Assembly: GCF_006715635.1 (NCBI RefSeq)
Contig: NZ_VFNP01000002.1
Coordinates: 2,914,001-2,978,000, forward strand
DNA: 64,000 nucleotides
Source of the DNA: Streptomyces sp. SLBN-118
Lineage (GTDB): Bacteria > Actinomycetota > Actinomycetes > Streptomycetales > Streptomycetaceae
Direction: 5' to 3'
Shown piece by piece: positions 1 to 64,000 of this stretch. The translations under genes were made by a program, and so were the position numbers. The notes below the pieces were generated by a model that worked only from the letters and a program-made list of their open reading frames with translations, was not told the DNA's origin and made no database searches. Numbering within the stretch: position 1 is the stretch's first letter; every line of letters begins with the position of its first letter.

Positions 1-1
1 C

Positions 2-1942
2 AAGAACTACTACCTGGGCCAGGAGCAGACGATCTCGCGGAAGTGGAAGGAGTTCTTCATCGCGATCAAGCTGGGGCGCGAGGAGAGCAAGAGCGACATC
101 CTCGAGGGCTATCTCAACACCAGCTATTTCGGACGCAACGCATACGGCATCCAGGCCGCCGCCCAGGCGTACTACGGCAAGGACATCAAGGACCTCGACA
201 CGGCGCAGGGCGCCTACCTCGCGTCCCTGCTCAACGCCCCGAGCGCGTACGACGTCGCCACGCACCCGGAGAACCGGGCCGCCGCGCTCGCCCGCTGGAA
301 CTACACCCTCGACGGCATGGTCACGAAGAAGTGGCTCAGCCCCGCCGCGCGCGCGGCCATGACCTTCCCGGTGCCGCGGACCGCGAAGCCCGCGACCGGA
401 CTGTCGGGCCAGCGCGGCTATATCGTCCAGGCCGTCGAGGACTACCTCACCAGCAACAAGATCATCGACGAGAACACCCTGGCCACCGGCGGCTACCGGA
501 TCACGACCACACTGCAGCGCGACAAGCAGAACGCCTTCAGACAGGCGGTCGACGACCAGGTGATGTCCAGACTCGCCCCGGACCGCGAGGCCGACCGCAT
601 CGTCCGGGTGGGCGGCGCCTCCATCGATCCGGCCACCGGGAAGGTCCTCGCCATGTACGGCGGCGTCGACTACACCAAGCAGTACGTCAACAACGCGACC
701 CGCCGTGACTACCAAGTCGGCTCCACCTTCAAACCGTTCGTCTTCACCTCCGCCGTCGAGCACGGCTCCGAAACCCAGGACGGCCGGCACATCACCCCCA
801 ACACCGTCTACGACGGCACCAACAGGCGCCCGGTCCAGGGCTGGAGCGGAAAGCCCTACGCCCCCGCCAACGAGGACGACTTCTCGTACGGGCCCATCAC
901 CGTACGCACCGCCACCGACAGGTCCGTCAACGCCGTGTACGCGCAAATGGCCCTGGACGTCGGGCCCGCCAGGGTCAGAAAGACGGCGACCGCCCTGGGG
1001 ATCCCGGCGAACACCCCGGACCTGCACGCCTCCCCCTCCATCGCGCTCGGCCCCGCGACCGCGAGCGTCCTCGACATGACGGAGGCCTACGCGACGCTCG
1101 CCAACCACGGCAGGCACGGCACGTACACCCTGGTCGAGAAGGTCTCCAAGGACGGCATCGACGTCCCTCTGCCCAAGGCGGGCCCCGAACAGGCCGTCAG
1201 CCGGGAGGCCGCCGACACGACGACCTCGATCCTGCAGAGCGTGGTCGAGGGCGGCACGGGCACCGAGGCCCGCTCCGCGGGCCGCCCGGCCGCCGGCAAG
1301 ACCGGCACGGCGGAGGAGGACCAGGCCGCCTGGTTCGCGGGCTACACCCCGGACCTGGCGACCGTCGTCGCGGTGATGGGCCAGGACCCGGCGACCGGGG
1401 CGCACAAGCCGCTGTACGGGGCGCTGGGGCTGCCGCGGATCAACGGCGGCGGAGCACCGGCGAAGATCTGGGGCCAGTTCACCGGGCTCGCGCTGGAGGA
1501 CTCCGACATCGAGGAGTTCGACCTGGAGCTGCAGGAGGGGGCGGAGGAGGCCGAGCCTCCGGAGGAGCCCGAGCCCCCGGACGATTCCCCACAGGCTCCT
1601 GGCTCCAGCCCGCCGAGCCTGCCCCCCGGCCAGACGCAGGGCCAGGACCAGGGCCAGACGCAGGGGCAGAACCAGGGGCAGAGTCAGGGGCAGACCGGTG
1701 GCCAGACGGACGGCGGCACCGACGACGGCGGCACCACGGACGGCGGGCAGACGGACGGCGGGCAGACGGACGGCGGGACGACCACCGGAGGAGGCACCGA
1801 CGGGGGCACGGCCACCGGAGGGACGGCGGACGGGGGCACGACGACCGGCGGAATCATCGGCGGGAACGACACGGGCGGCGGGACGGCGGACGGGGGCGTG
1901 GACAGCAGACCCGCGCCCAGCCGTCGCCGGCCCAGTCAGTGA
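2..1942 (+). CDS. Class A penicillin-binding protein, 5' end outside the window
   Basis: Bifunctional peptidoglycan synthase acting outside the membrane: glycosyltransferase plus DD-transpeptidase. The frame is open from base 2, so the N-terminus, membrane anchor and the start of the GT51 domain are missing. The first ~100 residues match the end of GT51 (ILEGYLNTSYFGRNAYGIQ is typical). The transpeptidase domain follows with all three motifs: STFK with its Ser near base 722, SVN (TDRSVNAVYAQ), and KTG (GKTGTAEE). The last ~140 residues are a disordered tail, first acidic and Pro-rich, then Gln/Gly and Gly/Thr/Asp repeats, as in many Streptomyces class A PBPs. The product is secure; which paralogue it is cannot be decided from this part. 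Confidence 0.95.
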   Translation, partial: KNYYLGQEQTISRKWKEFFIAIKLGREESKSDILEGYLNTSYFGRNAYGIQAAAQAYYGKDIKDLDTAQGAYLASLLNAPSAYDVATHPENRAAALARWNYTLDGMVTKKWLSPAARAAMTFPVPRTAKPATGLSGQRGYIVQAVEDYLTSNKIIDENTLATGGYRITTTLQRDKQNAFRQAVDDQVMSRLAPDREADRIVRVGGASIDPATGKVLAMYGGVDYTKQYVNNATRRDYQVGSTFKPFVFTSAVEHGSETQDGRHITPNTVYDGTNRRPVQGWSGKPYAPANEDDFSYGPITVRTATDRSVNAVYAQMALDVGPARVRKTATALGIPANTPDLHASPSIALGPATASVLDMTEAYATLANHGRHGTYTLVEKVSKDGIDVPLPKAGPEQAVSREAADTTTSILQSVVEGGTGTEARSAGRPAAGKTGTAEEDQAAWFAGYTPDLATVVAVMGQDPATGAHKPLYGALGLPRINGGGAPAKIWGQFTGLALEDSDIEEFDLELQEGAEEAEPPEEPEPPDDSPQAPGSSPPSLPPGQTQGQDQGQTQGQNQGQSQGQTGGQTDGGTDDGGTTDGGQTDGGQTDGGTTTGGGTDGGTATGGTADGGTTTGGIIGGNDTGGGTADGGVDSRPAPSRRRPSQ

Positions 1943-1964
1943 CCCCCGTCGCTGAGCGGGGTCA
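1940..1964. terminator. Small hairpin between convergent genes
   Basis: TGACCCC and GGGGTCA form a 7-bp stem around an 11-base loop, overlapping the stop codons of both the PBP gene and the convergent SMR gene. There is no T-run, as is common in Streptomyces. It is a plausible two-way terminator. Confidence 0.45.
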
Positions 1965-2282
1965 GTGACCCGAGGTCGCCTTCAGACCGACCACCGCGAC
2001 CAGCAGCAGACACACGAAGAAGATCCGGGCCGCGGTCGCGGGCTCGTTCAGGGTGACCATGCCGACCACGGCCGCACCGGCCGCGCCGATGCCGACCCAG
2101 ACGCCGTACGCCGTGCCGATCGGCAGACTCCTGGCGGCGTACGACAGCAGCATCATGCTGGCGACGATCCCCAGACCGGTGAACATGCTCGGCCACAGCC
2201 GGGTGAACCCGTCGGTGAACTTCATGCCGATCGACCAGCCGACCTCGAGCAGACCGGCGACAACAAGCAGAACCCAGGCCAT
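1962..2282 (-). CDS. SMR-family exporter, guanidinium exporter (Gdx/SugE) type
   Basis: A 106-residue small multidrug resistance protein with four predicted membrane helices, the usual family length. The N-terminus MAWVLLVVAGLLEVGWSIGM carries the family's essential membrane Glu (LEVGW), and the loop before the last helix has the usual NEP sequence (TLNEPATA). The ATG at 2282 is chosen because GGAGGTG lies about six bases upstream; a longer open frame would run through the riboswitch. The guanidine-III riboswitch directly upstream argues for guanidinium/H+ antiport rather than quaternary-amine export. The substrate is inferred from family and riboswitch. Confidence 0.9.
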   Translation of the reverse strand: MAWVLLVVAGLLEVGWSIGMKFTDGFTRLWPSMFTGLGIVASMMLLSYAARSLPIGTAYGVWVGIGAAGAAVVGMVTLNEPATAARIFFVCLLLVAVVGLKATSGH

Positions 2283-2312
2283 GACGGCACCTCCGAGACG
2301 CGGAACTTCAAC

Positions 2313-2359
2313 GGGTGCGTCGTCTTTGCGGCAACCCGGTACGGCGCGTCTCGTCGGGT
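2313..2359 (-). promoter_or_regulatory. Guanidine-III (ykkC-III) riboswitch
   Basis: On the minus strand this reads CCCGACGAGACGCGCCGTAC, then an ACCGGGT half-stem, then CAAAGACGACGC. It lines up with the compact ykkC-III class: a short P1 (ACCCG with CGGGT), the conserved GACGAG, and a GCGCCGU element that pairs in a pseudoknot with the 3' ACGACGC (one C-A mismatch). It lies about 30 bases upstream of the SMR start codon. Ligand binding in this class exposes the ribosome site, so guanidinium should raise translation of the exporter. The match was recognised by eye. Confidence 0.82.
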
Positions 2360-2384
2360 GCATCCACGGTAGCAAAGGGCAGGC

Positions 2385-2414
2385 AAAAGGGCCGGTGACC
2401 TGGGCCACCAGCCC
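2385..2414 (-). terminator. Intrinsic terminator of the GroES-like gene
   Basis: A 9-bp stem (GGGCTGGTG with CACCGGCCC, one G-T pair) with an eight-base loop is followed on the minus strand by TTTT. It lies after the GroES-like stop codon and before the guanidine riboswitch, separating the two transcripts. Confidence 0.65.
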
Positions 2415-2436
2415 TTCGCCGTCCGTACAGATGCCG

Positions 2437-2793
2437 CTAGAGATACAGCCCGGTGGAGTCCTCGGAGCCCTGGAAACGGTCCGCGGCGACGGCATGCAGA
2501 TCGCGCTCGCGCATCAGCACATACGCGACACCCCGCACCTCGACCTCGGCGCGGTCCTCGGGGTCGTACAGCACCCGGTCGCCCGGCTCCACGGTGCGCA
2601 CGTTCTGCCCGACGGCAACCACCTCGGCCCAGGCCAGCCGCCGGCCGACGGCCGCGGTCGCCGGGATGACGATGCCGCCGCTGGAACGCCGCTCACCCTC
2701 CGGGATGTCGGTCCTGACCAGCACACGGTCGTGCAGCATCCGGATCGGCAGCTTGTCATGGGTGGTACTGGGGTCATGGCTGTTGGCGCTCAC
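2437..2793 (-). CDS. GroES-like co-chaperonin family protein
   Basis: A 118-residue protein with the GroES beta-barrel signature: PIRMLHDRVLVRTD near the N-terminus, SSGGIVIP as the mobile-loop flank, GDRVLYDP, and a hydrophobic C-terminal strand. GroES is normally ~100 residues; the extra length is a polar N-terminus and a C-terminal tail. There is no groEL beside it, so it is a second, stand-alone GroES-like protein whose partner is unknown. Start is GTG with an AGGTAGG-like site upstream. A specialised rather than housekeeping role is inferred. Confidence 0.85.
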   Translation of the reverse strand: MSANSHDPSTTHDKLPIRMLHDRVLVRTDIPEGERRSSGGIVIPATAAVGRRLAWAEVVAVGQNVRTVEPGDRVLYDPEDRAEVEVRGVAYVLMRERDLHAVAADRFQGSEDSTGLYL

Positions 2794-2836
2794 GAGTCGA
2801 ACCTACCTGCCCGGGAGCGCTCCGCACGCGCGAGGG

Positions 2837-3157
2837 TCACCCCCGCCGCCTTCTCGCCGACACCGCGAGCAGCCCCACAATTCCCACGACCACCAGTGCC
2901 ACCGGCACCAGGCGCTCCAGGCGCGGGCCCCCGTCCTCATCGACGAACTGTGCCTTCACGTCGGTCACCGTGCGGTTCACCGCGACGACGGCGCGGCCCG
3001 CCGTCTGGTCCACGGACGATGCAAGCCTGGCCCTGGCGTCGCCGATGACCGTCTTCGGGTGCACCCGCACACCGATCTCGTCGAGCGTCTCGGCGAGCTG
3101 CTCGCGCCTGCGGACGATGTCCGCCTCGATCTGCGCAGGGGTCCTGGCATCCGACAC
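2837..3157 (-). CDS. DUF3618 small membrane protein
   Basis: 106 residues. The N-terminal half, TPAQIEADIVRRREQLAETL, is the DUF3618 signature, followed by a helical stretch with DEIGVRVHPKTVIGDARA, and a single C-terminal membrane helix (LVPVALVVVGIVGLLAV) ending in Arg-rich residues. The GTG start at 3157 is preferred because GGAGG lies just upstream; an in-frame upstream start would add 26 unlikely residues. The function of the family is unknown. In actinomycetes it often accompanies YtxH-like or DUF1490-like membrane stress proteins. Confidence 0.8.
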   Translation of the reverse strand: MSDARTPAQIEADIVRRREQLAETLDEIGVRVHPKTVIGDARARLASSVDQTAGRAVVAVNRTVTDVKAQFVDEDGGPRLERLVPVALVVVGIVGLLAVSARRRRG

Positions 3158-3296
3158 CGCGCTGCCTCCGTCGTCGATTCCGGTAGTCCTTCCTCGACAG
3201 TCTGTCAGCTCGGTCGCTCCCGCACTCCACGGCACCCCTATTACGCTCGGCGGCGTACACCCTCACCTCACCCCCCGCACGTCTTCGAGGAGAACC

Positions 3297-3764
3297 ATGA
3301 GCGAGCGACTCCAGCCCGGCGACACCGCCCCCGACTTCACGCTGCCCGACGCGGACGGCAACGAGGTCTCGCTCGCGGACCACAAGGGCCGCAAGGTCAT
3401 CGTCTACTTCTACCCGGCCGCCCTTACCCCTGGCTGCACCAAGCAGGCCTGCGATTTCACGGACAATCTTGAGCTGCTGGCGGGCGCGGGCTACGACGTG
3501 ATCGGCGTGTCCCCGGACAAGCCGGAGAAGCTGGCGAAGTTCCGTGAGAAGGAGTCCCTGAAGGTCACGCTGGTCGGCGACCCGTCGAAGGAGACGCTGG
3601 AGGCGTACGGCGCTTTCGGCGAGAAGAAGCTGTACGGCAAGACGGTGACCGGTGTCATCCGTTCGACGGTGGTCGTGGACGAGGAGGGCAAGGTCGAGCG
3701 TGCCCTGTACAACGTGAAGGCGACCGGCCATGTCGCCAAGATCATCAAGGACCTGGGTGTCTGA
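3297..3764 (+). CDS. bcp: Thioredoxin-dependent peroxiredoxin, Bcp/PrxQ type
   Basis: 155 residues, the normal Bcp length. It reduces hydrogen and organic peroxides using thioredoxin in the cytoplasm. The fold signature GDTAPDFTLPDADGNEVSL opens the protein. The peroxidatic Cys47 lies in LTPGCTKQACDF and the resolving Cys52 five residues later, the arrangement of atypical two-Cys PrxQ enzymes. The usual PxxxTPGCT motif appears as PAALTPGCT. The ATG is preceded by GAGGAGAACC. It stands alone, divergent from the DUF3618 gene, so it has its own promoter in the 3158-3296 gap. Confidence 0.95.
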   Translation: MSERLQPGDTAPDFTLPDADGNEVSLADHKGRKVIVYFYPAALTPGCTKQACDFTDNLELLAGAGYDVIGVSPDKPEKLAKFREKESLKVTLVGDPSKETLEAYGAFGEKKLYGKTVTGVIRSTVVVDEEGKVERALYNVKATGHVAKIIKDLGV

Positions 3765-3894
3765 GCCTCCCGGCTCCCCGAACGACTCGCACCGGAAAGC
3801 AGTGCGGGCCGTTCTGCATTTCGGACGCGACCATCCGATAAGCGGCTCGTTACTCAGTGCGATGCTGCGAACGCGCAGCCGGATGGAGGGAACC

Positions 3895-4521
3895 ATGCCG
3901 GTCAGGTACACCCGGGAACTACTCGACGAGGCGGCCCGCGAGACGACGAACTTCGACGACGCGGTCCGCTGGTGCGGCGGCAACCCGACACCGGGCAGCA
4001 GACGCTACATACGCGCCAAGATGGCAGCGGCAGGCATCGACACGTCGCACTTCACCCCTGCCGGTGTGCGCCACACCGAGGAAACATTGCGCGAACTGGT
4101 CGCCTGTTCCAGGAGTGTGGCCGAGGTCGTACGTCGGTTGGGAATCAACCCTGTGGGCGGCAACCAGGCTCACATCGGCCGCCGGATAGCCGCGTTGCGC
4201 ATCGACACCTCACACTTCCTGCGCGCGCCCCGGGGCCGGCCGAAAGGGTCCCTGGGAAACCGACTTGTCCTGGGCTCGCCGGCCGACGGCAGGATTCCGG
4301 GCGAACGCCTGCGCCGCGAACTGCTCCGGACCGGGATCCAGGAGTCGTGCGCACTATGTGGCACAGGAACGGAATGGAACGGCAAACCGCTCCGACTCGA
4401 AGTCGACCACCGCAACGGCGACTGGTGGGACAACCGCCCGGAGAACCTCCGGCTACTCTGCCCCAACTGTCATGCGGTGACTGACACTTACCGTGGCCGC
4501 AATCGGAGGCATACGGCATGA
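3895..4521 (+). CDS. HNH endonuclease with two GIDTSHF helical modules
   Basis: 208 residues. Residues 7-53 and 63-108 are two copies of a ~45-residue helical module ending in GIDTSHF or RIDTSHF, each resembling a helix-turn-helix. Residues 152-193 form an HNH domain with zinc-binding CxxC pairs (CALC and CPNC) around LEVDHRNGDWWDNRPENLRL; His172 and Asn174 would be catalytic. The ATG at 3895 follows GGATGGAGGG. Its stop overlaps the next start (ATGA), so the two nuclease genes are co-translated. The architecture suggests modular DNA recognition plus cleavage, like a homing or restriction-type nuclease. No methyltransferase is nearby. The biological target is unknown. Confidence 0.85.
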   Translation: MPVRYTRELLDEAARETTNFDDAVRWCGGNPTPGSRRYIRAKMAAAGIDTSHFTPAGVRHTEETLRELVACSRSVAEVVRRLGINPVGGNQAHIGRRIAALRIDTSHFLRAPRGRPKGSLGNRLVLGSPADGRIPGERLRRELLRTGIQESCALCGTGTEWNGKPLRLEVDHRNGDWWDNRPENLRLLCPNCHAVTDTYRGRNRRHTA

Positions 4522-5411
4522 GCAATCGCCACGCGTACCCTCGTGACCTGCTGGTCCGGACTGCCGCCACCTCCACGAGCCTCGTCGACATGCTGCGCAG
4601 ACTGGACGTACCCCTGGGCAGCGGTCCGTACAGGTATCTGCGGGACCGGTTGCGGCAGTTCGGCATCGACACCTCGCACTTTGACCACGAACCCCTCCCC
4701 CGACGCAAGCCCCACTCGTACACGCGGGAACTGCTCGCTGAAGCCGCAGCCAGTTCACAGAACATCCGCGGGATGCTGGAGTTCATGGGTGTCGCGCCCT
4801 ACGACAGTGTGTACAGCCACCTTCGCCGGAAGCTCGACCAGTTCGGGATCGACACGTCTCATTTCACGGGGCGGCGCGGAAACACTCAGCGAGAACCCTT
4901 TTCGCAAGACGAACTGGCCAGAGCCGTGGCGGAGTCGTACAGCCTGGCCGAGGTGCTTCGCGCTCTTGGCTGCCCCAGTGGCGGCGCCGGGCGCGCTCGT
5001 GTACAGCGAAGCATCGCCATCCACGGCATCTCCACGGCCCACTTCGTGGGGCAGGGCCATCAGCGCGGCCGACCGTCACCCACGCGCAAGACCGCTGCGG
5101 AGATCCTTCGTCGACTCGAACCCGGATCTCCACGGACGACGACCGCGCTGCTGCGCCGTGCGCTCGGCGAGTCGGGGGTACGCCAGGCATGCGGCGAGTG
5201 CGGCACCGGGACCACTTGGCAGGGCAAGCCGCTCGTCCTGGAGATCGACCACATCAACGGCGACCGTCTCGACAACCGGTTGGAAAACCTGCGCTTCCTC
5301 TGCCCGTCGTGCCACAGCCAGACAAGATCCTTCTCGAACCCTCGGGGCGAGGCACAGTACAGTGGGCGCCGCGGGTCCGTACCCCAGCTGGCCAAGAGGG
5401 CGCCGGTTTAG
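4518..5411 (+). CDS. HNH endonuclease with three GIDTSHF helical modules, overlapping a tRNA-like gene
   Basis: 297 residues. Three modules end at residues 55, 116 and 176 (GIDTSHF, GIDTSHF, GISTAHF), each with the pattern of a short helix, an LRxLG turn and a basic helix. The HNH domain spans about 224-266: CGEC, LEIDHINGDRLDNRLENLRF, CPSC. It overlaps the upstream HNH gene by four bases (ATGA) and is clearly its paralogue with one extra module. The last 13 codons lie inside a cloverleaf sequence, and the TAG stop is exactly the anticodon of that tRNA. The C-terminal ~25 residues are therefore dictated by the RNA gene. Function unknown; a homing-like or defence nuclease is the leading guess. 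Confidence 0.85.
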   Translation: MSNRHAYPRDLLVRTAATSTSLVDMLRRLDVPLGSGPYRYLRDRLRQFGIDTSHFDHEPLPRRKPHSYTRELLAEAAASSQNIRGMLEFMGVAPYDSVYSHLRRKLDQFGIDTSHFTGRRGNTQREPFSQDELARAVAESYSLAEVLRALGCPSGGAGRARVQRSIAIHGISTAHFVGQGHQRGRPSPTRKTAAEILRRLEPGSPRTTTALLRRALGESGVRQACGECGTGTTWQGKPLVLEIDHINGDRLDNRLENLRFLCPSCHSQTRSFSNPRGEAQYSGRRGSVPQLAKRAPV

Positions 5412-5448
5412 GTCCGGTGTGTCGTGGGTTCGAGTCCCACCGGGCCCA
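5373..5448 (+). tRNA. tRNA-like gene with UAG anticodon and short variable loop
   Basis: A complete 76-base cloverleaf folds by eye: acceptor GGGTCCG/CGGGCCC (7 bp, one G-T), T8, a 3-bp D stem with a 13-base loop holding A14, G15 and G18G19, anticodon stem GCCGG/CCGGT with loop TTTAGGT (anticodon TAG at 5409-5411), a five-base variable loop GTGTC allowing the G15-C48 pair, T stem GTGGG/CCCAC with TTCGAGT, and discriminator A. UAG reads the Leu codon CUA, but leucine tRNAs need a long variable arm, which this lacks. Its 3' end is ACA rather than ACCA. It is either an unorthodox tRNA, a regulatory tRNA mimic or a decayed copy. It overlaps the HNH gene end. Confidence 0.75.
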
Positions 5449-5451
5449 CAG

Positions 5452-5488
5452 CGAAGGGCGCAGCACCGCATCGGTGCCGCGCCCTTCG
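5452..5488. terminator. Strong two-way terminator
   Basis: A 10-bp stem (CGAAGGGCGC with GCGCCCTTCG) continues into a 6-bp stem (GCACCG with CGGTGC) around a three-base loop. It starts four bases after the tRNA-like gene and ends 12 bases before the convergent rdgB stop, so it can end both transcripts. Confidence 0.8.
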
Positions 5489-5500
5489 GCGTACCCGGCG

Positions 5501-6103
5501 TCAGCCCAGCAGCTCCCGGACCACCGGAACCAGCGCGCGAAACGCGTGTCCCCGGTGGCTGATCGCGTTCTTCTCCTCAGGGGTCAGTTCCGCACACGTG
5601 CGCGTGTCGCCCTCCGGCTGCAGGATCGGGTCGTAGCCGAAGCCGCCCGAGCCCTCGGGGGCGTAGCGCAGGGTGCCGCGCAGACGGCCCTCGACGACAC
5701 GTTCCGTGCCGTCGGGCAGGACAAGGGCGGCCGCGCAGGCGAAGTGGGCGCCGCGGTGGAGTTCGTCGATGTCGGAGAGCTGGTCCAGGAGCAGGGTCAG
5801 GTTGGCGCGGTCGTCGCCGTGGCGGCCTGCCCAGCGGGCGGAGAAGATGCCGGGCGCGCCGCCGAGGACGTCGACGCAGAGGCCGGAGTCGTCGGAGACG
5901 GCCGGGAGGCCGGTGGCCTGTGCGAGGGCGTGCGCTTTCAGCAGCGCGTTCTCGGTGAAGGTGACGCCGGTTTCCTTGACGTCGGGGACTTCGGGGTAGG
6001 CATCCGCGCCGACGAGTTCGTGGGTGAGGCCCGCGTCGGCGAGGATGGCCCTCAGCTCGGTGATTTTCCCGGTGTTGCGCGTGGCGAGGATCAGTCGGGT
6101 CAT
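5501..6103 (-). CDS. rdgB: XTP/dITP pyrophosphatase (RdgB/HAM1 family)
   Basis: 200 residues, the standard length. It hydrolyses non-canonical purine triphosphates (dITP, XTP) to monophosphate and pyrophosphate, keeping deaminated purines out of nucleic acids. Seen motifs: LATRNTGKITEL at the N-terminus for phosphate binding, FTENALLKA, the metal-binding SDDSGL (Asp71, Asp72), SARWAG, GGFGYDPI and a C-terminal SHRGHAFR. It follows rph on the same strand with a lipoprotein gene between, an order common in actinomycetes where rph and rdgB are neighbours. Confidence 0.96.
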   Translation of the reverse strand: MTRLILATRNTGKITELRAILADAGLTHELVGADAYPEVPDVKETGVTFTENALLKAHALAQATGLPAVSDDSGLCVDVLGGAPGIFSARWAGRHGDDRANLTLLLDQLSDIDELHRGAHFACAAALVLPDGTERVVEGRLRGTLRYAPEGSGGFGYDPILQPEGDTRTCAELTPEEKNAISHRGHAFRALVPVVRELLG

Positions 6104-6143
6104 GCTCCTGATTATCGGGGCTCGTGGACCCGCGGACCGTTTG

Positions 6144-6527
6144 TCAGGATGTGCAGACCTTGCCGATCTCGCCGGCAGCGTCGGTGATGGGCTTGATGTC
6201 CGGGGTGCTGTCGCCGTTCTCGATCGACTTGCGGACGTTGGCGACGCCTGTGTTCAGCTTGTCGACTGCCTTGCTCAGGTCGGCGTTGTCGGTCTTGTCG
6301 CTGAGGTTCTTCAGTTCCCGGTCGATGTCGTCGAGTGCTTCTTTGGCCTGCGTCGGGTCGTCGGCGGCGGTCGAGACGGCCTGCTGGAGCTTGTCGACGC
6401 TGGTGGCGATGGCATCGGCGGTCTCGACGCAGTCGAGTGCCTTGTCGATGGCGCTGCAGCCGACCGTGATCGGTACGAGCAGCGCGGCAGTGGCGAGCGT
6501 GATGGCTATGCGGCGGCGCGCAGGCAT
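6144..6527 (-). CDS. Small secreted lipoprotein, helical, unknown function
   Basis: 127 residues. The N-terminus is a lipoprotein signal: MPARRR basic region, hydrophobic core, then ITVGC with Cys as the predicted lipidation site. The mature part is almost all alpha-helical with heptad-like Leu/Ile spacing (ALDDIDRELKNLSDKTDNAD) and two further Cys, one near the N-terminus (DCVET) and one at the C-terminus (GKVCTS), which could form a disulfide that staples a helical hairpin. The ATG at 6527 is preceded by GGAGGACC. It lies between rph and rdgB on the same strand. No family was recognised. Confidence 0.75.
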   Translation of the reverse strand: MPARRRIAITLATAALLVPITVGCSAIDKALDCVETADAIATSVDKLQQAVSTAADDPTQAKEALDDIDRELKNLSDKTDNADLSKAVDKLNTGVANVRKSIENGDSTPDIKPITDAAGEIGKVCTS

Positions 6528-6620
6528 GGAACGGTCCTCCCCGGATACGGACGGGCGCACGGTTCGGCCCGTGCGCCCGTAATGGCGGTGACGCCCCGCG
6601 GGGCGTTCTTGGTTGCTTCT

Positions 6621-7358
6621 TTACCCTTCGAGTGTGTGGTCGAGGGCATCGCGCTGGAGCGCGGCGAGGTCGGCGCAGCCGCCGGTTGCCAGGTCCAGGA
6701 GCGCGCCCAGCTCCTTGCGGTCGAAGGGCTCGGCCTCGGCGGTGCCCTGCACTTCCACGAAGCGGCCGTCGCCGGTGCAGACGACGTTCATGTCGGTCTC
6801 GGCGCGTACGTCTTCCTCGTAGCAGAGGTCGAGCAGCGGAGTGCCGTCGACGATGCCGACGCTGACGGCGGCGACGGTTCCGGTGAGCGGCCGGCGGCCG
6901 GCTTTGACGAGCTTCTTGTGCTGGGCCCAGGCGACGGCGTCGGCGAGGGCGACATAGGCGCCGGTGATCGCGGCGGTGCGGGTGCCGCCGTCGGCCTGCA
7001 GGACGTCGCAGTCCAGGACGATGGTGTTCTCGCCGAGGGCCTTGTAATCGATGACCGCGCGCAGCGAGCGGCCGATGAGGCGGGAGATCTCGTGCGTGCG
7101 CCCGCCGATCTTGCCGCGTACGGATTCGCGGTCGCCGCGGGTGTTGGTGGAGCGCGGCAGCATCGAGTACTCGGCGGTGACCCAGCCTTCGCCGCTGCCC
7201 TTGCGCCAGCGCGGGACACCTTCGGTGACGGAGGCGGTGCAGAAGACCTTGGTGTCGCCGAAGGCGATGAGGACGGAGCCCTCGGCGTGCTTGCTCCATC
7301 CGCGTTCGATGGTGACCGGGCGGAGCTGTTCGGGGGTGCGGCCGTCGATTCGAGACAT
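6621..7358 (-). CDS. rph: Ribonuclease PH
   Basis: 245 residues, the full length of the family. It is a phosphorolytic 3'-5' exoribonuclease that trims tRNA 3' ends after RNase P and endonucleolytic processing. Signature stretches: [19 protein letters not shown], the RSLRAVIDY segment, [20 protein letters not shown] for phosphate and substrate binding, and [17 protein letters not shown] for the metal site. It is transcribed away from nagF's neighbours on the minus strand and heads the rph, lipoprotein, rdgB group. Confidence 0.97.
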
Positions 7359-7457
7359 GGCGTCGAGCCTAGCTGCCTGAGGTGGGGCGGGTGCTCCGCC
7401 CCCGGACCCCGCTGCGGCGCGGACAGGAGGTGGGGGCGGGGCCCGGGAGAGAGCGCG

Positions 7458-7691
7458 CTACATCATGTCTTCGATGTCCGCGGCGATCGGGTCGGCGTCG
7501 GTGCCGATGACGACCTGGATCGCGGTGCCCATCTTGACGACGCCGTGTGCGCCTGCGGCCTTGAGGGCGGCTTCGTCGACCTTGCTCGGGTCGACGACTT
7601 CGGTGCGGAGGCGGGTGATGCAGCCCTCGATCTCTTCGATGTTGTCGATTCCGCCGAGCCCGGCGACGATCTTCTCAGCCTTGCTGGCCAT
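7458..7691 (-). CDS. nagF: PTS enzyme IIB domain protein for N-acetylglucosamine
   Basis: 77 residues, one EIIB domain of the glucose superfamily. The phosphocysteine is Cys24 in EEIEGCITRLRTEV. It takes phosphate from EIIA and passes it to the sugar on the EIIC permease. ATG at 7691 with GGGAG seven bases upstream. The gene is divergent from nagE1/nagE2, which encode EIIC only; together they make a split GlcNAc PTS, as known for S. coelicolor nagF-nagE1-nagE2. An 8-bp hairpin (7713-7733) lies in its leader. Assignment to GlcNAc rests on gene order and the dre sites beside the permeases. Confidence 0.9.
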   Translation of the reverse strand: MASKAEKIVAGLGGIDNIEEIEGCITRLRTEVVDPSKVDEAALKAAGAHGVVKMGTAIQVVIGTDADPIAADIEDMM

Positions 7692-7876
7692 GTCTTTCTC
7701 CCTGCGTATCAAGAGCGCCCGTACGGGGCGCTCAGTGCTGCCTCGGCCCACCATTGGTCCACTTTGTCACGGTAACGCACGGTTGGCCCACGTTCGCGGG
7801 CGCGTAACCGCCTCGTACCGAATGATGACGATCACTGGTGCCCGCCCCCGCGACCGGGGCCCGGGACCGTACCGCA

Positions 7877-7892
7877 ACTGGTCTACACCAGT
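7877..7892. promoter_or_regulatory. dre operator (DasR site) upstream of nagE1
   Basis: ACTGGTCTACACCAGT is a near-perfect palindrome agreeing with the DasR-responsive element consensus (A-C/G-TGGTCTAGACCA-C/G-T), one mismatch at the centre. It sits 44 bases upstream of the nagE1 ATG. DasR is the GntR-type GlcNAc repressor of Streptomyces, released by glucosamine-6-phosphate. Confidence 0.85.
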
Positions 7893-7935
7893 CTGCAACA
7901 CCTGCCAAACCACGGCCTGTTCCGGGAGGACCCCA

Positions 7936-9243
7936 ATGAGCTCCGACAGCGCCGCCGCGCCGCAGCAGAAGCCGCAGCGGACGTGGTGGACAGGCGCCTT
8001 CCAAGGGCTGCAGAAGATGGGCCGCAGCCTCCAGCTGCCCATCGCCGTACTCCCCGCCGCCGGCATCCTCAACCGCCTCGGCCAGCCCGACGTCTTCGGC
8101 GCCGACGGACTCGGCTGGGACAACGTCGCCAAGGTGATGGCGGGCGCGGGCGGCGCGCTGCTGGACGGCAACCTCGGCCTGCCGCTGCTGTTCTGCGTGG
8201 GCGTCGCGATCGGCATGGCCAAGAAGTCCGATGGCTCCACCGCGCTCGCGGCCGTGGTCGGCTTCCTCGTCTACTACAACGTGCTGCGCCAGTTCCCCGA
8301 GGACTGCGCGGAAGGGGCCAAGGCGGTGGTCACGGGCTGCCAGGCGCCCGACGGATCGGTCGCGTCCTTCACTTACCAGAATCCGGGCGTCTTCGGCGGC
8401 ATCGTCATCGGCCTGCTGAGCGCCTACTTCTGGCAGCGCTACCACCGCACCAAGCTGGTGGACTGGCTGGGCTTCTTCAACGGCCGCAGGCTCGTCCCGA
8501 TCATCATGTCCTTCGTCGCGATCGGGGTCGCGGCCCTCTCCCTGTGGGCCTGGCCGCCCCTCGGCGACGCGCTCGAGAATTTCAGTGACTGGCTGGTGGG
8601 CCTGGGCTCCTGGGGTGCGGGCATCTTCGGCGTCGCGAACCGGGCGCTGCTGATCATCGGCCTGCACCAGTTCCTGAATGTGCCGATCTTCTTCCAGTTC
8701 GGCAGCTACACCAAGCCCGACGGCATGGTGGTGCACGGCGACATCACCATGTTCCTGGCGGGCGACCCGGACGCGGGCCAGTTCACCACGGGCTTCTTCC
8801 CGATCATGATGTTCGCTCTCCCGGCCGCCGCGCTGGCCATCACCCACTGCGCCAAGCCGCACCGCCGCAAGGAGATCGGAGGCCTGATGCTCTCGGTCGC
8901 GCTGACGTCGCTCGTCACCGGCATCACCGAGCCGATCGAGTACTCGTTCTTGTTCGTCGCCCCGCTGCTGTACGCGGTCCACGCGGTGCTGACCGGTGTC
9001 TCGATGGCGGTGAGCTGGGGGCTCGGCGTACACGACGGGTTCAGCTTCTCGGCCGGCCTGATCGACTACGTCATCAACTGGGGCCTGGCGACCAAACCCT
9101 GGCTGATCATTCCGATCGGACTCTGCTTCGCGGCGCTGTACTACGTGATCTTCCGGTTCGCGATCACCACGTTCAACATCCAGACACCTGGGCGCGAACC
9201 CGATGAGATCGGGGACGAGCTGGAGCGGGAGAACATCAAGTAG
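7936..9243 (+). CDS. nagE1: PTS enzyme IIC permease, GlcNAc family, first copy
   Basis: 435 residues, about ten membrane helices, EIIC domain only (no fused IIB or IIA). It carries the glucose/GlcNAc EIIC features: GRSLQLPIAVLPAAGILNRLG at the start, AKKSDGSTALAAVVGFLV, IIGLHQFLNVPIFF, and the signature GITEPIEYSFLF. ATG at 7936 follows GGGAGGACCCCA. It is paralogous to the next gene. In S. coelicolor the second copy is the main GlcNAc transporter, and this one is its close homologue of less certain role. A dre site just upstream puts it under DasR. An inverted repeat terminator follows the gene. Confidence 0.93.
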   Translation: MSSDSAAAPQQKPQRTWWTGAFQGLQKMGRSLQLPIAVLPAAGILNRLGQPDVFGADGLGWDNVAKVMAGAGGALLDGNLGLPLLFCVGVAIGMAKKSDGSTALAAVVGFLVYYNVLRQFPEDCAEGAKAVVTGCQAPDGSVASFTYQNPGVFGGIVIGLLSAYFWQRYHRTKLVDWLGFFNGRRLVPIIMSFVAIGVAALSLWAWPPLGDALENFSDWLVGLGSWGAGIFGVANRALLIIGLHQFLNVPIFFQFGSYTKPDGMVVHGDITMFLAGDPDAGQFTTGFFPIMMFALPAAALAITHCAKPHRRKEIGGLMLSVALTSLVTGITEPIEYSFLFVAPLLYAVHAVLTGVSMAVSWGLGVHDGFSFSAGLIDYVINWGLATKPWLIIPIGLCFAALYYVIFRFAITTFNIQTPGREPDEIGDELERENIK

Positions 9244-9263
9244 CCGCGTCACACGTAACACCC

Positions 9264-9300
9264 CATAAGGCCCCTGGACCCACGGTCCAGGGGCCTTATG
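9264..9300. terminator. Strong terminator after nagE1
   Basis: A perfect 17-bp stem, left arm CATAAGGCCCCTGGACC, with a three-base loop CAC. It separates nagE1 from the separately promoted nagE2. Confidence 0.9.
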
Positions 9301-9369
9301 TCACGAATTTCGCACGATGCCCCAGCCCACAAAATTCATAGGTTCCTTATCCGCCACTCACATGCTAAA

Positions 9370-9402
9370 ACAGGTCTACACCACTGAGTGGTGTAGACCA
9401 CG
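9370..9402. promoter_or_regulatory. Double, head-to-head dre operator upstream of nagE2
   Basis: Two dre-like sites, ACAGGTCTACACCACT (9370-9385) and AGTGGTGTAGACCACG (9387-9402), lie one base apart in mirror orientation, so that 9373-9399 is itself a perfect 13+1+13 palindrome. The pair ends 84 bases before the nagE2 ATG. It could bind two DasR dimers or fold as a hairpin in RNA. Confidence 0.8.
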
Positions 9403-9486
9403 CGGGTCTGACCGCGTTCCCCATGAGACGCCGCCCTCCCCCGTTTTCTGTTCCCCGGCGGCGCCTTGCCCACTTGGAGGAAGTAG

Positions 9487-10755
<1,269 letters not shown>

Positions 10756-10782
10756 GCCTCACGCCTTCCCAGGGCATTCGCA

Positions 10783-10820
10783 CCGAAGCCCCTGCTTCCC
10801 GGCGGAAGCAGGGGCTTCGG
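10783..10820. terminator. Terminator between nagE2 and the convergent hydrolase
   Basis: A 17-bp perfect stem (left arm CCGAAGCCCCTGCTTCC) with a short loop, placed between convergent stops, so it can act on both strands. Confidence 0.9.
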
Positions 10821-10831
10821 CTGTGCGGAGA

Positions 10832-11584
10832 TCAGACCTCGTAGACCGCGCCGGGGACGGCCAGCTCGGCGGGGCCGTCATATACCGCGCGGGCGTCGGC
10901 AAGGTTCTGCGCGCCGTCCGTCCACGGCGGGATGTGCGTCAGCACGAGCCGCCCGACGTTCGCGCGCCGCGCGTGGGCGCCGGCCTCGCGGCCGTTGAGG
11001 TGGAGGTCCGGGATGTCCTCCCTGCCGTAGCTGAAGGACGCCTCGCACAGGAACAGGTCGGCGCCGTCGGCGAGTTCGTGCAGCGGCTCGCAGACGCCGG
11101 TGTCGCCGGAGTACGTCAGCGTCCTGCCCGCGTGCTCCAGGCGGACGGCGTACGCCTCGACGGGATGGGCCACCCGCTCCGTACGGACGGTGAACGGGCC
11201 TATGTCGAAGCTGCCGGACTTCAGGGTGTGGAAGTCGAAGACCTCGCTCATGGAAGTGGGCGAGGGGGTGTCCGCGTACGCGGTGGTCAGACGCTGCTCG
11301 GTGCCCTCCGGTCCGTAGACCGGCAGGGGGCTGCAGCGGCCACCCTCCTGGCGGTAGTAGCGGGCGACGAAGTACCCGCACATGTCGATGCAGTGGTCCG
11401 CGTGGAGATGGCTGAGAAAAACGGCATCGAGGTCGTAGAGACCGATGTGGCGCTGCAGCTCGCCCAGGGCGCCGTTGCCCATGTCGAGAAGCAGCCGGAA
11501 GCCGTCGGCCTCTACGAGGTAGCTCGAACAGGCCGATTCCGCGGACGGGAACGACCCCGAGCAGCCGACGACGGTGAGCTTCAT
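10832..11584 (-). CDS. Metallo-beta-lactamase-fold hydrolase, RNase Z-like
   Basis: 250 residues. Seen metal motifs are HLHADH (His59, His61, Asp63, His64), a later HPVEAYAVR, the TYSGDTG strand, and THIPPW. N-terminal KLTVVGCSGSFPS is typical of the RNase Z/ElaC and PhnP-like branch. The protein lacks the long exosite arm of true tRNase Z, so phosphodiesterase activity (cyclic nucleotide or RNA) is possible but the substrate is unknown. It starts at an ATG in a 250-bp space shared with the divergent PemK-like gene. Confidence 0.88.
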   Translation of the reverse strand: MKLTVVGCSGSFPSAESACSSYLVEADGFRLLLDMGNGALGELQRHIGLYDLDAVFLSHLHADHCIDMCGYFVARYYRQEGGRCSPLPVYGPEGTEQRLTTAYADTPSPTSMSEVFDFHTLKSGSFDIGPFTVRTERVAHPVEAYAVRLEHAGRTLTYSGDTGVCEPLHELADGADLFLCEASFSYGREDIPDLHLNGREAGAHARRANVGRLVLTHIPPWTDGAQNLADARAVYDGPAELAVPGAVYEV

Positions 11585-11835
11585 GGAGCTTGAACCTCCG
11601 TTGACTCGTGCGGGGCTCTTGGGCTGAAGGGTGGGCGGGGGGACATACGGGTTGCTGCCGGAGGGTGCATCAGGTGTCCGGCAACGGCAGGGGAAGGTCG
11701 TGCGGTTTGTCGAGCGTAAGGCGCGAAACGGCTGGTCGCTCCTCGGTGGCGGGCCGTTGTGGGGGAACTCACCTGCGCTGTCACCGGTTCGGACGGCGCG
11801 CGCGCGTCCGGCCGTGCGCCGGTACGGTCTGCGGT

Positions 11836-12300
11836 ATGGACACGTCGTGGTGGCTCGCGGTGCTTGCCGTGGTGGTGATCGCGCTGGTCGCCGCGGTGGT
11901 GGACGGGCGCGGGCGCTCGGACGCCCGCCGCCCCGGCGGGCGGGCCCGCCCGCCGGTCCGCCCGACCGGCCCCCGCCGTACCCCGAAGCGGCGCCCGCAG
12001 CCGGGCGAAATCTGGTGGGCGGAAGTCCCTTACGAAGACCGCCCCCGCACGAAGGACAGGCCGTGCCTGGTGCTTTCGGTACGGGGCGACACGGCGCTGG
12101 TCGCGAAGATCACGAGCAAGTACCACGACGAGAGGCCGGGCGTGATCTCCCTGCCACCGGGGACGGTGGGCGACGCGCAGGGGAGGGCGAGCTTTCTGGA
12201 GACGGCGGAGCTGAGGGACGTGGGGGTGTGGGGGTTCAGGAGACGGGTGGGGGTGGTGGACCCGGTGGTGTGGGACCAGGTCCGCCACTTGGCGGTGTGA
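11836..12300 (+). CDS. PemK/MazF-like protein with N-terminal membrane anchor
   Basis: 154 residues. Residues 5-23 are a membrane helix (WWLAVLAVVVIALVAAVV), followed by ~30 residues rich in Arg and Pro, then a PemK/MazF-type beta barrel: QPGEIWWAEVPYEDRPRTKDRP with CLVLSV, and KITSKYHD. MazF toxins are cytoplasmic mRNA interferases, so a membrane tether and a basic linker are atypical. No antitoxin gene adjoins it. It may be a domesticated RNA-binding barrel. Start ATG 11836 is the first in frame before the membrane helix. Confidence 0.8.
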   Translation: MDTSWWLAVLAVVVIALVAAVVDGRGRSDARRPGGRARPPVRPTGPRRTPKRRPQPGEIWWAEVPYEDRPRTKDRPCLVLSVRGDTALVAKITSKYHDERPGVISLPPGTVGDAQGRASFLETAELRDVGVWGFRRRVGVVDPVVWDQVRHLAV

Positions 12301-12701
12301 GGGGTTTCTTTCCCCACCCCGCCCCTTCCCCGAACCGGGGGCAAGCCCCCGGACCCCGGGGAAGGTGGGGGTTTCTGCCCGGGCTGACGCCCTGCACCCC
12401 GGGATGCGCCGGCTTCGCGGCGCGAGGGCTCCTGGCCGCACGGGCCGTCGGGTTCGCGGCACAAAGGTCGTGAGGAACCCGACGTACGACTCGCATGGCA
12501 AGGACTCAGCCGCCCGGTCTCGCAAACCCGAAGACCTCCTGCGCGGCTCCACGTAAGCCCCGGCCACGCGGGACGAGCACTCCGGGCCGCGCGGGCCCGC
12601 CAAGCAGCCCGCGACCCAGCCGCACGGTTCGCGGCTGGGCGGCCACCGGAACCCACGCCCGGCTCGCACCGCAGGGCAACGTCCCCGTCGCGGCGTGAGC
12701 G
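12301..12701. other. Gene-free stretch between pemK-like gene and cysM
   Basis: About 400 bp without a credible gene. A nested GC hairpin (CCGGGGGC with GCCCCCGG at 12335-12352, flanked by CCTTCCCCG and CGGGGAAGG) just after the PemK-like stop is probably its terminator. The rest is GC-rich with weak ORFs on both strands that look like noise. Confidence 0.5.
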
Positions 12702-13984
<1,283 letters not shown>

Positions 13985-14072
13985 GACATGGGCTCCTGTC
14001 GGGAGTGTGGCGGGGTGTGTAACGGGCGCGCGGCTTCTGCCCCCCGCGCAGGGGGTGGTGCTGTGGATGCGC

Positions 14073-14189
14073 TCAGAGCGCAGCGCGGTCCGTACACATC
14101 GCGCTTGCGAGGCGGCACAGGTCGACGTGCAGCCGCGCAACGAGCAGCGGCGTGCCCGGCGTCCTGTCACTCACGTCATGGGGAACCAT
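14073..14189 (-). CDS. Cysteine-containing leader peptide upstream of cysO-cysM
   Basis: A 38-residue ORF not long enough for usual gene calling: it begins MVPHDVSD and contains ARLHVDLCRLASAMC, the motif shared by the short 'putative leader peptides' found before sulfur-assimilation genes in Streptomyces. It ends 88 bases before the cysO ATG. Two Cys codons (TGC, TGT) near its end could couple ribosome stalling under cysteine limitation to downstream expression. A TACGAT -10-like box at 14196-14201 would place the transcript start at the ATG, so it may be leaderless. A CCCCC/GGGGG hairpin follows at 14041-14055. Confidence 0.75.
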   Translation of the reverse strand: MVPHDVSDRTPGTPLLVARLHVDLCRLASAMCTDRAAL

Positions 14190-14287
14190 GCGGTCATCGT
14201 ATCGATTCCCCGTCCGGGTTCCGGTATGTGATCTCGCATGCTGGACGAATTCCGCTCAGTATGCGGAAGGGGTCCTGCTCGGCAGGC

Positions 14288-14710
14288 TCAGTACGCCTCG
14301 ACGACCTTGACGTCTTCCTCGGTGATCTCGCCGTCCACGATGCGGAAAGAGCGGAACTGGAACGGGCCCGTGCCGTCGGAGTCCGCCGTGGAAACGAGGA
14401 CGTAGTGCGCTCCGGGCTCGTTGGCGTAGCTGATGTCCGTACGGGACGGATACGCCTCGGTCGCGGTGTGCGAGTGGTAGATGATCACTGGCTCTTCGTC
14501 GCGGTCGTCCAGCTCCCGGTAGAGCCTCAGCAGATCCGCCGAGTCGAACTCGTAGAACGTGGGCGAGCGGGCGGCGTTCAGCATCGGGATGAACCGCTCG
14601 GGGCGGCCGCTGCCCTCGGGGCCCGCGACCATGCCGCATGCCTCGTCGGGGTGGTCGGCGCGGGCGTGCGCGACGATCTGGTCGTACAGGGCCTCGGTGA
14701 TGGTCAGCAT
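14288..14710 (-). CDS. mec: Mec-type M67 (JAMM) metallopeptidase
   Basis: 140 residues. JAMM/MPN+ zinc motif is complete: HSHTATEAYPSRTD gives His79, His81, Ser89 and Asp92, with the upstream Glu in HPDEACG. The mycobacterial Mec homologue releases cysteine from CysO-Cys after CysM has attached it. Gene order mec, leader, cysO, cysM supports the same role. Because this CysO has a tail after Gly-Gly, Mec could also remove that tail. Cytoplasmic, no signal sequence. Confidence 0.93.
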   Translation of the reverse strand: MLTITEALYDQIVAHARADHPDEACGMVAGPEGSGRPERFIPMLNAARSPTFYEFDSADLLRLYRELDDRDEEPVIIYHSHTATEAYPSRTDISYANEPGAHYVLVSTADSDGTGPFQFRSFRIVDGEITEEDVKVVEAY

Positions 14711-14801
14711 GACCGACAGGATAAGCAGGAGGGCGGGCCCGTACCGAAGACCGGTCGGGCCTGCCCGAATGCTGGACGTCGGTGACGCCCCGCCAAGGGT
14801 T

Positions 14802-16232
14802 TCAGCGCTTGGCGAAGGCCGCGCCCTGCGGGTTGCGCCTGCGCAGCACCATGTAGGAGACGCCGAGGATCAGGCCCCACAGGGGTGCGCAGTACAGCGA
14901 GATCCGCGCGTCCTTGTCGATGCCCATCATCACGATGACCATGCCGATGAACAGCAGCGCGAACCAGCTGGTGTACGGGGCGCCGGGCGCCCGGAAGGTG
15001 GACTGCGGCACCTCGCCGCGGTCCGCCTTGGCGCGGTAGCGGATCTGGCAGACCAGGATCATGATCCAGGCCCACATGCCGGAGATGGTCGCGAAGGAGA
15101 CGACGTAGTTGAACGCGTCGCCCGGCCACTGGTAGTTGATCCAGACGCCGACCAGCATCAGCGCCGCGGAGACGGTGGTGCCGACCAGCGGCGTGCCGCT
15201 CCTGGTCAGCTTGGTGAAGGCCTTGGGGCCCTGGCCGTTGAGCGCCAGGTCGCGCAGCATGCGGCCGGTGGAGTACATGCCGGAGTTGCAGGACGAGAGC
15301 GCCGCGGTGAGCACGACGAAGTTGACGATCGCCGCTCCGATGCCGAGGCCCATCTGCTCGAAGGCGGCCACGAAGGGCGAGATGCCAGGCTGGAAGTGGG
15401 TCCACGGGACCACCGAAAGGATCATGATCAGCGCGCCGACGTAGAAGACGGCGATACGCCACGGCACGGTGTTGATGGCCTTGGGGAGGGTCGTCTCGGG
15501 GTCCTTGGACTCGCCGGCGGTGACACCGACCAACTCGACCGCGAGGAAGGCGAACATCACGATCTGAAGGGTCATCAGTGTGCCGCCGATGCCCTTGGGG
15601 AAGAAGCCGCCGTCGGACCACAGGTGGGTCACGGACGCGGTGTCGCCGGCGTCGGAGAAGCCGAGCGTGAGCACCCCGGCGCAGATCAGGATCATGCCGA
15701 TGATGGCGGTCACCTTGACCATCGAGAACCAGAACTCGAGCTCACCGAAGAGCTTCACGGAGATCAGGTTCGCGCCGTACAGGATGATGGTGAAGACGAG
15801 TGCGGACAGCCACTGCGGGATGTCCCACCAGTACGTCATATAGGTGGCGGCCGCGGTGACTTCGGTGATGCCGGTGACGACCCAGAAGAGCCAGTACGTC
15901 CAGCCGGTGACGAAACCCGCGAAGGGGCCCACGAATTCGCGTGCGTACTCGGAGAAGGACCCCGAGACCGGGCGGTACATGAGCAGTTCGCCCAGCGCCC
16001 GCATGATGAAGAAGATGACCAGGCCCGCGATCGCATAGGCCAGGATGAGGCTGGGTCCGGCCTTGGAAATGGCCTTGCCCGCGCCGAGGAACAGACCCGT
16101 GCCGATGGCCCCGCCGATCGCGATCATCTGGATCTGACGAGCACCCAGTCCGCGCTGATAGCCCTCGTCGGTGCCCGCCGCGGACCCTGCGGCCTCATTG
16201 CGATCGTGCTTGTCGACCTGCAGTGAGGTCAT
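14802..16232 (-). CDS. APC-family amino acid permease
   Basis: 476 residues with 12 predicted membrane helices. Family signatures: IQMIAIGGAIGTGLFLGAGK in helix 1 (substrate-binding GAIGTG), RALGELLMYRPVSGSFSEYA, and LSSCNSGMYSTGRML. These features place it in the amino acid transporter subfamily of AnsP, ProY and CycA. Substrate cannot be chosen from sequence alone; asparagine, proline, D-serine/alanine are candidates. ATG 16232 follows GGAGAAAGGG; the longer frame upstream is rejected since it has no ribosome site. Confidence 0.92.
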   Translation of the reverse strand: MTSLQVDKHDRNEAAGSAAGTDEGYQRGLGARQIQMIAIGGAIGTGLFLGAGKAISKAGPSLILAYAIAGLVIFFIMRALGELLMYRPVSGSFSEYAREFVGPFAGFVTGWTYWLFWVVTGITEVTAAATYMTYWWDIPQWLSALVFTIILYGANLISVKLFGELEFWFSMVKVTAIIGMILICAGVLTLGFSDAGDTASVTHLWSDGGFFPKGIGGTLMTLQIVMFAFLAVELVGVTAGESKDPETTLPKAINTVPWRIAVFYVGALIMILSVVPWTHFQPGISPFVAAFEQMGLGIGAAIVNFVVLTAALSSCNSGMYSTGRMLRDLALNGQGPKAFTKLTRSGTPLVGTTVSAALMLVGVWINYQWPGDAFNYVVSFATISGMWAWIMILVCQIRYRAKADRGEVPQSTFRAPGAPYTSWFALLFIGMVIVMMGIDKDARISLYCAPLWGLILGVSYMVLRRRNPQGAAFAKR

Positions 16233-16377
16233 GTGATGCGCCCTTTCTCCATGCTGGTCCGCGCACCGCGGCTGCGGACCAGGTCCTGATCCCCCGGATG
16301 TGGATGGAGTGCTACCGGCGGTCTGCCGGCCCAAGCGCCCCCGGGGACATGGGTGGCGTCCTCCGGGCGGTCGTGAA

Positions 16378-16405
16378 GATTTATCACGGTCGTAACAGTG
16401 ATCAA
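16378..16405 (-). promoter_or_regulatory. Candidate promoter of the amino acid permease
   Basis: Within a 309-bp gene-free interval, the minus strand carries TTGATC, a 16-base spacer and TAAATC, a fair sigma-70-like match in otherwise GC-rich DNA, about 145 bases before the permease ATG. Nothing else recognisable was seen between 16233 and 16541. Confidence 0.45.
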
Positions 16406-16541
16406 CCCGGGGAATTGTGGCGCACGCCACAGAAAGAAGCGGGCATAACTCCCTCACCGCGGCAAAGCATGCCGATGCGGTGATGCGATCGTTATCCGGA
16501 TTTGAGTGTCCGTTGAGCGAACAGAACGGGACCTCGGAGGA

Positions 16542-17135
16542 TCAGGACATCAACGTCTCAACGAGCGTCTCCTGGAGCGCGCCGAGCCAGAGATAGGCCA
16601 TCACCATGGGCTTGCGCGGGTCGGAGTCCGGCAGCCGGTACAGCTCGCCGTTGTCGTCCTCGTCGGCCACCTCGAGCCGCGTACCGATGGTCAGGCGCAG
16701 GTCGTTGAGCGCGCCGAGCCAGTGCAGGCAGTCGTCCGCGGTCAGCTTCAGCACGGCGCCGCCGTCACCGGCGGCCGTCAGCGAGTCGAGGGTGCGCACG
16801 ACGCTGAGAGCGTCGTCGCGCTTGCGGGAGCGCAGGTCGTTCTCGGTGAAGCGCCTGAACTCCGCGGAGAGCGAGCGCAGTTCCTCGTCCTGCTCGTCGG
16901 CGTCGGGTCCGCCGTACGCCTCCGGGAACAGACGCGCCAGCGCCGGGTCCGCGGGCGGCTCGCTCGGCCCCTCCGCGAACAGGGCGGCCAGCGGGTCCTC
17001 ACCCTCGACCGGCTCGTCACCGGGCCCGATCAGCTCAAGAAGCTGTACGGCCAGCGAGCGAAGGATGGAGATCTCGACCTCGTCGAGCGCGACGGCGGCG
17101 CCACCGCCGGGGACGGGCTCGAAGTGAGATGCCAT
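16542..17135 (-). CDS. DUF2017 protein, ClpS-linked
   Basis: 197 residues. An actinobacterial protein of unknown biochemical role that is almost always encoded directly after clpS. The N-terminal FEPVPGGGAAVALDEVEISIL and the C-terminal WLGALNDLRLTIGTRL region are characteristic. Its ATG overlaps the clpS TGA by one base (TGATG), so translation is coupled. The middle is acidic and probably flexible. The tight coupling suggests a partner or modulator of ClpS/ClpAP N-degron proteolysis; this is inference from context. Confidence 0.9.
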   Translation of the reverse strand: MASHFEPVPGGGAAVALDEVEISILRSLAVQLLELIGPGDEPVEGEDPLAALFAEGPSEPPADPALARLFPEAYGGPDADEQDEELRSLSAEFRRFTENDLRSRKRDDALSVVRTLDSLTAAGDGGAVLKLTADDCLHWLGALNDLRLTIGTRLEVADEDDNGELYRLPDSDPRKPMVMAYLWLGALQETLVETLMS

Positions 17136-17449
17136 CAGCCGCGGTCCTGGGAGAGGGTCGCCCACAGGCCGTAGCCGTGCATGGCCTGCACGTCGCGCTC
17201 CATTTCCTCGCGGCTGCCGCTGGAGACGACGGCGCGCCCCTTGTGATGGACGTCGAGCATCAGCTTGTGCGCCTTGTCCTTGGAGTAGCCGAAGTAGGCC
17301 TGGAAGACGTAGGTGACGTAGCTCATCAGGTTCACCGGGTCGTTGTGGACGAGCGTCACCCACGGCACGTCGGGCTCGGGCACGGCGAAGGACTCCTCCG
17401 CCGACTGCGGGCGTTCGATCTCTGTGGGAGCAACACTCACCTGGTCCAT
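17135..17449 (-). CDS. clpS: ATP-dependent Clp protease adaptor ClpS
   Basis: 104 residues. Adaptor that delivers N-end-rule substrates to the Clp ATPase. The disordered N-terminal 28 residues precede the core: [20 protein letters not shown] contains the conserved HNDP loop of the N-degron pocket, and later [16 protein letters not shown] and [12 protein letters not shown] complete the fold. It is followed by DUF2017 and is divergent from pncB across 80 bases that hold a perfect inverted repeat. Confidence 0.95.
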
Positions 17450-17483
17450 GCTGCCACCCGGGAGGGCTCATCGCACAAACGAC

Positions 17484-17516
17484 TCCCACATCTCGTCACT
17501 CTGACGAGATGTGGGA
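17484..17516. promoter_or_regulatory. Perfect 14-bp inverted repeat in the clpS-pncB divergent promoter
   Basis: TCCCACATCTCGTC, five-base spacer ACTCT, and GACGAGATGTGGGA. It ends 13 bases before the pncB ATG and begins 35 bases from the clpS ATG. Such symmetry in an 80-bp divergent promoter is the mark of an operator or of an RNA hairpin at the 5' end of the pncB mRNA. The cognate regulator is not known to me. Confidence 0.7.
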
Positions 17517-17529
17517 TAGCATCCGCCGT

Positions 17530-18870
17530 ATGAACCCTGCGGACCTTGGGCTGCCGGTGGACGTGCCGTCGACAGCGCTCTTCACCGACCAGTACGAGCT
17601 CACCATGCTCCAGGCGGCCCTGAAGGCGGGCACGGCCGACCGTCGCTCCGTCTTCGAAGTGTTCACCCGCCGGCTGCCGGAAGGCCGCCGTTACGGCGTC
17701 GTCGCGGGCACCGGCCGGGTCCTCGACGCCGTCGAGAACTTCCGCTTCGACGCGGGCGTGCTGCGCTTTCTGCGCGAACAGAAGATCGTCGACGAGCCGA
17801 CGCTGCAGTGGCTCGCCTCGTACCGCTTCAGCGGCGACATCTGGGGCTACCCGGAGGGCGAGGTCTACTTCCCGGGCTCGCCGATCCTGCGGGTCGAGGG
17901 CTCCTTCGCCGAGTGCGTACTGCTGGAGACGGTGATCCTCTCGATCCTCAACCACGACTCGGCGATCGCGGCGGCGGCGTCGAGGATGTCGGTGGCGGCG
18001 GGTGGGCGCGGGCTGATCGAGATGGGCGCACGGCGTACGCACGAGCTGGCCGCGGTCGCATCGTCCCGGGCCGCCTACGTCGGAGGCTTCAACTCCACCT
18101 CCGACCTGGCGGCGGGCTTCCGCTACGCCATTCCGACGGTCGGCACCAGCGCACACGCCTTCACGCTGCTCCACGACAGCGAGCGCGACGCCTTCCGGGC
18201 GCAGGTCGCCTCACTCGGCCGGGGCACCACGCTGCTGGTCGACACCTACGACGTGGCCGAGGCCGTCCGCGCCGCCGTGGACATCGCCGGACCCGGGCTC
18301 GGCGCCGTACGCATCGACTCCGGGGACCTGCTGCTGGTCGCGCACCGGGTGCGGCAGCAGCTGGACGATCTCGGCGCCGTCGACACCAGGATCGTGGTCA
18401 CCTCCGACCTGGACGAGTACGCCATCGCCTCGCTGGCCGCCGCGCCGGTGGATGCGTACGGTGTGGGAACGCAGCTGGTCACCGGCAGCGGACACCCCAC
18501 CTGCTCGATGGTCTACAAGTTGGTCGCCCGCGCCCATTCGGCCGACCCGAAGGCCCCGCTGGAGCCGGTGACGAAGAAGTCCCTGGGCGGCAAGCTGTCC
18601 CTCGGCGGCCGCAAGTGGGCCGCGCGGCGCCTCGACGCGGACGGGGTCCCCGAGGCCGAGGTGATCGGCACCGGCGAGGTGCCGTCCGAGCTCATGGACC
18701 AGCAGCTGCTGACCGAGCTGGTGAAGGGCGGCGACGTCGTGGCCCGTGAGCCGCTGGACGCGGCACGCGAGCGGCACATCGCGGTACGGGCCGGGCTGCC
18801 GCTGTCCGCGACGCAGCTGTCCAGGGGGGAATCGGTCCTGCCCACGGAGTACGTGGATATGGCTCCGTGA
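17530..18870 (+). CDS. pncB: Nicotinate phosphoribosyltransferase
   Basis: 446 residues. Makes nicotinate mononucleotide from nicotinate and PRPP, feeding NAD salvage. Visible signatures: STALFTDQYELTMLQAAL at the N-terminus, SVFEVFTRRLPEGRRYGVVAG, the GGFNSTSDLAAGFRYAIP segment, AHAFTLLHDSE with the catalytic His region, and VRIDSGDLLLV for the phosphate site. ATG 17530 is chosen over a start seven codons upstream because the latter lies in the inverted repeat. Followed 84 bases later by nicotinamidase pncA, so both salvage steps are adjacent. Confidence 0.95.
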   Translation: MNPADLGLPVDVPSTALFTDQYELTMLQAALKAGTADRRSVFEVFTRRLPEGRRYGVVAGTGRVLDAVENFRFDAGVLRFLREQKIVDEPTLQWLASYRFSGDIWGYPEGEVYFPGSPILRVEGSFAECVLLETVILSILNHDSAIAAAASRMSVAAGGRGLIEMGARRTHELAAVASSRAAYVGGFNSTSDLAAGFRYAIPTVGTSAHAFTLLHDSERDAFRAQVASLGRGTTLLVDTYDVAEAVRAAVDIAGPGLGAVRIDSGDLLLVAHRVRQQLDDLGAVDTRIVVTSDLDEYAIASLAAAPVDAYGVGTQLVTGSGHPTCSMVYKLVARAHSADPKAPLEPVTKKSLGGKLSLGGRKWAARRLDADGVPEAEVIGTGEVPSELMDQQLLTELVKGGDVVAREPLDAARERHIAVRAGLPLSATQLSRGESVLPTEYVDMAP

Positions 18871-18954
18871 AGCCCCCTCCCGCACGGCGGCCCGAGTCTC
18901 TAGGCTCAGTAGCCTCCGCACCTTCCCGTCCCACCCCATCGAAGGACACCCCTC

Positions 18955-19539
18955 ATGCACCGCGCCTTGATCGTCGTGGACGTTCAGAACGACTTCTGCG
19001 AGGGCGGCAGCCTCGCGGTGGCGGGGGGTGCCGACGTCGCTGCCGCGATCACTGACCTGGTCGGTCAGGCACAGCCCGGCTACCGCCATGTCGTGGCCAC
19101 CCGCGACCATCACATCGAGCCGGGTGACCACTTCTCCGACCACCCGGACTACGTGCGCTCATGGCCGCCCCACTGCGTCGCCGGGACGGAAGGGGTCGGC
19201 TTCCATCCGAACTTCGCACCGGCGGTCGCCTCGGGCGCGATCGACGCGGTCTTCGACAAGGGGGCGTACACCGCGGCGTACAGCGGCTTCGAGGGCACGG
19301 ACGAGAACGGCACGACGCTGGCGCAGTGGCTGCGGGCGCGGGAGGTCAGCGAGGTTGACGTGGTCGGTATCGCGACGGACCACTGCGTACGGGCCACCGC
19401 GCTGGACGCGGTCCGCGAGGGCTTCACGACGCATGTGCTGCTGGACCTGACGGCGGGGGTGGCCGAGGCGACGACGGGGCGGGCACTGGAGGAGCTGCGG
19501 GCTGCCGGCGTAGAACTCTCGGGCAAGCCGGTGGTCTGA
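18955..19539 (+). CDS. pncA: Nicotinamidase
   Basis: 194 residues of the isochorismatase-like hydrolase fold. Catalytic triad is intact: Asp9 in IVVDVQNDFC, Lys102 in FDKGAY, Cys144 in TDHCVRATALDA. Metal ligands are supplied by DHH (51-53) and the later HC region. It converts nicotinamide to nicotinate, the substrate of the preceding PncB. It would also activate pyrazinamide. Spacing to pncB is 84 bases, so an operon with possible internal promoter is likely. Confidence 0.95.
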   Translation: MHRALIVVDVQNDFCEGGSLAVAGGADVAAAITDLVGQAQPGYRHVVATRDHHIEPGDHFSDHPDYVRSWPPHCVAGTEGVGFHPNFAPAVASGAIDAVFDKGAYTAAYSGFEGTDENGTTLAQWLRAREVSEVDVVGIATDHCVRATALDAVREGFTTHVLLDLTAGVAEATTGRALEELRAAGVELSGKPVV

Positions 19540-19610
19540 CGGGGCCCCGCCCGCCCCTTTCCGCTGTGACCTGTGCGGCTCCGCCCCGTGGGGAGCGCAC
19601 CCCGGCAGCG

Positions 19611-20048
19611 TCAGGCGTTTCCGGCGATCGGCGAGCGCGGCTCGGGGCGTCGCACCGCATCGGGCTGCGGCAGCGTCAGCCTCGGCGCCGGCTGGGGCGC
19701 GGGGTCAGGCGCTTTCGGGGCCTCCGGGGCGGCGGAGGCCCAGGTCCCCGGGCCCAGCAGCGCTCTTATGGGGCGCCAGAGCTCTCTGTGGTCGGCCGGT
19801 GTCTCCCGCCACAGCAGGCCGTCCGGGTGGTGCAGCACCGCCGTGATCTCGTCCGGGGTCGGCGGTTCCGCGTTGCCCCGCAGATACACCGCCCGCAGCC
19901 CCAGATTCCGCAGCCGCGTCAGCGCCCTGGCGCGGTTCAGGGCGTGCACGAGAAAGCGCACCGTGCTGCCGTCGCCTGCCGGACTGGGCAGGCTGAGCGC
20001 CACCACCACGCTGCCGTTCGGCAGCTTGCTGAAACCTCCGCCGGGCAA
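19611..20048 (-). CDS. Hypothetical protein with Pro-rich tail
   Basis: 145 residues from a TTG start at 20048, with GGGGGAG nine bases upstream. The first ~95 residues look folded: SVVVALSLPSPAGDG, then NRARALTRLRNLGLRAVYLRG and DEITAVLHHPDGLLWRE, a mix of strand and helix that I do not recognise. The last ~45 residues are Pro/Ala-rich. Codon use is normal for the region, and the minus-strand third positions are GC-rich, which supports coding. It lies between the pncA gene and the M6 protease terminator. Confidence 0.6.
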   Translation of the reverse strand: MPGGGFSKLPNGSVVVALSLPSPAGDGSTVRFLVHALNRARALTRLRNLGLRAVYLRGNAEPPTPDEITAVLHHPDGLLWRETPADHRELWRPIRALLGPGTWASAAPEAPKAPDPAPQPAPRLTLPQPDAVRRPEPRSPIAGNA

Positions 20049-20111
20049 GCTGATCCACTCCCCCCGTTAGATGCCGTGTCAATAGGAACCCCGTAGGACG
20101 CACCTAAACAC

Positions 20112-20147
20112 GATCGGCCGCCGCCCGCTAGAGGGCGACGGCCGATC
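20112..20147. terminator. Terminator after the M6 protease gene
   Basis: GATCGGCCG and CGGCCGATC form a 9-bp stem, interrupted by two bases and continued by GCCC/GGGC around GCTAGA. It lies 27 bases after the protease stop on the minus strand. Confidence 0.8.
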
Positions 20148-20173
20148 ATGCTGTGACCTGCGATTATCCGGAA

Positions 20174-22594
20174 TTACTTGCCCGAGGGGCCAACCTTGAC
20201 CGTGATCGTCTGGCCGCTCAGCGGCTCGCGCACGATCGAGATCCTGGTGTTGGTGTCAGTCACCTTGACACCCGCGGTCGGGTTCTCGGCGAACCAGTAG
20301 ACGCCCTTGCGGTCGTCGAAGACCGGGTTGCCGGCCTGCGGCCTGATCCTCTGCGCGACATCCGCCTTGTGCAGCGTGAAGCCGTCGGTCCGCCACATGC
20401 TGAAGGGCGAGTCGAACGACTGGATCTTGTTCCGCATCAGCGTGCCGTCGGCCCACTTCATGGCCTTCGGGTGCGCGTCCACGGGCAGGACCAGACCCTG
20501 GCCCGGGTGCTGGCTGGTGTTGTTGTCCTTCTGGGAGGTGTCCCAGTACCAGATCATCAGGCCGTTCTGGTACGGGTAGTGCTCGACCCAGGAGTCCTTC
20601 GGCGCCTTGAAGCCGAAGTTGTACGGACCGACCTTGAGGGTCTTGTCGTACGACACGTACTGACGGTTCTCGGCCAGGTAGTACTGCTCGTACTCCTTGG
20701 TGAAGGACTCGCCGATGCGCGAGAAGCCCGTCGCGGTCCAGCCCGCGTCGTCACCCTCGGCGTTGTCGGTGAACAGCGGCGTGCCGTCGGCCACCACGCT
20801 CAGCGCGTCGGCCGCGAAGCCCTTGCCGCCCGCGCCGCCGTCCGTCTGGTAGCGGAAGCGGACGTCGAACTTCTTGCCCGCGTAGGCGTCCAGCGAGTAC
20901 GCCAGCTTCTTGTACGCGCCCGACGCGCCGGTCAGCGCCGGCTTGTCGGAGGCGTCACGGGTGATCGGCTTACCGTCGGCCGTGCCGTCCACCGGCGTCC
21001 AGTTGGCGCCGCCGTCCGTCGACACCTCGGCGTAGAGGTAGTCGTAGTCGGCCTCGATGTCCCACCAGCCCGACAGCTCGAGGGACGCCTTGGACTTGCC
21101 GGTGAGGTCGACCGAGCGGGTCAGGGTGTTCTTGAGGTTGTCACCCATGTCGCTCCACCACTGCTTGGAGCCCTCGGCGGGCTTCACGACAGTCGTGGTG
21201 ACGGGCTTCTTCGGCAGCTCGACGACAAGCGCCTGCGGCTTCCTGGTGTTGTACTCGGCCACACCCAGCGTGTGGGTGGACTTCGTCGCCGCCTTGGCCT
21301 TGGCGTAGTTGAGCCAGCCCAGCTGCAGCTTGTCCCAGGCGTTCATGTCGCCGGGCATGTCGCCGATGGAGTCCTTGCCGGTGCCGAGCCACGAACCGCC
21401 GGACATCAGCGTCCAGAAGCCGGTGGAGTTCTCGGCGCCGCCGCCCGAGGTGTCGTAGTGGTCGGGCAGACCGAGGTCGTGACCGTACTCGTGGGCGAAG
21501 ACACCGAGGCCGCCGTTCTCGGGCTGCATGGTGTAGTCGCCGACCCAGATGCCGGTGGTGCCGATCTGGGTGCCGCCGGCCTTGTTGTTCGCCGGGCCGG
21601 TCTTGCCGGCGTCGGTGCCGTACGCGTACCAGCGGTGCGCCCACAGAGCGTTGGTGCCCTCGGCGCCGCCGCCCGCCGACTCGTCCTCGCCCGCGTGGAC
21701 GATCTGGAAGTGGTCGATATAGCCGTCGGGCTCGTTGAAGTTGCCGTCGCCGTCGAAGTCGTAGCGGTCCCAGAGGTCGTACTTGGACAGGTCCGCCTTG
21801 ATCTGCTCGTCCGTGCGGCCCTTGGCCTTCTGGTCCGCGGCCCAGGCGGTGACGCCGTCCTTGACCGTGTCCCAGACGTTGGAGCAGTTGGTCTGGCCGC
21901 AGTAGTTGGAGCCGTAACGACCCTCGTTGTAGTCGACCTTGACCCAGTCGGCGACCTCGCCGTCGACCGAGTAGCGCCCCGAGGAGGTCTTCTCGTAGTA
22001 GGTCTTCAGGGAGTGCTTCGGCTGCCCGTTCTTGTCCTTGCCGGTGCCGAAGTAGAGGTCCTGGAAGTGCTGGCGGTTGTAGTCCGCCTGCCAGGCCGTG
22101 GAGTTGTCGACCTTGCGGTCCGGCTGAGCGATCTTGTTGTGCTGGGGGCCCGGAGGCCCGCCGTACTTCTTGACGGGGGGCTTGGGCCCGTCCGGGCCGT
22201 CGGGGTCGAACATCGTGGTGTCGTCGACCTTGTCGCCGAACTCCACCAGGATCGTGAAGATCTTGTCCGTCTTCTCCCGGGCGAGCTCGACGTACTTCTT
22301 GTCGCCGAGCTTCACGACCTTGGAGGCGCCGCGCTGCTGCACGGTCGCGTCGCCGGATATCACCTGCTCCAGAGCGGCTTCGCGCTGCTGGTCCTGCTGC
22401 TTGCTGAACGGGCCGTCGAGGTCGTGCTCGACCTGGCCCTGGCGCGGCGCCGGGTCATGGCGCTCGATGCCCGCCGGGTCCGACGACCTCTGGTTGTCGG
22501 CCTGGGCACTGCTGAACGCCGAGGCCGACGCAGTGGTCGCGGCCAGAGCCACGAGCACCGCGGACGCTCTGATCGTCCGTCGCTTGGTGGTCAC
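20174..22594 (-). CDS. Secreted M6 metalloprotease, immune inhibitor A type
   Basis: 806 residues. Sec signal peptide (MTTKRRTIRASAVLVALAA to an SASA-type site near residue 27), a propeptide of ~100 residues, and a zinc protease domain with HEYGHDLGLPDHYD at about residues 368-381 (HExxH plus the third ligand region). The C-terminal half has a jelly-roll-like segment with WWDIEADYDYLYAEVS, as in InhA proteins. Thus it is an extracellular endopeptidase, matured by removal of the propeptide. It is monocistronic with a palindromic promoter region. A nutritional or developmental role is inferred. Confidence 0.93.
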   Translation of the reverse strand: MTTKRRTIRASAVLVALAATTASASAFSSAQADNQRSSDPAGIERHDPAPRQGQVEHDLDGPFSKQQDQQREAALEQVISGDATVQQRGASKVVKLGDKKYVELAREKTDKIFTILVEFGDKVDDTTMFDPDGPDGPKPPVKKYGGPPGPQHNKIAQPDRKVDNSTAWQADYNRQHFQDLYFGTGKDKNGQPKHSLKTYYEKTSSGRYSVDGEVADWVKVDYNEGRYGSNYCGQTNCSNVWDTVKDGVTAWAADQKAKGRTDEQIKADLSKYDLWDRYDFDGDGNFNEPDGYIDHFQIVHAGEDESAGGGAEGTNALWAHRWYAYGTDAGKTGPANNKAGGTQIGTTGIWVGDYTMQPENGGLGVFAHEYGHDLGLPDHYDTSGGGAENSTGFWTLMSGGSWLGTGKDSIGDMPGDMNAWDKLQLGWLNYAKAKAATKSTHTLGVAEYNTRKPQALVVELPKKPVTTTVVKPAEGSKQWWSDMGDNLKNTLTRSVDLTGKSKASLELSGWWDIEADYDYLYAEVSTDGGANWTPVDGTADGKPITRDASDKPALTGASGAYKKLAYSLDAYAGKKFDVRFRYQTDGGAGGKGFAADALSVVADGTPLFTDNAEGDDAGWTATGFSRIGESFTKEYEQYYLAENRQYVSYDKTLKVGPYNFGFKAPKDSWVEHYPYQNGLMIWYWDTSQKDNNTSQHPGQGLVLPVDAHPKAMKWADGTLMRNKIQSFDSPFSMWRTDGFTLHKADVAQRIRPQAGNPVFDDRKGVYWFAENPTAGVKVTDTNTRISIVREPLSGQTITVKVGPSGK

Positions 22595-22965
22595 TTGGTG
22601 TTGTCCTCCCCCGCGCTCCGTCGCAGCGGACCGGATGTGGGGTCGTCCGCGCGCGGTGTGCGCGTCACAAGTGACGCCATTCGACCGGAGTCACGGGAGA
22701 AAAGACAGTCCTTGACTTGAACAAGCCAACTGCATTATGCAGGAGTGGAGTTCCGGTATGCGGACGTCCGGCATATGGGACAACAGGCGCATGGGATTGA
22801 ACACTTGGCCGAGCGATGACTCCGTGCGCCCCCGATGCACCGGCACCGTGGGTTAGGTCACGCTTACCGCTGGTTCCTCGCGGGCATCCACCGTCGTAGA
22901 GTCATTGACAGTGCGATCGAGTTGAGAGACACCCCCCTGACCATGTCCCGAGGACGGATACTGTC
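22595..22965. promoter_or_regulatory. Divergent promoter region with palindromes
   Basis: 371 gene-free bases between the M6 protease and a small membrane protein. The minus strand has CATAAT, a good -10 hexamer, embedded in the palindrome CTGCATTATGCAG (22731-22743), ~135 bases before the protease ATG. A second imperfect palindrome, TATGCGGACGTCCGGCATA (22758-22776), lies just upstream. On the plus strand a consensus TTGACA is at 22905-22910, but no matching -10 box follows it. The two palindromes are candidate operators. Confidence 0.5.
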
Positions 22966-23307
22966 ATGCCGCGTCCGACTGCCGCACAGCTTGCCTACGG
23001 TTCGGCCACCGTTGTCTTCTCGACCCTCGCCTTGCTGCTGCTCACCCGCCCCACCGCCGTCCTGGGCGTCGCCGCCGTCGGCGTCGGCTCGATGGCGTTG
23101 GGACTGCTGGTCGCATGCGCCCTGCCGGTGGGCAGGACAGGAGTGAGGAGGGTGAAGGCGGCCCACACGGTCCGTACGAACCGTGCCGCCGCCTCCGGAA
23201 CTGCCACCTCGGCCGCCTCCGCCGACGGCCGCACCGCCCGGGTGCCCCTTCCCCCCGCGCGCATGGGCGCCGGGGCCCGGGCCGGCGAGCACTCACTGCG
23301 CCGCTGA
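22966..23307 (+). CDS. Small membrane protein, unknown
   Basis: 113 residues with two predicted membrane helices (about 10-28 and 32-56), then a basic Ala/Thr-rich cytoplasmic tail. No recognised family. The ATG has a GAGG about 14 bases upstream, which is distant. Its 3' end overlaps the convergent RDD-protein gene by 15 bases. Third-position GC and the two clean hydrophobic helices favour a real gene. Confidence 0.65.
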   Translation: MPRPTAAQLAYGSATVVFSTLALLLLTRPTAVLGVAAVGVGSMALGLLVACALPVGRTGVRRVKAAHTVRTNRAAASGTATSAASADGRTARVPLPPARMGAGARAGEHSLRR

Positions 23308-24027
23308 CACGACCACCGTCTTGCCTGCCTTGTCGTGCAGACCCTGTTTGTACGGCTTGTCCGTCAGGATCGTCAGGATGATGACGATCCACCAGAGACA
23401 GAAGCAGCAGACCAGCGCCGGCACCCAGAGCACCACGGCGCGCATCAGCGCGGAGGGCGTGTCGGGCACGCTTCCGTCGTTGAGCATCGCGACACGAATC
23501 TTCATCAGGGACTTGCCGACGGTCTGCCCGCTCCTCCGGCTGGTCATCAGCGTGTCGTAACCGACGTACGCCACCAGGGAGATGAGCGACCACAGCCACT
23601 GCCTGCCCGAGTTCATCTCGTTGGTGATCTCGTCCCAGGTGTCGTTGTTGTCGGTCGTGAAGTCCCAGCCGCCGACCAGCAGCGAGATCACCGCCAGCGG
23701 CACAAAGATGATCAGCACGTCGACGACCCGGGCGACGAACCGCTTGCCGAAGTCCGCGAGCGGCGGCATCCCCGCAAGCGGGTCCACTCCGCCGTACGCC
23801 CCGCCGTAAGCGCCCGGATCGTAGGGAGGGGGCTGGTCGCGGCCTCCGTTGTACGGAGAGCCCGGAGGCGGTCCCTGAGGGGGCCCCTGAGGGGGTCCCT
23901 GAGGGGGTCCCTGCGGAGGCGGGGGCTCCTGAGGACCACCGGCCGAGGGCGGCGGAGTGTCCGGTGGCTTCTTGCGGAAGGGGTCGTCCTCGGGCGGTTG
24001 ATCGGGCGGCGGCTGGTCGTTGCTCAT
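23293..24027 (-). CDS. RDD-family membrane protein with Pro-rich N-terminus
   Basis: 244 residues. The N-terminal ~85 residues are Pro/Gln/Gly-rich, including four near-exact GPPQGPP units encoded by short tandem repeats at 23873-23912. The RDD domain follows: GKRFVARVVDVLIIFVPLAV opens with the Arg and Asp signature, and two further helical hairpins end in DKAGKTVVV. RDD proteins are of poorly defined function; some transport ions. Paralogous to the next gene upstream on this strand; the two are separated by ~100 bases and probably co-transcribed. Confidence 0.85.
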   Translation of the reverse strand: MSNDQPPPDQPPEDDPFRKKPPDTPPPSAGGPQEPPPPQGPPQGPPQGPPQGPPPGSPYNGGRDQPPPYDPGAYGGAYGGVDPLAGMPPLADFGKRFVARVVDVLIIFVPLAVISLLVGGWDFTTDNNDTWDEITNEMNSGRQWLWSLISLVAYVGYDTLMTSRRSGQTVGKSLMKIRVAMLNDGSVPDTPSALMRAVVLWVPALVCCFCLWWIVIILTILTDKPYKQGLHDKAGKTVVVSAAQ

Positions 24028-24124
24028 GGGGGCAGTGCACCGCGCCGGGAGGGCCCCCGCAACGGCTCGCGCGCCGTTCGGGGGAACCTCGTCCGGGAAC
24101 TCTCAGCCCGTCACACGGGAACTG

Positions 24125-25669
24125 TCAGCCAGTCACAAAGGTGCGGGCCGCCTTGTCGTGCCAGCACTGCCGCCACGGACGGTCGAACAGGCACCACAGC
24201 ACATTGAGTACTCCGACGGCGATCACACCGAGCACGCCGTAGACCAGCCAGCGGCGCAGCGCGGCCCCGAACGACGGCGGCTCGTGGGACTCGATGTCCC
24301 AGACCCTGATGCCGCACAGCTTCTTGCCGAGCGTACGGCCCCACCTGGCCGTTGGCAGCGCCTCGTACAGCACGCCGAGAACCAGCAGCGCGCCGAGGAC
24401 GATGCCGAGCCGCCCCGCGATGGTGCCGTCGACAAGCCAGACGGTGACCGTCTCGCCCGACTGCTTGGCCGCCTCGATCTTCTCGTCGATGTGAGTGCGC
24501 GCCTCGGACACGAACGGTACGGCGACGGCTCCCACCAGCGCGCCGAGCAGCAGGGTGTCGATCAGCCGGGCGGCGAAGCGCCTGCCGAGCCCTGCGGGAC
24601 GGGCCGCCGCCTGGGCCTGGGCGGCCTGCAGGAAGGGATCGTTGACGGGCGGCTTCCAGGGCACGACGGGCTGCTCGGCCTCACCGGCGCCGTCGCCCGA
24701 CCGGGCGAGTTGATGGACCTGCTGCGCCCAGGAGGCCGAGCCGCCGCCGGGTCCGTTGGTCACGGGCGGCTGATTCTGCGCGGGCACCTGCGGCTGGGCG
24801 CTCTCGGGTGCCTGGGACTGTTGCGGCCGGGCGGGTGACTGGGGCTGCGGCGTGCGCTGGGCCGGAGTCTGTGGCTGGGTCTGTGCGGGCGCGGTCGGGG
24901 CCGATGCCGCGCCAGGGGTCATGGACCGCACGGACAGCGGCCCTTCGGCCCCGCCGACGCTCGGATCGCCGCCTGCCCGCTGAGCGCGGACGGTGTCCGT
25001 GCCGTCGGCCGGCGGCTGCGGCCCCCGCCTGCCACGGCGCGCGGACTCGCCCGGGTCCGCGGCGGCCGGACTCGCCCCGGTGGGTGAACCCCTGCCGGGC
25101 CGCAGCGCGCGGATCGCGACAGTGCCGTCGACGGGAGGTTCACCACCTGATTGCGGGCCCAGCGAGCGTACGCCGGGCAGGGCGCCGCCCGTCGGATCGG
25201 CCGAAGCCCCCGAAGCGGCGGCACGGCGCGGATCGGCGGGCGCGCCTGAGGCGTCCGGCGCGCCCTGGTCGGCCGAGGTGCGCGGGTCCTGGGTGCCGGG
25301 GGCGCCGCCCCAGGAGACCCGGTTGTCGCGCTCACCGCCGAAGCCGGTCTGGCGAGCCGTGTCGGCATGCCACGCGGTGGCCGGCTCGGGGCGCGAGGGT
25401 TCGTCGTTCGGCTCCTCGTCGAAGAAGACCGGACCGGTCTCCTCCAGCCGGGACGGTGCGGGGGCTTGTGCCGGGGGCACCGCGGGTTCGCCGGACGAAG
25501 CCGGGCCGGGGGCCGTGGGCATCGCCTCGCCCGTCTTCGGTTCGGGCCGGCTCGTACCGGGCACCCAGGCCGCTCCGTTCCAGTACCGGACATATCCGGG
25601 GATGGACGGATCGGGGTAGTAGCCGGGCGTGGGGCTGCCGTCGCCGGTGGCCGGGGTTGGGGCGCTCAT
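24125..25669 (-). CDS. DUF2510-RDD membrane protein with long disordered linker
   Basis: 514 residues. Residues ~12-40 form a DUF2510 motif (GYYPDPSIPGYVRYWNGAAW), followed by more than 300 residues of Pro/Ala/Gly/Gln-rich sequence, then a C-terminal RDD domain (LGRRFAARLIDTLLLGALVG) with three membrane segments and the DKAARTFV ending shared with its neighbour. DUF2510 is a short Trp-containing module common in actinobacterial membrane proteins. The ATG at 25669 is preferred because the SAPTPATGDG sequence is typical of such N-termini. Function unknown. Confidence 0.85.
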   Translation of the reverse strand: MSAPTPATGDGSPTPGYYPDPSIPGYVRYWNGAAWVPGTSRPEPKTGEAMPTAPGPASSGEPAVPPAQAPAPSRLEETGPVFFDEEPNDEPSRPEPATAWHADTARQTGFGGERDNRVSWGGAPGTQDPRTSADQGAPDASGAPADPRRAAASGASADPTGGALPGVRSLGPQSGGEPPVDGTVAIRALRPGRGSPTGASPAAADPGESARRGRRGPQPPADGTDTVRAQRAGGDPSVGGAEGPLSVRSMTPGAASAPTAPAQTQPQTPAQRTPQPQSPARPQQSQAPESAQPQVPAQNQPPVTNGPGGGSASWAQQVHQLARSGDGAGEAEQPVVPWKPPVNDPFLQAAQAQAAARPAGLGRRFAARLIDTLLLGALVGAVAVPFVSEARTHIDEKIEAAKQSGETVTVWLVDGTIAGRLGIVLGALLVLGVLYEALPTARWGRTLGKKLCGIRVWDIESHEPPSFGAALRRWLVYGVLGVIAVGVLNVLWCLFDRPWRQCWHDKAARTFVTG

Positions 25670-25897
25670 CACCGTGGTCCCGTATCTCCTCGAGAGCCTC
25701 AATTCAAGGGTCCACATCTATCAGACCCTTGCCCGCGCCCGGGCCGGTCCTGCCGTATGGACCACTTTCCGGTCACTTTGGGGTCGGAGACCGTTCCCAA
25801 AAGTCGTTCCCGAAAGTGGCGTCATAGCTGCCTGGATACGTGCTCTCCCCTTGCAGGGCCCGCCACAGGGCCTGTCAACAGGAGGGGGAGCACTCTC

Positions 25898-26341
25898 ATG
25901 CACACCGTCGTGGAACGCGATCTGGAGCTCGAACTGGTGCTGTCGCCGGGACTCACCGTTCCCGTCCCGGCCCGGCTGACCTACCGCGCGGACGACCCCT
26001 ATGCCGTGCACATCACCTTTCACATCGGCTCCGACAGCCCCGTCAACTGGACCTTCGCCCGGGAGCTGCTGGTCGAGGGGGTGTTCAGGCCCTGCGGCGA
26101 GGGCGATGTCCGCATCTGGCCGGCCATGGCCGGGGGCCGCAGCGTGGTCCTGATGGCCCTCAGCTCCCCCCACGGCGAGGCGCTCCTGGAGGCGTCCGCG
26201 ACCGTGGTCTTCGCCTGGCTGGAGCGGACCCTGCGGGTGGTTCCTCCGGGCTCCGAGTCCGGGCAACTCGGAGTCGACGACGGCCTCGCCGGGCTGCTCG
26301 CGCCCACTCCGGCGGACGAGTCCAAGGACGGCGACGCTTAG
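25898..26341 (+). CDS. ssgG: SsgA-like sporulation/cell-division protein, probably SsgG
   Basis: 147 residues. SALP family signatures are clear: VPVPARLTYRADDPYAVHITF, PVNWTFARELLVEG, GDVRIWPAM, and LSSPHGEALLEA. SALPs exist only in morphologically complex actinomycetes and direct septum or spore-wall assembly. The assignment to SsgG rests on its position between RDD proteins and hpd, as remembered for SCO2924; the protein alone does not settle which SALP it is. GGAGGGGGAG precedes the ATG. SsgG is linked to correct placement of sporulation septa. Confidence 0.9.
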   Translation: MHTVVERDLELELVLSPGLTVPVPARLTYRADDPYAVHITFHIGSDSPVNWTFARELLVEGVFRPCGEGDVRIWPAMAGGRSVVLMALSSPHGEALLEASATVVFAWLERTLRVVPPGSESGQLGVDDGLAGLLAPTPADESKDGDA

Positions 26342-26376
26342 GTCCTGCCGGCCGATCTTGCCGGGACTCGACCTAA
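26338..26376. terminator. Two-way hairpin between ssgG and the VOC gene
   Basis: TTAGGTC and GACCTAA pair around an inner CCGG/CCGG-type stem; the stop codons of both convergent genes (TAG on each strand) lie in the outer stem. No T-run. Confidence 0.45.
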
Positions 26377-26753
26377 TCGATGACGTAGGTGTGGGTGATG
26401 AACTCGAGCGAGTGACCGTCGGGGTCGTCGATGTAGACCCCACGGCCGCCGAAGTTGTGGTTGATGCGCTGGGCCCGCTCGTGCATCGGGTCGGCCCAGT
26501 AAGGGAGTTCGCGCTCCGTTATCCGGGTGAAGATCTCGTCGAACTCCTCCTCCGAGACGAGGAACGCGAGGTGCTGGGGGACGATCGTGTCCCGTTCGTC
26601 GAGATAGTCGAGAGTGACGCCGCCGGCCAGCGGCAGGCTCGCGAAGGGGCCGAAGGGCCTCGGTTCGGGCTCTCCGATGAGCTCGGCGAGGAAGCGGGCC
26701 CCCGCGAAGCGGTCGCGGCTGTGGACGATGGTGTGGTCGAGGCGTGCCGGCAC
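26373..26753 (-). CDS. VOC-superfamily (glyoxalase/dioxygenase fold) protein
   Basis: 126 residues, one VOC unit: LDHTIVHSRDRFAGARFLAEL provides the first metal His, HLAFLVSEEEFDEIF the middle strand, and GRGVYIDDPDGHSLEFITHTY the C-terminal Glu ligand typical of glyoxalase-like proteins. Substrate unknown. Members are used in glyoxalase I-type, bleomycin-type or fosfomycin-type reactions, but the residues that would decide are not distinctive here. It stands upstream of the FAD oxidase gene on the same strand only in the sense of orientation; spacing of ~130 bases leaves the operon question open. Confidence 0.85.
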   Translation of the reverse strand: MPARLDHTIVHSRDRFAGARFLAELIGEPEPRPFGPFASLPLAGGVTLDYLDERDTIVPQHLAFLVSEEEFDEIFTRITERELPYWADPMHERAQRINHNFGGRGVYIDDPDGHSLEFITHTYVID

Positions 26754-26884
26754 GGCTCCTCCTTCGTCGACGCTTCATCGGACTCTGCGTCGGTCTCTGC
26801 GTCGGTCTCTTCTTTCATCCCTCTCTTCACGCTAGGCGGGCAGCCGGGTCCGTTCCATCGGGCCTTGGGCGTACGTCCGAAGCC

Positions 26885-28252
26885 TCAGAAGATCTTGCCC
26901 GGATTGAGGATGCCGAGGGGGTCGAAAGTGTGCTTGATGCCGCGCTGCAACTCCACGCCCACCGGGCCGAGTTCGCGCGCCAGCCACTCCTTCTTGAGCA
27001 CGCCGACCCCGTGTTCGCCGGTGATGGTGCCGCCGAGTTCCAGGCCGAGCGCCATGATCTCGTCGAAGGACTCGCGGGCGCGCCGGGACTCGTCCGGATC
27101 GGCGTGGTCGAAGCAGACGACGGGGTGGGTGTTGCCGTCGCCCGCGTGCGCGCAGAGACCGATGGTGAGGTCGTACTTGTCGGCGATGGCGGCCGTGCCC
27201 TCGATCATCGCACCGAGCTGTGAGCGCGGCACACAGACGTCGTCGATCATCGTGGCCGGCCTAACGGTCTCCAGGGCGGTGAGCGACAACCTCCGTGCCT
27301 GCAGGAGGAGTTCGGACTCCGCGACGGTGTCGGCCGGGACGACCTGCGTGGCGCCGGCGGCGCTGCACAGCTCCCCGACGGCGGCCAGGTCGGCTGCCGG
27401 TTCCGGGGTGTCGAAGGCGGCCAGCAGCAGCGCCTCGGTGGTGTCGGGCAGGCCCATGTTCGCCATGGCGTTGACGGCCCGGACGGTCGTACGGTCCATG
27501 AGTTCGAGCAGCGAGGGCGTGTGGCCGCGTTCCATGATCGCGCAGACCGCTTCGCAGGCGGCGGCAGCGGAGTCGAACTCCGCGGCGAGCACCAGCTGCG
27601 CGGGCGGCTGCGGCCGCAGGGCGAGCACTGCTTTGACAACGATGCCCAGGCTGCCCTCGGAGCCTACGAACAGCCTGGTCAGGTCGTATCCGGCCACGCC
27701 CTTGGCGGTGCGGCGGCCGGTGCTGAGCAGTCGGCCGTCGGCGAGGACGACCTCCAGGCCGAGTACGTACTCCGCGGTCACCCCGTACTTGACGCAGCAC
27801 AGGCCGCCGGAGGCGGTGCCGATGTTCCCGCCGATGGTGCACATCTCCCAGCTGGAGGGGTCCGGCGGGTAGTACAGGCCGTGCTCGTTCACCGCCCGGG
27901 ACAGGTCGGCGTTGACGACGCCCGGCTCGACGACGGCGATCCGGTCGACCGGGCTGATCTCCAGGATCCGGTCCATCTTGGTCAGGGACAGCACGATGCA
28001 GCCGTCGGAGGCGTTCGCGGCACCCGACAGACCGGTGCGGGCGCCCTGCGGGACGACGGGGACGCGCAGCGCGGTCGCGGTGCGCATGACGTGCTGGACC
28101 TGCTCGACCGTGCGGGGCAGCACGACGACGGCGGGGCTGCCCGCCTCGCAGAAGCTCGCCATGTCGTTCGCGTAGGAGGCCGTGATGTCGGGGTCGGTGA
28201 TGACGGCCTCGGCGGGCAGACCGGAGCGCAGCCGGTCGAGAAGATCGTCCAT
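26885..28252 (-). CDS. FAD-linked oxidase, GlcD/D-lactate dehydrogenase family
   Basis: 455 residues. The FAD-binding PCMH domain has VVPQGARTGLSGAANASDG and the loop TIGGNIGTASGGLCCVKYG; the C-terminal FAD-oxidase domain has LCAHAGDGNTHPVV (His ligand cluster) and GTITGEHGVGVLKKEWL. These are hallmarks of glycolate oxidase subunit GlcD and D-lactate dehydrogenases. It would oxidise a D-2-hydroxy acid. No GlcE/GlcF partners follow, so D-lactate or a similar acid is more likely than glycolate. ATG at 28252 (MDDLLDRLRSGLP) gives the usual length; two ATGs upstream are possible. Confidence 0.92.
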   Translation of the reverse strand: MDDLLDRLRSGLPAEAVITDPDITASYANDMASFCEAGSPAVVVLPRTVEQVQHVMRTATALRVPVVPQGARTGLSGAANASDGCIVLSLTKMDRILEISPVDRIAVVEPGVVNADLSRAVNEHGLYYPPDPSSWEMCTIGGNIGTASGGLCCVKYGVTAEYVLGLEVVLADGRLLSTGRRTAKGVAGYDLTRLFVGSEGSLGIVVKAVLALRPQPPAQLVLAAEFDSAAAACEAVCAIMERGHTPSLLELMDRTTVRAVNAMANMGLPDTTEALLLAAFDTPEPAADLAAVGELCSAAGATQVVPADTVAESELLLQARRLSLTALETVRPATMIDDVCVPRSQLGAMIEGTAAIADKYDLTIGLCAHAGDGNTHPVVCFDHADPDESRRARESFDEIMALGLELGGTITGEHGVGVLKKEWLARELGPVGVELQRGIKHTFDPLGILNPGKIF

Positions 28253-28376
28253 GGGACCCAGCCTCGCACCGGGGGCCATCGGTGTGAACCCGTGGGCCAT
28301 CCGGTTCCCACGGCCGCTTGCGTTCTTCGTATTTGCTGCGCGCTGTCGCACAGTGAGCCGCATGAGGAGCGAAGTC

Positions 28377-29963
28377 GTGAAGAACGCCGCGATCAGCACG
28401 CTGGTCGGCGCGACACTGGTCTTCGGAGTGATCACCCTCGCGCCCGGGTGGGGCGAGGACGGACCACGGCGTGAGCCGGGAGCGGCCGAGCGGGCACTGG
28501 CCGCGGCCGGTGCGGGTGCCCCCGCGGCGCTCGTCGATCTCACCGCGCTCATCTACGACCGGGAGGAATGGGTACGGACCCACCCCCGGGACGAGGAGTC
28601 GTGGGCGGTGCTCGGGTCGGCGTATGTGGAGCGCGGCTCCCGGCTGGCGGACCCGGCGTACTACCGGAAGGCCGACAGTGCGCTGCGGCGCTCGCTGGAG
28701 CTGCTGCCGGGCCAGAAGGGCAATGTGAACGGCTTGGTGGGACTCGCGGCGCTGGCCAATGCCCGCCACAACTACGCCGAGGCCCGGACGCTGGGTCAGA
28801 GTGCGATGAAGCAGCAGCCGAACCGGTGGACGCCGTATCCGGCGCTGATCGATGCGTACAGCGGGCTCGGCGACTACAAAGCCATGAGCAAGGCGATGGA
28901 CAAGCTCACGGAGCTGCATCCGGGCGCCCAGACGCTGAGCCGGGCGGCCGTGGTCTACCGGAAACTCGGCCGGCGCGAGGATGCGGCCGCGATGGCGTAC
29001 GACGCGGTGGGCAGCGCGCAGGCGCCCCAGGAGAAGGCCGCGGCGCGGCAGCTGCTGGGCGACCTTGCGTGGGAGCGGGGCGAGCCCGCGGAGGCGCTGA
29101 CGGAGTACGAAGCCGCGCTTCGGCTGGCCCCGGACGACGACCCGGTGCTGGCGTCGCGGGCGCGTGCGCTGGCCGCGCTGGGGCGTACGGACGAGGCCCT
29201 GCGCGACTACCAGGCGGCCCTGGACCGGGTCGAGCGGCCCGAATACGCCCTGGCGGCGGGCGAGTTGTACCAGTCGCTGGGGCTCGACGGGGACGCGGCC
29301 ACGCAGTACGACCAGCTGCGGACGAGGGTGGAGCGGGCGGGGGCGGACGACGTCGTCGACGAGGTCGTACTCGGCCTCTTCGAGGCGGACCACGGCGACC
29401 CCGGGTCGGCCGTGCGCCGGCTGAAGGCCGAATGGGCGCGGGGCCACCTGAACATGAACACCGCCGACGCGCTGGGCTGGGCGCTGTACCGGGCGGGCAG
29501 GCCGGAGGAGGCACTGCCGTACGCGAGAAGGGCGTCGGAGCAGGGGCTGCGCAGCGCGCTGTTCGCCTACCACCGCGGCGAGATCGAGCGCGCGCTCAAG
29601 CAGGACGGCCCGGCCCGCAGGCATCTGACCGAGGCGCTGGGGATCAACCCGTACTTCTCGCCGCTGCTGGCTCCGGCGGCGCGGCGGGCTCTGGACTCGC
29701 TCGGGGAGCCGCCGCCGGGGGGACCGAAGGATGTGACGGGTCCGGATTGGGACGGGGTGACGGAGGCGGAACCGGAGACGGAGACGGAGACGGAACCGGA
29801 GACGGAGGCACCGACGCTTTCGCCGTCGCCGACGCCGTGGGATTCGCCATCGCTTTCACCGACGCTCTCGCCGACGCCGACGCTTTCGCAGAAGCCGGAA
29901 CAGCCGCGGGCCGGTGCGGGTGCGAATGCGAGTGCGGGTGCCGGTGCGAGTGCCGTGGAGTGA
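28377..29963 (+). CDS. TPR-repeat protein with N-terminal membrane anchor
   Basis: 528 residues. After a short N-terminus an uncleaved membrane helix (AAISTLVGATLVFGVITLA) is followed by at least six tetratricopeptide repeats between ~90 and 440, e.g. WAVLGSAYVERGSRLADPAY and ALGRTDEALRDYQAALDRV. The C-terminal ~80 residues are low complexity: Glu/Thr repeats, then Ser/Pro/Thr, then Ala/Gly. GTG 28377 is preferred over ATG 28362 since AGGAG lies seven bases before it. Probably an extracytoplasmic scaffold; partners unknown. Confidence 0.85.
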   Translation: MKNAAISTLVGATLVFGVITLAPGWGEDGPRREPGAAERALAAAGAGAPAALVDLTALIYDREEWVRTHPRDEESWAVLGSAYVERGSRLADPAYYRKADSALRRSLELLPGQKGNVNGLVGLAALANARHNYAEARTLGQSAMKQQPNRWTPYPALIDAYSGLGDYKAMSKAMDKLTELHPGAQTLSRAAVVYRKLGRREDAAAMAYDAVGSAQAPQEKAAARQLLGDLAWERGEPAEALTEYEAALRLAPDDDPVLASRARALAALGRTDEALRDYQAALDRVERPEYALAAGELYQSLGLDGDAATQYDQLRTRVERAGADDVVDEVVLGLFEADHGDPGSAVRRLKAEWARGHLNMNTADALGWALYRAGRPEEALPYARRASEQGLRSALFAYHRGEIERALKQDGPARRHLTEALGINPYFSPLLAPAARRALDSLGEPPPGGPKDVTGPDWDGVTEAEPETETETEPETEAPTLSPSPTPWDSPSLSPTLSPTPTLSQKPEQPRAGAGANASAGAGASAVE

Positions 29964-29984
29964 ACGGTCGTCGGACGGCCCCGG

Positions 29985-30572
29985 TCAGATCGCCGCGGTG
30001 CCGATCAGGGCATTGCGCGACACCAGCGCCGCCAGTTCCGCCTCGGTCAGCGACTCGGTGTTCTCCGGGCGGCGCGGCAGCACCATGTACCGCGTCTCCG
30101 AGGTCGAGTCCCACACCGTGATCTCCGTGTCCGGCGGCAGGTGCAGCCCGAACTCCTCCAGTACCGCACGCGGTTCACGCACCACGCGCGAGCGATAGGC
30201 CTCGCTCTTGTACCAGCTCGGGGACGGGCCGAGGAGCCGCAAGGGGTAGCAGGAGCAGAGCGTGCAGACGATGACGTTGTGCGTGTGCTCGGTGTTCTCG
30301 ACGACGCGCAGACGCTGCGGCTGCACTCCCCCGGCCGTCAGGCCGAGTTCGGCGACGGCCGCGGTCCCGTCGGCGAGCAGACGGGCGCGGAAGGCCGGAT
30401 CGGTCCAGGCCCGGGCCGTCACCTTGGCCCCGTTCGCAGGGGACGCGCTGCTGAGGAAGGCGTCGAGGGCTTCGTCGAGCCCCGCGCCCACGACGATGCC
30501 GCGCTCCTCCAGGAGCGTTTCGAGACGGCGTACGCGGCGGGAGATCAGGGCGTCCGCGTGGGTTCCGGTCAC
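29985..30572 (-). CDS. Nitrile hydratase alpha-type (thiocyanate hydrolase gamma-type) subunit
   Basis: 195 residues. The metal-claw motif is VCTLCSCYP with Cys103, Cys106 and Cys108; Thr-Leu between the first two Cys marks the cobalt type. The rest matches the alpha fold (SWYKSEAYRSRVVREPRAVL). The GTG start overlaps the upstream stop (GTGA). With the two small genes before it, it makes a three-gene set in which the beta subunit is split, as in thiocyanate hydrolase and the small toyocamycin nitrile hydratase. Nitrile hydration or thiocyanate hydrolysis are both possible. Cytoplasmic. Confidence 0.9.
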   Translation of the reverse strand: MTGTHADALISRRVRRLETLLEERGIVVGAGLDEALDAFLSSASPANGAKVTARAWTDPAFRARLLADGTAAVAELGLTAGGVQPQRLRVVENTEHTHNVIVCTLCSCYPLRLLGPSPSWYKSEAYRSRVVREPRAVLEEFGLHLPPDTEITVWDSTSETRYMVLPRRPENTESLTEAELAALVSRNALIGTAAI

Positions 30573-30859
30573 GGCTGGTCGTCCTCCAAATAGCTCTCGG
30601 ACAGGTCGAGTACGACATGGTGGTCGCCGTCGCCCCACAGCTCGCGGGCCGCGAAGCGCACGGCGTAGACCTGCTCGACGGGGGCGTCGTCGCGGCCCTG
30701 GGAACGGATGTCGGGAAGCGGCGCGCTCCCCTCGGGCTCGACGACGGTGCCGTGCTTGCCGCGGGCGTACCGGGGCAGCCGGGTGTGGTGCGGCGGATCG
30801 TGGTGCACGGTCCGCACCCGAGTGCCCGGCGCGAAGCGGTCGGTAGTGGCGTCAGTCAT
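30569..30859 (-). CDS. Nitrile hydratase beta-subunit C-terminal part (separate subunit)
   Basis: 96 residues corresponding to the SH3-like C-terminal half of nitrile hydratase beta: FAPGTRVRTVHHDPPHHTRL, then YARGKHGTVVE and a VYAVRFAARELWG strand. In classical enzymes this is fused to the N-terminal half; here the two halves are separate genes that overlap by eight bases (ATGACTGA), so the split is genuine, not a frameshift between distant frames. ATG 30859 gives the coupled start; a GTG three codons earlier is possible. It pairs with the alpha-type subunit at the metal site. Confidence 0.88.
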   Translation of the reverse strand: MTDATTDRFAPGTRVRTVHHDPPHHTRLPRYARGKHGTVVEPEGSAPLPDIRSQGRDDAPVEQVYAVRFAARELWGDGDHHVVLDLSESYLEDDQP

Positions 30860-31133
30860 CCAGCTCACCCGCCGCGATGACGCCCTTGCGCTCCAGGAGG
30901 CTGACGATGGCGTGGAACCAGCGCTCGTAGTACGAGGCAGCGAGGTATTCGGCCGGCGGCATGGACTCGATCGCGTCGCGGAATTCGTCGAGGTTGAAGA
31001 CCTTGGCGGCGACGAGGGCGCGGTTCAGGGCGAAGACCCTGGCCTCCCAGTCGGCGTGGAAGGGCTCGGTGTCGTCGGTGGTGTCGATGGGCCCGAAGCC
31101 CTGCATGCCGCCGACGTCATTGATCCTGGCCAT
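30852..31133 (-). CDS. Nitrile hydratase beta-subunit N-terminal part (separate subunit)
   Basis: 93 residues. MARINDVGGMQGFGPIDTTD is the classical start of nitrile hydratase beta (DxGGMxGFGP), followed by the helical FHADWEARVFALNRALVA and YERWFHAIVSLLERKG. It stops where the C-terminal-half gene begins. ATG 31133 is used since the motif begins there; the ribosome site is weak (GGGTGC). First gene of the three-gene operon. No activator gene (P14K/P47K-like) is visible nearby, although the N-terminal half can act as one in some systems. Confidence 0.88.
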   Translation of the reverse strand: MARINDVGGMQGFGPIDTTDDTEPFHADWEARVFALNRALVAAKVFNLDEFRDAIESMPPAEYLAASYYERWFHAIVSLLERKGVIAAGELDD

Positions 31134-31192
31134 GCACCCAGCGTAGGCGGTACGACGCCACTTCGTGGGGGCCCGTGGCGGCCGCATGTTCA

Positions 31193-31232
31193 CGAACGCC
31201 GGACGGGCTGAAATCAGCCCGTCCGGCGTTCG
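31193..31232. terminator. Long hairpin terminator downstream of hpd
   Basis: A perfect 18-bp stem (CGAACGCCGGACGGGCTG and its complement) with the loop AAAT. It follows the hpd stop on the minus strand and precedes the nitrile hydratase operon. Confidence 0.85.
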
Positions 31233-31288
31233 GCGATCGGGGGTCCGTGGCAGCGGCCCCCCGCAAGGTGTCCGGGGCGGAGCCCCGG

Positions 31289-32554
<1,266 letters not shown>

Positions 32555-32556
32555 TC

Positions 32557-33030
32557 ATGGCGATCGATCATCTGGACGGCCGGCTCATCGTCCTGCTGGC
32601 ACGTGAGCCGCGTATCGGGGTTCTTGAGGCGTCCCGGCGGCTCGGGGTCGCCCGCGGCACCGTACAGGCGCGGCTGGACCGCCTTCAGTCCAATGGGGCC
32701 ATCCGCGGCTTCGGCCCCGACGTCGACCCCGCGGCGCTCGGCTATCCCGTCACGGCCTTCGCGACGCTGGAGATCAAACAGGGACAGGGGGCGGACGTAC
32801 GGGCACATCTGAGCGGCGTACCGGAGGTGCTCGAACTGCACACCACCACCGGTCACGGCGACATGCTGTGCCGCCTCGTCGCCCGCTCCAACGCCGATCT
32901 TCAGCGCGTGATCGACCGGGTTGTCGGCTTTGAAGGAATCGTCCGGGCGTCCACGGCGATCGTCATGGAGAACCCCGTGCCCTTGCGGATCATCCCGCTG
33001 GTGGAGCAGGCGGCGGAGGACGAGGACTGA
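32557..33030 (+). CDS. Lrp/AsnC-family transcriptional regulator
   Basis: 157 residues. AsnC-type helix-turn-helix at residues ~4-45 (DHLDGRLIVLLAREPRIGVL, ASRRLGVARGTVQARLDRLQ) and an RAM/ligand-binding domain with GYPVTAFATLEI and THE-type TTTGHGDMLCRLVA. ATG 32557 is favoured because AGGGAG lies five bases upstream; ATG 32536 is an alternative that adds seven residues. Divergent from hpd with 122 bases between, in which TGCGCAATAG and CATAGCGCA flank a centre. A role in controlling tyrosine breakdown is inferred. Confidence 0.93.
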   Translation: MAIDHLDGRLIVLLAREPRIGVLEASRRLGVARGTVQARLDRLQSNGAIRGFGPDVDPAALGYPVTAFATLEIKQGQGADVRAHLSGVPEVLELHTTTGHGDMLCRLVARSNADLQRVIDRVVGFEGIVRASTAIVMENPVPLRIIPLVEQAAEDED

Positions 33031-33086
33031 GGTGGCGAGTCTCCGCGGCCGCAAAGCTCACCGGTCCCCGGCGGCCGGCCCGGCGG

Positions 33087-33875
33087 TCAGCAGCTCGGAA
33101 CCTTCCCGCCCTTCTCCAGGGCCCGCAGCGAGTCCACGGCGCCCTTGAGGGTCGTGACGGGGATCAGCCGCAGCCCCTTGGGGAGCTCGGCCCGCGCGTC
33201 GGAGCACTCCCCCTTGGGCACGAGGAAAACGCTCGCGCCGTCGCGCTTGGCGGCCTGAGTCTTCAGCGATACACCCCCGACCGCCCCGACCTCGCCATCG
33301 GGGCTGATCGTCCCCGTACCCGCGACGGTCCGTCCCCCCGTGAGGTCGCCGCCCGAACCGTCGCCGTCGAGCTTGTCGACGATCCCGAGTGAGAACAGGA
33401 GCCCGGCGCTGGGCCCGCCGACATCGGCGAGACGAAGGGTGACCTTGACCTTCGCCGGATCCTCGCCGAGGAACGAGAGTGCGGCGCTGGTCGCGACGTC
33501 CTGGGACTTCTCCATGTCCTTGAGGTTGTGCTCGGCGACCTCTTCGTCCGACTTGCCCCGCGGATAGACGGAGTCATGCGGCAGCACCGCGCGGTCCGTA
33601 CTGAACCAGGCGTCGACCACATCCCCGAGATCCACGTCCGCGGACGGCCCGGTCGCGATGATGGTCGTCATCCGCAGCTCGCCCTTGGTCGTACGGGGCG
33701 GGGCGCCGGAGATGGTGATGACCGGGGTGCCCTTGACGTCGCCCAGCACGTCGGCGGTCGAACCGGGCTGCGCCACGGCGTACGGCAACGGCGCGAGCCC
33801 GACGACGGCGAAGAGCGCGACGAGGGGGAAGGCGCAGAGGGCTAGGGCGCGGGGGCGCGTGAGGCTGAAGGGCAC
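33087..33875 (-). CDS. Secreted or membrane-anchored S16 (Lon-like) protease domain protein
   Basis: 262 residues. N-terminal hydrophobic segment (ALALCAFPLVALFAVVGLAPLP) serves as signal anchor. The C-terminal two-thirds is a Lon-type proteolytic domain: DVGGPSAGLLFSLGIVDKL holds the catalytic Ser and GGVSLKTQAAKRDGASVF the catalytic Lys, with the strand GRTVAGTGTISPDGEVGAVG between. Compared with YlbL-type proteins the PDZ domain is absent or very reduced. Extracytoplasmic proteolysis is inferred. Two Cys near the C-terminus (GECSD, VPSC) may form a disulfide. Confidence 0.9.
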   Translation of the reverse strand: MPFSLTRPRALALCAFPLVALFAVVGLAPLPYAVAQPGSTADVLGDVKGTPVITISGAPPRTTKGELRMTTIIATGPSADVDLGDVVDAWFSTDRAVLPHDSVYPRGKSDEEVAEHNLKDMEKSQDVATSAALSFLGEDPAKVKVTLRLADVGGPSAGLLFSLGIVDKLDGDGSGGDLTGGRTVAGTGTISPDGEVGAVGGVSLKTQAAKRDGASVFLVPKGECSDARAELPKGLRLIPVTTLKGAVDSLRALEKGGKVPSC

Positions 33876-33982
33876 GGTGTCAATGTATCGGGAGGCGGAG
33901 GCGTGGCCGCGGGGGCCGGGGGCGGGAGACGGGCCTGCTGCTCCCCCGCCCCGAACCGCACCGGCACCCCGTACGGGACGCG

Positions 33983-34624
33983 TCAGCGCAGCGCGTCCGC
34001 CACTTCCCTCGCCGCGTCGACCACTCTTGGGCCCACCCTTTCCGGGACCGAGTCGGCGAGCATCACCACGCCCACGCTCCCCTCCAGCCCCGTCACCCCC
34101 ACGAGCGCCGCGGCAGCACCGCTCGCGCCCGCCTCGAGTTCGCCGTGGGTGAGCGTGTATCCGGGCTCGTTCCCCTTGTTCTGGCGCGCCGCGAGGATCG
34201 CCTTGCCCGCCGCGCCCCGGTCCAGCGGGTGACGGAACCCCGCCCGGTACGCAACGTGGTAGTCCGTCCAGGTCGGCTCGACGACCGCGACCGCGAGTGC
34301 CTCCGCGCCGTCGACGAGGGTGAGGTGAGCCGTGGCCCCTATGTCCTCCGCGAGCGAGCGCAGCGCGGGCATCGCTGCCTCCCGCACCAGCGGGTGCACC
34401 TGGCGGCCAAGGCGCAGCACGCCCAGGCCCACCCGGGCGCGGCCGCCCAGGTCACGGCGGACGAGGGCGTGCTGCTCAAGGGTGGCGAGCAGACGGTAGA
34501 CAACGGTTCGGTTGACGCCGAGTTTGGTGGACAACTCGGTGACCGTCAGGCCGTGGTCGGTGTCGGCGAGCAACTTGAGGACACGCAGTCCCCGGTCGAG
34601 CGTCTGGGAGGTTTCCGCGGTCAC
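33983..34624 (-). CDS. IclR-family transcriptional regulator
   Basis: 213 residues, slightly shorter than the usual ~250. N-terminal winged helix: SQTLDRGLRVLKLLADTDHG, TVTELSTKLGVNRTVVYRLLATLEQ; C-terminal effector domain with AMPALRSLAEDIGATAHLTL and LDRGAAGKAILAA. The GTG at 34624 follows GGAGAGG. The end of the effector domain is short, but typical VVDAAREVADALR closes it. No catabolic genes directly adjoin; target unknown. Confidence 0.92.
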   Translation of the reverse strand: MTAETSQTLDRGLRVLKLLADTDHGLTVTELSTKLGVNRTVVYRLLATLEQHALVRRDLGGRARVGLGVLRLGRQVHPLVREAAMPALRSLAEDIGATAHLTLVDGAEALAVAVVEPTWTDYHVAYRAGFRHPLDRGAAGKAILAARQNKGNEPGYTLTHGELEAGASGAAAALVGVTGLEGSVGVVMLADSVPERVGPRVVDAAREVADALR

Positions 34625-35033
34625 GACGCCCCTCTCCTTCGGAGTGAGTGACGGCGGTCCACGGAAGCAGCGACACCGGTCCCATCGGCGACGCACCCCA
34701 GAGGCCGCCGGCAGGCTCTGGCACACCGGCTGCGCTCCGCGGCGGCGCTGCCACGGGGCGTATGCAATGCGGGGACAGTAGCGAGCCGGTCCGCTCAGCG
34801 GAAGACCTCGTCCAGAATCCGGTCACATGTGCGGGTCATATGGCTGACCGATCCGCGTTGGGCGGGTGCGTCGGCACGGCTCACCGGACACCGGATGCGG
34901 CCGACAGCCGATGGTGCGGGAGAGCCGCTGAGGCAGGACAGCCGCTGAAGCAGGACAGCCGATGGCATAGGAACGCACGAGCGGGGACCACCGCGCACCG
35001 GTGTCCCCGCCCCTGTCAGCCCCGCCCCACGGA
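34625..35033. other. Gene-free stretch with a short tandem repeat and hairpin
   Basis: About 410 bases with no credible gene. At 34923-34963 a 17-base unit, GCCGCTGAGGCAGGACA, is repeated (second copy with one change) and then begins a third time as GCCGATGG. At 34981-35010 GCGGGGAC/GTCCCCGC with an inner ACC/GGT stem makes a hairpin that probably terminates the helicase gene on the minus strand. Confidence 0.5.
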
Positions 35034-36818
35034 TCACCGCATCCGGGTAGCCCACTCCTGAACCTTCTTGATCCGCTCCCGGATCTGTCCGGCCGTCGCC
35101 TCCGCACTCGGCGGCCCGCCGCACACCCGCCGCAGCTCGGTGTGGACGACCCCGTGGGGCTTGCCGCTCTGGTGGACGTACGCGCCGACCATCGTGTTGA
35201 GCTGCTTCCTCAGCTCCAGCAGCTCCTTGTGGGAGACGACGGGACGCCGCTCGGCCGGCAGTTCCAGCAGATCGGCCTCGTCGTCGGGCCTCTTGCGGCT
35301 GTGCGCGATCTGCCGTGCCTGCCGCTTCTGGAGCAGGAGTTGCACCTGGTCGGGTTCGAGGAGCCCCGGGATTCCGAGGTAGTCCTGCTCCTCCTCGCTC
35401 CCCGGGTGCGCCTGCATGCCGAACTCAGCGCCGTCGTACAGCACTCGGTCGAACACCGCGTCGGACTCGAGCGCTTCGAAGGGGAGCATGTCCTGCTCGC
35501 CGGTGTCCTCGTCCTGCTGCTTCTCCGCCTCAGCCATGTCCTTCTCGGACTCGGCGTACGGGTCTTCCTCCCCGTCCTTCTTCGGCTTGTCGAGGACGTG
35601 GTCGCGCTCGACCTCCATCTCGCTTGCAAAACCAAGGAGGTTGGGGATGGTGGGCAGGAAGACGGACGCGGTCTCGCCGCGCCGCCGGGACCGTACGAAA
35701 CGTCCCACGGCCTGCGCGAAGAAGAGCGGCGTCGAGATGGTCGTGGCGTACACGCCAACAGCGAGGCGCGGCACGTCGACACCTTCGGAAACCATGCGGA
35801 CCGCGACCATCCAGCGGTCCTCGTTCTCGCTGAACTCCTCGATCCGCTTGGAGGCGGCGGCTTCGTCGGAGAGTACGACGGTCGCCTTGGTGCCGGTGAT
35901 CTCGCGGATCAGCTTGGCGTACGCACGCGCCGTGTCCTGGTCGGACGCGATGACGAGACCGCCCGCGTCCGGGATGCCCTTCCTGACCTCCGTCAGCCGC
36001 TTGTCGGCGGCGCGCAGCACGTTCGGCATCCAGTCGCCGCGGGGATCGAGCGCGGTGCGCCAGGCCTGCGAGATGGCGTCCTTGGTCATCGGCTCGCCGA
36101 GGCGCGCGGCGATCTCGTCGCCTGCCTTGGTGCGCCAGCGCATGTTGCCGCTGTAGCTCAGGAAGATGACGGGCCGTACGACCCCGTCCCCGAGAGCGTT
36201 CCCGTACCCATAGGTGTAATCGGCAGCTGACCGCCGGATCCCGTCGTTCCCTTCCTCGTACTGCACGAAGGGGATGGGGTTGGTGTCGGACCGGAAGGGC
36301 GTACCGGTCAGCGCGAGCCGCCGGGTCGCCGGGTCGAAGGCCTCCAGGCACGCCTCGCCCCACGACTTCGAGTCACCGGCGTGATGAATCTCGTCGAGGA
36401 TCACCAGGGTCTTGCGCTGCTCGCAGCGGTTGCGGTGGAGCATGGGCCGTACGCCGACACCCGCGTAGGTGACGGCGACGCCCTGGTACTCCTTGCTGAG
36501 CGGCCCGGCGCTGTACTCCGGATCGAGCTTGATGCCTATCCGCGCGGCGGCCGCGGCCCACTGCTTCTTGAGGTGCTCGGTGGGGGCGACGACGGTGATC
36601 TGCTGGACGACGTGGTGGTGCAGCAGCCAGGAGGCGAGGGTGAGCGCGAAGGTGGTCTTGCCGGCGCCGGGGGTGGCGACGGCGAGGAAGTCCCGTGGCT
36701 GCTCGTGGAGATACCGCTCCATGGCTCCCTGCTGCCAGGCACGCAGCTTGCTGGCGGTACCCCAGGGGGCACGCCCGGGGAACGCGGGCGAGAGGTGGTG
36801 GGAGGCGGTAGTAGTCAC
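35034..36818 (-). CDS. DEAH-box superfamily II helicase
   Basis: 594 residues. Motif I VATPGAGKTTFALTLASWLL, motif II LDEIHH, motif III LTGTPFRS, and motif VI QAVGRFVRSRRRGE; VSEGVDVPRLAVGVY precedes it. This is the type III restriction/XPB-like group of SF2. The C-terminal ~200 residues hold an acidic linker (ESEKDMAEAEKQQDED) and a helical domain. The GTG at 36818 (VTTTASHH) is chosen over a GTG 12 codons upstream. No restriction partner is close. Nucleic-acid substrate unknown. Confidence 0.9.
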   Translation of the reverse strand: MTTTASHHLSPAFPGRAPWGTASKLRAWQQGAMERYLHEQPRDFLAVATPGAGKTTFALTLASWLLHHHVVQQITVVAPTEHLKKQWAAAAARIGIKLDPEYSAGPLSKEYQGVAVTYAGVGVRPMLHRNRCEQRKTLVILDEIHHAGDSKSWGEACLEAFDPATRRLALTGTPFRSDTNPIPFVQYEEGNDGIRRSAADYTYGYGNALGDGVVRPVIFLSYSGNMRWRTKAGDEIAARLGEPMTKDAISQAWRTALDPRGDWMPNVLRAADKRLTEVRKGIPDAGGLVIASDQDTARAYAKLIREITGTKATVVLSDEAAASKRIEEFSENEDRWMVAVRMVSEGVDVPRLAVGVYATTISTPLFFAQAVGRFVRSRRRGETASVFLPTIPNLLGFASEMEVERDHVLDKPKKDGEEDPYAESEKDMAEAEKQQDEDTGEQDMLPFEALESDAVFDRVLYDGAEFGMQAHPGSEEEQDYLGIPGLLEPDQVQLLLQKRQARQIAHSRKRPDDEADLLELPAERRPVVSHKELLELRKQLNTMVGAYVHQSGKPHGVVHTELRRVCGGPPSAEATAGQIRERIKKVQEWATRMR

Positions 36819-36892
36819 GGTCTCCGGTTCACGGCTCGGGGGCTCGGGGTGCACGTCGGTACGACAACCGGGCCACCTTACCGGTGAGCGGC

Positions 36893-36926
36893 GAGGGGGT
36901 CCGGCCGAACGAGGCCGGACCCCCTC
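36893..36926. terminator. Terminator after the fic/doc toxin gene
   Basis: 14-bp perfect stem GAGGGGGTCCGGCC/GGCCGGACCCCCTC around GAACGA, 16 bases after the toxin stop on the minus strand. Confidence 0.8.
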
Positions 36927-36941
36927 CGGGTGCGACTCAGC

Positions 36942-37325
36942 TCACATCGCTTCGTGCAAGGCGCGCAGACGCAGGGCGATCTGACTCACGTCTTCGAGAT
37001 TGCCCATGGCCACTTCGATGACGAGTTTGTACGACTCGTCCTGATCGACGTCGACCATTTCGGCGCCGTTGAAGTCGAGGAAGACGACCGTGGACATCCA
37101 CGCCATCCGCTTGTTTCCGTCCACCAGGGGATGGTTCACCGCCAGCGACTGGAGCAGTGCGGCGGCCTTCTCGAAGAGATCGGTGTAGGCCTCAATGCCG
37201 TACATCTGCGACTGCGGGCGATGTACCGCCGAGCTGAGCAGGCCCAGATCGCGCACCGCGACGTGCTGCCCCTGGCAAGCGAGCTCCGCGAGGTCCAGAA
37301 CCTCCTGGACAGTCAGGTACTTCAC
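36942..37325 (-). CDS. Doc/Fic-family toxin
   Basis: 127 residues, Doc size. The Fic motif is HPLVDGNKRMAW (His65 to Arg73), which fits HxFxDGNKR except that Leu replaces the Phe. Doc proteins phosphorylate EF-Tu; others transfer AMP. The GTG start comes directly after the antitoxin TAG, with no gap, so translation is coupled. Toxin activity is predicted from the complete motif and the antitoxin upstream. Cytoplasmic. Confidence 0.92.
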   Translation of the reverse strand: MKYLTVQEVLDLAELACQGQHVAVRDLGLLSSAVHRPQSQMYGIEAYTDLFEKAAALLQSLAVNHPLVDGNKRMAWMSTVVFLDFNGAEMVDVDQDESYKLVIEVAMGNLEDVSQIALRLRALHEAM

Positions 37326-37529
37326 CTATTCGCCCAGCCGCTTCAGCAGATCGGCGTGACGCACGGCGTACTTGGCGCCGAGGCGGCGGACAGCCTCCCG
37401 GTCCGCCTCCTGCTCCAAGTACCGGTCGATCGCCTGAAGCACTATGGCGTGCATGCTCCGGCCCTCTTCCTCGGCCCGGAGCTTGAGGGCCTCTTGCTGG
37501 TCTTCGCGGAGACGCAGGTTCATAGCCAT
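37326..37529 (-). CDS. Ribbon-helix-helix antitoxin of the Doc/Fic pair
   Basis: 67 residues. MAMNLRLREDQQEALKLRAE and SMHAIVLQAIDRYLEQ give the short strand plus two helices of an Arc/CopG-type dimeric DNA binder; the C-terminal ~25 residues would wrap the toxin. The ATG has no purine-rich site within reach, and a second ATG lies two codons later, so a leaderless transcript is possible. It sits at one end of an inverted repeat (37529-37564) that should be its autoregulatory operator. Confidence 0.88.
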   Translation of the reverse strand: MAMNLRLREDQQEALKLRAEEEGRSMHAIVLQAIDRYLEQEADREAVRRLGAKYAVRHADLLKRLGE

Positions 37530-37564
37530 ACCAAAAAGATACCACTCATGGGGTCACTTTGGTA
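37529..37564. promoter_or_regulatory. Probable autoregulatory operator of the toxin-antitoxin pair
   Basis: TACCAAA and TTTGGTA are inverted arms 22 bases apart, and a further ATACCA copy lies between them (37539-37544). It fills the whole 35-bp space between the antitoxin start and the MFS stop. Spaced half-sites are typical for ribbon-helix-helix repressors. Confidence 0.6.
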
Positions 37565-39040
37565 CTAGAATGAGGCGCCGCGCACCCGCAGGCGAGTCGC
37601 TACCCACGCACCGACCAGCGCCACCCCCGACATCGGCAGGAACACCACCGCGAACGCCACCGGGTGCGAGCCCGCCGTCCCCGACGCGACATGCGTCGCA
37701 CCCACCGCTCCCCCGCCGAGAGCCGCGAAGGCCGCGCCTCCGGCCGCCAGGAGCAGTACGTTCGACAGCCCGTCGGAGATCTGGAGCGCCGCCGAGTTCG
37801 CGCCCGCCTCCTCCGGTGCCGAGAGCTTCAGCAGCAGCACGCTCGTCGAGGCGAGCACCAGGCCCATCCCGAAGCAGCCCACGCCCCACGCGACTCCCAC
37901 GACCCACACCGGCACCGAGGCGATCAGCACACTCGGAGCCGTCGCGATCGCCGTCGCGACGAGCACCATCCCGGCGACCATCAGCGGCTGCCGGTACGGC
38001 TCCAGCCGCGGCCGGGCCTGGACGTACGAGCCCAGCGCCCAGGTCGCCCCGCCGACCGCCAGCGAGAGCCCGGCCATCGTGGGCGACAGTCCCCGCTGGG
38101 TGACCAGCATCAGCGGTACGAAGGACTCCGCCGCGATGAAGGACCCGGCCGCGATCCCACGCAGCAGTACGACGGAGGGCAGCCCGCGTGCGGCCCGGTA
38201 GGTCCCCCGGGGCAGCAGCCCGAGGACAGCGGGCACCAGAAGCGCGGCGCCCGCCACTGCGGGGAACACCGACAGCCACCTCAGCTCCTGTCCCGCGTAC
38301 TGCAGCAACCCGGCGCCCACCGAGATCGCGAGCGCCAGCCGGATCCGCCGCCCGTCGAAGGACTGCCGCGGCGCGTCCGGATCGGCCGGCCCGGACGCCA
38401 TCCGCCGGATCGCGGGCAGCGCGAGGGCCAGCGGGAAGACGACGAGTACCGGGATGCCGATGAACACCCAGCGCCAGCCGAGATGTTCGGTCACGGTTCC
38501 GGACGCAAGCGGCCCCACAACCGAGGGGACCACCCAGCTCGCGGCGAAGGCCGCCATGATCGCGGGCCGCAGCCGCTCCGGGTATGCCCGGCTGACGACC
38601 ACGTACAGGGCCACGATCACCAGCCCCCCGCCGAGCCCCTGCACGGCTCGCCCGACGATGAACAGCCACATCGCACTCGCGGTCCCGGCAAGCAGCAGCC
38701 CCGCCCCGAAGGCCGATATCCCGGCGGCGAGCGGCCGCAACGGCCCGTCCCGGTCCGCCCACTGCCCGGAGAGAACCATCGCGAAGAGGCTGGTGGTGAA
38801 GTACGCGGAGAAGGCGAAGGCGTACAACTCAATGCCGTGCAACTCCCGTGCGGCAACGGGCATCGCGGTCCCGACGGCGGTCGCCTCGAAGGCGATCAGC
38901 ACGACGACGGAGACGATCCCGATGCTGAGCGCACGATGCGCCCTGCCGAGAACGCCCTGCCCACCGGGCACCACGTCTGCGTCGTCTGCGTCGTCGGTCG
39001 GCGGCGTGACGCCGACGTCACGGGGTTCGAGGGCGCTCAT
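37565..39040 (-). CDS. MFS transporter, drug-exporter type
   Basis: 491 residues, 14 predicted membrane helices. MFS motif A-like GQWADRDGPLRPLAAG after helix 2, motif C-like region in AFAASWVVPSVVGPLASGTV (helix 5) typical of proton-driven antiporters (DHA2-like). A ~40-residue hydrophilic N-terminus rich in Asp precedes helix 1. ATG 39040 (MSALEPRD) is selected; an ATG seven codons earlier is an alternative. Substrate unknown. It runs convergent with nothing and reads toward the toxin-antitoxin operator. Confidence 0.9.
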   Translation of the reverse strand: MSALEPRDVGVTPPTDDADDADVVPGGQGVLGRAHRALSIGIVSVVVLIAFEATAVGTAMPVAARELHGIELYAFAFSAYFTTSLFAMVLSGQWADRDGPLRPLAAGISAFGAGLLLAGTASAMWLFIVGRAVQGLGGGLVIVALYVVVSRAYPERLRPAIMAAFAASWVVPSVVGPLASGTVTEHLGWRWVFIGIPVLVVFPLALALPAIRRMASGPADPDAPRQSFDGRRIRLALAISVGAGLLQYAGQELRWLSVFPAVAGAALLVPAVLGLLPRGTYRAARGLPSVVLLRGIAAGSFIAAESFVPLMLVTQRGLSPTMAGLSLAVGGATWALGSYVQARPRLEPYRQPLMVAGMVLVATAIATAPSVLIASVPVWVVGVAWGVGCFGMGLVLASTSVLLLKLSAPEEAGANSAALQISDGLSNVLLLAAGGAAFAALGGGAVGATHVASGTAGSHPVAFAVVFLPMSGVALVGAWVATRLRVRGASF

Positions 39041-39233
39041 GGACCTCAGAGTAAGGGGCATGGCCAGAGATGGACCCTGTCGCTGGACGGGACCCGACTG
39101 GTCCCTTGGTCGTACGACCCGCATGCGATCCGCGTACGACCATGAACGCGGTGTGGCAGTCGCATTGCAGCCCGGACCGTTCCCTTGTTCGCCAGCCGCG
39201 GCCCGGCCTACGGTCGACGCACTGGAGACACAG

Positions 39234-39308
39234 GGCCGTGTGCCCGAGTGGTTGAGGGGCTCGCCTGCAAAGCGAGTTACGCCGGTTCGATTCCGGTCAC
39301 GGCCTCCA
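39234..39308 (+). tRNA. tRNA-Cys(GCA)
   Basis: Cloverleaf: acceptor GGCCGTG/CACGGCC, anticodon stem CTCGC/GCGAG with loop CTGCAAA (anticodon GCA), T arm GCCGG-TTCGATT-CCGGT (one mismatch-free stem), discriminator T, and encoded CCA at 39306-39308. The only cysteine-type tRNA seen in the window. The T7SS-like gene block begins directly downstream, which marks this as a possible insertion site. Confidence 0.95.
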
Positions 39309-39370
39309 CGGACGCGACGGCGGCCGCCCCATGGTGCGGGGGCGGCCGCTTTCGTAAGCGGCAGAAGCCC

Positions 39371-39652
39371 TCAGCACGAGCCCTCGTCAGCGGTGGCCAT
39401 CAGGTCGTATTCGGGCACGACCGTGCTCGACCCGTCGGCACCAGGCACGGCGAACCCGCCCTCCTCCGACTCGGCCTGCGTGACGTGCATGCGGAAGACG
39501 AAGTCTTCACCGCGCGCGGTGATCTCGTAGTCGTCGCTCTCGCCTACGGCCTCGACCTGGACCTCGTAGGACGGACCCTTGCCCTTGAGTCGCATGGAGA
39601 CGCCCGCTGATGCGTCAGCTCGTGCGCTCGCCCATTCCTCGTCGCACGACAT
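39371..39652 (-). CDS. Small protein sharing its N-terminus with the WXG-type protein upstream
   Basis: 93 residues. It begins MSCDEEWASARADASAGVSM, nearly the same as the start of the protein encoded at 42815-43237 (MSFDEEWASAR, then SMRL), but then diverges into a beta-rich segment (YEVQVEAVGESDDYEITARG) and ends DEGSC. The shared N-terminus may be a targeting or complex-docking signal of this gene block. It has no known family. A weak ribosome site precedes the ATG. It lies between tRNA-Cys and the lipoprotein gene. Confidence 0.7.
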   Translation of the reverse strand: MSCDEEWASARADASAGVSMRLKGKGPSYEVQVEAVGESDDYEITARGEDFVFRMHVTQAESEEGGFAVPGADGSSTVVPEYDLMATADEGSC

Positions 39653-39843
39653 CGTTCCCCCGCTGCTGAATGCTCACGTGGCTGCCGGACTGTTGTCTCA
39701 TGGACGCCTGCGGCGGTGATAGCGGTTCCGCTTGGCAGGCCCCACGTCCCACGCGTACCACGGGTCGCGCTCAGCCCACAACGTTCGGCGGGCCGCCGAC
39801 CGGGACTGACATCCCAGACGAGGGCTCGCCTCCAACAGCTTCC

Positions 39844-40491
39844 TCAGGCCGCGGGCTTGGGCGCCCCGCTCACCAGCTTGGTGTCATTCTGGCAGCCCAA
39901 ATCGGCGGCGACCTTGCGCGCGGCGGCGTTGACCACGGTGGTCTGGTGCGTCCTGATGTCCTTATCCGGGGCCTTGTTGCCCTCCGGTCCACGCAACTGC
40001 GCGGCGATGACGATCTCGTGAGCGGGGGCCTTCATACGGCACTTGAAGTAGACCGAGGCGAGACTGTCGGACGACGAAGCCCTCTCACCTGTGGAGAAGT
40101 AGGTGACCTTCAGCCGGGCATCCCGTTCCGGAACTTCCGCAGCCTCACGAAACTCGATGCGGAGGTCTGCCTCGCCGCCATTGGCCTGCAGTAGCCAGCA
40201 GAAGGGGATGCCCTGCATGCGCTGCTTCCCGCTATGTTCCGTTCGGGCAGCCTCGCGAAGGGTGTCGAGCACCTTGCCCGGCTCAGAAAGGTTGCTTCTG
40301 AAATTCCCCTCACCCGCGATCGCCTTGATCGCGGCTGAGGCTGTCGGGTCCTTCGCAAATGCTCCGCAGACCTCTCCGGCCGGCTTGCCCTGAGCTCTAT
40401 CCCCGCCATCGCTGTCGGAGGAACAGCCCGCCGTCACCGCCATGGCGACGACGGGCATCAGGAGCATTCTCAGCATGGTTCGCATGTTCAC
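39844..40491 (-). CDS. Lipoprotein, last gene of the large-protein operon
   Basis: 215 residues. Signal MNMRTMLRMLLMPVVAMAVTAGC with a good lipobox (VTAGC). The mature part begins with an acidic Ser/Asp/Gly stretch, then a mixed alpha/beta domain with four further Cys (EVCGAFAKD, PFCWLLQ, YFKCRMK, DLGCQN), suggesting two disulfides, as in the DUF3558-like lipoproteins of Streptomyces. The GTG start overlaps the stop of the 771-residue gene (GTGA), so the two are coupled. A surface partner or immunity role for the large protein is a reasonable guess. Confidence 0.8.
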   Translation of the reverse strand: MNMRTMLRMLLMPVVAMAVTAGCSSDSDGGDRAQGKPAGEVCGAFAKDPTASAAIKAIAGEGNFRSNLSEPGKVLDTLREAARTEHSGKQRMQGIPFCWLLQANGGEADLRIEFREAAEVPERDARLKVTYFSTGERASSSDSLASVYFKCRMKAPAHEIVIAAQLRGPEGNKAPDKDIRTHQTTVVNAAARKVAADLGCQNDTKLVSGAPKPAA

Positions 40492-42803
40492 GGCTTCTCG
40501 TATGGGTCGGGAAGAGAATTGTCCTTCGAATTGTTGCGCGCGTTCCTGACGTTTTCGACCAGTTCCTCATCGAGGTAATTGGAGTCATTGTCGCTCCATC
40601 CTGGAGCATTGGCGTATGCCTTGCCGGGGTTCAGGGAATTCTCCTTGCCCGTGCGCAGCGCATCGTTCTTCAGGTCGTCCATGTTCTGCTTGAGGATGTT
40701 GTCCTTCTCGTACTTCTCCGCGATGTCGTCGGCTTCCATGCCTAGGAAGGTCACCACGGCGCCGCCCACGGTTTCCGTGGCCAGCGGAACAAGCGCTCCG
40801 CCTGCTCCCCCGGTCAACGCCGCGACGCCTCCAGCAGCGGCCGCGCCCACACCGAACTTGACCCACTCCGTGTTCCGGCCGATCGCCTTCTTGTGCTCCT
40901 CGGCGTCATGTTCGTAGTCCTTGTCGATCTGGGCCATACGCGTCTCATCCATGAGACCCTGAGCCTCACTGCCGATACGCAGAGTGGTCCTGGCGTCTGT
41001 GAGAACCCGATCATCCGTGAGGTCCGTGCCAGGCTTCGGACCGACGTCGTCCAGGACGCTAGCCGTGTACAGCATTTGGGCCTGCGACAACGTGGAGTGG
41101 CCCGACTCGCTCTGCGCCACGATGCCCATAAAGTTGACCGCGTCGCCCCGCTTCCAGAGCAGTTCGGTGTCGAACTTCTCACCGAACCGCGAGTGACCTT
41201 CCTTATTGTTGTTACCGAAGGGGGAGTTCTTCTTCTCCTCCATGATCTCGTCGCTGTCCTGCTCAAGCGACCGGTCCAACTCGTCGATGTATGCCGCGCC
41301 CATCTTGCCGAGGCTGTCGTCGATGCCCGGCTGCTCATGCATGTGCTTCGGATCGCTGCTGTAGTACTCCACAACCTTCTGCATGACCTCGGCATTGTCC
41401 GCCGTACGGACATCCTTGAGACCCTCGGGCAGAGCGTCGTAAGGGTGGCCCGTCGTGGCCGACTCCAGCGCATGGCCCAGGGAGTCGTACCCTGGCTCCT
41501 TGCTCATATGACCCTTGTCATTGAGCTCTTCGGGCCAGTCCCGGTCCTTGGAGAAATAGTCGAACGCGTTGAGCTTCTTGTCGTCCTTGCTGTTTTCCGG
41601 CGTGAGGTCGATGTCGCTGTTGAAGAAGTCGGTCGACGCCTTCGGGTTGTGGCCGAGCGCCTCCATGAACCCAGACATCGGGTCCTGGCCCGCGCCGCCG
41701 CCGATCCAGTTGAGGTGGTTCTGCGGCGTCTGGTACCAGGCCCGGCCCGGGGGGTTGGATCCGCCGTGCGTGATCTTGTCCTCGGCCACCACGAGCGCGT
41801 TGCCGTAACTGCGCAGGAACTTGTTGTCGTAGTTCCCGACGCGCATCAGGTTGCTCATGACCTGGAAACCGTACGGATGCGTCCCGCGCGTCTGGATCGG
41901 CTCGCTGCCGGCCTTGATCATGTCGGCCTTCCACTGCTCCATGTCATGGCTCGTGGAGTGCGTGGCGGTGGCCAGAGTCATGCTCCAGTTCTTCTGAAGC
42001 TCCTTCAGCTTGTCGGGGTGGTCGACGCCGAGGCGGTTGCCGTCGCTCGCGTCACCCATGTCCGCCCAGTACTCAAGGTTGCCCTTCGCCCCCACTTCGA
42101 CGGCGAAACGCTCGGCGAAGTACGGGTCGTCCTTGTTGTCCTTGAAGTACTTGTTGAGCCTGTCGATCTCCTCCGGCGTCGCGTCGTCGCCCTTCTCCGC
42201 GAGCTTCGCCGCGGCCTTGGCGTCCTCGGCGTCCTGCGCCTTCGACTCGTCCTCAAGAGATTTGTACTCGGTGCCGGAGAAGTTGTTCTCGTCCGTGCCG
42301 ACGACCGACTTGAGCGCCCGAGAGGCGATTTCATCGGCTTCGTTCGCCTTGTCGATGGCGGACTTGAGGGCAGACCTCACCGCCTCGAAGTCCGCTTCCT
42401 GGGGCTTGGGACCGTCGTAGTCCTCACTCCTGCGATCGGGGTGGATCAGGTAGCTGACCACACCTTTGGAATCGATGCGGATTCCCTTCGCGGGCGCGTC
42501 TTCGATCTGCTTCTCCAGGGCTTCCTTTGCCGATTTAAATTCGGCCATTGCGTCCCGAAGGATCTTGCGGATACTGTCCGCCACTTTGGCGGCGTCGGAG
42601 AACTCTTTGGCCGTCTTCGTGACGAAGGGGCGGGTCACCCCGGCGTTCTCTCCCGACCAGTCGGCCTTGTCAGCCTTAGCACGAAGACCGATTTCCGCCT
42701 TCTCCTCAAGCTTCGTCAGCTTGTCATGCGTCGATCCCCAGTCCGTGATGGCATCGTTGAGGCTGCCGAGCCGGACGTGGAGGACCTGGTCGAACGTCAG
42801 CAT
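40488..42803 (-). CDS. Large (771-residue) type VII-associated protein, putative effector
   Basis: The N-terminal ~110 residues are a long helical hairpin with TDWGSTHDKLTKLEEKA and AKADKADWSGENAGV, resembling the WXG100/LXG-type targeting domain (Trp-Ser-Gly at the turn). The middle ~550 residues are hydrophilic and helical with no motif I recognise (e.g. FLRSYGNALVVAEDKITHGG; possibly the DUF6571 group). Near residue 690 is a hydrophobic Gly/Ala-rich stretch (GVGAAAAGGVAALTGGAGGA) that could insert in a membrane. No catalytic residues are obvious. It sits between the WXG-type gene (11-base gap) and a coupled lipoprotein gene. A secreted toxin or scaffold are both possible. Confidence 0.8.
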   Translation of the reverse strand: MLTFDQVLHVRLGSLNDAITDWGSTHDKLTKLEEKAEIGLRAKADKADWSGENAGVTRPFVTKTAKEFSDAAKVADSIRKILRDAMAEFKSAKEALEKQIEDAPAKGIRIDSKGVVSYLIHPDRRSEDYDGPKPQEADFEAVRSALKSAIDKANEADEIASRALKSVVGTDENNFSGTEYKSLEDESKAQDAEDAKAAAKLAEKGDDATPEEIDRLNKYFKDNKDDPYFAERFAVEVGAKGNLEYWADMGDASDGNRLGVDHPDKLKELQKNWSMTLATATHSTSHDMEQWKADMIKAGSEPIQTRGTHPYGFQVMSNLMRVGNYDNKFLRSYGNALVVAEDKITHGGSNPPGRAWYQTPQNHLNWIGGGAGQDPMSGFMEALGHNPKASTDFFNSDIDLTPENSKDDKKLNAFDYFSKDRDWPEELNDKGHMSKEPGYDSLGHALESATTGHPYDALPEGLKDVRTADNAEVMQKVVEYYSSDPKHMHEQPGIDDSLGKMGAAYIDELDRSLEQDSDEIMEEKKNSPFGNNNKEGHSRFGEKFDTELLWKRGDAVNFMGIVAQSESGHSTLSQAQMLYTASVLDDVGPKPGTDLTDDRVLTDARTTLRIGSEAQGLMDETRMAQIDKDYEHDAEEHKKAIGRNTEWVKFGVGAAAAGGVAALTGGAGGALVPLATETVGGAVVTFLGMEADDIAEKYEKDNILKQNMDDLKNDALRTGKENSLNPGKAYANAPGWSDNDSNYLDEELVENVRNARNNSKDNSLPDPYEKP

Positions 42804-42814
42804 CTGCGCGCCCC

Positions 42815-43237
42815 TCAGCTGAAGTGCTCGGAAATCTTGGACATGGTGAAGTTGGTGACGAGCACTTCTTCGTGATTCGTGTGACTGAGGATCGTGTCTT
42901 CGAGGTGATTGTGGATGTGCGCGCAGGCGCTCAGGAGCGTTTCGGACTGCGTACGCCACTTGTCCCAGGCGGTCCACATGCCCGAGCCGATCTTGAAGCC
43001 GTCCTTGTCAAGACTCGTGGAGGCGGTGTCGTGGTTCGCCCCCGCGTGGAAAGCGGCGGTTTCGAGACTGTGGTAGAGCTCCTGGGCCTCATTGCCGATG
43101 GCTCGCAGGTCCTTGGACGTGACCTTGTAGTCGGAGTCTCCTCCGCCGCCCCCGCCACCACCCTCGGCAGGCAACTGGTTGAGTCGCATGCTGGTCGCAC
43201 CGGATCGTGCGCTGGCCCATTCCTCGTCGAACGACAT
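42815..43237 (-). CDS. WXG-type small helical protein
   Basis: 140 residues. After MSFDEEWASARSGATSMRLN and a poly-Gly stretch, residues ~55-140 form two helices with MWTAWDKWRTQSETLLSA, giving an ESAT-6-like hairpin (W..W rather than strict WXG). Similar proteins partner larger T7SS substrates encoded next to them. GGGGAAG precedes the ATG. The gene is 11 bases before the 771-residue gene and is the first gene after a promoter duplicated at 46961-47020. The pair probably forms a chaperone/substrate complex. Confidence 0.78.
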   Translation of the reverse strand: MSFDEEWASARSGATSMRLNQLPAEGGGGGGGGDSDYKVTSKDLRAIGNEAQELYHSLETAAFHAGANHDTASTSLDKDGFKIGSGMWTAWDKWRTQSETLLSACAHIHNHLEDTILSHTNHEEVLVTNFTMSKISEHFS

Positions 43238-43369
43238 CAGTCTTCCCCGTTGCTGAGTCCCGGCCACGGCCTGGACTGGAATTGGCAATGCTGGCTTTCT
43301 ACGGCGGATGCTTGACCCGATGTCCCACCGTGGGCCGCTTGCTCCCCAACTGCCGTAGCTTCAGAGGCC

Positions 43370-43430
43370 ACTGTAGCGAGCGGGTCGAACCAGCGCACAC
43401 CCGTGGATTGCTTACGCAATGGGTGTCACA
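43370..43430 (-). promoter_or_regulatory. Promoter and operator of the WXG/large-protein operon
   Basis: On the minus strand a TACAGT -10 box (43370-43375) is preceded by ATTGC-GTAA-GCAAT-type palindrome at 43407-43420, flanked by ACACCC/GGGTGT. The same arrangement occurs at 46961-47014. The start codon is ~126 bases downstream of the expected transcript start. The rest of the 330-base gene-free interval to 43567 holds only the mycosin terminator. Confidence 0.6.
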
Positions 43431-43517
43431 TCGTCACGAGTGGGGCATCGCGACCACTACTCATCCGCCACTTCCCCGAATGCGAATGTGCAGAACTTGT
43501 GACGCCGCAACGGAAAG

Positions 43518-43546
43518 GGTGCCGTCGCGCAGAGCACGACGGCACC
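43518..43546 (-). terminator. Terminator of the mycosin operon
   Basis: GGTGCCGTCG and CGACGGCACC form a 10-bp stem around nine bases, followed on the minus strand by CTTTCCG. It lies 22 bases after the mycosin stop. Confidence 0.7.
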
Positions 43547-43567
43547 CAGACCCCGGAATCCCGGAGG

Positions 43568-44794
43568 TCAAACGCTGCGGCGCCGGGAGCGAATGACGGG
43601 GACAGCGACCGCGGCACCGATGAGGGCGGCCGCGCCTACGCCGAGGACGATCCAGAGGGTGGTGTTGCTCTCGTCGCTGGAAGCGACAGGGTTGGCAGCC
43701 TGCGGCTTGTCGGGCTCCGCACCGCCGGCGGCCTTGGAAGGCTGCGAAGAGGGCGACTTGGGGGGGGCGGCCGCGAGGTCCGGGAGCGGGTACTCATCGG
43801 CAGGGCCCGGGTCGCCCGGAGTCTTCAGGGCAATGCGCGGGCGAACGGTCCCGTAGCCAAGGAAGTCGGTCCGCTTCTCTCCGCTCCTCGGGCTGCCAAC
43901 AGTGTTGAGCATGACGCGCAGGACCTGGTTGTTGGTCCACTCCGGGTGCTTCGACCAGATAAGCGCGGCAGAAGCCGCGGCTAGAGCGGTCGCGTCACTG
44001 GTTCCCCTGCTCTTGCACAGTCGGGTTTCCTTAGTACAGGGTCCGACGATGTCCGCGCCTGGTGCAACGAAGTCAACGAGTGGCCCATATTGGGCCTCTT
44101 CAATCTTCTTGCCGTCCTTACCAATCGCCCCCACGCCCACTACGCCGGGCGTGGCGGCCGGGAATTCGATGTCGGTGTCGCCATCATTGCCGACGGCGGC
44201 AAAGATGAGCGACCCCTTGTCGATGGCGTACTTCACAGCGTTCGTCAACTCGGGCGATCCGTGAATGACACCTTGGGAGATGTTGATGACCTTCGCGCCG
44301 CGGTCGGCCGCGAAGCGGATGGCTTCACTCGCCGGTTTCTGGTACTCGTCGGCCTGATCCTGCTTGCTGCCCTGTGCGTCCGTATCCTCGAAGCGGATGG
44401 GAAGGATCTTGGTTCCCGGAGCCAACCCGAAGGCGCCGTTTCCGCCGTCCATCTTGCCCGTGCCAGCAATGATGCCGGCCATGGAGGTGCCATGGCCTTG
44501 AAGGTCAGTCCATTCGTCGCCCGACTCCCCGGACATAAAGTCTTTGCCGCGGAGGACCTGGCCCTTGAGGTCCGGGTGGGTGGCATCGACCCCACTGTCA
44601 ATGAGCGCCACCGTAACGCCCTTACCCGTGCTGACCTTCCACATCTCTTCCGCATGCATGGCATCCAAGTGCCATTGCATGGAGCGGTTCGATTCAGCCT
44701 GCGCCGGTGCGGCTGCAGAGCCCACCAGCAGTAGGCCCAACGACGCCGCAACAACAACCCGGCGTCGACGCGATCGATTACTACTGGTAGGCAT
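43568..44794 (-). CDS. Type VII secretion-associated serine protease, mycosin (S8)
   Basis: 408 residues. Signal peptide (RRRRVVVAASLGLLLVGSAA, AQA site near 33), subtilase domain with catalytic Asp66 (LIDSGVD), His101 (GHGTSMAG) and Ser266 (GTSDATALAAASAALIWSKH), then a Pro/Ser-rich linker and a C-terminal membrane helix (WIVLGVGAAALIGAAVAVPV) followed by RSRRRSV. This is the mycosin layout: protease on the outer face, anchored at the C-terminus. ATG 44794 follows AAGGAAGCAG. It lies 31 bases after the WXG/Gly-Pro gene. Its role is processing T7SS substrates or stabilising the secretion complex. Confidence 0.93.
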   Translation of the reverse strand: MPTSSNRSRRRRVVVAASLGLLLVGSAAAPAQAESNRSMQWHLDAMHAEEMWKVSTGKGVTVALIDSGVDATHPDLKGQVLRGKDFMSGESGDEWTDLQGHGTSMAGIIAGTGKMDGGNGAFGLAPGTKILPIRFEDTDAQGSKQDQADEYQKPASEAIRFAADRGAKVINISQGVIHGSPELTNAVKYAIDKGSLIFAAVGNDGDTDIEFPAATPGVVGVGAIGKDGKKIEEAQYGPLVDFVAPGADIVGPCTKETRLCKSRGTSDATALAAASAALIWSKHPEWTNNQVLRVMLNTVGSPRSGEKRTDFLGYGTVRPRIALKTPGDPGPADEYPLPDLAAAPPKSPSSQPSKAAGGAEPDKPQAANPVASSDESNTTLWIVLGVGAAALIGAAVAVPVIRSRRRSV

Positions 44795-44825
44795 CTGCTT
44801 CCTTTGACCTATTTTGTGGGAGGGG

Positions 44826-46373
44826 TCAGTCGATGACCGGCGGTACCACCCGCCGACTGCCCTGCTGCCAGGTCTCTTCCTCTTCCGAGAGGTAGTCCGG
44901 GCGCTCGCCGTTCTGCTCTTCACGGCGGGCATTGGCACCGTGCGACCCCGGGGGGATCGCTCCGGCTCGGCCTACCTGGCCGGTGTGTACTCCGCTGCCA
45001 GCACTTGCAGTCCCGCCTCGGACAAGGCCAGATCCACCCGGCGTGAAGGGGCGAGCGCTCGGCTGGCCCGGCTGCTGAGGCCGGCCTCCGACAACGCCGC
45101 CCCCCTCGGACGCCAAGCGACGCCCACCGGAGATGCCGCCCTGACCAGTACCGCCCATCTGCCCACCGCCGTGCATGCCCTGCATACCCGGCATGCCACG
45201 GCCCATCGGACCTCGCGTGCCCGTGGTTCCTTCATGGCCGATCACCGTGCCACGGGGAAGCCCGCCCGTGGGGCGGCCCGTGTTCGGCGTGACGGGTCGG
45301 CCGCCGGTGATGCCTTCACGCGGCATTCGCGAGTTGATTCCCGGCTGTCCGGGCGGCACGAGACCGCGAGCACTCGGAAGCGCCTTTCCGGACGCACTCG
45401 TGGTGGGCGGGGGGGTGCCGCCGAACGCAGGCGGAATCAGCCCCGGCTGCATGATGTTTGGCCCTTCGGGCTTTCCTGCCGGAGGAACATTGGGGGTGGA
45501 CGGAGGGAGTTGCGTCTGCGGCGGCAGCGTGTCCACGCTGTCGATCCCCAGGTGGGTGGGGCGCTCAGGCTGGATCAGCCCGTGCTTTTCCGCGGGCACC
45601 GCCGGCTGAGAGGGGTCCGATGAGGTTGAACGCTTGCTGTCGCTCACCGAAGGATCGGTGCCGAGCTGGTCGGAGCTCTGCCTCTGTGATCCGACTGACT
45701 GCGTTTCCGAGCTCTTGCCGTACAAGGGGGCCGCTGGAACGAAGCGGTCCGGCGGCGACGGAAAGGTAGGCACCTCTTGCGAGTTCATCTGGAGGGCGCT
45801 CTCCGAGTACGACGCAGCCAGCCTCTCCATATTGCGTGCCGCTGCTTTGCGGGCATCTTCTCGCGCCTTGGCCGCCACTGCCAGGGCCTCAGGAGACACC
45901 TTGCCGTTCTCATCCGGCGGCGGCTGGAACTTTTGGATGGTCGATCGAGCGCTCGCGCCAATCGGCGCCGAATCAGGATCGTTGTGGTACTTACGCGCGG
46001 CATCGGCACTGGCCTGCGCTGTGCCCAGACTGTCAGGCATGGCGCTGTGAGCCTCGGCGATCGCCGTCGAGGCGAGCGACAGCCACTTCGCCGAATCCTT
46101 GCTGTACATACTGAGAAGCCGAGTGGAATTGGCGGTGTCCGCCCCCCAGTTACGGAAGGCGTCCCCGGCCTCGCCGTGCCAATGCACGGTCTTCATATGC
46201 GTCGTGAGGTCGGTGGCAAGCTGGTCGAGAGCCTTGGATGCCTCCGCCAGCCTGTCAGAAACACCCTGGACCGTCCCACTGCTCGAAGGCGTCAGCCATG
46301 CCCACAACTCGTCATGGGTCATGCTGTGGAAGTCGGTCTGCACTCCACCACTGCCCTTGGCACCGTTACCCAT
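44826..46373 (-). CDS. PPE/WXG-type protein with long Gly/Pro-rich tail
   Basis: 515 residues. The N-terminal ~190 residues are helical with WHGEAGDAFRNWG at 65-77, the WXG-like turn, comparable with PPE/EspB-type T7SS substrates. From ~200 to 490 the chain is disordered and rich in Pro, Gly and Ser. The C-terminus ends PDYLSEEEETW and RRVVPPVID; YLSEE fits the YxxxD/E secretion signal and the ending recurs in Streptomyces WXG proteins. It lies between a small helical protein gene and mycosin, same strand. Probably exported and wall-associated. Confidence 0.82.
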   Translation of the reverse strand: MGNGAKGSGGVQTDFHSMTHDELWAWLTPSSSGTVQGVSDRLAEASKALDQLATDLTTHMKTVHWHGEAGDAFRNWGADTANSTRLLSMYSKDSAKWLSLASTAIAEAHSAMPDSLGTAQASADAARKYHNDPDSAPIGASARSTIQKFQPPPDENGKVSPEALAVAAKAREDARKAAARNMERLAASYSESALQMNSQEVPTFPSPPDRFVPAAPLYGKSSETQSVGSQRQSSDQLGTDPSVSDSKRSTSSDPSQPAVPAEKHGLIQPERPTHLGIDSVDTLPPQTQLPPSTPNVPPAGKPEGPNIMQPGLIPPAFGGTPPPTTSASGKALPSARGLVPPGQPGINSRMPREGITGGRPVTPNTGRPTGGLPRGTVIGHEGTTGTRGPMGRGMPGMQGMHGGGQMGGTGQGGISGGRRLASEGGGVVGGRPQQPGQPSARPFTPGGSGLVRGGTASAGSGVHTGQVGRAGAIPPGSHGANARREEQNGERPDYLSEEEETWQQGSRRVVPPVID

Positions 46374-46415
46374 GTGCCGTCACCCCTTTCCCCCGTTGTC
46401 CTCGGCCCAGCTTCA

Positions 46416-46925
46416 TCAGGTGTCAGCACCCTGGTCGACCGGCTGATCCTTGGCGTGCTCCCTGGCCCACTCGCCCGTGCGCTGGTTCAGGGCACGCATA
46501 CGACGCTTGACGTCGTCGTCCATTTCCTCGTAGCCGCTCTGCGAGGCCTGGATCGCGATGCTCAGACCCTCCACGGAGTCTGACAGCATCTTGGACAGCT
46601 GCTTCAGCTGCGCGACAACCGTCTCGTACGCGCCGAAGAGCTCCTGCGCCTCGATGAATGCACTCTGCCCCCCGCCCAGCTCATCACGCACCAGCTTTTC
46701 GTCGGCCAGCTGATTCGGCGAAGCCTGCGACCCCAGCAGCTTGGTGAGGATCTGGTCAGCCTTCTTGCGGAAATTCGCCAGCGTCTCGGCCTCAACGAGC
46801 ATCGCCTGCTGCGGATTGACGTTCCACAACGTATCCATCGAGCTTGGCGGCTTAGGTACCGGCGGCCCATACACCGGTAGCGGCGGGCCGTACACCGGCC
46901 GCCCTGTCCCGTCGTCCTCTGCCAC
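46416..46925 (-). CDS. Small helical protein heading the mycosin operon
   Basis: 169 residues. A Pro-rich start (VYGPPLPVYGPP and VPKPP) is followed by a long helical segment from ~35 to 155 with SMDTLWNVNPQQAMLVEAET and GAYETVVAQLKQLSKMLSDS, in keeping with a WXG100/PE-like partner fold, but no exact WXG. Its first ~30 residues contain a VYGPP duplication. It starts at an ATG with the promoter at 46961-47014 about 30 bases upstream. It likely pairs with the product of the next gene. Confidence 0.78.
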   Translation of the reverse strand: MAEDDGTGRPVYGPPLPVYGPPVPKPPSSMDTLWNVNPQQAMLVEAETLANFRKKADQILTKLLGSQASPNQLADEKLVRDELGGGQSAFIEAQELFGAYETVVAQLKQLSKMLSDSVEGLSIAIQASQSGYEEMDDDVKRRMRALNQRTGEWAREHAKDQPVDQGADT

Positions 46926-46960
46926 GAACGCCTCCCCGTTTACACACGTCTACAGGGATC

Positions 46961-47020
46961 ACTGTACCGAGCACCAGTGACACCGCGCATCCCTGGATTG
47001 CAGAAGCAATGCGCGTCACA
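46961..47020 (-). promoter_or_regulatory. Promoter and operator of the mycosin operon
   Basis: TACAGT -10 box (46961-46966), then upstream on the minus strand GCGC-ATTGC-TTCT-GCAAT, with outer GCGC/GCGC arms. Core TGGATTGC-N4-GCAATG and the following GTCACA and ACGAGT blocks are shared with 43404-43440. The outer arms differ but keep pairing. Confidence 0.6.
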
Positions 47021-47023
47021 CGG

Positions 47024-49339
47024 CTACGAGTTGGGAACCGCCACCGCCGCCTGAGCCCTGATCGGGAGCCTGTTGATCGGGCGGCCCGTCGCCGCGCGGA
47101 CCGCGGAAGCCACCGCCGCAGGTGAGGTGACCACCGGTGCCGCGCTTGCCGGCTTGGCGCCGAAGGGGGCCACCACGTCCCGTTCCTCCACCAGTTTCAC
47201 GATGCGAATGTCCGGGGCGTCCAAGGATGTCGGGAGTGCGTAGCCCGTCAGGTCCGGGTGGCGGACCAGGCCGCGGGCTGTGCGGAGGTTTTCTGTCAGG
47301 GCCGCTCCGACGCCCTGGGTGATGCCCGCTTCGATGCGGGTTGCCAGTTGGGCCGGGTTGAGGACGCGGCCCACGTCCTGGGCGACCGCCATTTCGACCA
47401 CGCGGATCGAGCCCAGTTCGATGTCGACGTCGACGACCGCGCGGATCGCGCAGAAGGCCATGCCCACGAAGGCGTCGCCCTGGCCCGCGCCGTCGAGGGG
47501 CTCGGTGGGGTGGGGGCGGCACTGGGCCGTTGCCCAGAGTTCCTTGCCGTCCATCGCCTCCGTGACCGTCGTCGACAGGACGCCGTCGTACGACGTGATC
47601 TTGCCGTCGGTGATCTGAAGGAGCTCCGTCGACATGCCGAACTTGTGGGCCAAAGGTTGCAGTAGCTGCGTGCGGACCATCCTCGTCGCCCGTTCGACGG
47701 CGCCGCCGGAGACCCAGGTGTGGCGGCCGTGGGCGGCCGGGCCGGCGGGGGGCTGGTCCGTGTCGACCGAGGCGACGTGGACCTCTTCGAGGCCCAGCGT
47801 CTCCTGGACGATCTGGCGGGCGAGGGTGGAGAAGCCCTGGCCGGTCTCGACCGCCGCGCAGATCACCGTCGCCACGCCGTCGTGGACCTTGACCGTAGCC
47901 GTGGAGACCTCGTCGGTGCCTTCCGCCCCGAGCATGTGAACCATGCCCAGCGCGTAGCCGACGCCGCGGCGGATGGCGCCGGGCTCTCCCGCGCCCTCCG
48001 GGCCGCCGGGGAGGAGCCAGGCCGCCTCCGGGGTGTCCTTGGGGAGGGTGGGGAGGGGGAAGTCCCGTACGGCCTGGAGGAGTTCGGCAACGGGCGCGGG
48101 GCAGGTGACCGTCTGGCCGGTGGGGAGGATGTCTCCCGTCGCGAGCACGTTGCGCAGGCGCAGGTCCACGGGGTCGAGGCCGAGTTTCCCGGCCAGCTTG
48201 TCCATCTGGGCCTCGTACGCCGCACACACCTGCATCGCGCCCTCGCCGCGCACATGGCCGGAGGGAGGGTTGTTCGTACGGACCGCCCAGCCCTCGATGA
48301 AGGCGTGCGGGACGACGTACGGACCGCAGGCGAAGGCCACTGCGGCGGCCAGCGACTCCGACGACGCGTCGGCGTACGCGCCCGCGTCGAGCAGGAGTTG
48401 GGCCTCGACCTTGACCAGGTGGCCCTCGGCGTCCGCGTGGTGGCGGTAGCGCAGCAGCGTCGGGTGGCGGTGGGCGTGGCCGAGGAAGGACTCCTCGCGG
48501 GTGGCGGTCAGTTTGACCGGGCAGCCGGTCTTCAACGCCAGCAGTCCCAGCGGGAGTTGGAAGCCGGGGTCCTCGCGGTCGCCCGTCGCGCCGGGGACGC
48601 CGGTGACCACGACCTTCACCCGGTCGGGCTCCAGGCCGAAGCACGCCGCCGCCAGATCACGGTCCGTGTGTGGGTCGGTCGACGCGGCGTACAGTTCGAC
48701 TCCGCCGTCGGGGCGCGGTACGGCGAGGCCCGCCTCGGCGCCGATGGGAGCGGGGTCCTGGCGGCCGATGCGGTACAGGCCCTCGACGATCACCTCGCCC
48801 GCCGCGTCCGGGTCGCCGTAGCGCAGCGGGATGTGGCGGATGAGATTGCCGTCGGGGTGCAGGGGTTCGGCGGCGAAGGCCTTCTCGGGGTCGGTGACCG
48901 GGTCGAGTACTTCGTACTCGACGGCGATCGCCGCGGCCGCGAGGCGGGCCGTGTCGGGGTGATCCGCTGCGACGGCCGCGATCGCCTCGCCGTGGTGGCG
49001 GACGATGTCGGAGGCGAAGACGGGACGGTCGGCGATACGCCTGCCGTACGACGAATCGCCCGGAATGTCCTTATGGGTCACCACGGCTCGTACGCCGGGC
49101 ATCTCGAGCGCCGCCGACGTGTCGATCGAACCGATCCGCGCGTGCGGGTGCGGGGAGCGCAGAATTGCCGCCCACAGCAGGCCCTCGGCCCACAGGTCGG
49201 CGGCGTACGGGAACGTGCCCTCGGTCTTGGCGCGGGCATCGGCCTGCGGGAGCGACGCTCCGAGGCCGTGGGCGGGCACATCGGGCTGCCCCCCGTCGGC
49301 CGTCCGGGGCGTCGCGGTGGTGGCCGCGTCGTTGCTCAC
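47024..49339 (-). CDS. Molybdenum hydroxylase large subunit (xanthine dehydrogenase family), catalytic motif altered
   Basis: 771 residues. Mo-cofactor domains: FPYAADLWAEGLLWAAILRS, PIGAEAGLAVPRPDGGVELY, KLTATREESFLGHAHRHPTL, VRTNNPPSGHVRGEGAMQVC and the later ETGQGFSTLARQIVQETLGL. In most members a GVGEPP-type loop near the C-terminus carries the essential base Glu; the corresponding place here reads VVAPFGAKPASAAPVVTSPAA, with no Glu. The GTG start overlaps the 2Fe-2S gene stop (GTGA). Operon order FAD, 2Fe-2S, Mo subunit is regular. It may be inactive, use another base or have a different substrate. Confidence 0.9.
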   Translation of the reverse strand: MSNDAATTATPRTADGGQPDVPAHGLGASLPQADARAKTEGTFPYAADLWAEGLLWAAILRSPHPHARIGSIDTSAALEMPGVRAVVTHKDIPGDSSYGRRIADRPVFASDIVRHHGEAIAAVAADHPDTARLAAAAIAVEYEVLDPVTDPEKAFAAEPLHPDGNLIRHIPLRYGDPDAAGEVIVEGLYRIGRQDPAPIGAEAGLAVPRPDGGVELYAASTDPHTDRDLAAACFGLEPDRVKVVVTGVPGATGDREDPGFQLPLGLLALKTGCPVKLTATREESFLGHAHRHPTLLRYRHHADAEGHLVKVEAQLLLDAGAYADASSESLAAAVAFACGPYVVPHAFIEGWAVRTNNPPSGHVRGEGAMQVCAAYEAQMDKLAGKLGLDPVDLRLRNVLATGDILPTGQTVTCPAPVAELLQAVRDFPLPTLPKDTPEAAWLLPGGPEGAGEPGAIRRGVGYALGMVHMLGAEGTDEVSTATVKVHDGVATVICAAVETGQGFSTLARQIVQETLGLEEVHVASVDTDQPPAGPAAHGRHTWVSGGAVERATRMVRTQLLQPLAHKFGMSTELLQITDGKITSYDGVLSTTVTEAMDGKELWATAQCRPHPTEPLDGAGQGDAFVGMAFCAIRAVVDVDIELGSIRVVEMAVAQDVGRVLNPAQLATRIEAGITQGVGAALTENLRTARGLVRHPDLTGYALPTSLDAPDIRIVKLVEERDVVAPFGAKPASAAPVVTSPAAVASAVRAATGRPINRLPIRAQAAVAVPNS

Positions 49340-50709
49340 GCCATGCCTCCGTCGTGCGGGTGGGGCTGCACACTACCGGCGCCGGGGGGCGCCTGGTGCG
49401 GGATGCGGGCTTCCTCGCTCGCCTCGGTGGCGGCCGCGGCGCTCGCGGCACGTTCGGCGACCACCTCGCGTACGGCGTCGAGGACGCCCCGGTAGCCGGA
49501 GCAGCGGCAGAGGTTGCCGCACAGGGCCTGGCGGGTCTCGAGCTCCGTGGGGGCGTGGTTGCCCTCCAGGAGGTCGTGGACGGTCATAGCCATGCCGGGG
49601 ATGCAGAAGCCGCACTGGACCGCGCCGCAGCCCGCCAGGGCGCGCTGCACGTCGGAGGGCTCGCCGTCGGCGGCGAGGCCTTCGACCGTACGGACCTCGG
49701 AGCCGGCGGCGGTCGCGGCGGGGACGAGGCAGGAGGCGACCAGGCGGCCGTCGACCTGGACGTTGCAGGCGCCGCACTCGCCCTGCGAGCAGCCGTCCTT
49801 GGCGCCGGCGAGGCCGAGGCGCTCGCGCAGCACGTAGAGCAGGGATTCACCGATCCAGGCGTCGGTGACGGGGCGGTCGGTGTCGTTGACGCGCAGGACG
49901 TAGGAGGTGGGCGGGTGTTCGTCGCTGTCGGTGGAGGAGCTGAGGGCAGCGGCCTCCCGCCCGGGCTCCGAGGCCGCCTCCGCCGCCTCCTCAGGGGTAG
50001 TCCCCGGGGATGCCTGCCGGGCCTCCCCGGGCCGCTGCGAGGGCTCGCCGTGGGCCTCCTGAGGCAGCGCGGCGGTCCCCAGCGGCTCCGGTACCGGCTC
50101 CTCGGCCGCGGCGGGCTCCGGGGCCGTCGCCCAGGGCGCGATCGCACCGCCCGGCAGCGTGGCCGGGGCGTCCGGGGACGGCGCCCACGGGGCGCTCGCA
50201 CCGCCCGGGAGCGTGGCGGGCGCGGCTCCCCACTGGGACCGCAGCGCGGATGTCGTGAACTCGCCGGACTCCTCGGGCAGATCACCGTCGGCCACCGGGA
50301 TCGTCCACTGGCCGGTCAGCTCGGAAGGGGACGCGGCCGGAGCCGGAGCGGGCTCCGCCTCGCCGAAGGTCCACTGGCCCGTGGCATGCGGGTCGACGTG
50401 CTCGGCGTGCGGCGACTCGGGCTCCGGCCACCGCACCGACGCGGGCTCACCCGTCGGCTGGTGCACGGCCCATCCGCCCGTCGCGCCGGGATCTGCCGCG
50501 GGGTCCGGTACCGGCGGCGTGATCACCGGCGGTACGTAGCCGTGCCCCGGCGCCTCCAGCGGCGCGGCGTCCGGCATGCCCTCGGGCGGCAACTGCAGGA
50601 AGGCGGTGGCCTCGGCGTCGTACTCACCGCCGTGCGGAATGGGCTGCCAGCCGCCCTGCTCCGGCGGGAGCTCGTGCGGCATTTCGCGCGAATTGTCCTC
50701 ATTGCTCAC
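49336..50709 (-). CDS. 2Fe-2S subunit of the molybdenum hydroxylase with ~290-residue N-terminal extension
   Basis: 457 residues; usual members are ~160. The C-terminal part holds both clusters: CSQGECGACNVQVDG with a later CLVP Cys, and CGAVQCGFCIPGM with CGNLCRCSGY. The first ~290 residues are low complexity, Pro/Ala/Glu-rich, with recurring TGGW/TGQW units (GGWAVHQPTGEP, GQWTFGEAEP, GQWTIPVADG) and two ATLPGGA-APW copies. Such an extension has no known role in electron transfer. Both ends are coupled by GTGA overlaps, so it is one gene. Start GTG 50709. Confidence 0.9.
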   Translation of the reverse strand: MSNEDNSREMPHELPPEQGGWQPIPHGGEYDAEATAFLQLPPEGMPDAAPLEAPGHGYVPPVITPPVPDPAADPGATGGWAVHQPTGEPASVRWPEPESPHAEHVDPHATGQWTFGEAEPAPAPAASPSELTGQWTIPVADGDLPEESGEFTTSALRSQWGAAPATLPGGASAPWAPSPDAPATLPGGAIAPWATAPEPAAAEEPVPEPLGTAALPQEAHGEPSQRPGEARQASPGTTPEEAAEAASEPGREAAALSSSTDSDEHPPTSYVLRVNDTDRPVTDAWIGESLLYVLRERLGLAGAKDGCSQGECGACNVQVDGRLVASCLVPAATAAGSEVRTVEGLAADGEPSDVQRALAGCGAVQCGFCIPGMAMTVHDLLEGNHAPTELETRQALCGNLCRCSGYRGVLDAVREVVAERAASAAAATEASEEARIPHQAPPGAGSVQPHPHDGGMA

Positions 50710-51602
50710 GACAGCGCCCTCCCCAGTGCACGTCGGGCCAGCGCGGCGACGGTGCGCCGCAGATGCAGTACGGCGGGCGGCAGCACCTGCTGTTCCTCGT
50801 CCTGCGCGGCCGGCGCCGGATCCGGAATGCACGCCGCCGAGACGTACTCACCGAAGGCCGCCAACGCCTCGCTCGCGAGGCCACGCTCGCCGTCCCAGTC
50901 GATCAGGGACGCGATCCACCGCTCGGCCTCCAGCGGCCGCAGAGGCATCGGGGCGATCGCGCCCACCGCGCAGCGCACGCCTCGCCGGGCCGGATCGAGG
51001 ACGACCGCGACGGACGCGCCCGCGCGGCCCGGTCCGGTGCGCCCGGTGGCCTTCAAGAAGACCTGCGGCGCGTGCAGCAGCGGTACGCGTACGAAACCGA
51101 TCAGTTCGGCGGGGGCGAGCATCTCGCGGCCCGCCAGCAGGTGGGACACGGGAATCTCGCGGCGAGTGCCGCCCGGGCCCGCGATGACCAGGTCCGCCTC
51201 CAGGGCGGCCAGCACCGGCAGCGTGTCCCCGGTCGGGGAGGAGGTGGCGATATTTCCGCCGAGCGTGCCCGCATTGCGGATCTGGGGCGGGCCCGCCGCG
51301 CGCGCGGACGCGGCCAGCGCGGGAATGAGGGCGGCGAAGTCCGGCCGCCCCATCCGGGCGTGGGTCAGTCCGGCGCCGAGCAGTGCGTGTCCGTCCTGGT
51401 AGCTCCAGCCGCGGATCTCGCTGATGCGGCCGAGGCCGACGAGGCCGGCGGGGCGGAGCTGCCCTCTGTTGACGGCGGCCATGAGGTCGGTGCCGCCCGC
51501 GACAGGCACGGCGGCAGGCATGGCGGTGAGCGCCGCCACGGCCTCGTCGAGCGAAGCCGGCAGCGTCACCGACTGCGCCGCCTGCGGTGCGTGCGTGGTC
51601 AC
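50706..51602 (-). CDS. FAD-binding subunit of the molybdenum hydroxylase
   Basis: 298 residues. FAD-binding domain 5 signature: VPVAGGTDLMAAVNRGQLRP and AGTLGGNIATSSPTGDTLPV (the AxGGNIAxxSPxGD type), followed by the C-terminal CO dehydrogenase flavoprotein domain (FIGFLD is absent, LIGFVRVPLLHAPQVFLKAT is present). First gene of the operon. The GTG at 51602 follows GAAGGGG. It passes electrons from the 2Fe-2S clusters to NAD+ or another acceptor. Purine or related heterocycle oxidation is the best guess for the complex. Confidence 0.92.
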   Translation of the reverse strand: MTTHAPQAAQSVTLPASLDEAVAALTAMPAAVPVAGGTDLMAAVNRGQLRPAGLVGLGRISEIRGWSYQDGHALLGAGLTHARMGRPDFAALIPALAASARAAGPPQIRNAGTLGGNIATSSPTGDTLPVLAALEADLVIAGPGGTRREIPVSHLLAGREMLAPAELIGFVRVPLLHAPQVFLKATGRTGPGRAGASVAVVLDPARRGVRCAVGAIAPMPLRPLEAERWIASLIDWDGERGLASEALAAFGEYVSAACIPDPAPAAQDEEQQVLPPAVLHLRRTVAALARRALGRALS

Positions 51603-51889
51603 CCAGCTGCCCCTTCCCGGTGTCCCGGCTGTCCCGCCTTGTTGCCGTACCGTACGTGCTCACAGCCCGGACGTGGCAACTCTGGCACATCTTCCGGACC
51701 GACCGACGAGAGGGTCCACGAAGGGCATATCCGTCCTGGATATACCGGCTCACGACGTTGGTCCGTTTTGGAACACCGTCGGCGCCACATGCGCATTGCC
51801 ACCCTTCGGCGACCGATGTGCGACTTATTCCTTACACGGTTCAACCGTCGCAGGGCAGCGTGAGCGGACGACGCGGGTTCCGGCCGGGC

Positions 51890-53554
51890 TCACACGTTTG
51901 GGGGCGCACCCTCGATCGGGCGTCCGATCACGCCGGGGCGCTTCTGCCACGGCAACGGGCCCCCGGGCGGACGGTAGTCGACGCCGAGCGCGTCAAGCCG
52001 CCCGTAGTGGGCGGTCATTCGCCGTTCGAAATCAGCGAAGTCGCGCTCGGCGGGGGCCGGCAGCGCGGACCAGGCGACCTCGGCGAAGGCGGCGAGCCTC
52101 GGGAAGACCTGGTAGTCGACGCGGGAGCGGTCCTGCATCACCTCGGTCCAGACATTGGCCTGGGTACCGAGGATGTGCGCTGCGGCCTCGGCCGAAAGAG
52201 CCGGGGGAACCGGCTCGAAGCGATAGACGTCCTCAAGTGTGCGGACATATCCGATGGGCATCGGCTCGTCCGGGCCGCCGTGCTGACGGTGGTCCAAGTA
52301 GACGTGCTGCTCAGGGCACATGACGACGTCATGACCTGCCTGGGCGGCCGCGATACCGCCGGCGTATCCGCGCCACGACGAGACGGCGGCACCGGGCGCG
52401 AGGCCCAACTGGGTCGTCTCGCCTCCCGGCGCTCGTACGCCCTGTCGGTTCCCGCCCTGAAGGATCTCGTCCCAGCCGATGAGGCGGCGGCCGCGCTCGG
52501 CGAGCCAGGTGGCGAAGTGCCGGATGAACCAGGACTGGAGCTCATCCTCGTCCTTCAGCCCCAGCTCGTCGATGCGCGCCCGGGCGGCCGGGGACGCCTT
52601 CCACTGGTCCTTGGGGCACTCGTCGCCGCCGACGTGGACGAAGGTGGAGGGGAAGAGGCCGAGGATCTCCTCGAAGACCCCCTCGTAGAAGCGCAGGGTG
52701 TTGTCAGTGGGGGCGAGTACGTTCGGAGATACGCCCCAGTTGTCCCACACGGAGAGGGAGGTCGTGTCGATGACGTCGGTGTTGCCGAGTTCCGGATACG
52801 CGGCGATGGCGGCCTGTGAATGGCCGGGGATGTCGATCTCGGGAACGACGGTGATATGCCGCTCTGCGGCGTACGCCACGATCTCGCGGATGTCGTCCTG
52901 CGTGTAGTAACCGCCGTGCGGCCGTTCGTCCCAGAGTTCGGAGGCGCGATGGCCGTATTTGGTGCGTGCGCGCCAGGCTCCGACCTCGGTGAGCCTCGGG
53001 TACCGCTTGATCTCAAGGCGCCAGCCCTGGTCGTCGGTGAGGTGGAAGTGGAAGACGTTGAGCTTGTGTGCTGCGAGCAGATCCAGGTAGCGCAGGACGT
53101 CGGCCTTGGGCATGAAGTGCCGTGAGACGTCGAGCATGAGGCCGCGCCAGGGGAAGCGGGGGCTGTCCTCGATGACCTGGTCCGGCAGTGCGGCGGCGGC
53201 CGTGGCGACGGACGCCTGGCGAAATGCCTCCGCGCCCAGCAGTTGACGCAGCGTCTGGGCGCCCCAGAAGACGCCCGCCGCGTCGCCGCCGACGATCTGG
53301 GCGCCCACCGTCGAGGTCACCGTCAGCCGGTACGCCTCGGGCCGCAGGGAGTCGTCGATGCGCAGGGCGAGCCTGTTGCTCGTGGCCGGCGGCCCCGGCG
53401 GAAGCGGCAGCCCGAAAGTCGCGCCGAGTACGGAGCGCAGCCAGCGCTCCGTCCGCTCCGTGCCCGGTCCGGCGGTGAGGGACGTACGGCTGTCCATGAC
53501 GAAGCCGCAGCGGTACGGGCCCTCGATGCTCGACGGGGCCGGAATCAGGTCCAT
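51890..53554 (-). CDS. Beta-N-acetylhexosaminidase, GH20
   Basis: 554 residues without a signal peptide. Domain 2 (GH20b) is N-terminal, and the catalytic barrel contains LNVFHFHLTDDQGWRLEIKR, VPEIDIPGHSQAAIAAYPEL and the catalytic Asp-Glu pair in HVGGDECPKDQW. Substrate-assisted cleavage of terminal GlcNAc from chitobiose or longer chains. Being cytoplasmic and the last gene of the ABC operon, it should split imported (GlcNAc)2, as DasD does in the das system. The permease stop is three bases before its ATG, and AAGGAG in that stop region serves as ribosome site. Confidence 0.93.
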   Translation of the reverse strand: MDLIPAPSSIEGPYRCGFVMDSRTSLTAGPGTERTERWLRSVLGATFGLPLPPGPPATSNRLALRIDDSLRPEAYRLTVTSTVGAQIVGGDAAGVFWGAQTLRQLLGAEAFRQASVATAAAALPDQVIEDSPRFPWRGLMLDVSRHFMPKADVLRYLDLLAAHKLNVFHFHLTDDQGWRLEIKRYPRLTEVGAWRARTKYGHRASELWDERPHGGYYTQDDIREIVAYAAERHITVVPEIDIPGHSQAAIAAYPELGNTDVIDTTSLSVWDNWGVSPNVLAPTDNTLRFYEGVFEEILGLFPSTFVHVGGDECPKDQWKASPAARARIDELGLKDEDELQSWFIRHFATWLAERGRRLIGWDEILQGGNRQGVRAPGGETTQLGLAPGAAVSSWRGYAGGIAAAQAGHDVVMCPEQHVYLDHRQHGGPDEPMPIGYVRTLEDVYRFEPVPPALSAEAAAHILGTQANVWTEVMQDRSRVDYQVFPRLAAFAEVAWSALPAPAERDFADFERRMTAHYGRLDALGVDYRPPGGPLPWQKRPGVIGRPIEGAPPNV

Positions 53555-53557
53555 CTC

Positions 53558-54451
53558 TCACTCCTTGACGGCGCCGCCCAGGCCGGAGACCAGGCGTCGC
53601 TGTACGAGTACGAAGAAGACGAGCACCGGGACGGTCATCACGGTCGACGCCGCCATGATCCCGCCCCAGTCGTTCTCGTCCGGCTTGAAGAAGACGAGCA
53701 GAGCCATCGGCAGCGTCGACTGCGAGGTGTCGCTGATGATGAAGGACTTGGCGAACAGGAAGTCGTTCCATGCCGAGATGAACGAGAACACGCTCGTCGC
53801 CACGAGGCCCGGGAAGACGAGCGGGAAGAGGATCTGCCACAGGAAGCGGGTCCTGCTCGCGCCGTCGATGTGAGCCGCCTCCTCAAGTGCCTCCGGAACC
53901 GCCTTCACGAAGCCTCGCAGCATCCAGATCGCGAAAGGCAACGAGAAGGCGATGTGGGGCAGGATCAGCGAACCGAGGGTGTTCAGCTGTCCGAGGTCCC
54001 GCATCAGGAAGAACAGCGGGATCGTCAGCGCCTCGACGGGCACCGTCTGCGCGACGAGAAACATGATCAGCAGGGTCGTGCGGAACCGGAAACGGAACCG
54101 GGTGACCGCCGTCGCCGCAAGGAAGGCGATCAGCGCGGAGGCGAGGACGACCACGCTCGCGACAAACAAACTGTTGAGGAAATAACGGCCGAATTCCTGC
54201 TGTTCGAAGACGCGACGGAAGGAGTCGAGCGAGGGGGAAAGCGTCCAGGGGCGCGCCTTCGTCGACTGGATCTCGCCTGCCGGTCTGAACGCTGAGAGTG
54301 CCATCCAGTACAGGGGGAATGCGACCACGACCGCGATGACGAGCGCGGAGCCCTCGGCAGCGAGGCGCCAGGGGCGCTTGGGGAGCCAGGGGCGCGATGG
54401 GCGGATGGGACGCCGGGGGCGCCAGGAGGGGTGAATGCGGGGCAGGCTCAC
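53558..54451 (-). CDS. ABC sugar transporter permease, MalG type
   Basis: 297 residues. Six membrane helices and the EAA loop EALEEAAHIDGASRTRFLWQ, typical of inner-membrane components that contact a MsiK-type ATPase. GTG 54451 overlaps the upstream permease TGA (GTGA). The first ~35 residues are Arg/Pro-rich. Together with the other permease and the lipoprotein it forms an importer for an N-acetylglucosamine oligomer; the ATPase is not encoded here and is presumably the shared MsiK. Confidence 0.92.
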   Translation of the reverse strand: MSLPRIHPSWRPRRPIRPSRPWLPKRPWRLAAEGSALVIAVVVAFPLYWMALSAFRPAGEIQSTKARPWTLSPSLDSFRRVFEQQEFGRYFLNSLFVASVVVLASALIAFLAATAVTRFRFRFRTTLLIMFLVAQTVPVEALTIPLFFLMRDLGQLNTLGSLILPHIAFSLPFAIWMLRGFVKAVPEALEEAAHIDGASRTRFLWQILFPLVFPGLVATSVFSFISAWNDFLFAKSFIISDTSQSTLPMALLVFFKPDENDWGGIMAASTVMTVPVLVFFVLVQRRLVSGLGGAVKE

Positions 54452-55560
54452 AGCTCTTCTCCCTGGCGTCGCAGCAGGCGCAGATATACGAGGGTGACCG
54501 CGAGCAGAATCAGCAGCATCACGACCCCGATGGCCGAGCCCAGGCTGTACTGCGACGAGGCGAAAGCCTTCTGATAGGCGTACACATTGAGCACGAGATT
54601 CTGTCCGGCGATGCCACCGCCGTTCGTCATCACATAAATCTGGGTGAAGACCTTGAAGTCCCAGATGATCGACTGGATGGTGACGACGACCAGAATGGGG
54701 CGCAGCATCGGTGCCGTGACGGAGCGCCAGGTCCGCCACTGCGAGGCGCCGTCGAGACAGGCGGCCTCCAGGACTTCGGCGGGGATCGCCTTGATGCCCG
54801 CGTAGACGGTGACCATCACAAAGGGGAACGAGCACCAGACGACTTCGAGGAGCACGAGTGTGAAGGCGCTGTAGCGCCCGTACGTCCAGGAGTGGTCGCC
54901 GAGACCGATGACCCGGTTGACGGGCCCGTAGTCCGGGTCGAAGAGGAAGACCCAGACGGTGGAGCCGGTGACGGCGGGGGTCGCCCAGGCGCCGAGGGCG
55001 GCGAGCATGAGGGCGAGGCGGGGGACGGCGCGTACGCGAGTGAGCAGGACGGCCAGGACGCAGCCGACGGCGAGCGTGGCGAGGACGCAGGCGGCGGCGA
55101 AGACGAGCGTGGCGAGGAGGACCTGCCAGAACTGGCTGTCGGCGAAGAGGGTGCGGTAGTTGCCGAGCCCCTGGAAGGCGGTGGGTTCGCCGCCACTGAC
55201 CTGCGCCTGGGTGTACTCCAGGAAGGAGATCAGGCCCAGCTGGTAGATGGGATAGACGAGCAGCCCGCCGAGCACGACGAGCGCGGGTGCGAGGTAGAGC
55301 CATGGGGTCCAGGCCCCGTGCCCCCGCCGCGGGGTGAGCGAACGCCTGGCGGACTTGGGCCGGTTGGCCGGAATCGCTCCGGTTGGTTGGCCGCGCAGTT
55401 CTTCCTCGACGTGCCCCGAGGTCACCGCACGTGGGCGGTCCGGGCCGCACGTCCCGCCCGGGGGCGCGACGCCGGCGGGCGCATCCGTTTCGCCGAAGGG
55501 CGAGTCAGCGCCCTTGTGCGGGCCCTCTTCGCCCTGCGCCGGGATCCCCGGGCTGCCCAT
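54448..55560 (-). CDS. ABC sugar transporter permease, MalF type
   Basis: 370 residues. About six membrane helices from residue ~85; EAA loop is EVLEAACLDGASQWRTWRSV. The N-terminal ~80 residues are hydrophilic and longer than usual, so translation may start further in; ATG 55560 is the first in frame and has a weak ribosome site. An ATG at 55618 directly after the SBP stop is in another frame and does not reach the permease, which leaves the true start open. Second gene of the operon. Confidence 0.88.
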   Translation of the reverse strand: MGSPGIPAQGEEGPHKGADSPFGETDAPAGVAPPGGTCGPDRPRAVTSGHVEEELRGQPTGAIPANRPKSARRSLTPRRGHGAWTPWLYLAPALVVLGGLLVYPIYQLGLISFLEYTQAQVSGGEPTAFQGLGNYRTLFADSQFWQVLLATLVFAAACVLATLAVGCVLAVLLTRVRAVPRLALMLAALGAWATPAVTGSTVWVFLFDPDYGPVNRVIGLGDHSWTYGRYSAFTLVLLEVVWCSFPFVMVTVYAGIKAIPAEVLEAACLDGASQWRTWRSVTAPMLRPILVVVTIQSIIWDFKVFTQIYVMTNGGGIAGQNLVLNVYAYQKAFASSQYSLGSAIGVVMLLILLAVTLVYLRLLRRQGEEL

Positions 55561-55623
55561 GGCGCCAGGCCCTGTGACCGCGCCCTGGGGCTTCCGCCGG
55601 CATTGGTGTCGTTCGTCATCGCG

Positions 55624-56928
55624 TCAGCCCGCGGCAGCGAACGCCGCGTCCATCTTCTGTGCCGCGTCGTCCGACGCACGCGCCACGTCCTTCTTGCCGC
55701 TCACGATCTCCTGGAACATCGTCGGCAGCACCAGCGACGCGTCGATCCGGCCCCAGCCCGGCGACGCCGGCACGAACTTCGTGCCCGCACCCAGCGTCCG
55801 TACGAACGGCTCGACGAAGGGCTCCTTCGTCGCCACCTCCCCGCGCACGTCCGTGTACGTCGGCAGGAAGCCCATGGCCTCGAACAGCTTGCGCTGCGTT
55901 TCCTTGCCCGCGAGCTGCTTCATCATGTCCACGGCCAGCGTGCGGTGCGAACTGCTCCTCAGTACGCCGATGTTGTTGCCGCCCGCGAACGCCGGTGCGA
56001 TCGAGCCCGGCTGCCTGCCCGGCAGCGGCACGACCGCGTATGAGCCCTTGACCGCGCCCGCCTCCACCGCCTGGTGGCTGAAGTCGCCGCCGATCGCCAT
56101 CGCCGCCTTGCCGGAGGCGAACGCCGTCACCGTCGCGTTGCCCCCCATCGAGGCGCACTTCGCGGCCGGGCAGTTGTCGTCGCCGAAGAGCGAGGTGTAG
56201 GCGGTGATCCCCTTCCGTGCCGCCGGACTGTTGATCGCGGCCTTGTACGCCCCGCTGCTCTCCTCGGCGAGTTCGCCGCCCTGCGCCCAGATGAACGGCA
56301 TCGCCCCGTACGTGTACGCGCCGCCGACTGCGAGGCCGTACAGCTCCGGCTTCGCCTTGTGGATCTTCTTGGCGGTGGCGATCAGCTCGTCCTGGGTCCT
56401 TGGGGCCGCGATCCCCAACTCCTTGAAGACGTCGGTGCGGTAGTACAGCGCCCGTACGCCGACGAACAGGGGCGCACCGTAGATCCTGCCGCCGACCGTG
56501 ACCGAGGTCCGCGCCGTCGGGTCGGTGTCCTTCGCCTCGGGCCACGCTGCGAACTCCGCGCCGACATCGGCCAGTCCGCCGTCCTTCACGTATCCCGCCG
56601 TGTCCGTGTTGCCGTACTCGATCAGATCCGGCGCGCTCTTCGGGTCGTTGAACGCGGCCTTGATGCGCTGGGTCCGCGTCTCGACGGGTATGTACTCGAT
56701 CTCGGCCTTCGCCTCCTTGTGCGCCGTGCGGAACGCGGCGACGGCGTCGGCGACGACCTTCTCCTTGGGCTTGTTGTTGACCTCTTGGAAGAGCCAGACG
56801 CGCAGGGTGCCGCTCTTGTCGTCCTTCTGGGCGCTGTTGTCGGAGGTCTGAGGTGCGCAGGCGGTGCCGGTGAGACCCGCCAGCACAAGTGCCGCGGCCG
56901 GGGCGGCGATTCGGGCGATCAGCTTCAT
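55624..56928 (-). CDS. Sugar-binding lipoprotein of the ABC importer
   Basis: 434 residues. Signal MKLIARIAAPAAALVLAGLT, lipobox LTGTAC, then a family 1 solute-binding fold: TLRVWLFQEVNNKPKEKVV, APDLIEYGNTDTAGYVKDGG, GVRALYYRTDVFKELGI, AMAIGGDFSHQAVEAG and FEAMGFLPTYTD. ATG 56928 follows GGAGGGG. First gene of the SBP, permease, permease, GH20 operon, the same layout as dasABC-dasD, suggesting chitobiose or GlcNAc oligomers as substrate. A palindromic operator lies 22 bases upstream. Confidence 0.93.
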   Translation of the reverse strand: MKLIARIAAPAAALVLAGLTGTACAPQTSDNSAQKDDKSGTLRVWLFQEVNNKPKEKVVADAVAAFRTAHKEAKAEIEYIPVETRTQRIKAAFNDPKSAPDLIEYGNTDTAGYVKDGGLADVGAEFAAWPEAKDTDPTARTSVTVGGRIYGAPLFVGVRALYYRTDVFKELGIAAPRTQDELIATAKKIHKAKPELYGLAVGGAYTYGAMPFIWAQGGELAEESSGAYKAAINSPAARKGITAYTSLFGDDNCPAAKCASMGGNATVTAFASGKAAMAIGGDFSHQAVEAGAVKGSYAVVPLPGRQPGSIAPAFAGGNNIGVLRSSSHRTLAVDMMKQLAGKETQRKLFEAMGFLPTYTDVRGEVATKEPFVEPFVRTLGAGTKFVPASPGWGRIDASLVLPTMFQEIVSGKKDVARASDDAAQKMDAAFAAAG

Positions 56929-56949
56929 GCGTGGTCCCCTCCGAATAGT

Positions 56950-56968
56950 CGTTGCAACATATGCAACG
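56950..56968. promoter_or_regulatory. Palindromic operator of the GH20/ABC operon
   Basis: CGTTGCA, spacer ACATA, TGCAACG. It lies 22 bases before the SBP start codon, over the expected transcript start. Symmetry and size suit a LacI-, GntR- or ROK-type repressor. It does not match the dre consensus. Confidence 0.7.
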
Positions 56969-57090
56969 AGCGTTTCGTTCTGCACAACACGCAGGAGGCT
57001 AGAGCCGCGGCCGACAACCGGGCAAGAGGTCTCAACCACTCTGTGACCGGCGGACGCACCCCGCGCAACGGGGGGGGGAGAAACGCGAAC

Positions 57091-57128
57091 GGCCCCCGGG
57101 ACGCGCGTCAACGCGCGTCCCGGGGGCC
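57091..57128. terminator. Terminator between DUF3039 and the ABC operon
   Basis: 18-bp perfect stem GGCCCCCGGGACGCGCGT with its complement and only CA at the tip. It follows the DUF3039 stop on the minus strand by ~70 bases; a second small hairpin (CTGCGGCA/TGCCGCAG) lies just before it. Confidence 0.8.
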
Positions 57129-57197
57129 GTCCCCTGCGGCAGGACTGCCGCAGTCAGACCTGTCGGCCGTCAGACCGGACCTGTTGGACCGGTCCGG

Positions 57198-57485
57198 CTA
57201 CTTCTTGTCCTTGCCGCCCTTGTCCTTGTCGCCACCAGGACCCATGGACTCGTAGATCTCCTTGCACATCGGGCAGACCGGGTACTTCTTGGGGTCGCGC
57301 CCCGGCACCCAGACCTTTCCGCACAGTGCCACCACGGGAGTGCCCTCGAGGGCACTCGCCATGATCTTGTCCTTCTGGACGTAATGGGCGAAGCGCTCGT
57401 GGTCGCCGTCGCCGTGCGACACCTGCGGCGTCGGCTCTACGAGGGTCCCCGCGCCTGTCCCGCGCTCGGGCTCAAGAGTGCTCAT
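57198..57485 (-). CDS. DUF3039 zinc-ribbon-like protein
   Basis: 95 residues. The conserved core ERFAHYVQKDKIMASALEG, VVALCGKVWVPGRDPKKYPV and CPMCKEIY define DUF3039; the three Cys plus a His probably bind zinc. Widespread single-copy actinobacterial protein of unknown function. The C-terminus is a Lys/Asp/Gly tail. ATG 57485 is favoured over an in-frame TTG three codons before. It lies downstream of yqgE on the minus strand. Confidence 0.88.
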   Translation of the reverse strand: MSTLEPERGTGAGTLVEPTPQVSHGDGDHERFAHYVQKDKIMASALEGTPVVALCGKVWVPGRDPKKYPVCPMCKEIYESMGPGGDKDKGGKDKK

Positions 57486-57515
57486 AGCTGCCAAGGGTAC
57501 TGAACGCCGCAGCGC

Positions 57516-58085
57516 TCAGTTCAGCGACGGGTCGTCCGGATAGGTGGCGAACATCGCGAGCTCACTGCGCTGCCTGCGCAGCACCGCCCGCCACAGGCCC
57601 TCCGGCCGGGGCGAGGACACGTCACCCGGCTCCGACTCGACGACGTACCAGGCGCCGTCGCTCAGTTCTTCCTCCAGCTGGCCGGGCCCCCATCCGGCGT
57701 AGCCCGCGAAGATCCGCAGAGACCCGAGCGCCCCGCCGAGCAGCTCCGGCGGCGCCTCGAGATCGACCAGTCCGATCGCGCCGTACACCCGCCGCCAGCC
57801 GAGCGGGCCCTCGTCACCCGGGATCACGGCGACGCCCAGCGCCGAGTCGAGGGAGACCGGGCCGCCCTGGAAAACCACCCCCGGCTCACCGGCCAGCTCG
57901 GCCCATCCCTCCAGGATGTCGCCGACCACGACCGGGGTGGGCCGGTTGAGAACAACACCGAGGGAGCCCTCGTCGTCGTGATCGAGCAGCAGGACCACCG
58001 CCCTGTCGAAGTTGGGATCGGCGAGGGCGGGAGTGGCGACGAGCAGCCGCCCTGTGAGCGAGGACACCTCGGTCATGCGAGACAT
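57516..58085 (-). CDS. YqgE/AlgH-family protein (DUF179)
   Basis: 189 residues. SSLTGRLLVATPALADPNFD and RAVVLLLDHDDEGSLGVVLNRPT are the family hallmarks; GGPVSLDSA and FAGYAGWGPGQLEEE follow. Conserved in most bacteria, function not settled (linked to alginate regulation and to RuvX/YqgF neighbours in proteobacteria). Start at ATG 58085 (MSRMTEVSS) with a second ATG three codons later. Followed by DUF3039 with 30 bases between, so probably co-transcribed. Divergent from murA. Confidence 0.9.
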   Translation of the reverse strand: MSRMTEVSSLTGRLLVATPALADPNFDRAVVLLLDHDDEGSLGVVLNRPTPVVVGDILEGWAELAGEPGVVFQGGPVSLDSALGVAVIPGDEGPLGWRRVYGAIGLVDLEAPPELLGGALGSLRIFAGYAGWGPGQLEEELSDGAWYVVESEPGDVSSPRPEGLWRAVLRRQRSELAMFATYPDDPSLN

Positions 58086-58329
58086 GATCCCGCATCTTCG
58101 CCCTCCGCGGGGAGCGGGCGGCACAGTGTGAGCCCGCGCAGCTCAGAGCGCGACCCGGGCCCCGGTCGCCCGGAGGCAAGGCAGTGACGCTGTGCGAGCT
58201 GTCGTAAACCGAACGTGTTGTGCCCAATTCATTACGCTCACGAAGCGTCCTTGGCCTTACGGGATGGGGGTGGACGACCCTTACCCTTTTCACTTGGTCC
58301 CTGTCCGTCCACTCCGGAACGCGAGATTC

Positions 58330-59670
58330 ATGACCGGCACAGACGATGTACTGCTTGTCCACGGCGGAACCCCGCTGGAGGGCGAGATCCGCGTCCGCGG
58401 CGCGAAGAACCTCGTGCCCAAGGCGATGGTCGCCGCCCTGCTCGGCAGCGAGCCGAGCCGGCTGCGCAATGTGCCAGACATCCGCGACGTGCGCGTCGTA
58501 CGCGGACTGCTGCAGCTGCACGGTGTGACGGTGCGGCCCGGCGACGAGCCGGGTGAGCTGGTGCTCGACCCCTCGCACGTCGAGAGCGCGAACGTAGCCG
58601 ACATCGATGCCCACGCGGGCTCCTCGCGTATCCCGATCCTCTTCTGCGGTCCTCTGCTGCACCGGCTGGGGCATGCGTTCATTCCGGGCCTCGGCGGCTG
58701 CGACATCGGCGGCCGGCCCATCGACTTCCACTTCGAGGTGCTGCGCCAGTTCGGCGCGACGATCGAAAAGCGGGCGGACGGCCAGTACCTGGAGGCCCCG
58801 CAGAGGCTGCGCGGCACCAAGATCCGTCTGCCCTACCCCTCGGTCGGCTCGACCGAGCAGGTGCTGCTGACGGCCGTGCTGGCGGAGGGCGTCACCGAGC
58901 TGTCGAACGCGGCCGTCGAGCCGGAGATCGAGGACCTCATCTGCGTACTGCAGAAGATGGGTGCGATCATCTCGATGGACACCGACCGGACGATCCGGAT
59001 CACCGGTGTCGACAAGCTCGGCGGCTACACCCACCGGGCCATCCCGGACCGCCTGGAGGCGGCTTCCTGGGCGTCGGCGGCGCTGGCGACCGAGGGCAAC
59101 ATCTATGTACGCGGCGCGCAGCAGCGCTCGATGATGACGTTCCTGAACACCTACCGGAAGGTGGGTGGCGCGTTCGAGATCGACGACGAGGGCATCCGCT
59201 TCTGGCACCCGGGCGGCGCGCTGAAGGCGATCGCCCTGGAGACTGACGTGCACCCCGGTTTCCAGACCGACTGGCAGCAGCCGCTGGTGGTGGCCCTGAC
59301 GCAGGCGGCGGGCCTGTCCATCATCCACGAGACCGTCTACGAGTCGAGGCTCGGCTTCACCTCCGCGCTCAACCAGATGGGTGCACACATCCAGCTGTAC
59401 CGCGAGTGCCTGGGCGGCTCCGACTGCCGCTTCGGCCAGCGCAACTTCCTGCACTCGGCGGTCGTGTCGGGCCCGACGAAGCTCCAGGGCGCGGACCTGG
59501 TCATCCCTGACCTGCGCGGCGGCTTCTCGTACCTGATCGCGGCGCTGGCGGCGCAGGGGACGTCGCGGGTGCACGGGATCGACCTGATCAACCGTGGCTA
59601 CGAGAACTTCATGGAGAAGCTCGAGAAGCTCGGCGCGAAGGTCGACCTCCCGGGCGGCAAACTCGTCTGA
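58330..59670 (+). CDS. murA: UDP-N-acetylglucosamine 1-carboxyvinyltransferase
   Basis: 446 residues. First committed step of peptidoglycan synthesis: enolpyruvyl transfer from PEP to UDP-GlcNAc. Substrate residues Lys26-Asn27 in RVRGAKNLVPKAM, catalytic Cys124 in PGLGGCDIGGRPIDFH, with GRPIDFH contributing the adjacent Arg. Cys at this position (not Asp as in mycobacteria) predicts fosfomycin sensitivity. The ATG at 58330 is used. Streptomyces often carry two MurA paralogues; which one this is was not resolved, but the neighbouring HU gene fits the location of one in S. coelicolor. Confidence 0.95.
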   Translation: MTGTDDVLLVHGGTPLEGEIRVRGAKNLVPKAMVAALLGSEPSRLRNVPDIRDVRVVRGLLQLHGVTVRPGDEPGELVLDPSHVESANVADIDAHAGSSRIPILFCGPLLHRLGHAFIPGLGGCDIGGRPIDFHFEVLRQFGATIEKRADGQYLEAPQRLRGTKIRLPYPSVGSTEQVLLTAVLAEGVTELSNAAVEPEIEDLICVLQKMGAIISMDTDRTIRITGVDKLGGYTHRAIPDRLEAASWASAALATEGNIYVRGAQQRSMMTFLNTYRKVGGAFEIDDEGIRFWHPGGALKAIALETDVHPGFQTDWQQPLVVALTQAAGLSIIHETVYESRLGFTSALNQMGAHIQLYRECLGGSDCRFGQRNFLHSAVVSGPTKLQGADLVIPDLRGGFSYLIAALAAQGTSRVHGIDLINRGYENFMEKLEKLGAKVDLPGGKLV

Positions 59671-59712
59671 CCGGACGGGCCGGCTGCGCAGCCCGTCGAC
59701 CGGGCCCCTGCA

Positions 59713-59757
59713 CAGCAAAAGGGCGGCCACCCCCAGCCGGGGTGGCCGCCTTTGCTG
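59713..59757. terminator. Two-way terminator between murA and hup
   Basis: GGCGGCCACCCC pairs with GGGGTGGCCGCC (12 bp), with outer CAGCAAA/TTTGCTG arms that give A/T tracts on both sides, suitable for termination from either direction. Confidence 0.88.
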
Positions 59758-59768
59758 TTGCCTAGGGA

Positions 59769-60050
59769 TTACTTGCCCTTGGCGGCTTCCTTGAGCTTGG
59801 AGCCCGCGGAGACCTTCACGCTGTAACCGGCCGGGATCTGGATCGGGTCGCCGGTCTGCGGGTTACGAGCGGTCCGAGCGGCACGGTGGGTGCGCTCGAA
59901 GGTCAGGAAGCCGGGGATGGTGACCTTCTCGTCGCCCTTGGCGACGACCTCGCCGACGGTCTCGGCGAGAGCGGCCAGCACGGCGTCGGCGTCCTTGCGG
60001 GTCACCTCGGCGCGGTCGGCCAGCGCGGCCACCAGCTCACTGCGGTTCAT
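59769..60050 (-). CDS. hupA: HU-family nucleoid protein
   Basis: 93 residues, classical short HU without the Lys/Ala tail of HupS. MNRSELVAALADRAEVTRKD, GDEKVTIPGFLTFERTHRAA and ARNPQTGDPIQIPAG carry the DNA-intercalating Pro loop and arms. It binds and bends DNA without sequence preference. Transcribed toward murA. A 312-base gene-free upstream stretch to malic enzyme presumably contains a strong promoter; no motif was singled out. Confidence 0.95.
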   Translation of the reverse strand: MNRSELVAALADRAEVTRKDADAVLAALAETVGEVVAKGDEKVTIPGFLTFERTHRAARTARNPQTGDPIQIPAGYSVKVSAGSKLKEAAKGK

Positions 60051-60362
60051 GTTGTTACTCCCGTGTTCTTCTTGCCTGTGAGGCGTGAGATCGAAGCCGA
60101 TGCTGCCAGGGCCCTCGGACAGTCCCCGGACCCGGGTCTGCTGTCAGACCCTCGCGCCCGATTACGCATCCTGCCCCCACCAGCGGCGGGAAAGCCAATC
60201 CGGCACCCTCCGGAGTCACACGAAAGGCGCCACTGCCTCGTCGTGGTGACGTTCCGTCGACTTGGTGGAGACTCGTTGTGGAGACTCCGCGGAGCCTCGG
60301 GGCTCATGGTCCGCCACCCTAGAGCGGCAATCACGGCCCCGCGACTCGCGACGCGCCGTGTG

Positions 60363-61796
60363 TCAGCCCGACGTGGGGCCTGTCACAGAGGCGCCGACCG
60401 CCCTGGCGGCGTTGCGGACGGCGCCCGCAACCGCTCCGGCGACCTTCTCGTTGAAGACCGACGGAATGATGTAGTTCGGGTTGAGCTCGTCCTCGGTGAC
60501 CGTCTCCGCGAGGGCGGCAGCCGCCGCGAGCATCATCTCCGTGTTGACCGTACGCGACTGGGCGTCGAGCAGGCCACGGAAGACACCCGGGAAGACCAGC
60601 ACGTTGTTGATCTGGTTGGGGAAGTCGGAGCGGCCGGTGGCGACAACTGCCGCCGTCTGCCGTGCGATTGCCGGCTCGACCTCGGGGTCCGGGTTCGCGA
60701 GCGCGAACACGATCGCGCCGTCGGCCATCGCCGCGACATCCGCTCCTCCCAGCACGTTCGGGGCGGAGACGCCGATGAAGACGTCAGCGCCCGCGACCGC
60801 TTCCCTGAGGGTGCCGGTGGCGCCCTCGGGGTTGGTGTTGTCGGCGATCCATCGCAGCGGCGAATCGGGGGCCGCGTCCACCAGGTCCTCGCGGCCCGCG
60901 TGCACCACGCCCTGGATGTCGGCGACGACGGCGTGCTTGACACCCGCCGCGATCAGCAGTTTCAGGATGGCGGTCCCGGCCGCGCCCGCGCCGGACATGA
61001 CGACCCGCACGTCTCCCACGGTCTTGCCGACCACGCGCAGCGCGTTGGTCAGTGCGGCGAGGACGACGATCGCGGTGCCGTGCTGGTCGTCGTGGAAGAC
61101 CGGGATGTCCAGGGCCTCGCGCAGCCGTGCCTCGATCTCGAAGCAGCGGGGCGCCGAGATGTCCTCGAGGTTGATGCCCGCGAAGCCGGGGGCGATCGCC
61201 TTGACGATCGCGACGATTTCGTCGGTGTCCTGGGTGTCCAGGCACAGCGGCCAGGCGTCGATGCCGGCGAAGCGCTTGAACAGGGCTGCCTTGCCCTCCA
61301 TGACCGGGAGGGCGGCCTTGGGGCCGATGTTGCCGAGGCCGAGGACCGCGGAGCCGTCCGTGACCACGGCGACGGAGTTGCGCTTGATGGTGAGGCGGCG
61401 GGCGTCCTCGGGATTCTCGGCGATCGCCATGCAGACCCGCGCCACACCCGGCGTGTAGATCATCGAGAGATCGTCACGGTTGCGGATGGGGTGCTTGGAC
61501 TGCATCTCGATCTTGCCGCCGAGGTGCATCAGGAACGTACGGTCGGAGACCTTGCCGAGCACGACGCCCTCGATGGTGCGCAGCGCTTCGACGATCTCGT
61601 CGGCGTGCGCGGTCGAGGTCGCCGCGATCGTGACGTCGATCCGCAGTTTCTCGTGGCCGGAGGCGGTCACGTCCAGGCCGGTCACGGAGCCGCCGGAGGA
61701 CTCCACGGCCGTGGTGAGCTGGGAGACCGCGGTTCCGCTCGCGGGCACCTCCAGCCGGACCGTCATCGAGTACGAGACGCTGGGCGCCGTTGCCAT
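60363..61796 (-). CDS. NAD-dependent malic enzyme with N-terminal ACT domain
   Basis: 477 residues. Residues ~8-85 form an ACT domain (SYSMTVRLEVPASGTAVSQL), a regulatory ligand module; then the malic enzyme core with SMIYTPGVARVCMAIAENPE (Tyr catalysis), VTDGSAVLGLGNIGPKAALP, PVFHDDQHGTAIVVLAALTN for metal and substrate, and GAGAAGTAILKLL for NAD. Decarboxylates malate to pyruvate. It matches the Streptomyces malate oxidoreductase next to helD. A structured RNA with a terminator lies ~190 bases upstream on the same strand. ACT ligand unknown, perhaps an amino acid. Confidence 0.95.
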   Translation of the reverse strand: MATAPSVSYSMTVRLEVPASGTAVSQLTTAVESSGGSVTGLDVTASGHEKLRIDVTIAATSTAHADEIVEALRTIEGVVLGKVSDRTFLMHLGGKIEMQSKHPIRNRDDLSMIYTPGVARVCMAIAENPEDARRLTIKRNSVAVVTDGSAVLGLGNIGPKAALPVMEGKAALFKRFAGIDAWPLCLDTQDTDEIVAIVKAIAPGFAGINLEDISAPRCFEIEARLREALDIPVFHDDQHGTAIVVLAALTNALRVVGKTVGDVRVVMSGAGAAGTAILKLLIAAGVKHAVVADIQGVVHAGREDLVDAAPDSPLRWIADNTNPEGATGTLREAVAGADVFIGVSAPNVLGGADVAAMADGAIVFALANPDPEVEPAIARQTAAVVATGRSDFPNQINNVLVFPGVFRGLLDAQSRTVNTEMMLAAAAALAETVTEDELNPNYIIPSVFNEKVAGAVAGAVRNAARAVGASVTGPTSG

Positions 61797-61984
61797 GACC
61801 GGGTTCCTCTGCTTTCCCTAGCTTCATTGCCGTGCGGCCGCGGCGATTGCCCGGCGACGCATTCCGATGGTCGCACCTACCTGCGGGTAGCAGGTAATAG
61901 TGGTCTTTGAGTTTTCGGAAACTGGATTTCACCACACGAGATTCGACCTCCTGGGCAGAAGCCGGGGGTGGCACCGGAGCCGCA

Positions 61985-62136
61985 AAAGAAACAGGTCCGC
62001 GTCACCCAGTGGTGACGCGGACCTTGTTCCCTGCGAAGAGGTGGCACCGACCCGCCATGCTCGCCTCGCGGCAAGTGGTCGCTCGAAGCGACGAAGGTTG
62101 GGCCCGGGGGCTTGGATCGAGCCGGTGCCAGCACCC
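61985..62136 (-). ncRNA. Probable structured small RNA or leader attenuator upstream of malic enzyme
   Basis: No protein gene lies in 61797-62212. On the minus strand, an outer stem GGCACCG/CGGTGCC (62123-62129 with 62043-62049) is continued by GCTCG/CGAGC (62118-62122 with 62059-62063). Inside is GTCGCT-TCG-AGCGAC (62078-62092). After the outer stem comes a perfect 13-bp hairpin (61994-62006 with 62011-62023) followed by TGTTTCTTTT, a textbook intrinsic terminator. A TAGCCT -10-like box lies just upstream. It may be an independent sRNA, the helD terminator, or a riboswitch/attenuator for the malic enzyme. I recognised no known class. Confidence 0.45.
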
Positions 62137-62212
62137 AGGCTAACAAACGACCCCAGAACCTGATTCCCGCATCGCAGGTTGACTCCCCGTCAGGCGCTCA
62201 CGAGACACCGGT

Positions 62213-64000
62213 TCAGTCTCTCAGCAGGTCCGGCACACCCTCCGCGTCCGGCTCGTCGCGCCGGCCGGAGACCACCGTCAGCTGCTGGGTCGCCCGGGTC
62301 AGCGCCACGTACAGCACGCGCAGCCCGGCCGGGGACTCGTCGGCGATCTCCGCCGGGGACACGACGACGGTCGCGTCGTACTCGAGGCCCTTCGCCTCCA
62401 GGGAGCCGAGCGCGACCACCCGTCGGCCGAGCCCGGCGAGCCAGCGCGCCGCCTGCTCGCGCCGGTTCATCGCGACCACCACGCCCACCGTGCCGTCGAC
62501 CCGGTCGAGCAGACGCTGCGCCTCGGCCCGTACGGCCTTGGCCAGATCCCCGTCCGGTACCACCGAGAAGCGCGGCCGCACGCCCGTGGAGCGGACCGCG
62601 GACGGGGACTGCATCCCCGGCATCGCCAGCGCCAGCACCTTGGCCGCCAGCTCGGCGATCTCGGACGGGTTGCGGTAGTTGACCGTGAGCTGGAAGCGGC
62701 GGCGGGGGCGGGTGCCCAGCGCCTCGTCGCGGGCCTCGGCGGCCTCGTCCGGGGACGACCAGGAGGACTGCGCCGGGTCGCCGACAACCGTCCAGGTGGC
62801 GTGCCGGCCACGGCGGCCGACCATGCGCCACTGCATCGGGGTCAGGTCCTGCGCCTCGTCGACGATGACGTGCGCGTACTCGGTACGTTCCTGCGCCAGG
62901 CGCTCTGCGCGTTCGCGCTGCGACTCCTCGCGCTGCGGCATCAGCTCCTCCAGACCGGTGAGCTGGTCCAGCGGGTCGAGCTCGCGCCTGCGCTTGGGGC
63001 GGGCCGGGGTGCCCAGCAGCGTGTGCAGCTCGTCCAGCAGCGCCACGTCGTGTACGGACAGGGTCTCGCGCTTGAGGGATCGGGCGAGGCGGCGCACCTC
63101 TCCCTGGTTGAGGATCCGGCGTGCCCAGCGGGCCAGCCGTCTCTCGTCGGCCATCGCGGTGAGCACGCCGCGCGGGGTGAGCTCGGGCCACCAGGCGTCC
63201 AGGAAGCCGATGAAGGCGTCCTCGGACGCGACGTCCTCGTCGAAGGAGGAGCGCAGCTCGGCGGCGAGCTCGGGGTCGCCGAGAGAAGAAGATGCAGCCC
63301 GCGTCCCGTTGCCTGACTTGGCGTACAGGGCATCCAGCAGCAGCCTGCGTGCGCGGGGGCGCAGCAGGTTCACGGGCGCGGTGCCGCCCAGGACGCCCAG
63401 GCGGATGCGCTGGAGCTCGTCGGCCTCCAGCTCCAGCCGCCGCCCGAACGCGACCACACGCAGCCGCGTGGGCGTCTCCGCGGGCCCCCGCGTCCCCCTC
63501 TCGGGCTCCTCACCGAACGCGAGCTGTGCCGAGGGCGTGGGCGTCGGCAGCTCAAGCGCGCCTCGCGCGGCCTTGCGCAGCACCTTCAGCATCCGCGAGG
63601 AGCCCTTGACGCGGGCCACGGCCGGATCGTCGTACGCCGTCGCCTCCGCGCCGTCGACCAGATTGCCGACCGCCCGGATCGCAACCTGCCCCTCCTCCCC
63701 CAGCGAGGGCAGCACGCCCTCGGTGTACGCGACAAGCAGCGGGGTGGGCGAGACGATCAGGATGCCGCCCGCGTAGCGTCTGCGGTCCTGGTAGAGCAGA
63801 TACGCCGCCCGGTGCAGGGCCACCGCGGTCTTCCCGGTGCCCGGCCCGCCCTCCACATAGGTGACGGACGCGGCGGGGGCCCGGATCACCAGGTCCTGCT
63901 CCGCCTGGATGGAGGCGACGATGTCGCGCATGGTGTGGCTGCGTGCCTGCCCCAGCGCGGCCATCAGCGCGCCGTCCCCGATGACCGGCAGCTTCGCCCC
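62213..64000 (-). CDS. helD: HelD-type RNA polymerase-associated helicase, 5' end outside the window
   Basis: The frame stays open to base 64000, so 596 codons of the C-terminal part are seen. Superfamily I motifs: Walker A YVEGGPGTGKTAVALHRAAY, motif II VIVDEAQDLTPMQWRM, motif III VVGDPAQSSW, motif IV/V VNYRNPSEIA and SLEAKGLEYDATVVV, motif VI YVALTRATQQL. In actinomycetes and bacilli HelD clears stalled RNA polymerase from DNA. The N-terminal coiled-coil arm is beyond the edge. Position next to malic enzyme matches S. coelicolor. Function is taken from the family. Confidence 0.9.
   Translation of the reverse strand, partial: GAKLPVIGDGALMAALGQARSHTMRDIVASIQAEQDLVIRAPAASVTYVEGGPGTGKTAVALHRAAYLLYQDRRRYAGGILIVSPTPLLVAYTEGVLPSLGEEGQVAIRAVGNLVDGAEATAYDDPAVARVKGSSRMLKVLRKAARGALELPTPTPSAQLAFGEEPERGTRGPAETPTRLRVVAFGRRLELEADELQRIRLGVLGGTAPVNLLRPRARRLLLDALYAKSGNGTRAASSSLGDPELAAELRSSFDEDVASEDAFIGFLDAWWPELTPRGVLTAMADERRLARWARRILNQGEVRRLARSLKRETLSVHDVALLDELHTLLGTPARPKRRRELDPLDQLTGLEELMPQREESQRERAERLAQERTEYAHVIVDEAQDLTPMQWRMVGRRGRHATWTVVGDPAQSSWSSPDEAAEARDEALGTRPRRRFQLTVNYRNPSEIAELAAKVLALAMPGMQSPSAVRSTGVRPRFSVVPDGDLAKAVRAEAQRLLDRVDGTVGVVVAMNRREQAARWLAGLGRRVVALGSLEAKGLEYDATVVVSPAEIADESPAGLRVLYVALTRATQQLTVVSGRRDEPDAEGVPDLLRD

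Follow-up and report, generated by a model that had tools for sequence, protein, structure and literature searches.

Class I tRNA-Leu(UAG) genes beside HNH endonuclease genes in Streptomyces, a probable phage-derived homing cassette at the locus of the CUA-reading tRNA

The 64,000-nucleotide stretch of the Streptomyces sp. SLBN-118 chromosome analysed here (the window) encodes a class I tRNA-Leu(UAG) at 5373-5448 on the plus strand, preceded on the same strand by two HNH endonuclease genes. This arrangement is probably a phage-derived HNH homing cassette that has replaced the chromosomal tRNA-Leu(UAG) gene, leaving the reader of CUA in a class I body. In a sample of 150 Streptomyces genomes (this genome included), at least six forms of this one decoding tRNA, class I and class II, appear at one place within the genus. 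As far as the literature was searched, three things are new: the location on a chromosome, the apparent replacement of the only CUA reader found, and the genus-wide turnover. The open-licence PMC literature yielded nothing on a Streptomyces chromosomal class I tRNA-Leu(UAG) or on HNH genes linked to it; PMC6582537 comes closest.

The cloverleaf is a real, selected tRNA. ARAGORN places a tRNA-Leu (anticodon TAG) at 5373-5449, and the Rfam model RF00005 matches 5373-5448 at 44.0 bits, the lowest score among the 66 tRNA hits of the genome and well above the gathering score of 29. The sequence has U8, A14, G15-C48, G18G19, TTCGA, 7/3/5/5 stems, a five-base variable loop and A73, and CCA is not encoded; the complete cloverleaf reported by the earlier note, with ACA in place of CCA, is confirmed in its elements and in the absence of CCA. 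Although the 7/3/5/5 cloverleaf is the minimum-energy fold, its energy is unremarkable (z = -0.97; 31 of 200 shuffles equally stable), and the evidence for it is conservation, not energy. Full-length homologues are present in 29 of the 150 genomes (this genome included), with a mean column identity of 95%, and ARAGORN types all 29 as tRNA-Leu(tag); we label this form type Id. With identical sequences counted once, both here and in the tallies of identity elements below, all 20 stem pairs are kept in the 17 distinct sequences (340/340 pair cells standard) and 10 of the 20 show two-sided changes. None of 500 shuffles matched these stem values, and sliding the pair partners in the same 17 sequences abolished the signal. 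Covariation also fixes the D stem at 3 bp, with 13·22 unpaired. A covariance model built from the 29 scores its members at 91.6 bits or more and all other sequences at 74.5 or less, with an ordinary tRNA-Met at 64.6. Both conditions named by the earlier note as refuting the tRNA, a missing covariance score and stems that are not conserved, were thus checked, and neither applied.

Promoter-like and terminator-like signals flank the tRNA. A -10-like promoter box, TACAGT (5358-5363, plus strand), lies 15 bases upstream of the tRNA within the frame of the second HNH gene, and a TANNNT motif occurs at -26 to -9 in 146 of 156 UAG-tRNA loci compared with 4 of 624 control windows. A GC-rich terminator-like hairpin follows the tRNA (5452-5488, plus strand; z = -4.85, none of 200 shuffles as stable), and comparable hairpins were found by eye at the loci of relatives. 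The second HNH frame (4518-5411) terminates with TAG at 5409-5411, which is also the tRNA anticodon, in exact agreement with the coincidence noted before. This overlap is incidental, because among 124 such genes the first stop base lies at -18 to -10 before the tRNA in 64 and only 7 end on the anticodon. In many relatives the stop triplet is inside the -10-like box (cagTAGagt); the frame in the window extends to the anticodon because the triplet at that place is TAC, not a stop.

The locus is bounded by two neighbouring genes. On the left is a bcp-type peroxiredoxin gene, the usual neighbour on that side (3297-3764, plus strand; Pfam AhpC-TSA, 1.9e-37 on ORF 2970-3764, with 3297 as our choice of start), and on the right is rdgB of the Ham1 family (5501-6103, minus strand; Pfam Ham1p_like, 1.4e-63). 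Between bcp and the tRNA lie HNH-A (3895-4521, plus strand, 208 amino acids; Pfam HNH_3, phrog_10822 at 4e-48) and HNH-B (4518-5411, plus strand, 297 amino acids; Pfam HNH and HNH_3, phrog_10822 at 1.2e-62), the end of the first overlapping the start of the second by 4 bases. Conserved HNH residues and the phrog_10822 profile match identify these as HNH endonucleases, and both match a homing-endonuclease model (HNH-A 5e-14, HNH-B 3e-11). In the predicted structure of HNH-B (pLDDT 87.6, pTM 0.52), three repeats of three helices accompany a C-terminal HNH domain, and a structural search with it gave weak matches only. A defence scan of the two proteins returned homing-endonuclease and weak ZorE HNH matches, with bcp and rdgB as the direct neighbours. 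Both genes are under purifying selection, with dN/dS against the nearest relative (L360) of 0.25 for HNH-B and 0.12 for HNH-A, and of 0.12-0.29 in five other HNH-B pairs. In the comparison with L360, dS is 0.18 for HNH-B and 0.28 for HNH-A compared with 0.35 for rdgB and 0.40 for bcp; the lower values of the HNH genes in this one pair fit a younger exchange.

The tRNA sets of related bacteria are normally stable. Within the 150 Streptomyces genomes, a UAG tRNA was verified in 132 (29 + 3 + 5 + 12 + 28 + 55), nearly always adjoining rdgB and in several very different types, and 51 of the 132 are class I. Among the type Id loci, HNH genes lie upstream of the tRNA in 27 of 29; two loci (L100 in G014 and L102 in G124) have the tRNA without HNH genes, and L105 and L107 have partial HNH matches. 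In the 28 relatives fetched, rdgB always follows the tRNA, at a distance of 600 to 1,700 bases in L104 and L105, and bcp is within 5 kb to the left in 22, inverted in L094. Three genomes (L137-L139) encode a more distant class I UAG tRNA in an identical layout. Canonical class II UAG tRNAs are present in 5 genomes (4 beside bcp or rdgB, the fifth at a contig end) and a GCGGCCG/GCGGTCG-type class II form in 12 (11 adjoining rdgB, the twelfth at a contig end). When rdgB served as the anchor in 90 further genomes, 89 loci were obtained, of which 83 have a UAG tRNA (28/30 and 55/59). As for the remaining genomes, 11 were left out, 1 had no rdgB match, and 6 had no UAG tRNA by rdgB in the stretch viewed (G037, G047, G105, G109, G120 and G121; L272, L273, L463, L477, L504 and L506). 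HNH genes accompany class I tRNAs more often than class II tRNAs at rdgB-anchored loci (16/19 versus 33/64, P = 0.016), in a tally made by hand over about 1.4 kb of upstream sequence, in which absence from view is no proof of absence and L466 is counted as class I though class II by the length script.

Type Id tRNAs and HNH-B have a common history that is not followed by rdgB. In a set of 41 loci picked without regard to HNH similarity (the long branches L160, L244 and L108 and loci without usable HNH-B or rdgB being dropped), type Id requires 5 changes on the HNH-B tree compared with 13.3 after shuffling (0/500 as low), and 12 changes on the rdgB tree of the same loci compared with 13.2 (156/500); the common history follows from the first count set against the second. 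Linkage to the site combined with a history shared apart from the flanking genes, the pattern expected of a homing endonuclease, was found for type Id only. On the HNH-B tree, types Ic, Ie and IIb are scattered, and type IIa clusters in a larger set chosen for HNH similarity (14 changes versus 18.8, 1/500) but not in the 41-locus set. The linkage is also loose, since HNH-B alleles only 47-50% identical to that of the window (L085, L086 and L099) adjoin tRNAs that are 96-99% identical. With all types together, an rdgB tree of 149 loci (the 156 minus 7 without usable rdgB, including loci picked for HNH similarity and six pairs with identical rdgB, some probably one organism from two collections) requires 61 changes (minimum 5, shuffled mean 68.4, 1/200 as low), and its well-supported branches force at least 18 changes for the type found in the window. 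Inheritance of the tRNA types is partly vertical, because residual clustering of all types together remains on the weakly resolved rdgB trees (1/200 shuffles as low, and 2/200 in a second set of 117 rows that includes loci picked for HNH similarity).

The strongest competing explanation, which we nevertheless consider unlikely, is ordinary drift: CUA would be used so seldom that its tRNA could change almost freely, with the HNH genes as incidental passengers at a permissive site. CUA accounts for 52 of 124,593 codons in 464 kb of this genome (simple gene caller), L100 and L102 retain a class I tRNA without HNH genes, 20 of 46 class II loci in one rdgB-anchored batch have no HNH gene in the viewed stretch, and HNH and tRNA types are only loosely coupled outside type Id. 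However, such drift is at odds with the strictly kept stems, the column identity of type Id across 29 genomes, the greater frequency of HNH genes beside class I tRNAs and the way type Id follows HNH-B rather than rdgB.

Phage genomes provide the probable source of the class I tRNAs, namely phage tRNA arrays. Relatives of the HNH proteins were detected by tblastn in 209 of 50,697 phage records. Six of these regions were inspected. In mistaenkt and Michonne, an HNH gene is followed after one base by a class I tRNA-Leu(UAG); in GodonK, a class I tRNA-Leu(UAG) lies three bases before the HNH gene; and in Vibrio phage D69 the HNH gene overlaps a tRNA-Leu(UAG). These phages thus have homologous HNH genes (phrog_10822) adjoining tRNA-Leu(UAG), class I in three of the four, and differ from the chromosomal locus in having one shorter HNH gene with one N-terminal repeat, within an array of many tRNAs. 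The HNH gene of Pseudomonas phage B8 is within a tRNA array without adjoining Leu, and no tRNA is annotated in the stretch around that of Atu_ph07. Among the best 80 of 368 confirmed viral matches, a selection that favours close relatives, 67 loci have a tRNA within about 250 bases of the HNH gene, measured from an approximate HNH end. The nearest tRNA is tRNA-Leu in 39 of the 67, compared with 51 of the 283 other tRNAs there (P = 1.9e-10); rows L302 and L307 were left out of one viral comparison. Without a distance limit, 29 of the 41 nearest viral tRNA-Leu are class II, and the HNH family is therefore associated with both classes of tRNA-Leu. On chromosomes, the best 80 of 550 HNH relatives, again favouring close relatives and confined to Streptomyces and a few related organisms, each carry a tRNA-Leu(UAG) at the locus; it shares the strand of the HNH gene in 79 of them and is class I in 60 and class II in 20, with S. 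griseus NCTC 13033 among the class I carriers.

Similarity of the tRNAs themselves points to phages for one chromosomal form. Over 79% of its length, the class I type of G063 and G097 shares 88% identity with a class I tRNA-Leu(tag) carried by Streptomyces phages, and 145 phage records match this type (98 from mycobacterial and 45 from Streptomyces phages). The type found in the window has no such phage match, being 76% identical to the GodonK tRNA compared with 75% to the tRNA-Lys of its own genome, and its phage origin is inferred from the architecture and the HNH family. The Streptomyces phages Jay2Jay and Karimac each encode two adjacent tRNA-Leu(tag) genes of different build (L507 961-1269 and L508 1153-1320).

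A homing mechanism would account for these patterns as follows. The cassette would consist of HNH-A, HNH-B and the tRNA in front of rdgB, with the tRNA as its cargo end; the earlier idea of a nuclease-encoding element tied to the tRNA site was right. The nuclease would cut a resident tRNA-Leu(UAG) gene not accompanied by the cassette, and repair via the flanks of the incoming DNA would bring in the nucleases and the tRNA together, as the trees suggest. The replacement tRNA would be different enough to evade cutting, and CUA would stay readable if LeuRS, as published E. coli work implies, depends on A73, A14 and the D/T-loop core and not on the long arm. The HNH genes may later decay or vanish while the tRNA remains, as in G014 and G124. 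A bolder version, which we put forward tentatively and hold to be less probable than not, is a natural bacterial cleave-and-rescue drive, in which the HNH pair would destroy the gene of an indispensable tRNA, the cassette would supply a cut-proof class I replacement, and successive cassettes would have repeatedly rewritten the CUA tRNA of the genus. The closest known analogue of the nuclease is SegB of phages T4 and T6, described as a free-standing homing endonuclease beside tRNA genes that cuts within tRNA sequences and spreads or amplifies the tRNA region by recombination (PMC13096335). Unlike this GIY-YIG enzyme, the putative homing system here has HNH nucleases, usually as two tandem genes, on bacterial chromosomes, and is linked to one tRNA species, which it has apparently replaced (PMC13096335).

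An improbable alternative places the conflict at the level of the RNA: the HNH proteins, or anticodon or variable-loop nucleases from outside, would attack class II tRNA-Leu(UAG), and the short-armed form would be resistant. The paired tRNA-Leu(tag) genes of Jay2Jay and Karimac are in keeping with such an arms race. The HNH proteins, however, match phage HNH and homing-endonuclease models, with no Septu model among the PADLOC matches of HNH-A and HNH-B, and HNH genes adjoin class II tRNAs too.

The gene in the window is most likely the tRNA-Leu(UAG) of the cell with a class I body, not a mimic, because it is the only UAG tRNA found, CUA faces leucine in relatives, and the D arm, A14 and A73 resemble those of leucine tRNAs. 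The earlier note was right to see a true class I tRNA here, one that has a UAG anticodon and is linked to HNH genes; its conclusion that such a molecule cannot be a normal tRNA-Leu was not borne out, on these same three grounds. Of the 66 tRNA hits in this genome, ARAGORN assigns a type to all but one (L047), and among these 65 the leucine anticodons are CAA, GAG (twice), CAG, UAA and UAG, the last in the window gene alone. The CUA codon itself most likely still specifies leucine, because CUA sites align with leucine as CUG sites do: at conserved sites, CUA is opposite leucine at 11 of 12 in the comparison with G005 and at 9 of 11 in that with G089, few sites in all, compared with CUG fractions of 0.90 and 0.88, respectively. 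Nine CUA sites are common to both comparisons, and 13 of the 14 distinct sites face leucine at least once. In the same three genomes, CUA is used 0.97 times per 1,000 codons in G089, which has the canonical class II tRNA, versus 0.42 in this genome and 0.31 in G005.

The identity elements point in the same direction. An unpaired 13·22 combined with A14 and A73 was found in all 66 distinct Streptomyces class I UAG tRNAs and in 4 of 4 other tRNA-Leu of this genome, and 13·22 is unpaired in just 1 of its 41 other class I tRNAs. Among phage class I tRNA-Leu, all 30 combine an unpaired 13·22 with A73, and 28 of them have A14. The 13·22 mark is not exclusive, being unpaired in 60 of 294 non-Leu phage class I tRNAs and able to pair in 11 of 34 type IIa tRNA-Leu. 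The tRNA of the window thus shares A73, A14 and a 3-bp D stem with 13·22 unpaired with the other tRNA-Leu of the genome and has a leucine anticodon in a tRNA fold under selection; it lacks the long variable arm of class II, with 5 bases instead, and also A15-U48, the E. coli determinant. G15-C48 is present in 42 of 42 type Id sequences, and A15-U48 in 11 of 13 Ic, 7 of 10 Ie and 27 of 30 phage class I tRNA-Leu. According to PMC9976931, E. coli LeuRS requires A73 and D/T-loop contacts while the anticodon and the long arm are dispensable, A15-U48 is named as essential in E. coli tRNA-Leu, and human mitochondrial tRNA-Leu(UUR) is charged despite having no long arm. The likeness to such short-armed mitochondrial tRNA-Leu lies in leucine charging, putative here, without a long arm and specified by A73 and A14; the difference is that the latter belong to an organelle with a mitochondrial LeuRS, whereas the present gene is on a bacterial chromosome (PMC9976931).

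It is therefore very unlikely that the code has changed, that is, that another synthetase charges the class I tRNA and CUA no longer, or no longer only, means leucine. The class I body, G15-C48 in place of A15-U48, and the nearest tRNAs of the same genome (tRNA-Lys at 75%, then tRNA-Met and tRNA-His at 72%) would fit such a change. The alignment of CUA sites with leucine argues against it and gives no support to the mistranslating tRNA suggested previously, as do the leucine-type D arm, A14 and A73 and an anticodon loop identical to those of the genome's tRNA-Leu(CAG) and tRNA-Leu(GAG) except for the wobble base. Likewise, all 7 genomes with differing tRNA types that were searched yielded a single LeuRS gene, matched in two pieces. 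A regulatory tRNA mimic, another earlier suggestion in favour of which nothing was found, or a pseudogene would suit the lowest tRNA score of the genome but is hardly credible for its only UAG tRNA found, with compensatory changes, a promoter box and a terminator-like hairpin.

Other RNA features were recorded in the window and the genome. A Guanidine-III riboswitch (2314-2378, minus strand, 43.5 bits) lies inside the 5' part of ORF 1962-2495 (minus strand), which we take to resemble an EmrE/SugE exporter, probably an ordinary guanidine-exporter arrangement. An ARAGORN tRNA-Ala (ggc) call of 98 bases at 11900-11997 (minus strand) is probably false, as Rfam gives nothing there at the gathering score. 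The tRNA-Met 3' end recurs as four copies of about 45 bases (L003-L006; contig C2 at 2347900, 2353674, 2366748 and 2381588, with the real gene at 2466621), which look like the attachment ends of stacked integrative elements.

Two published systems are close to the cassette or its tRNA. A phage-like tRNA cluster in the Mycobacterium mucogenicum clade is described with a short-variable-loop tRNA-Leu(TAG) and an HNH gene, but that host also keeps a normal long-armed tRNA-Leu(TAG), whereas in the genome studied here the class I tRNA is the only form found (PMC6582537). The S. coelicolor tRNA-Leu(UAG), SCOt23, has been described as needed for the rare codon CUA (PMC9239103).

If the cassette interpretation is true, horizontal replacement of a tRNA gene is possible without a change of the code, and bacteria have a class I form of tRNA-Leu on which the reading of one codon may wholly depend. 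Laboratory Streptomyces would then allow tests of how far LeuRS recognition extends and of how rescue-type selfish elements evolve. Rare leucine codons control development in this genus, as with bldA and UUA, and the turnover of the CUA tRNA would bear on them.
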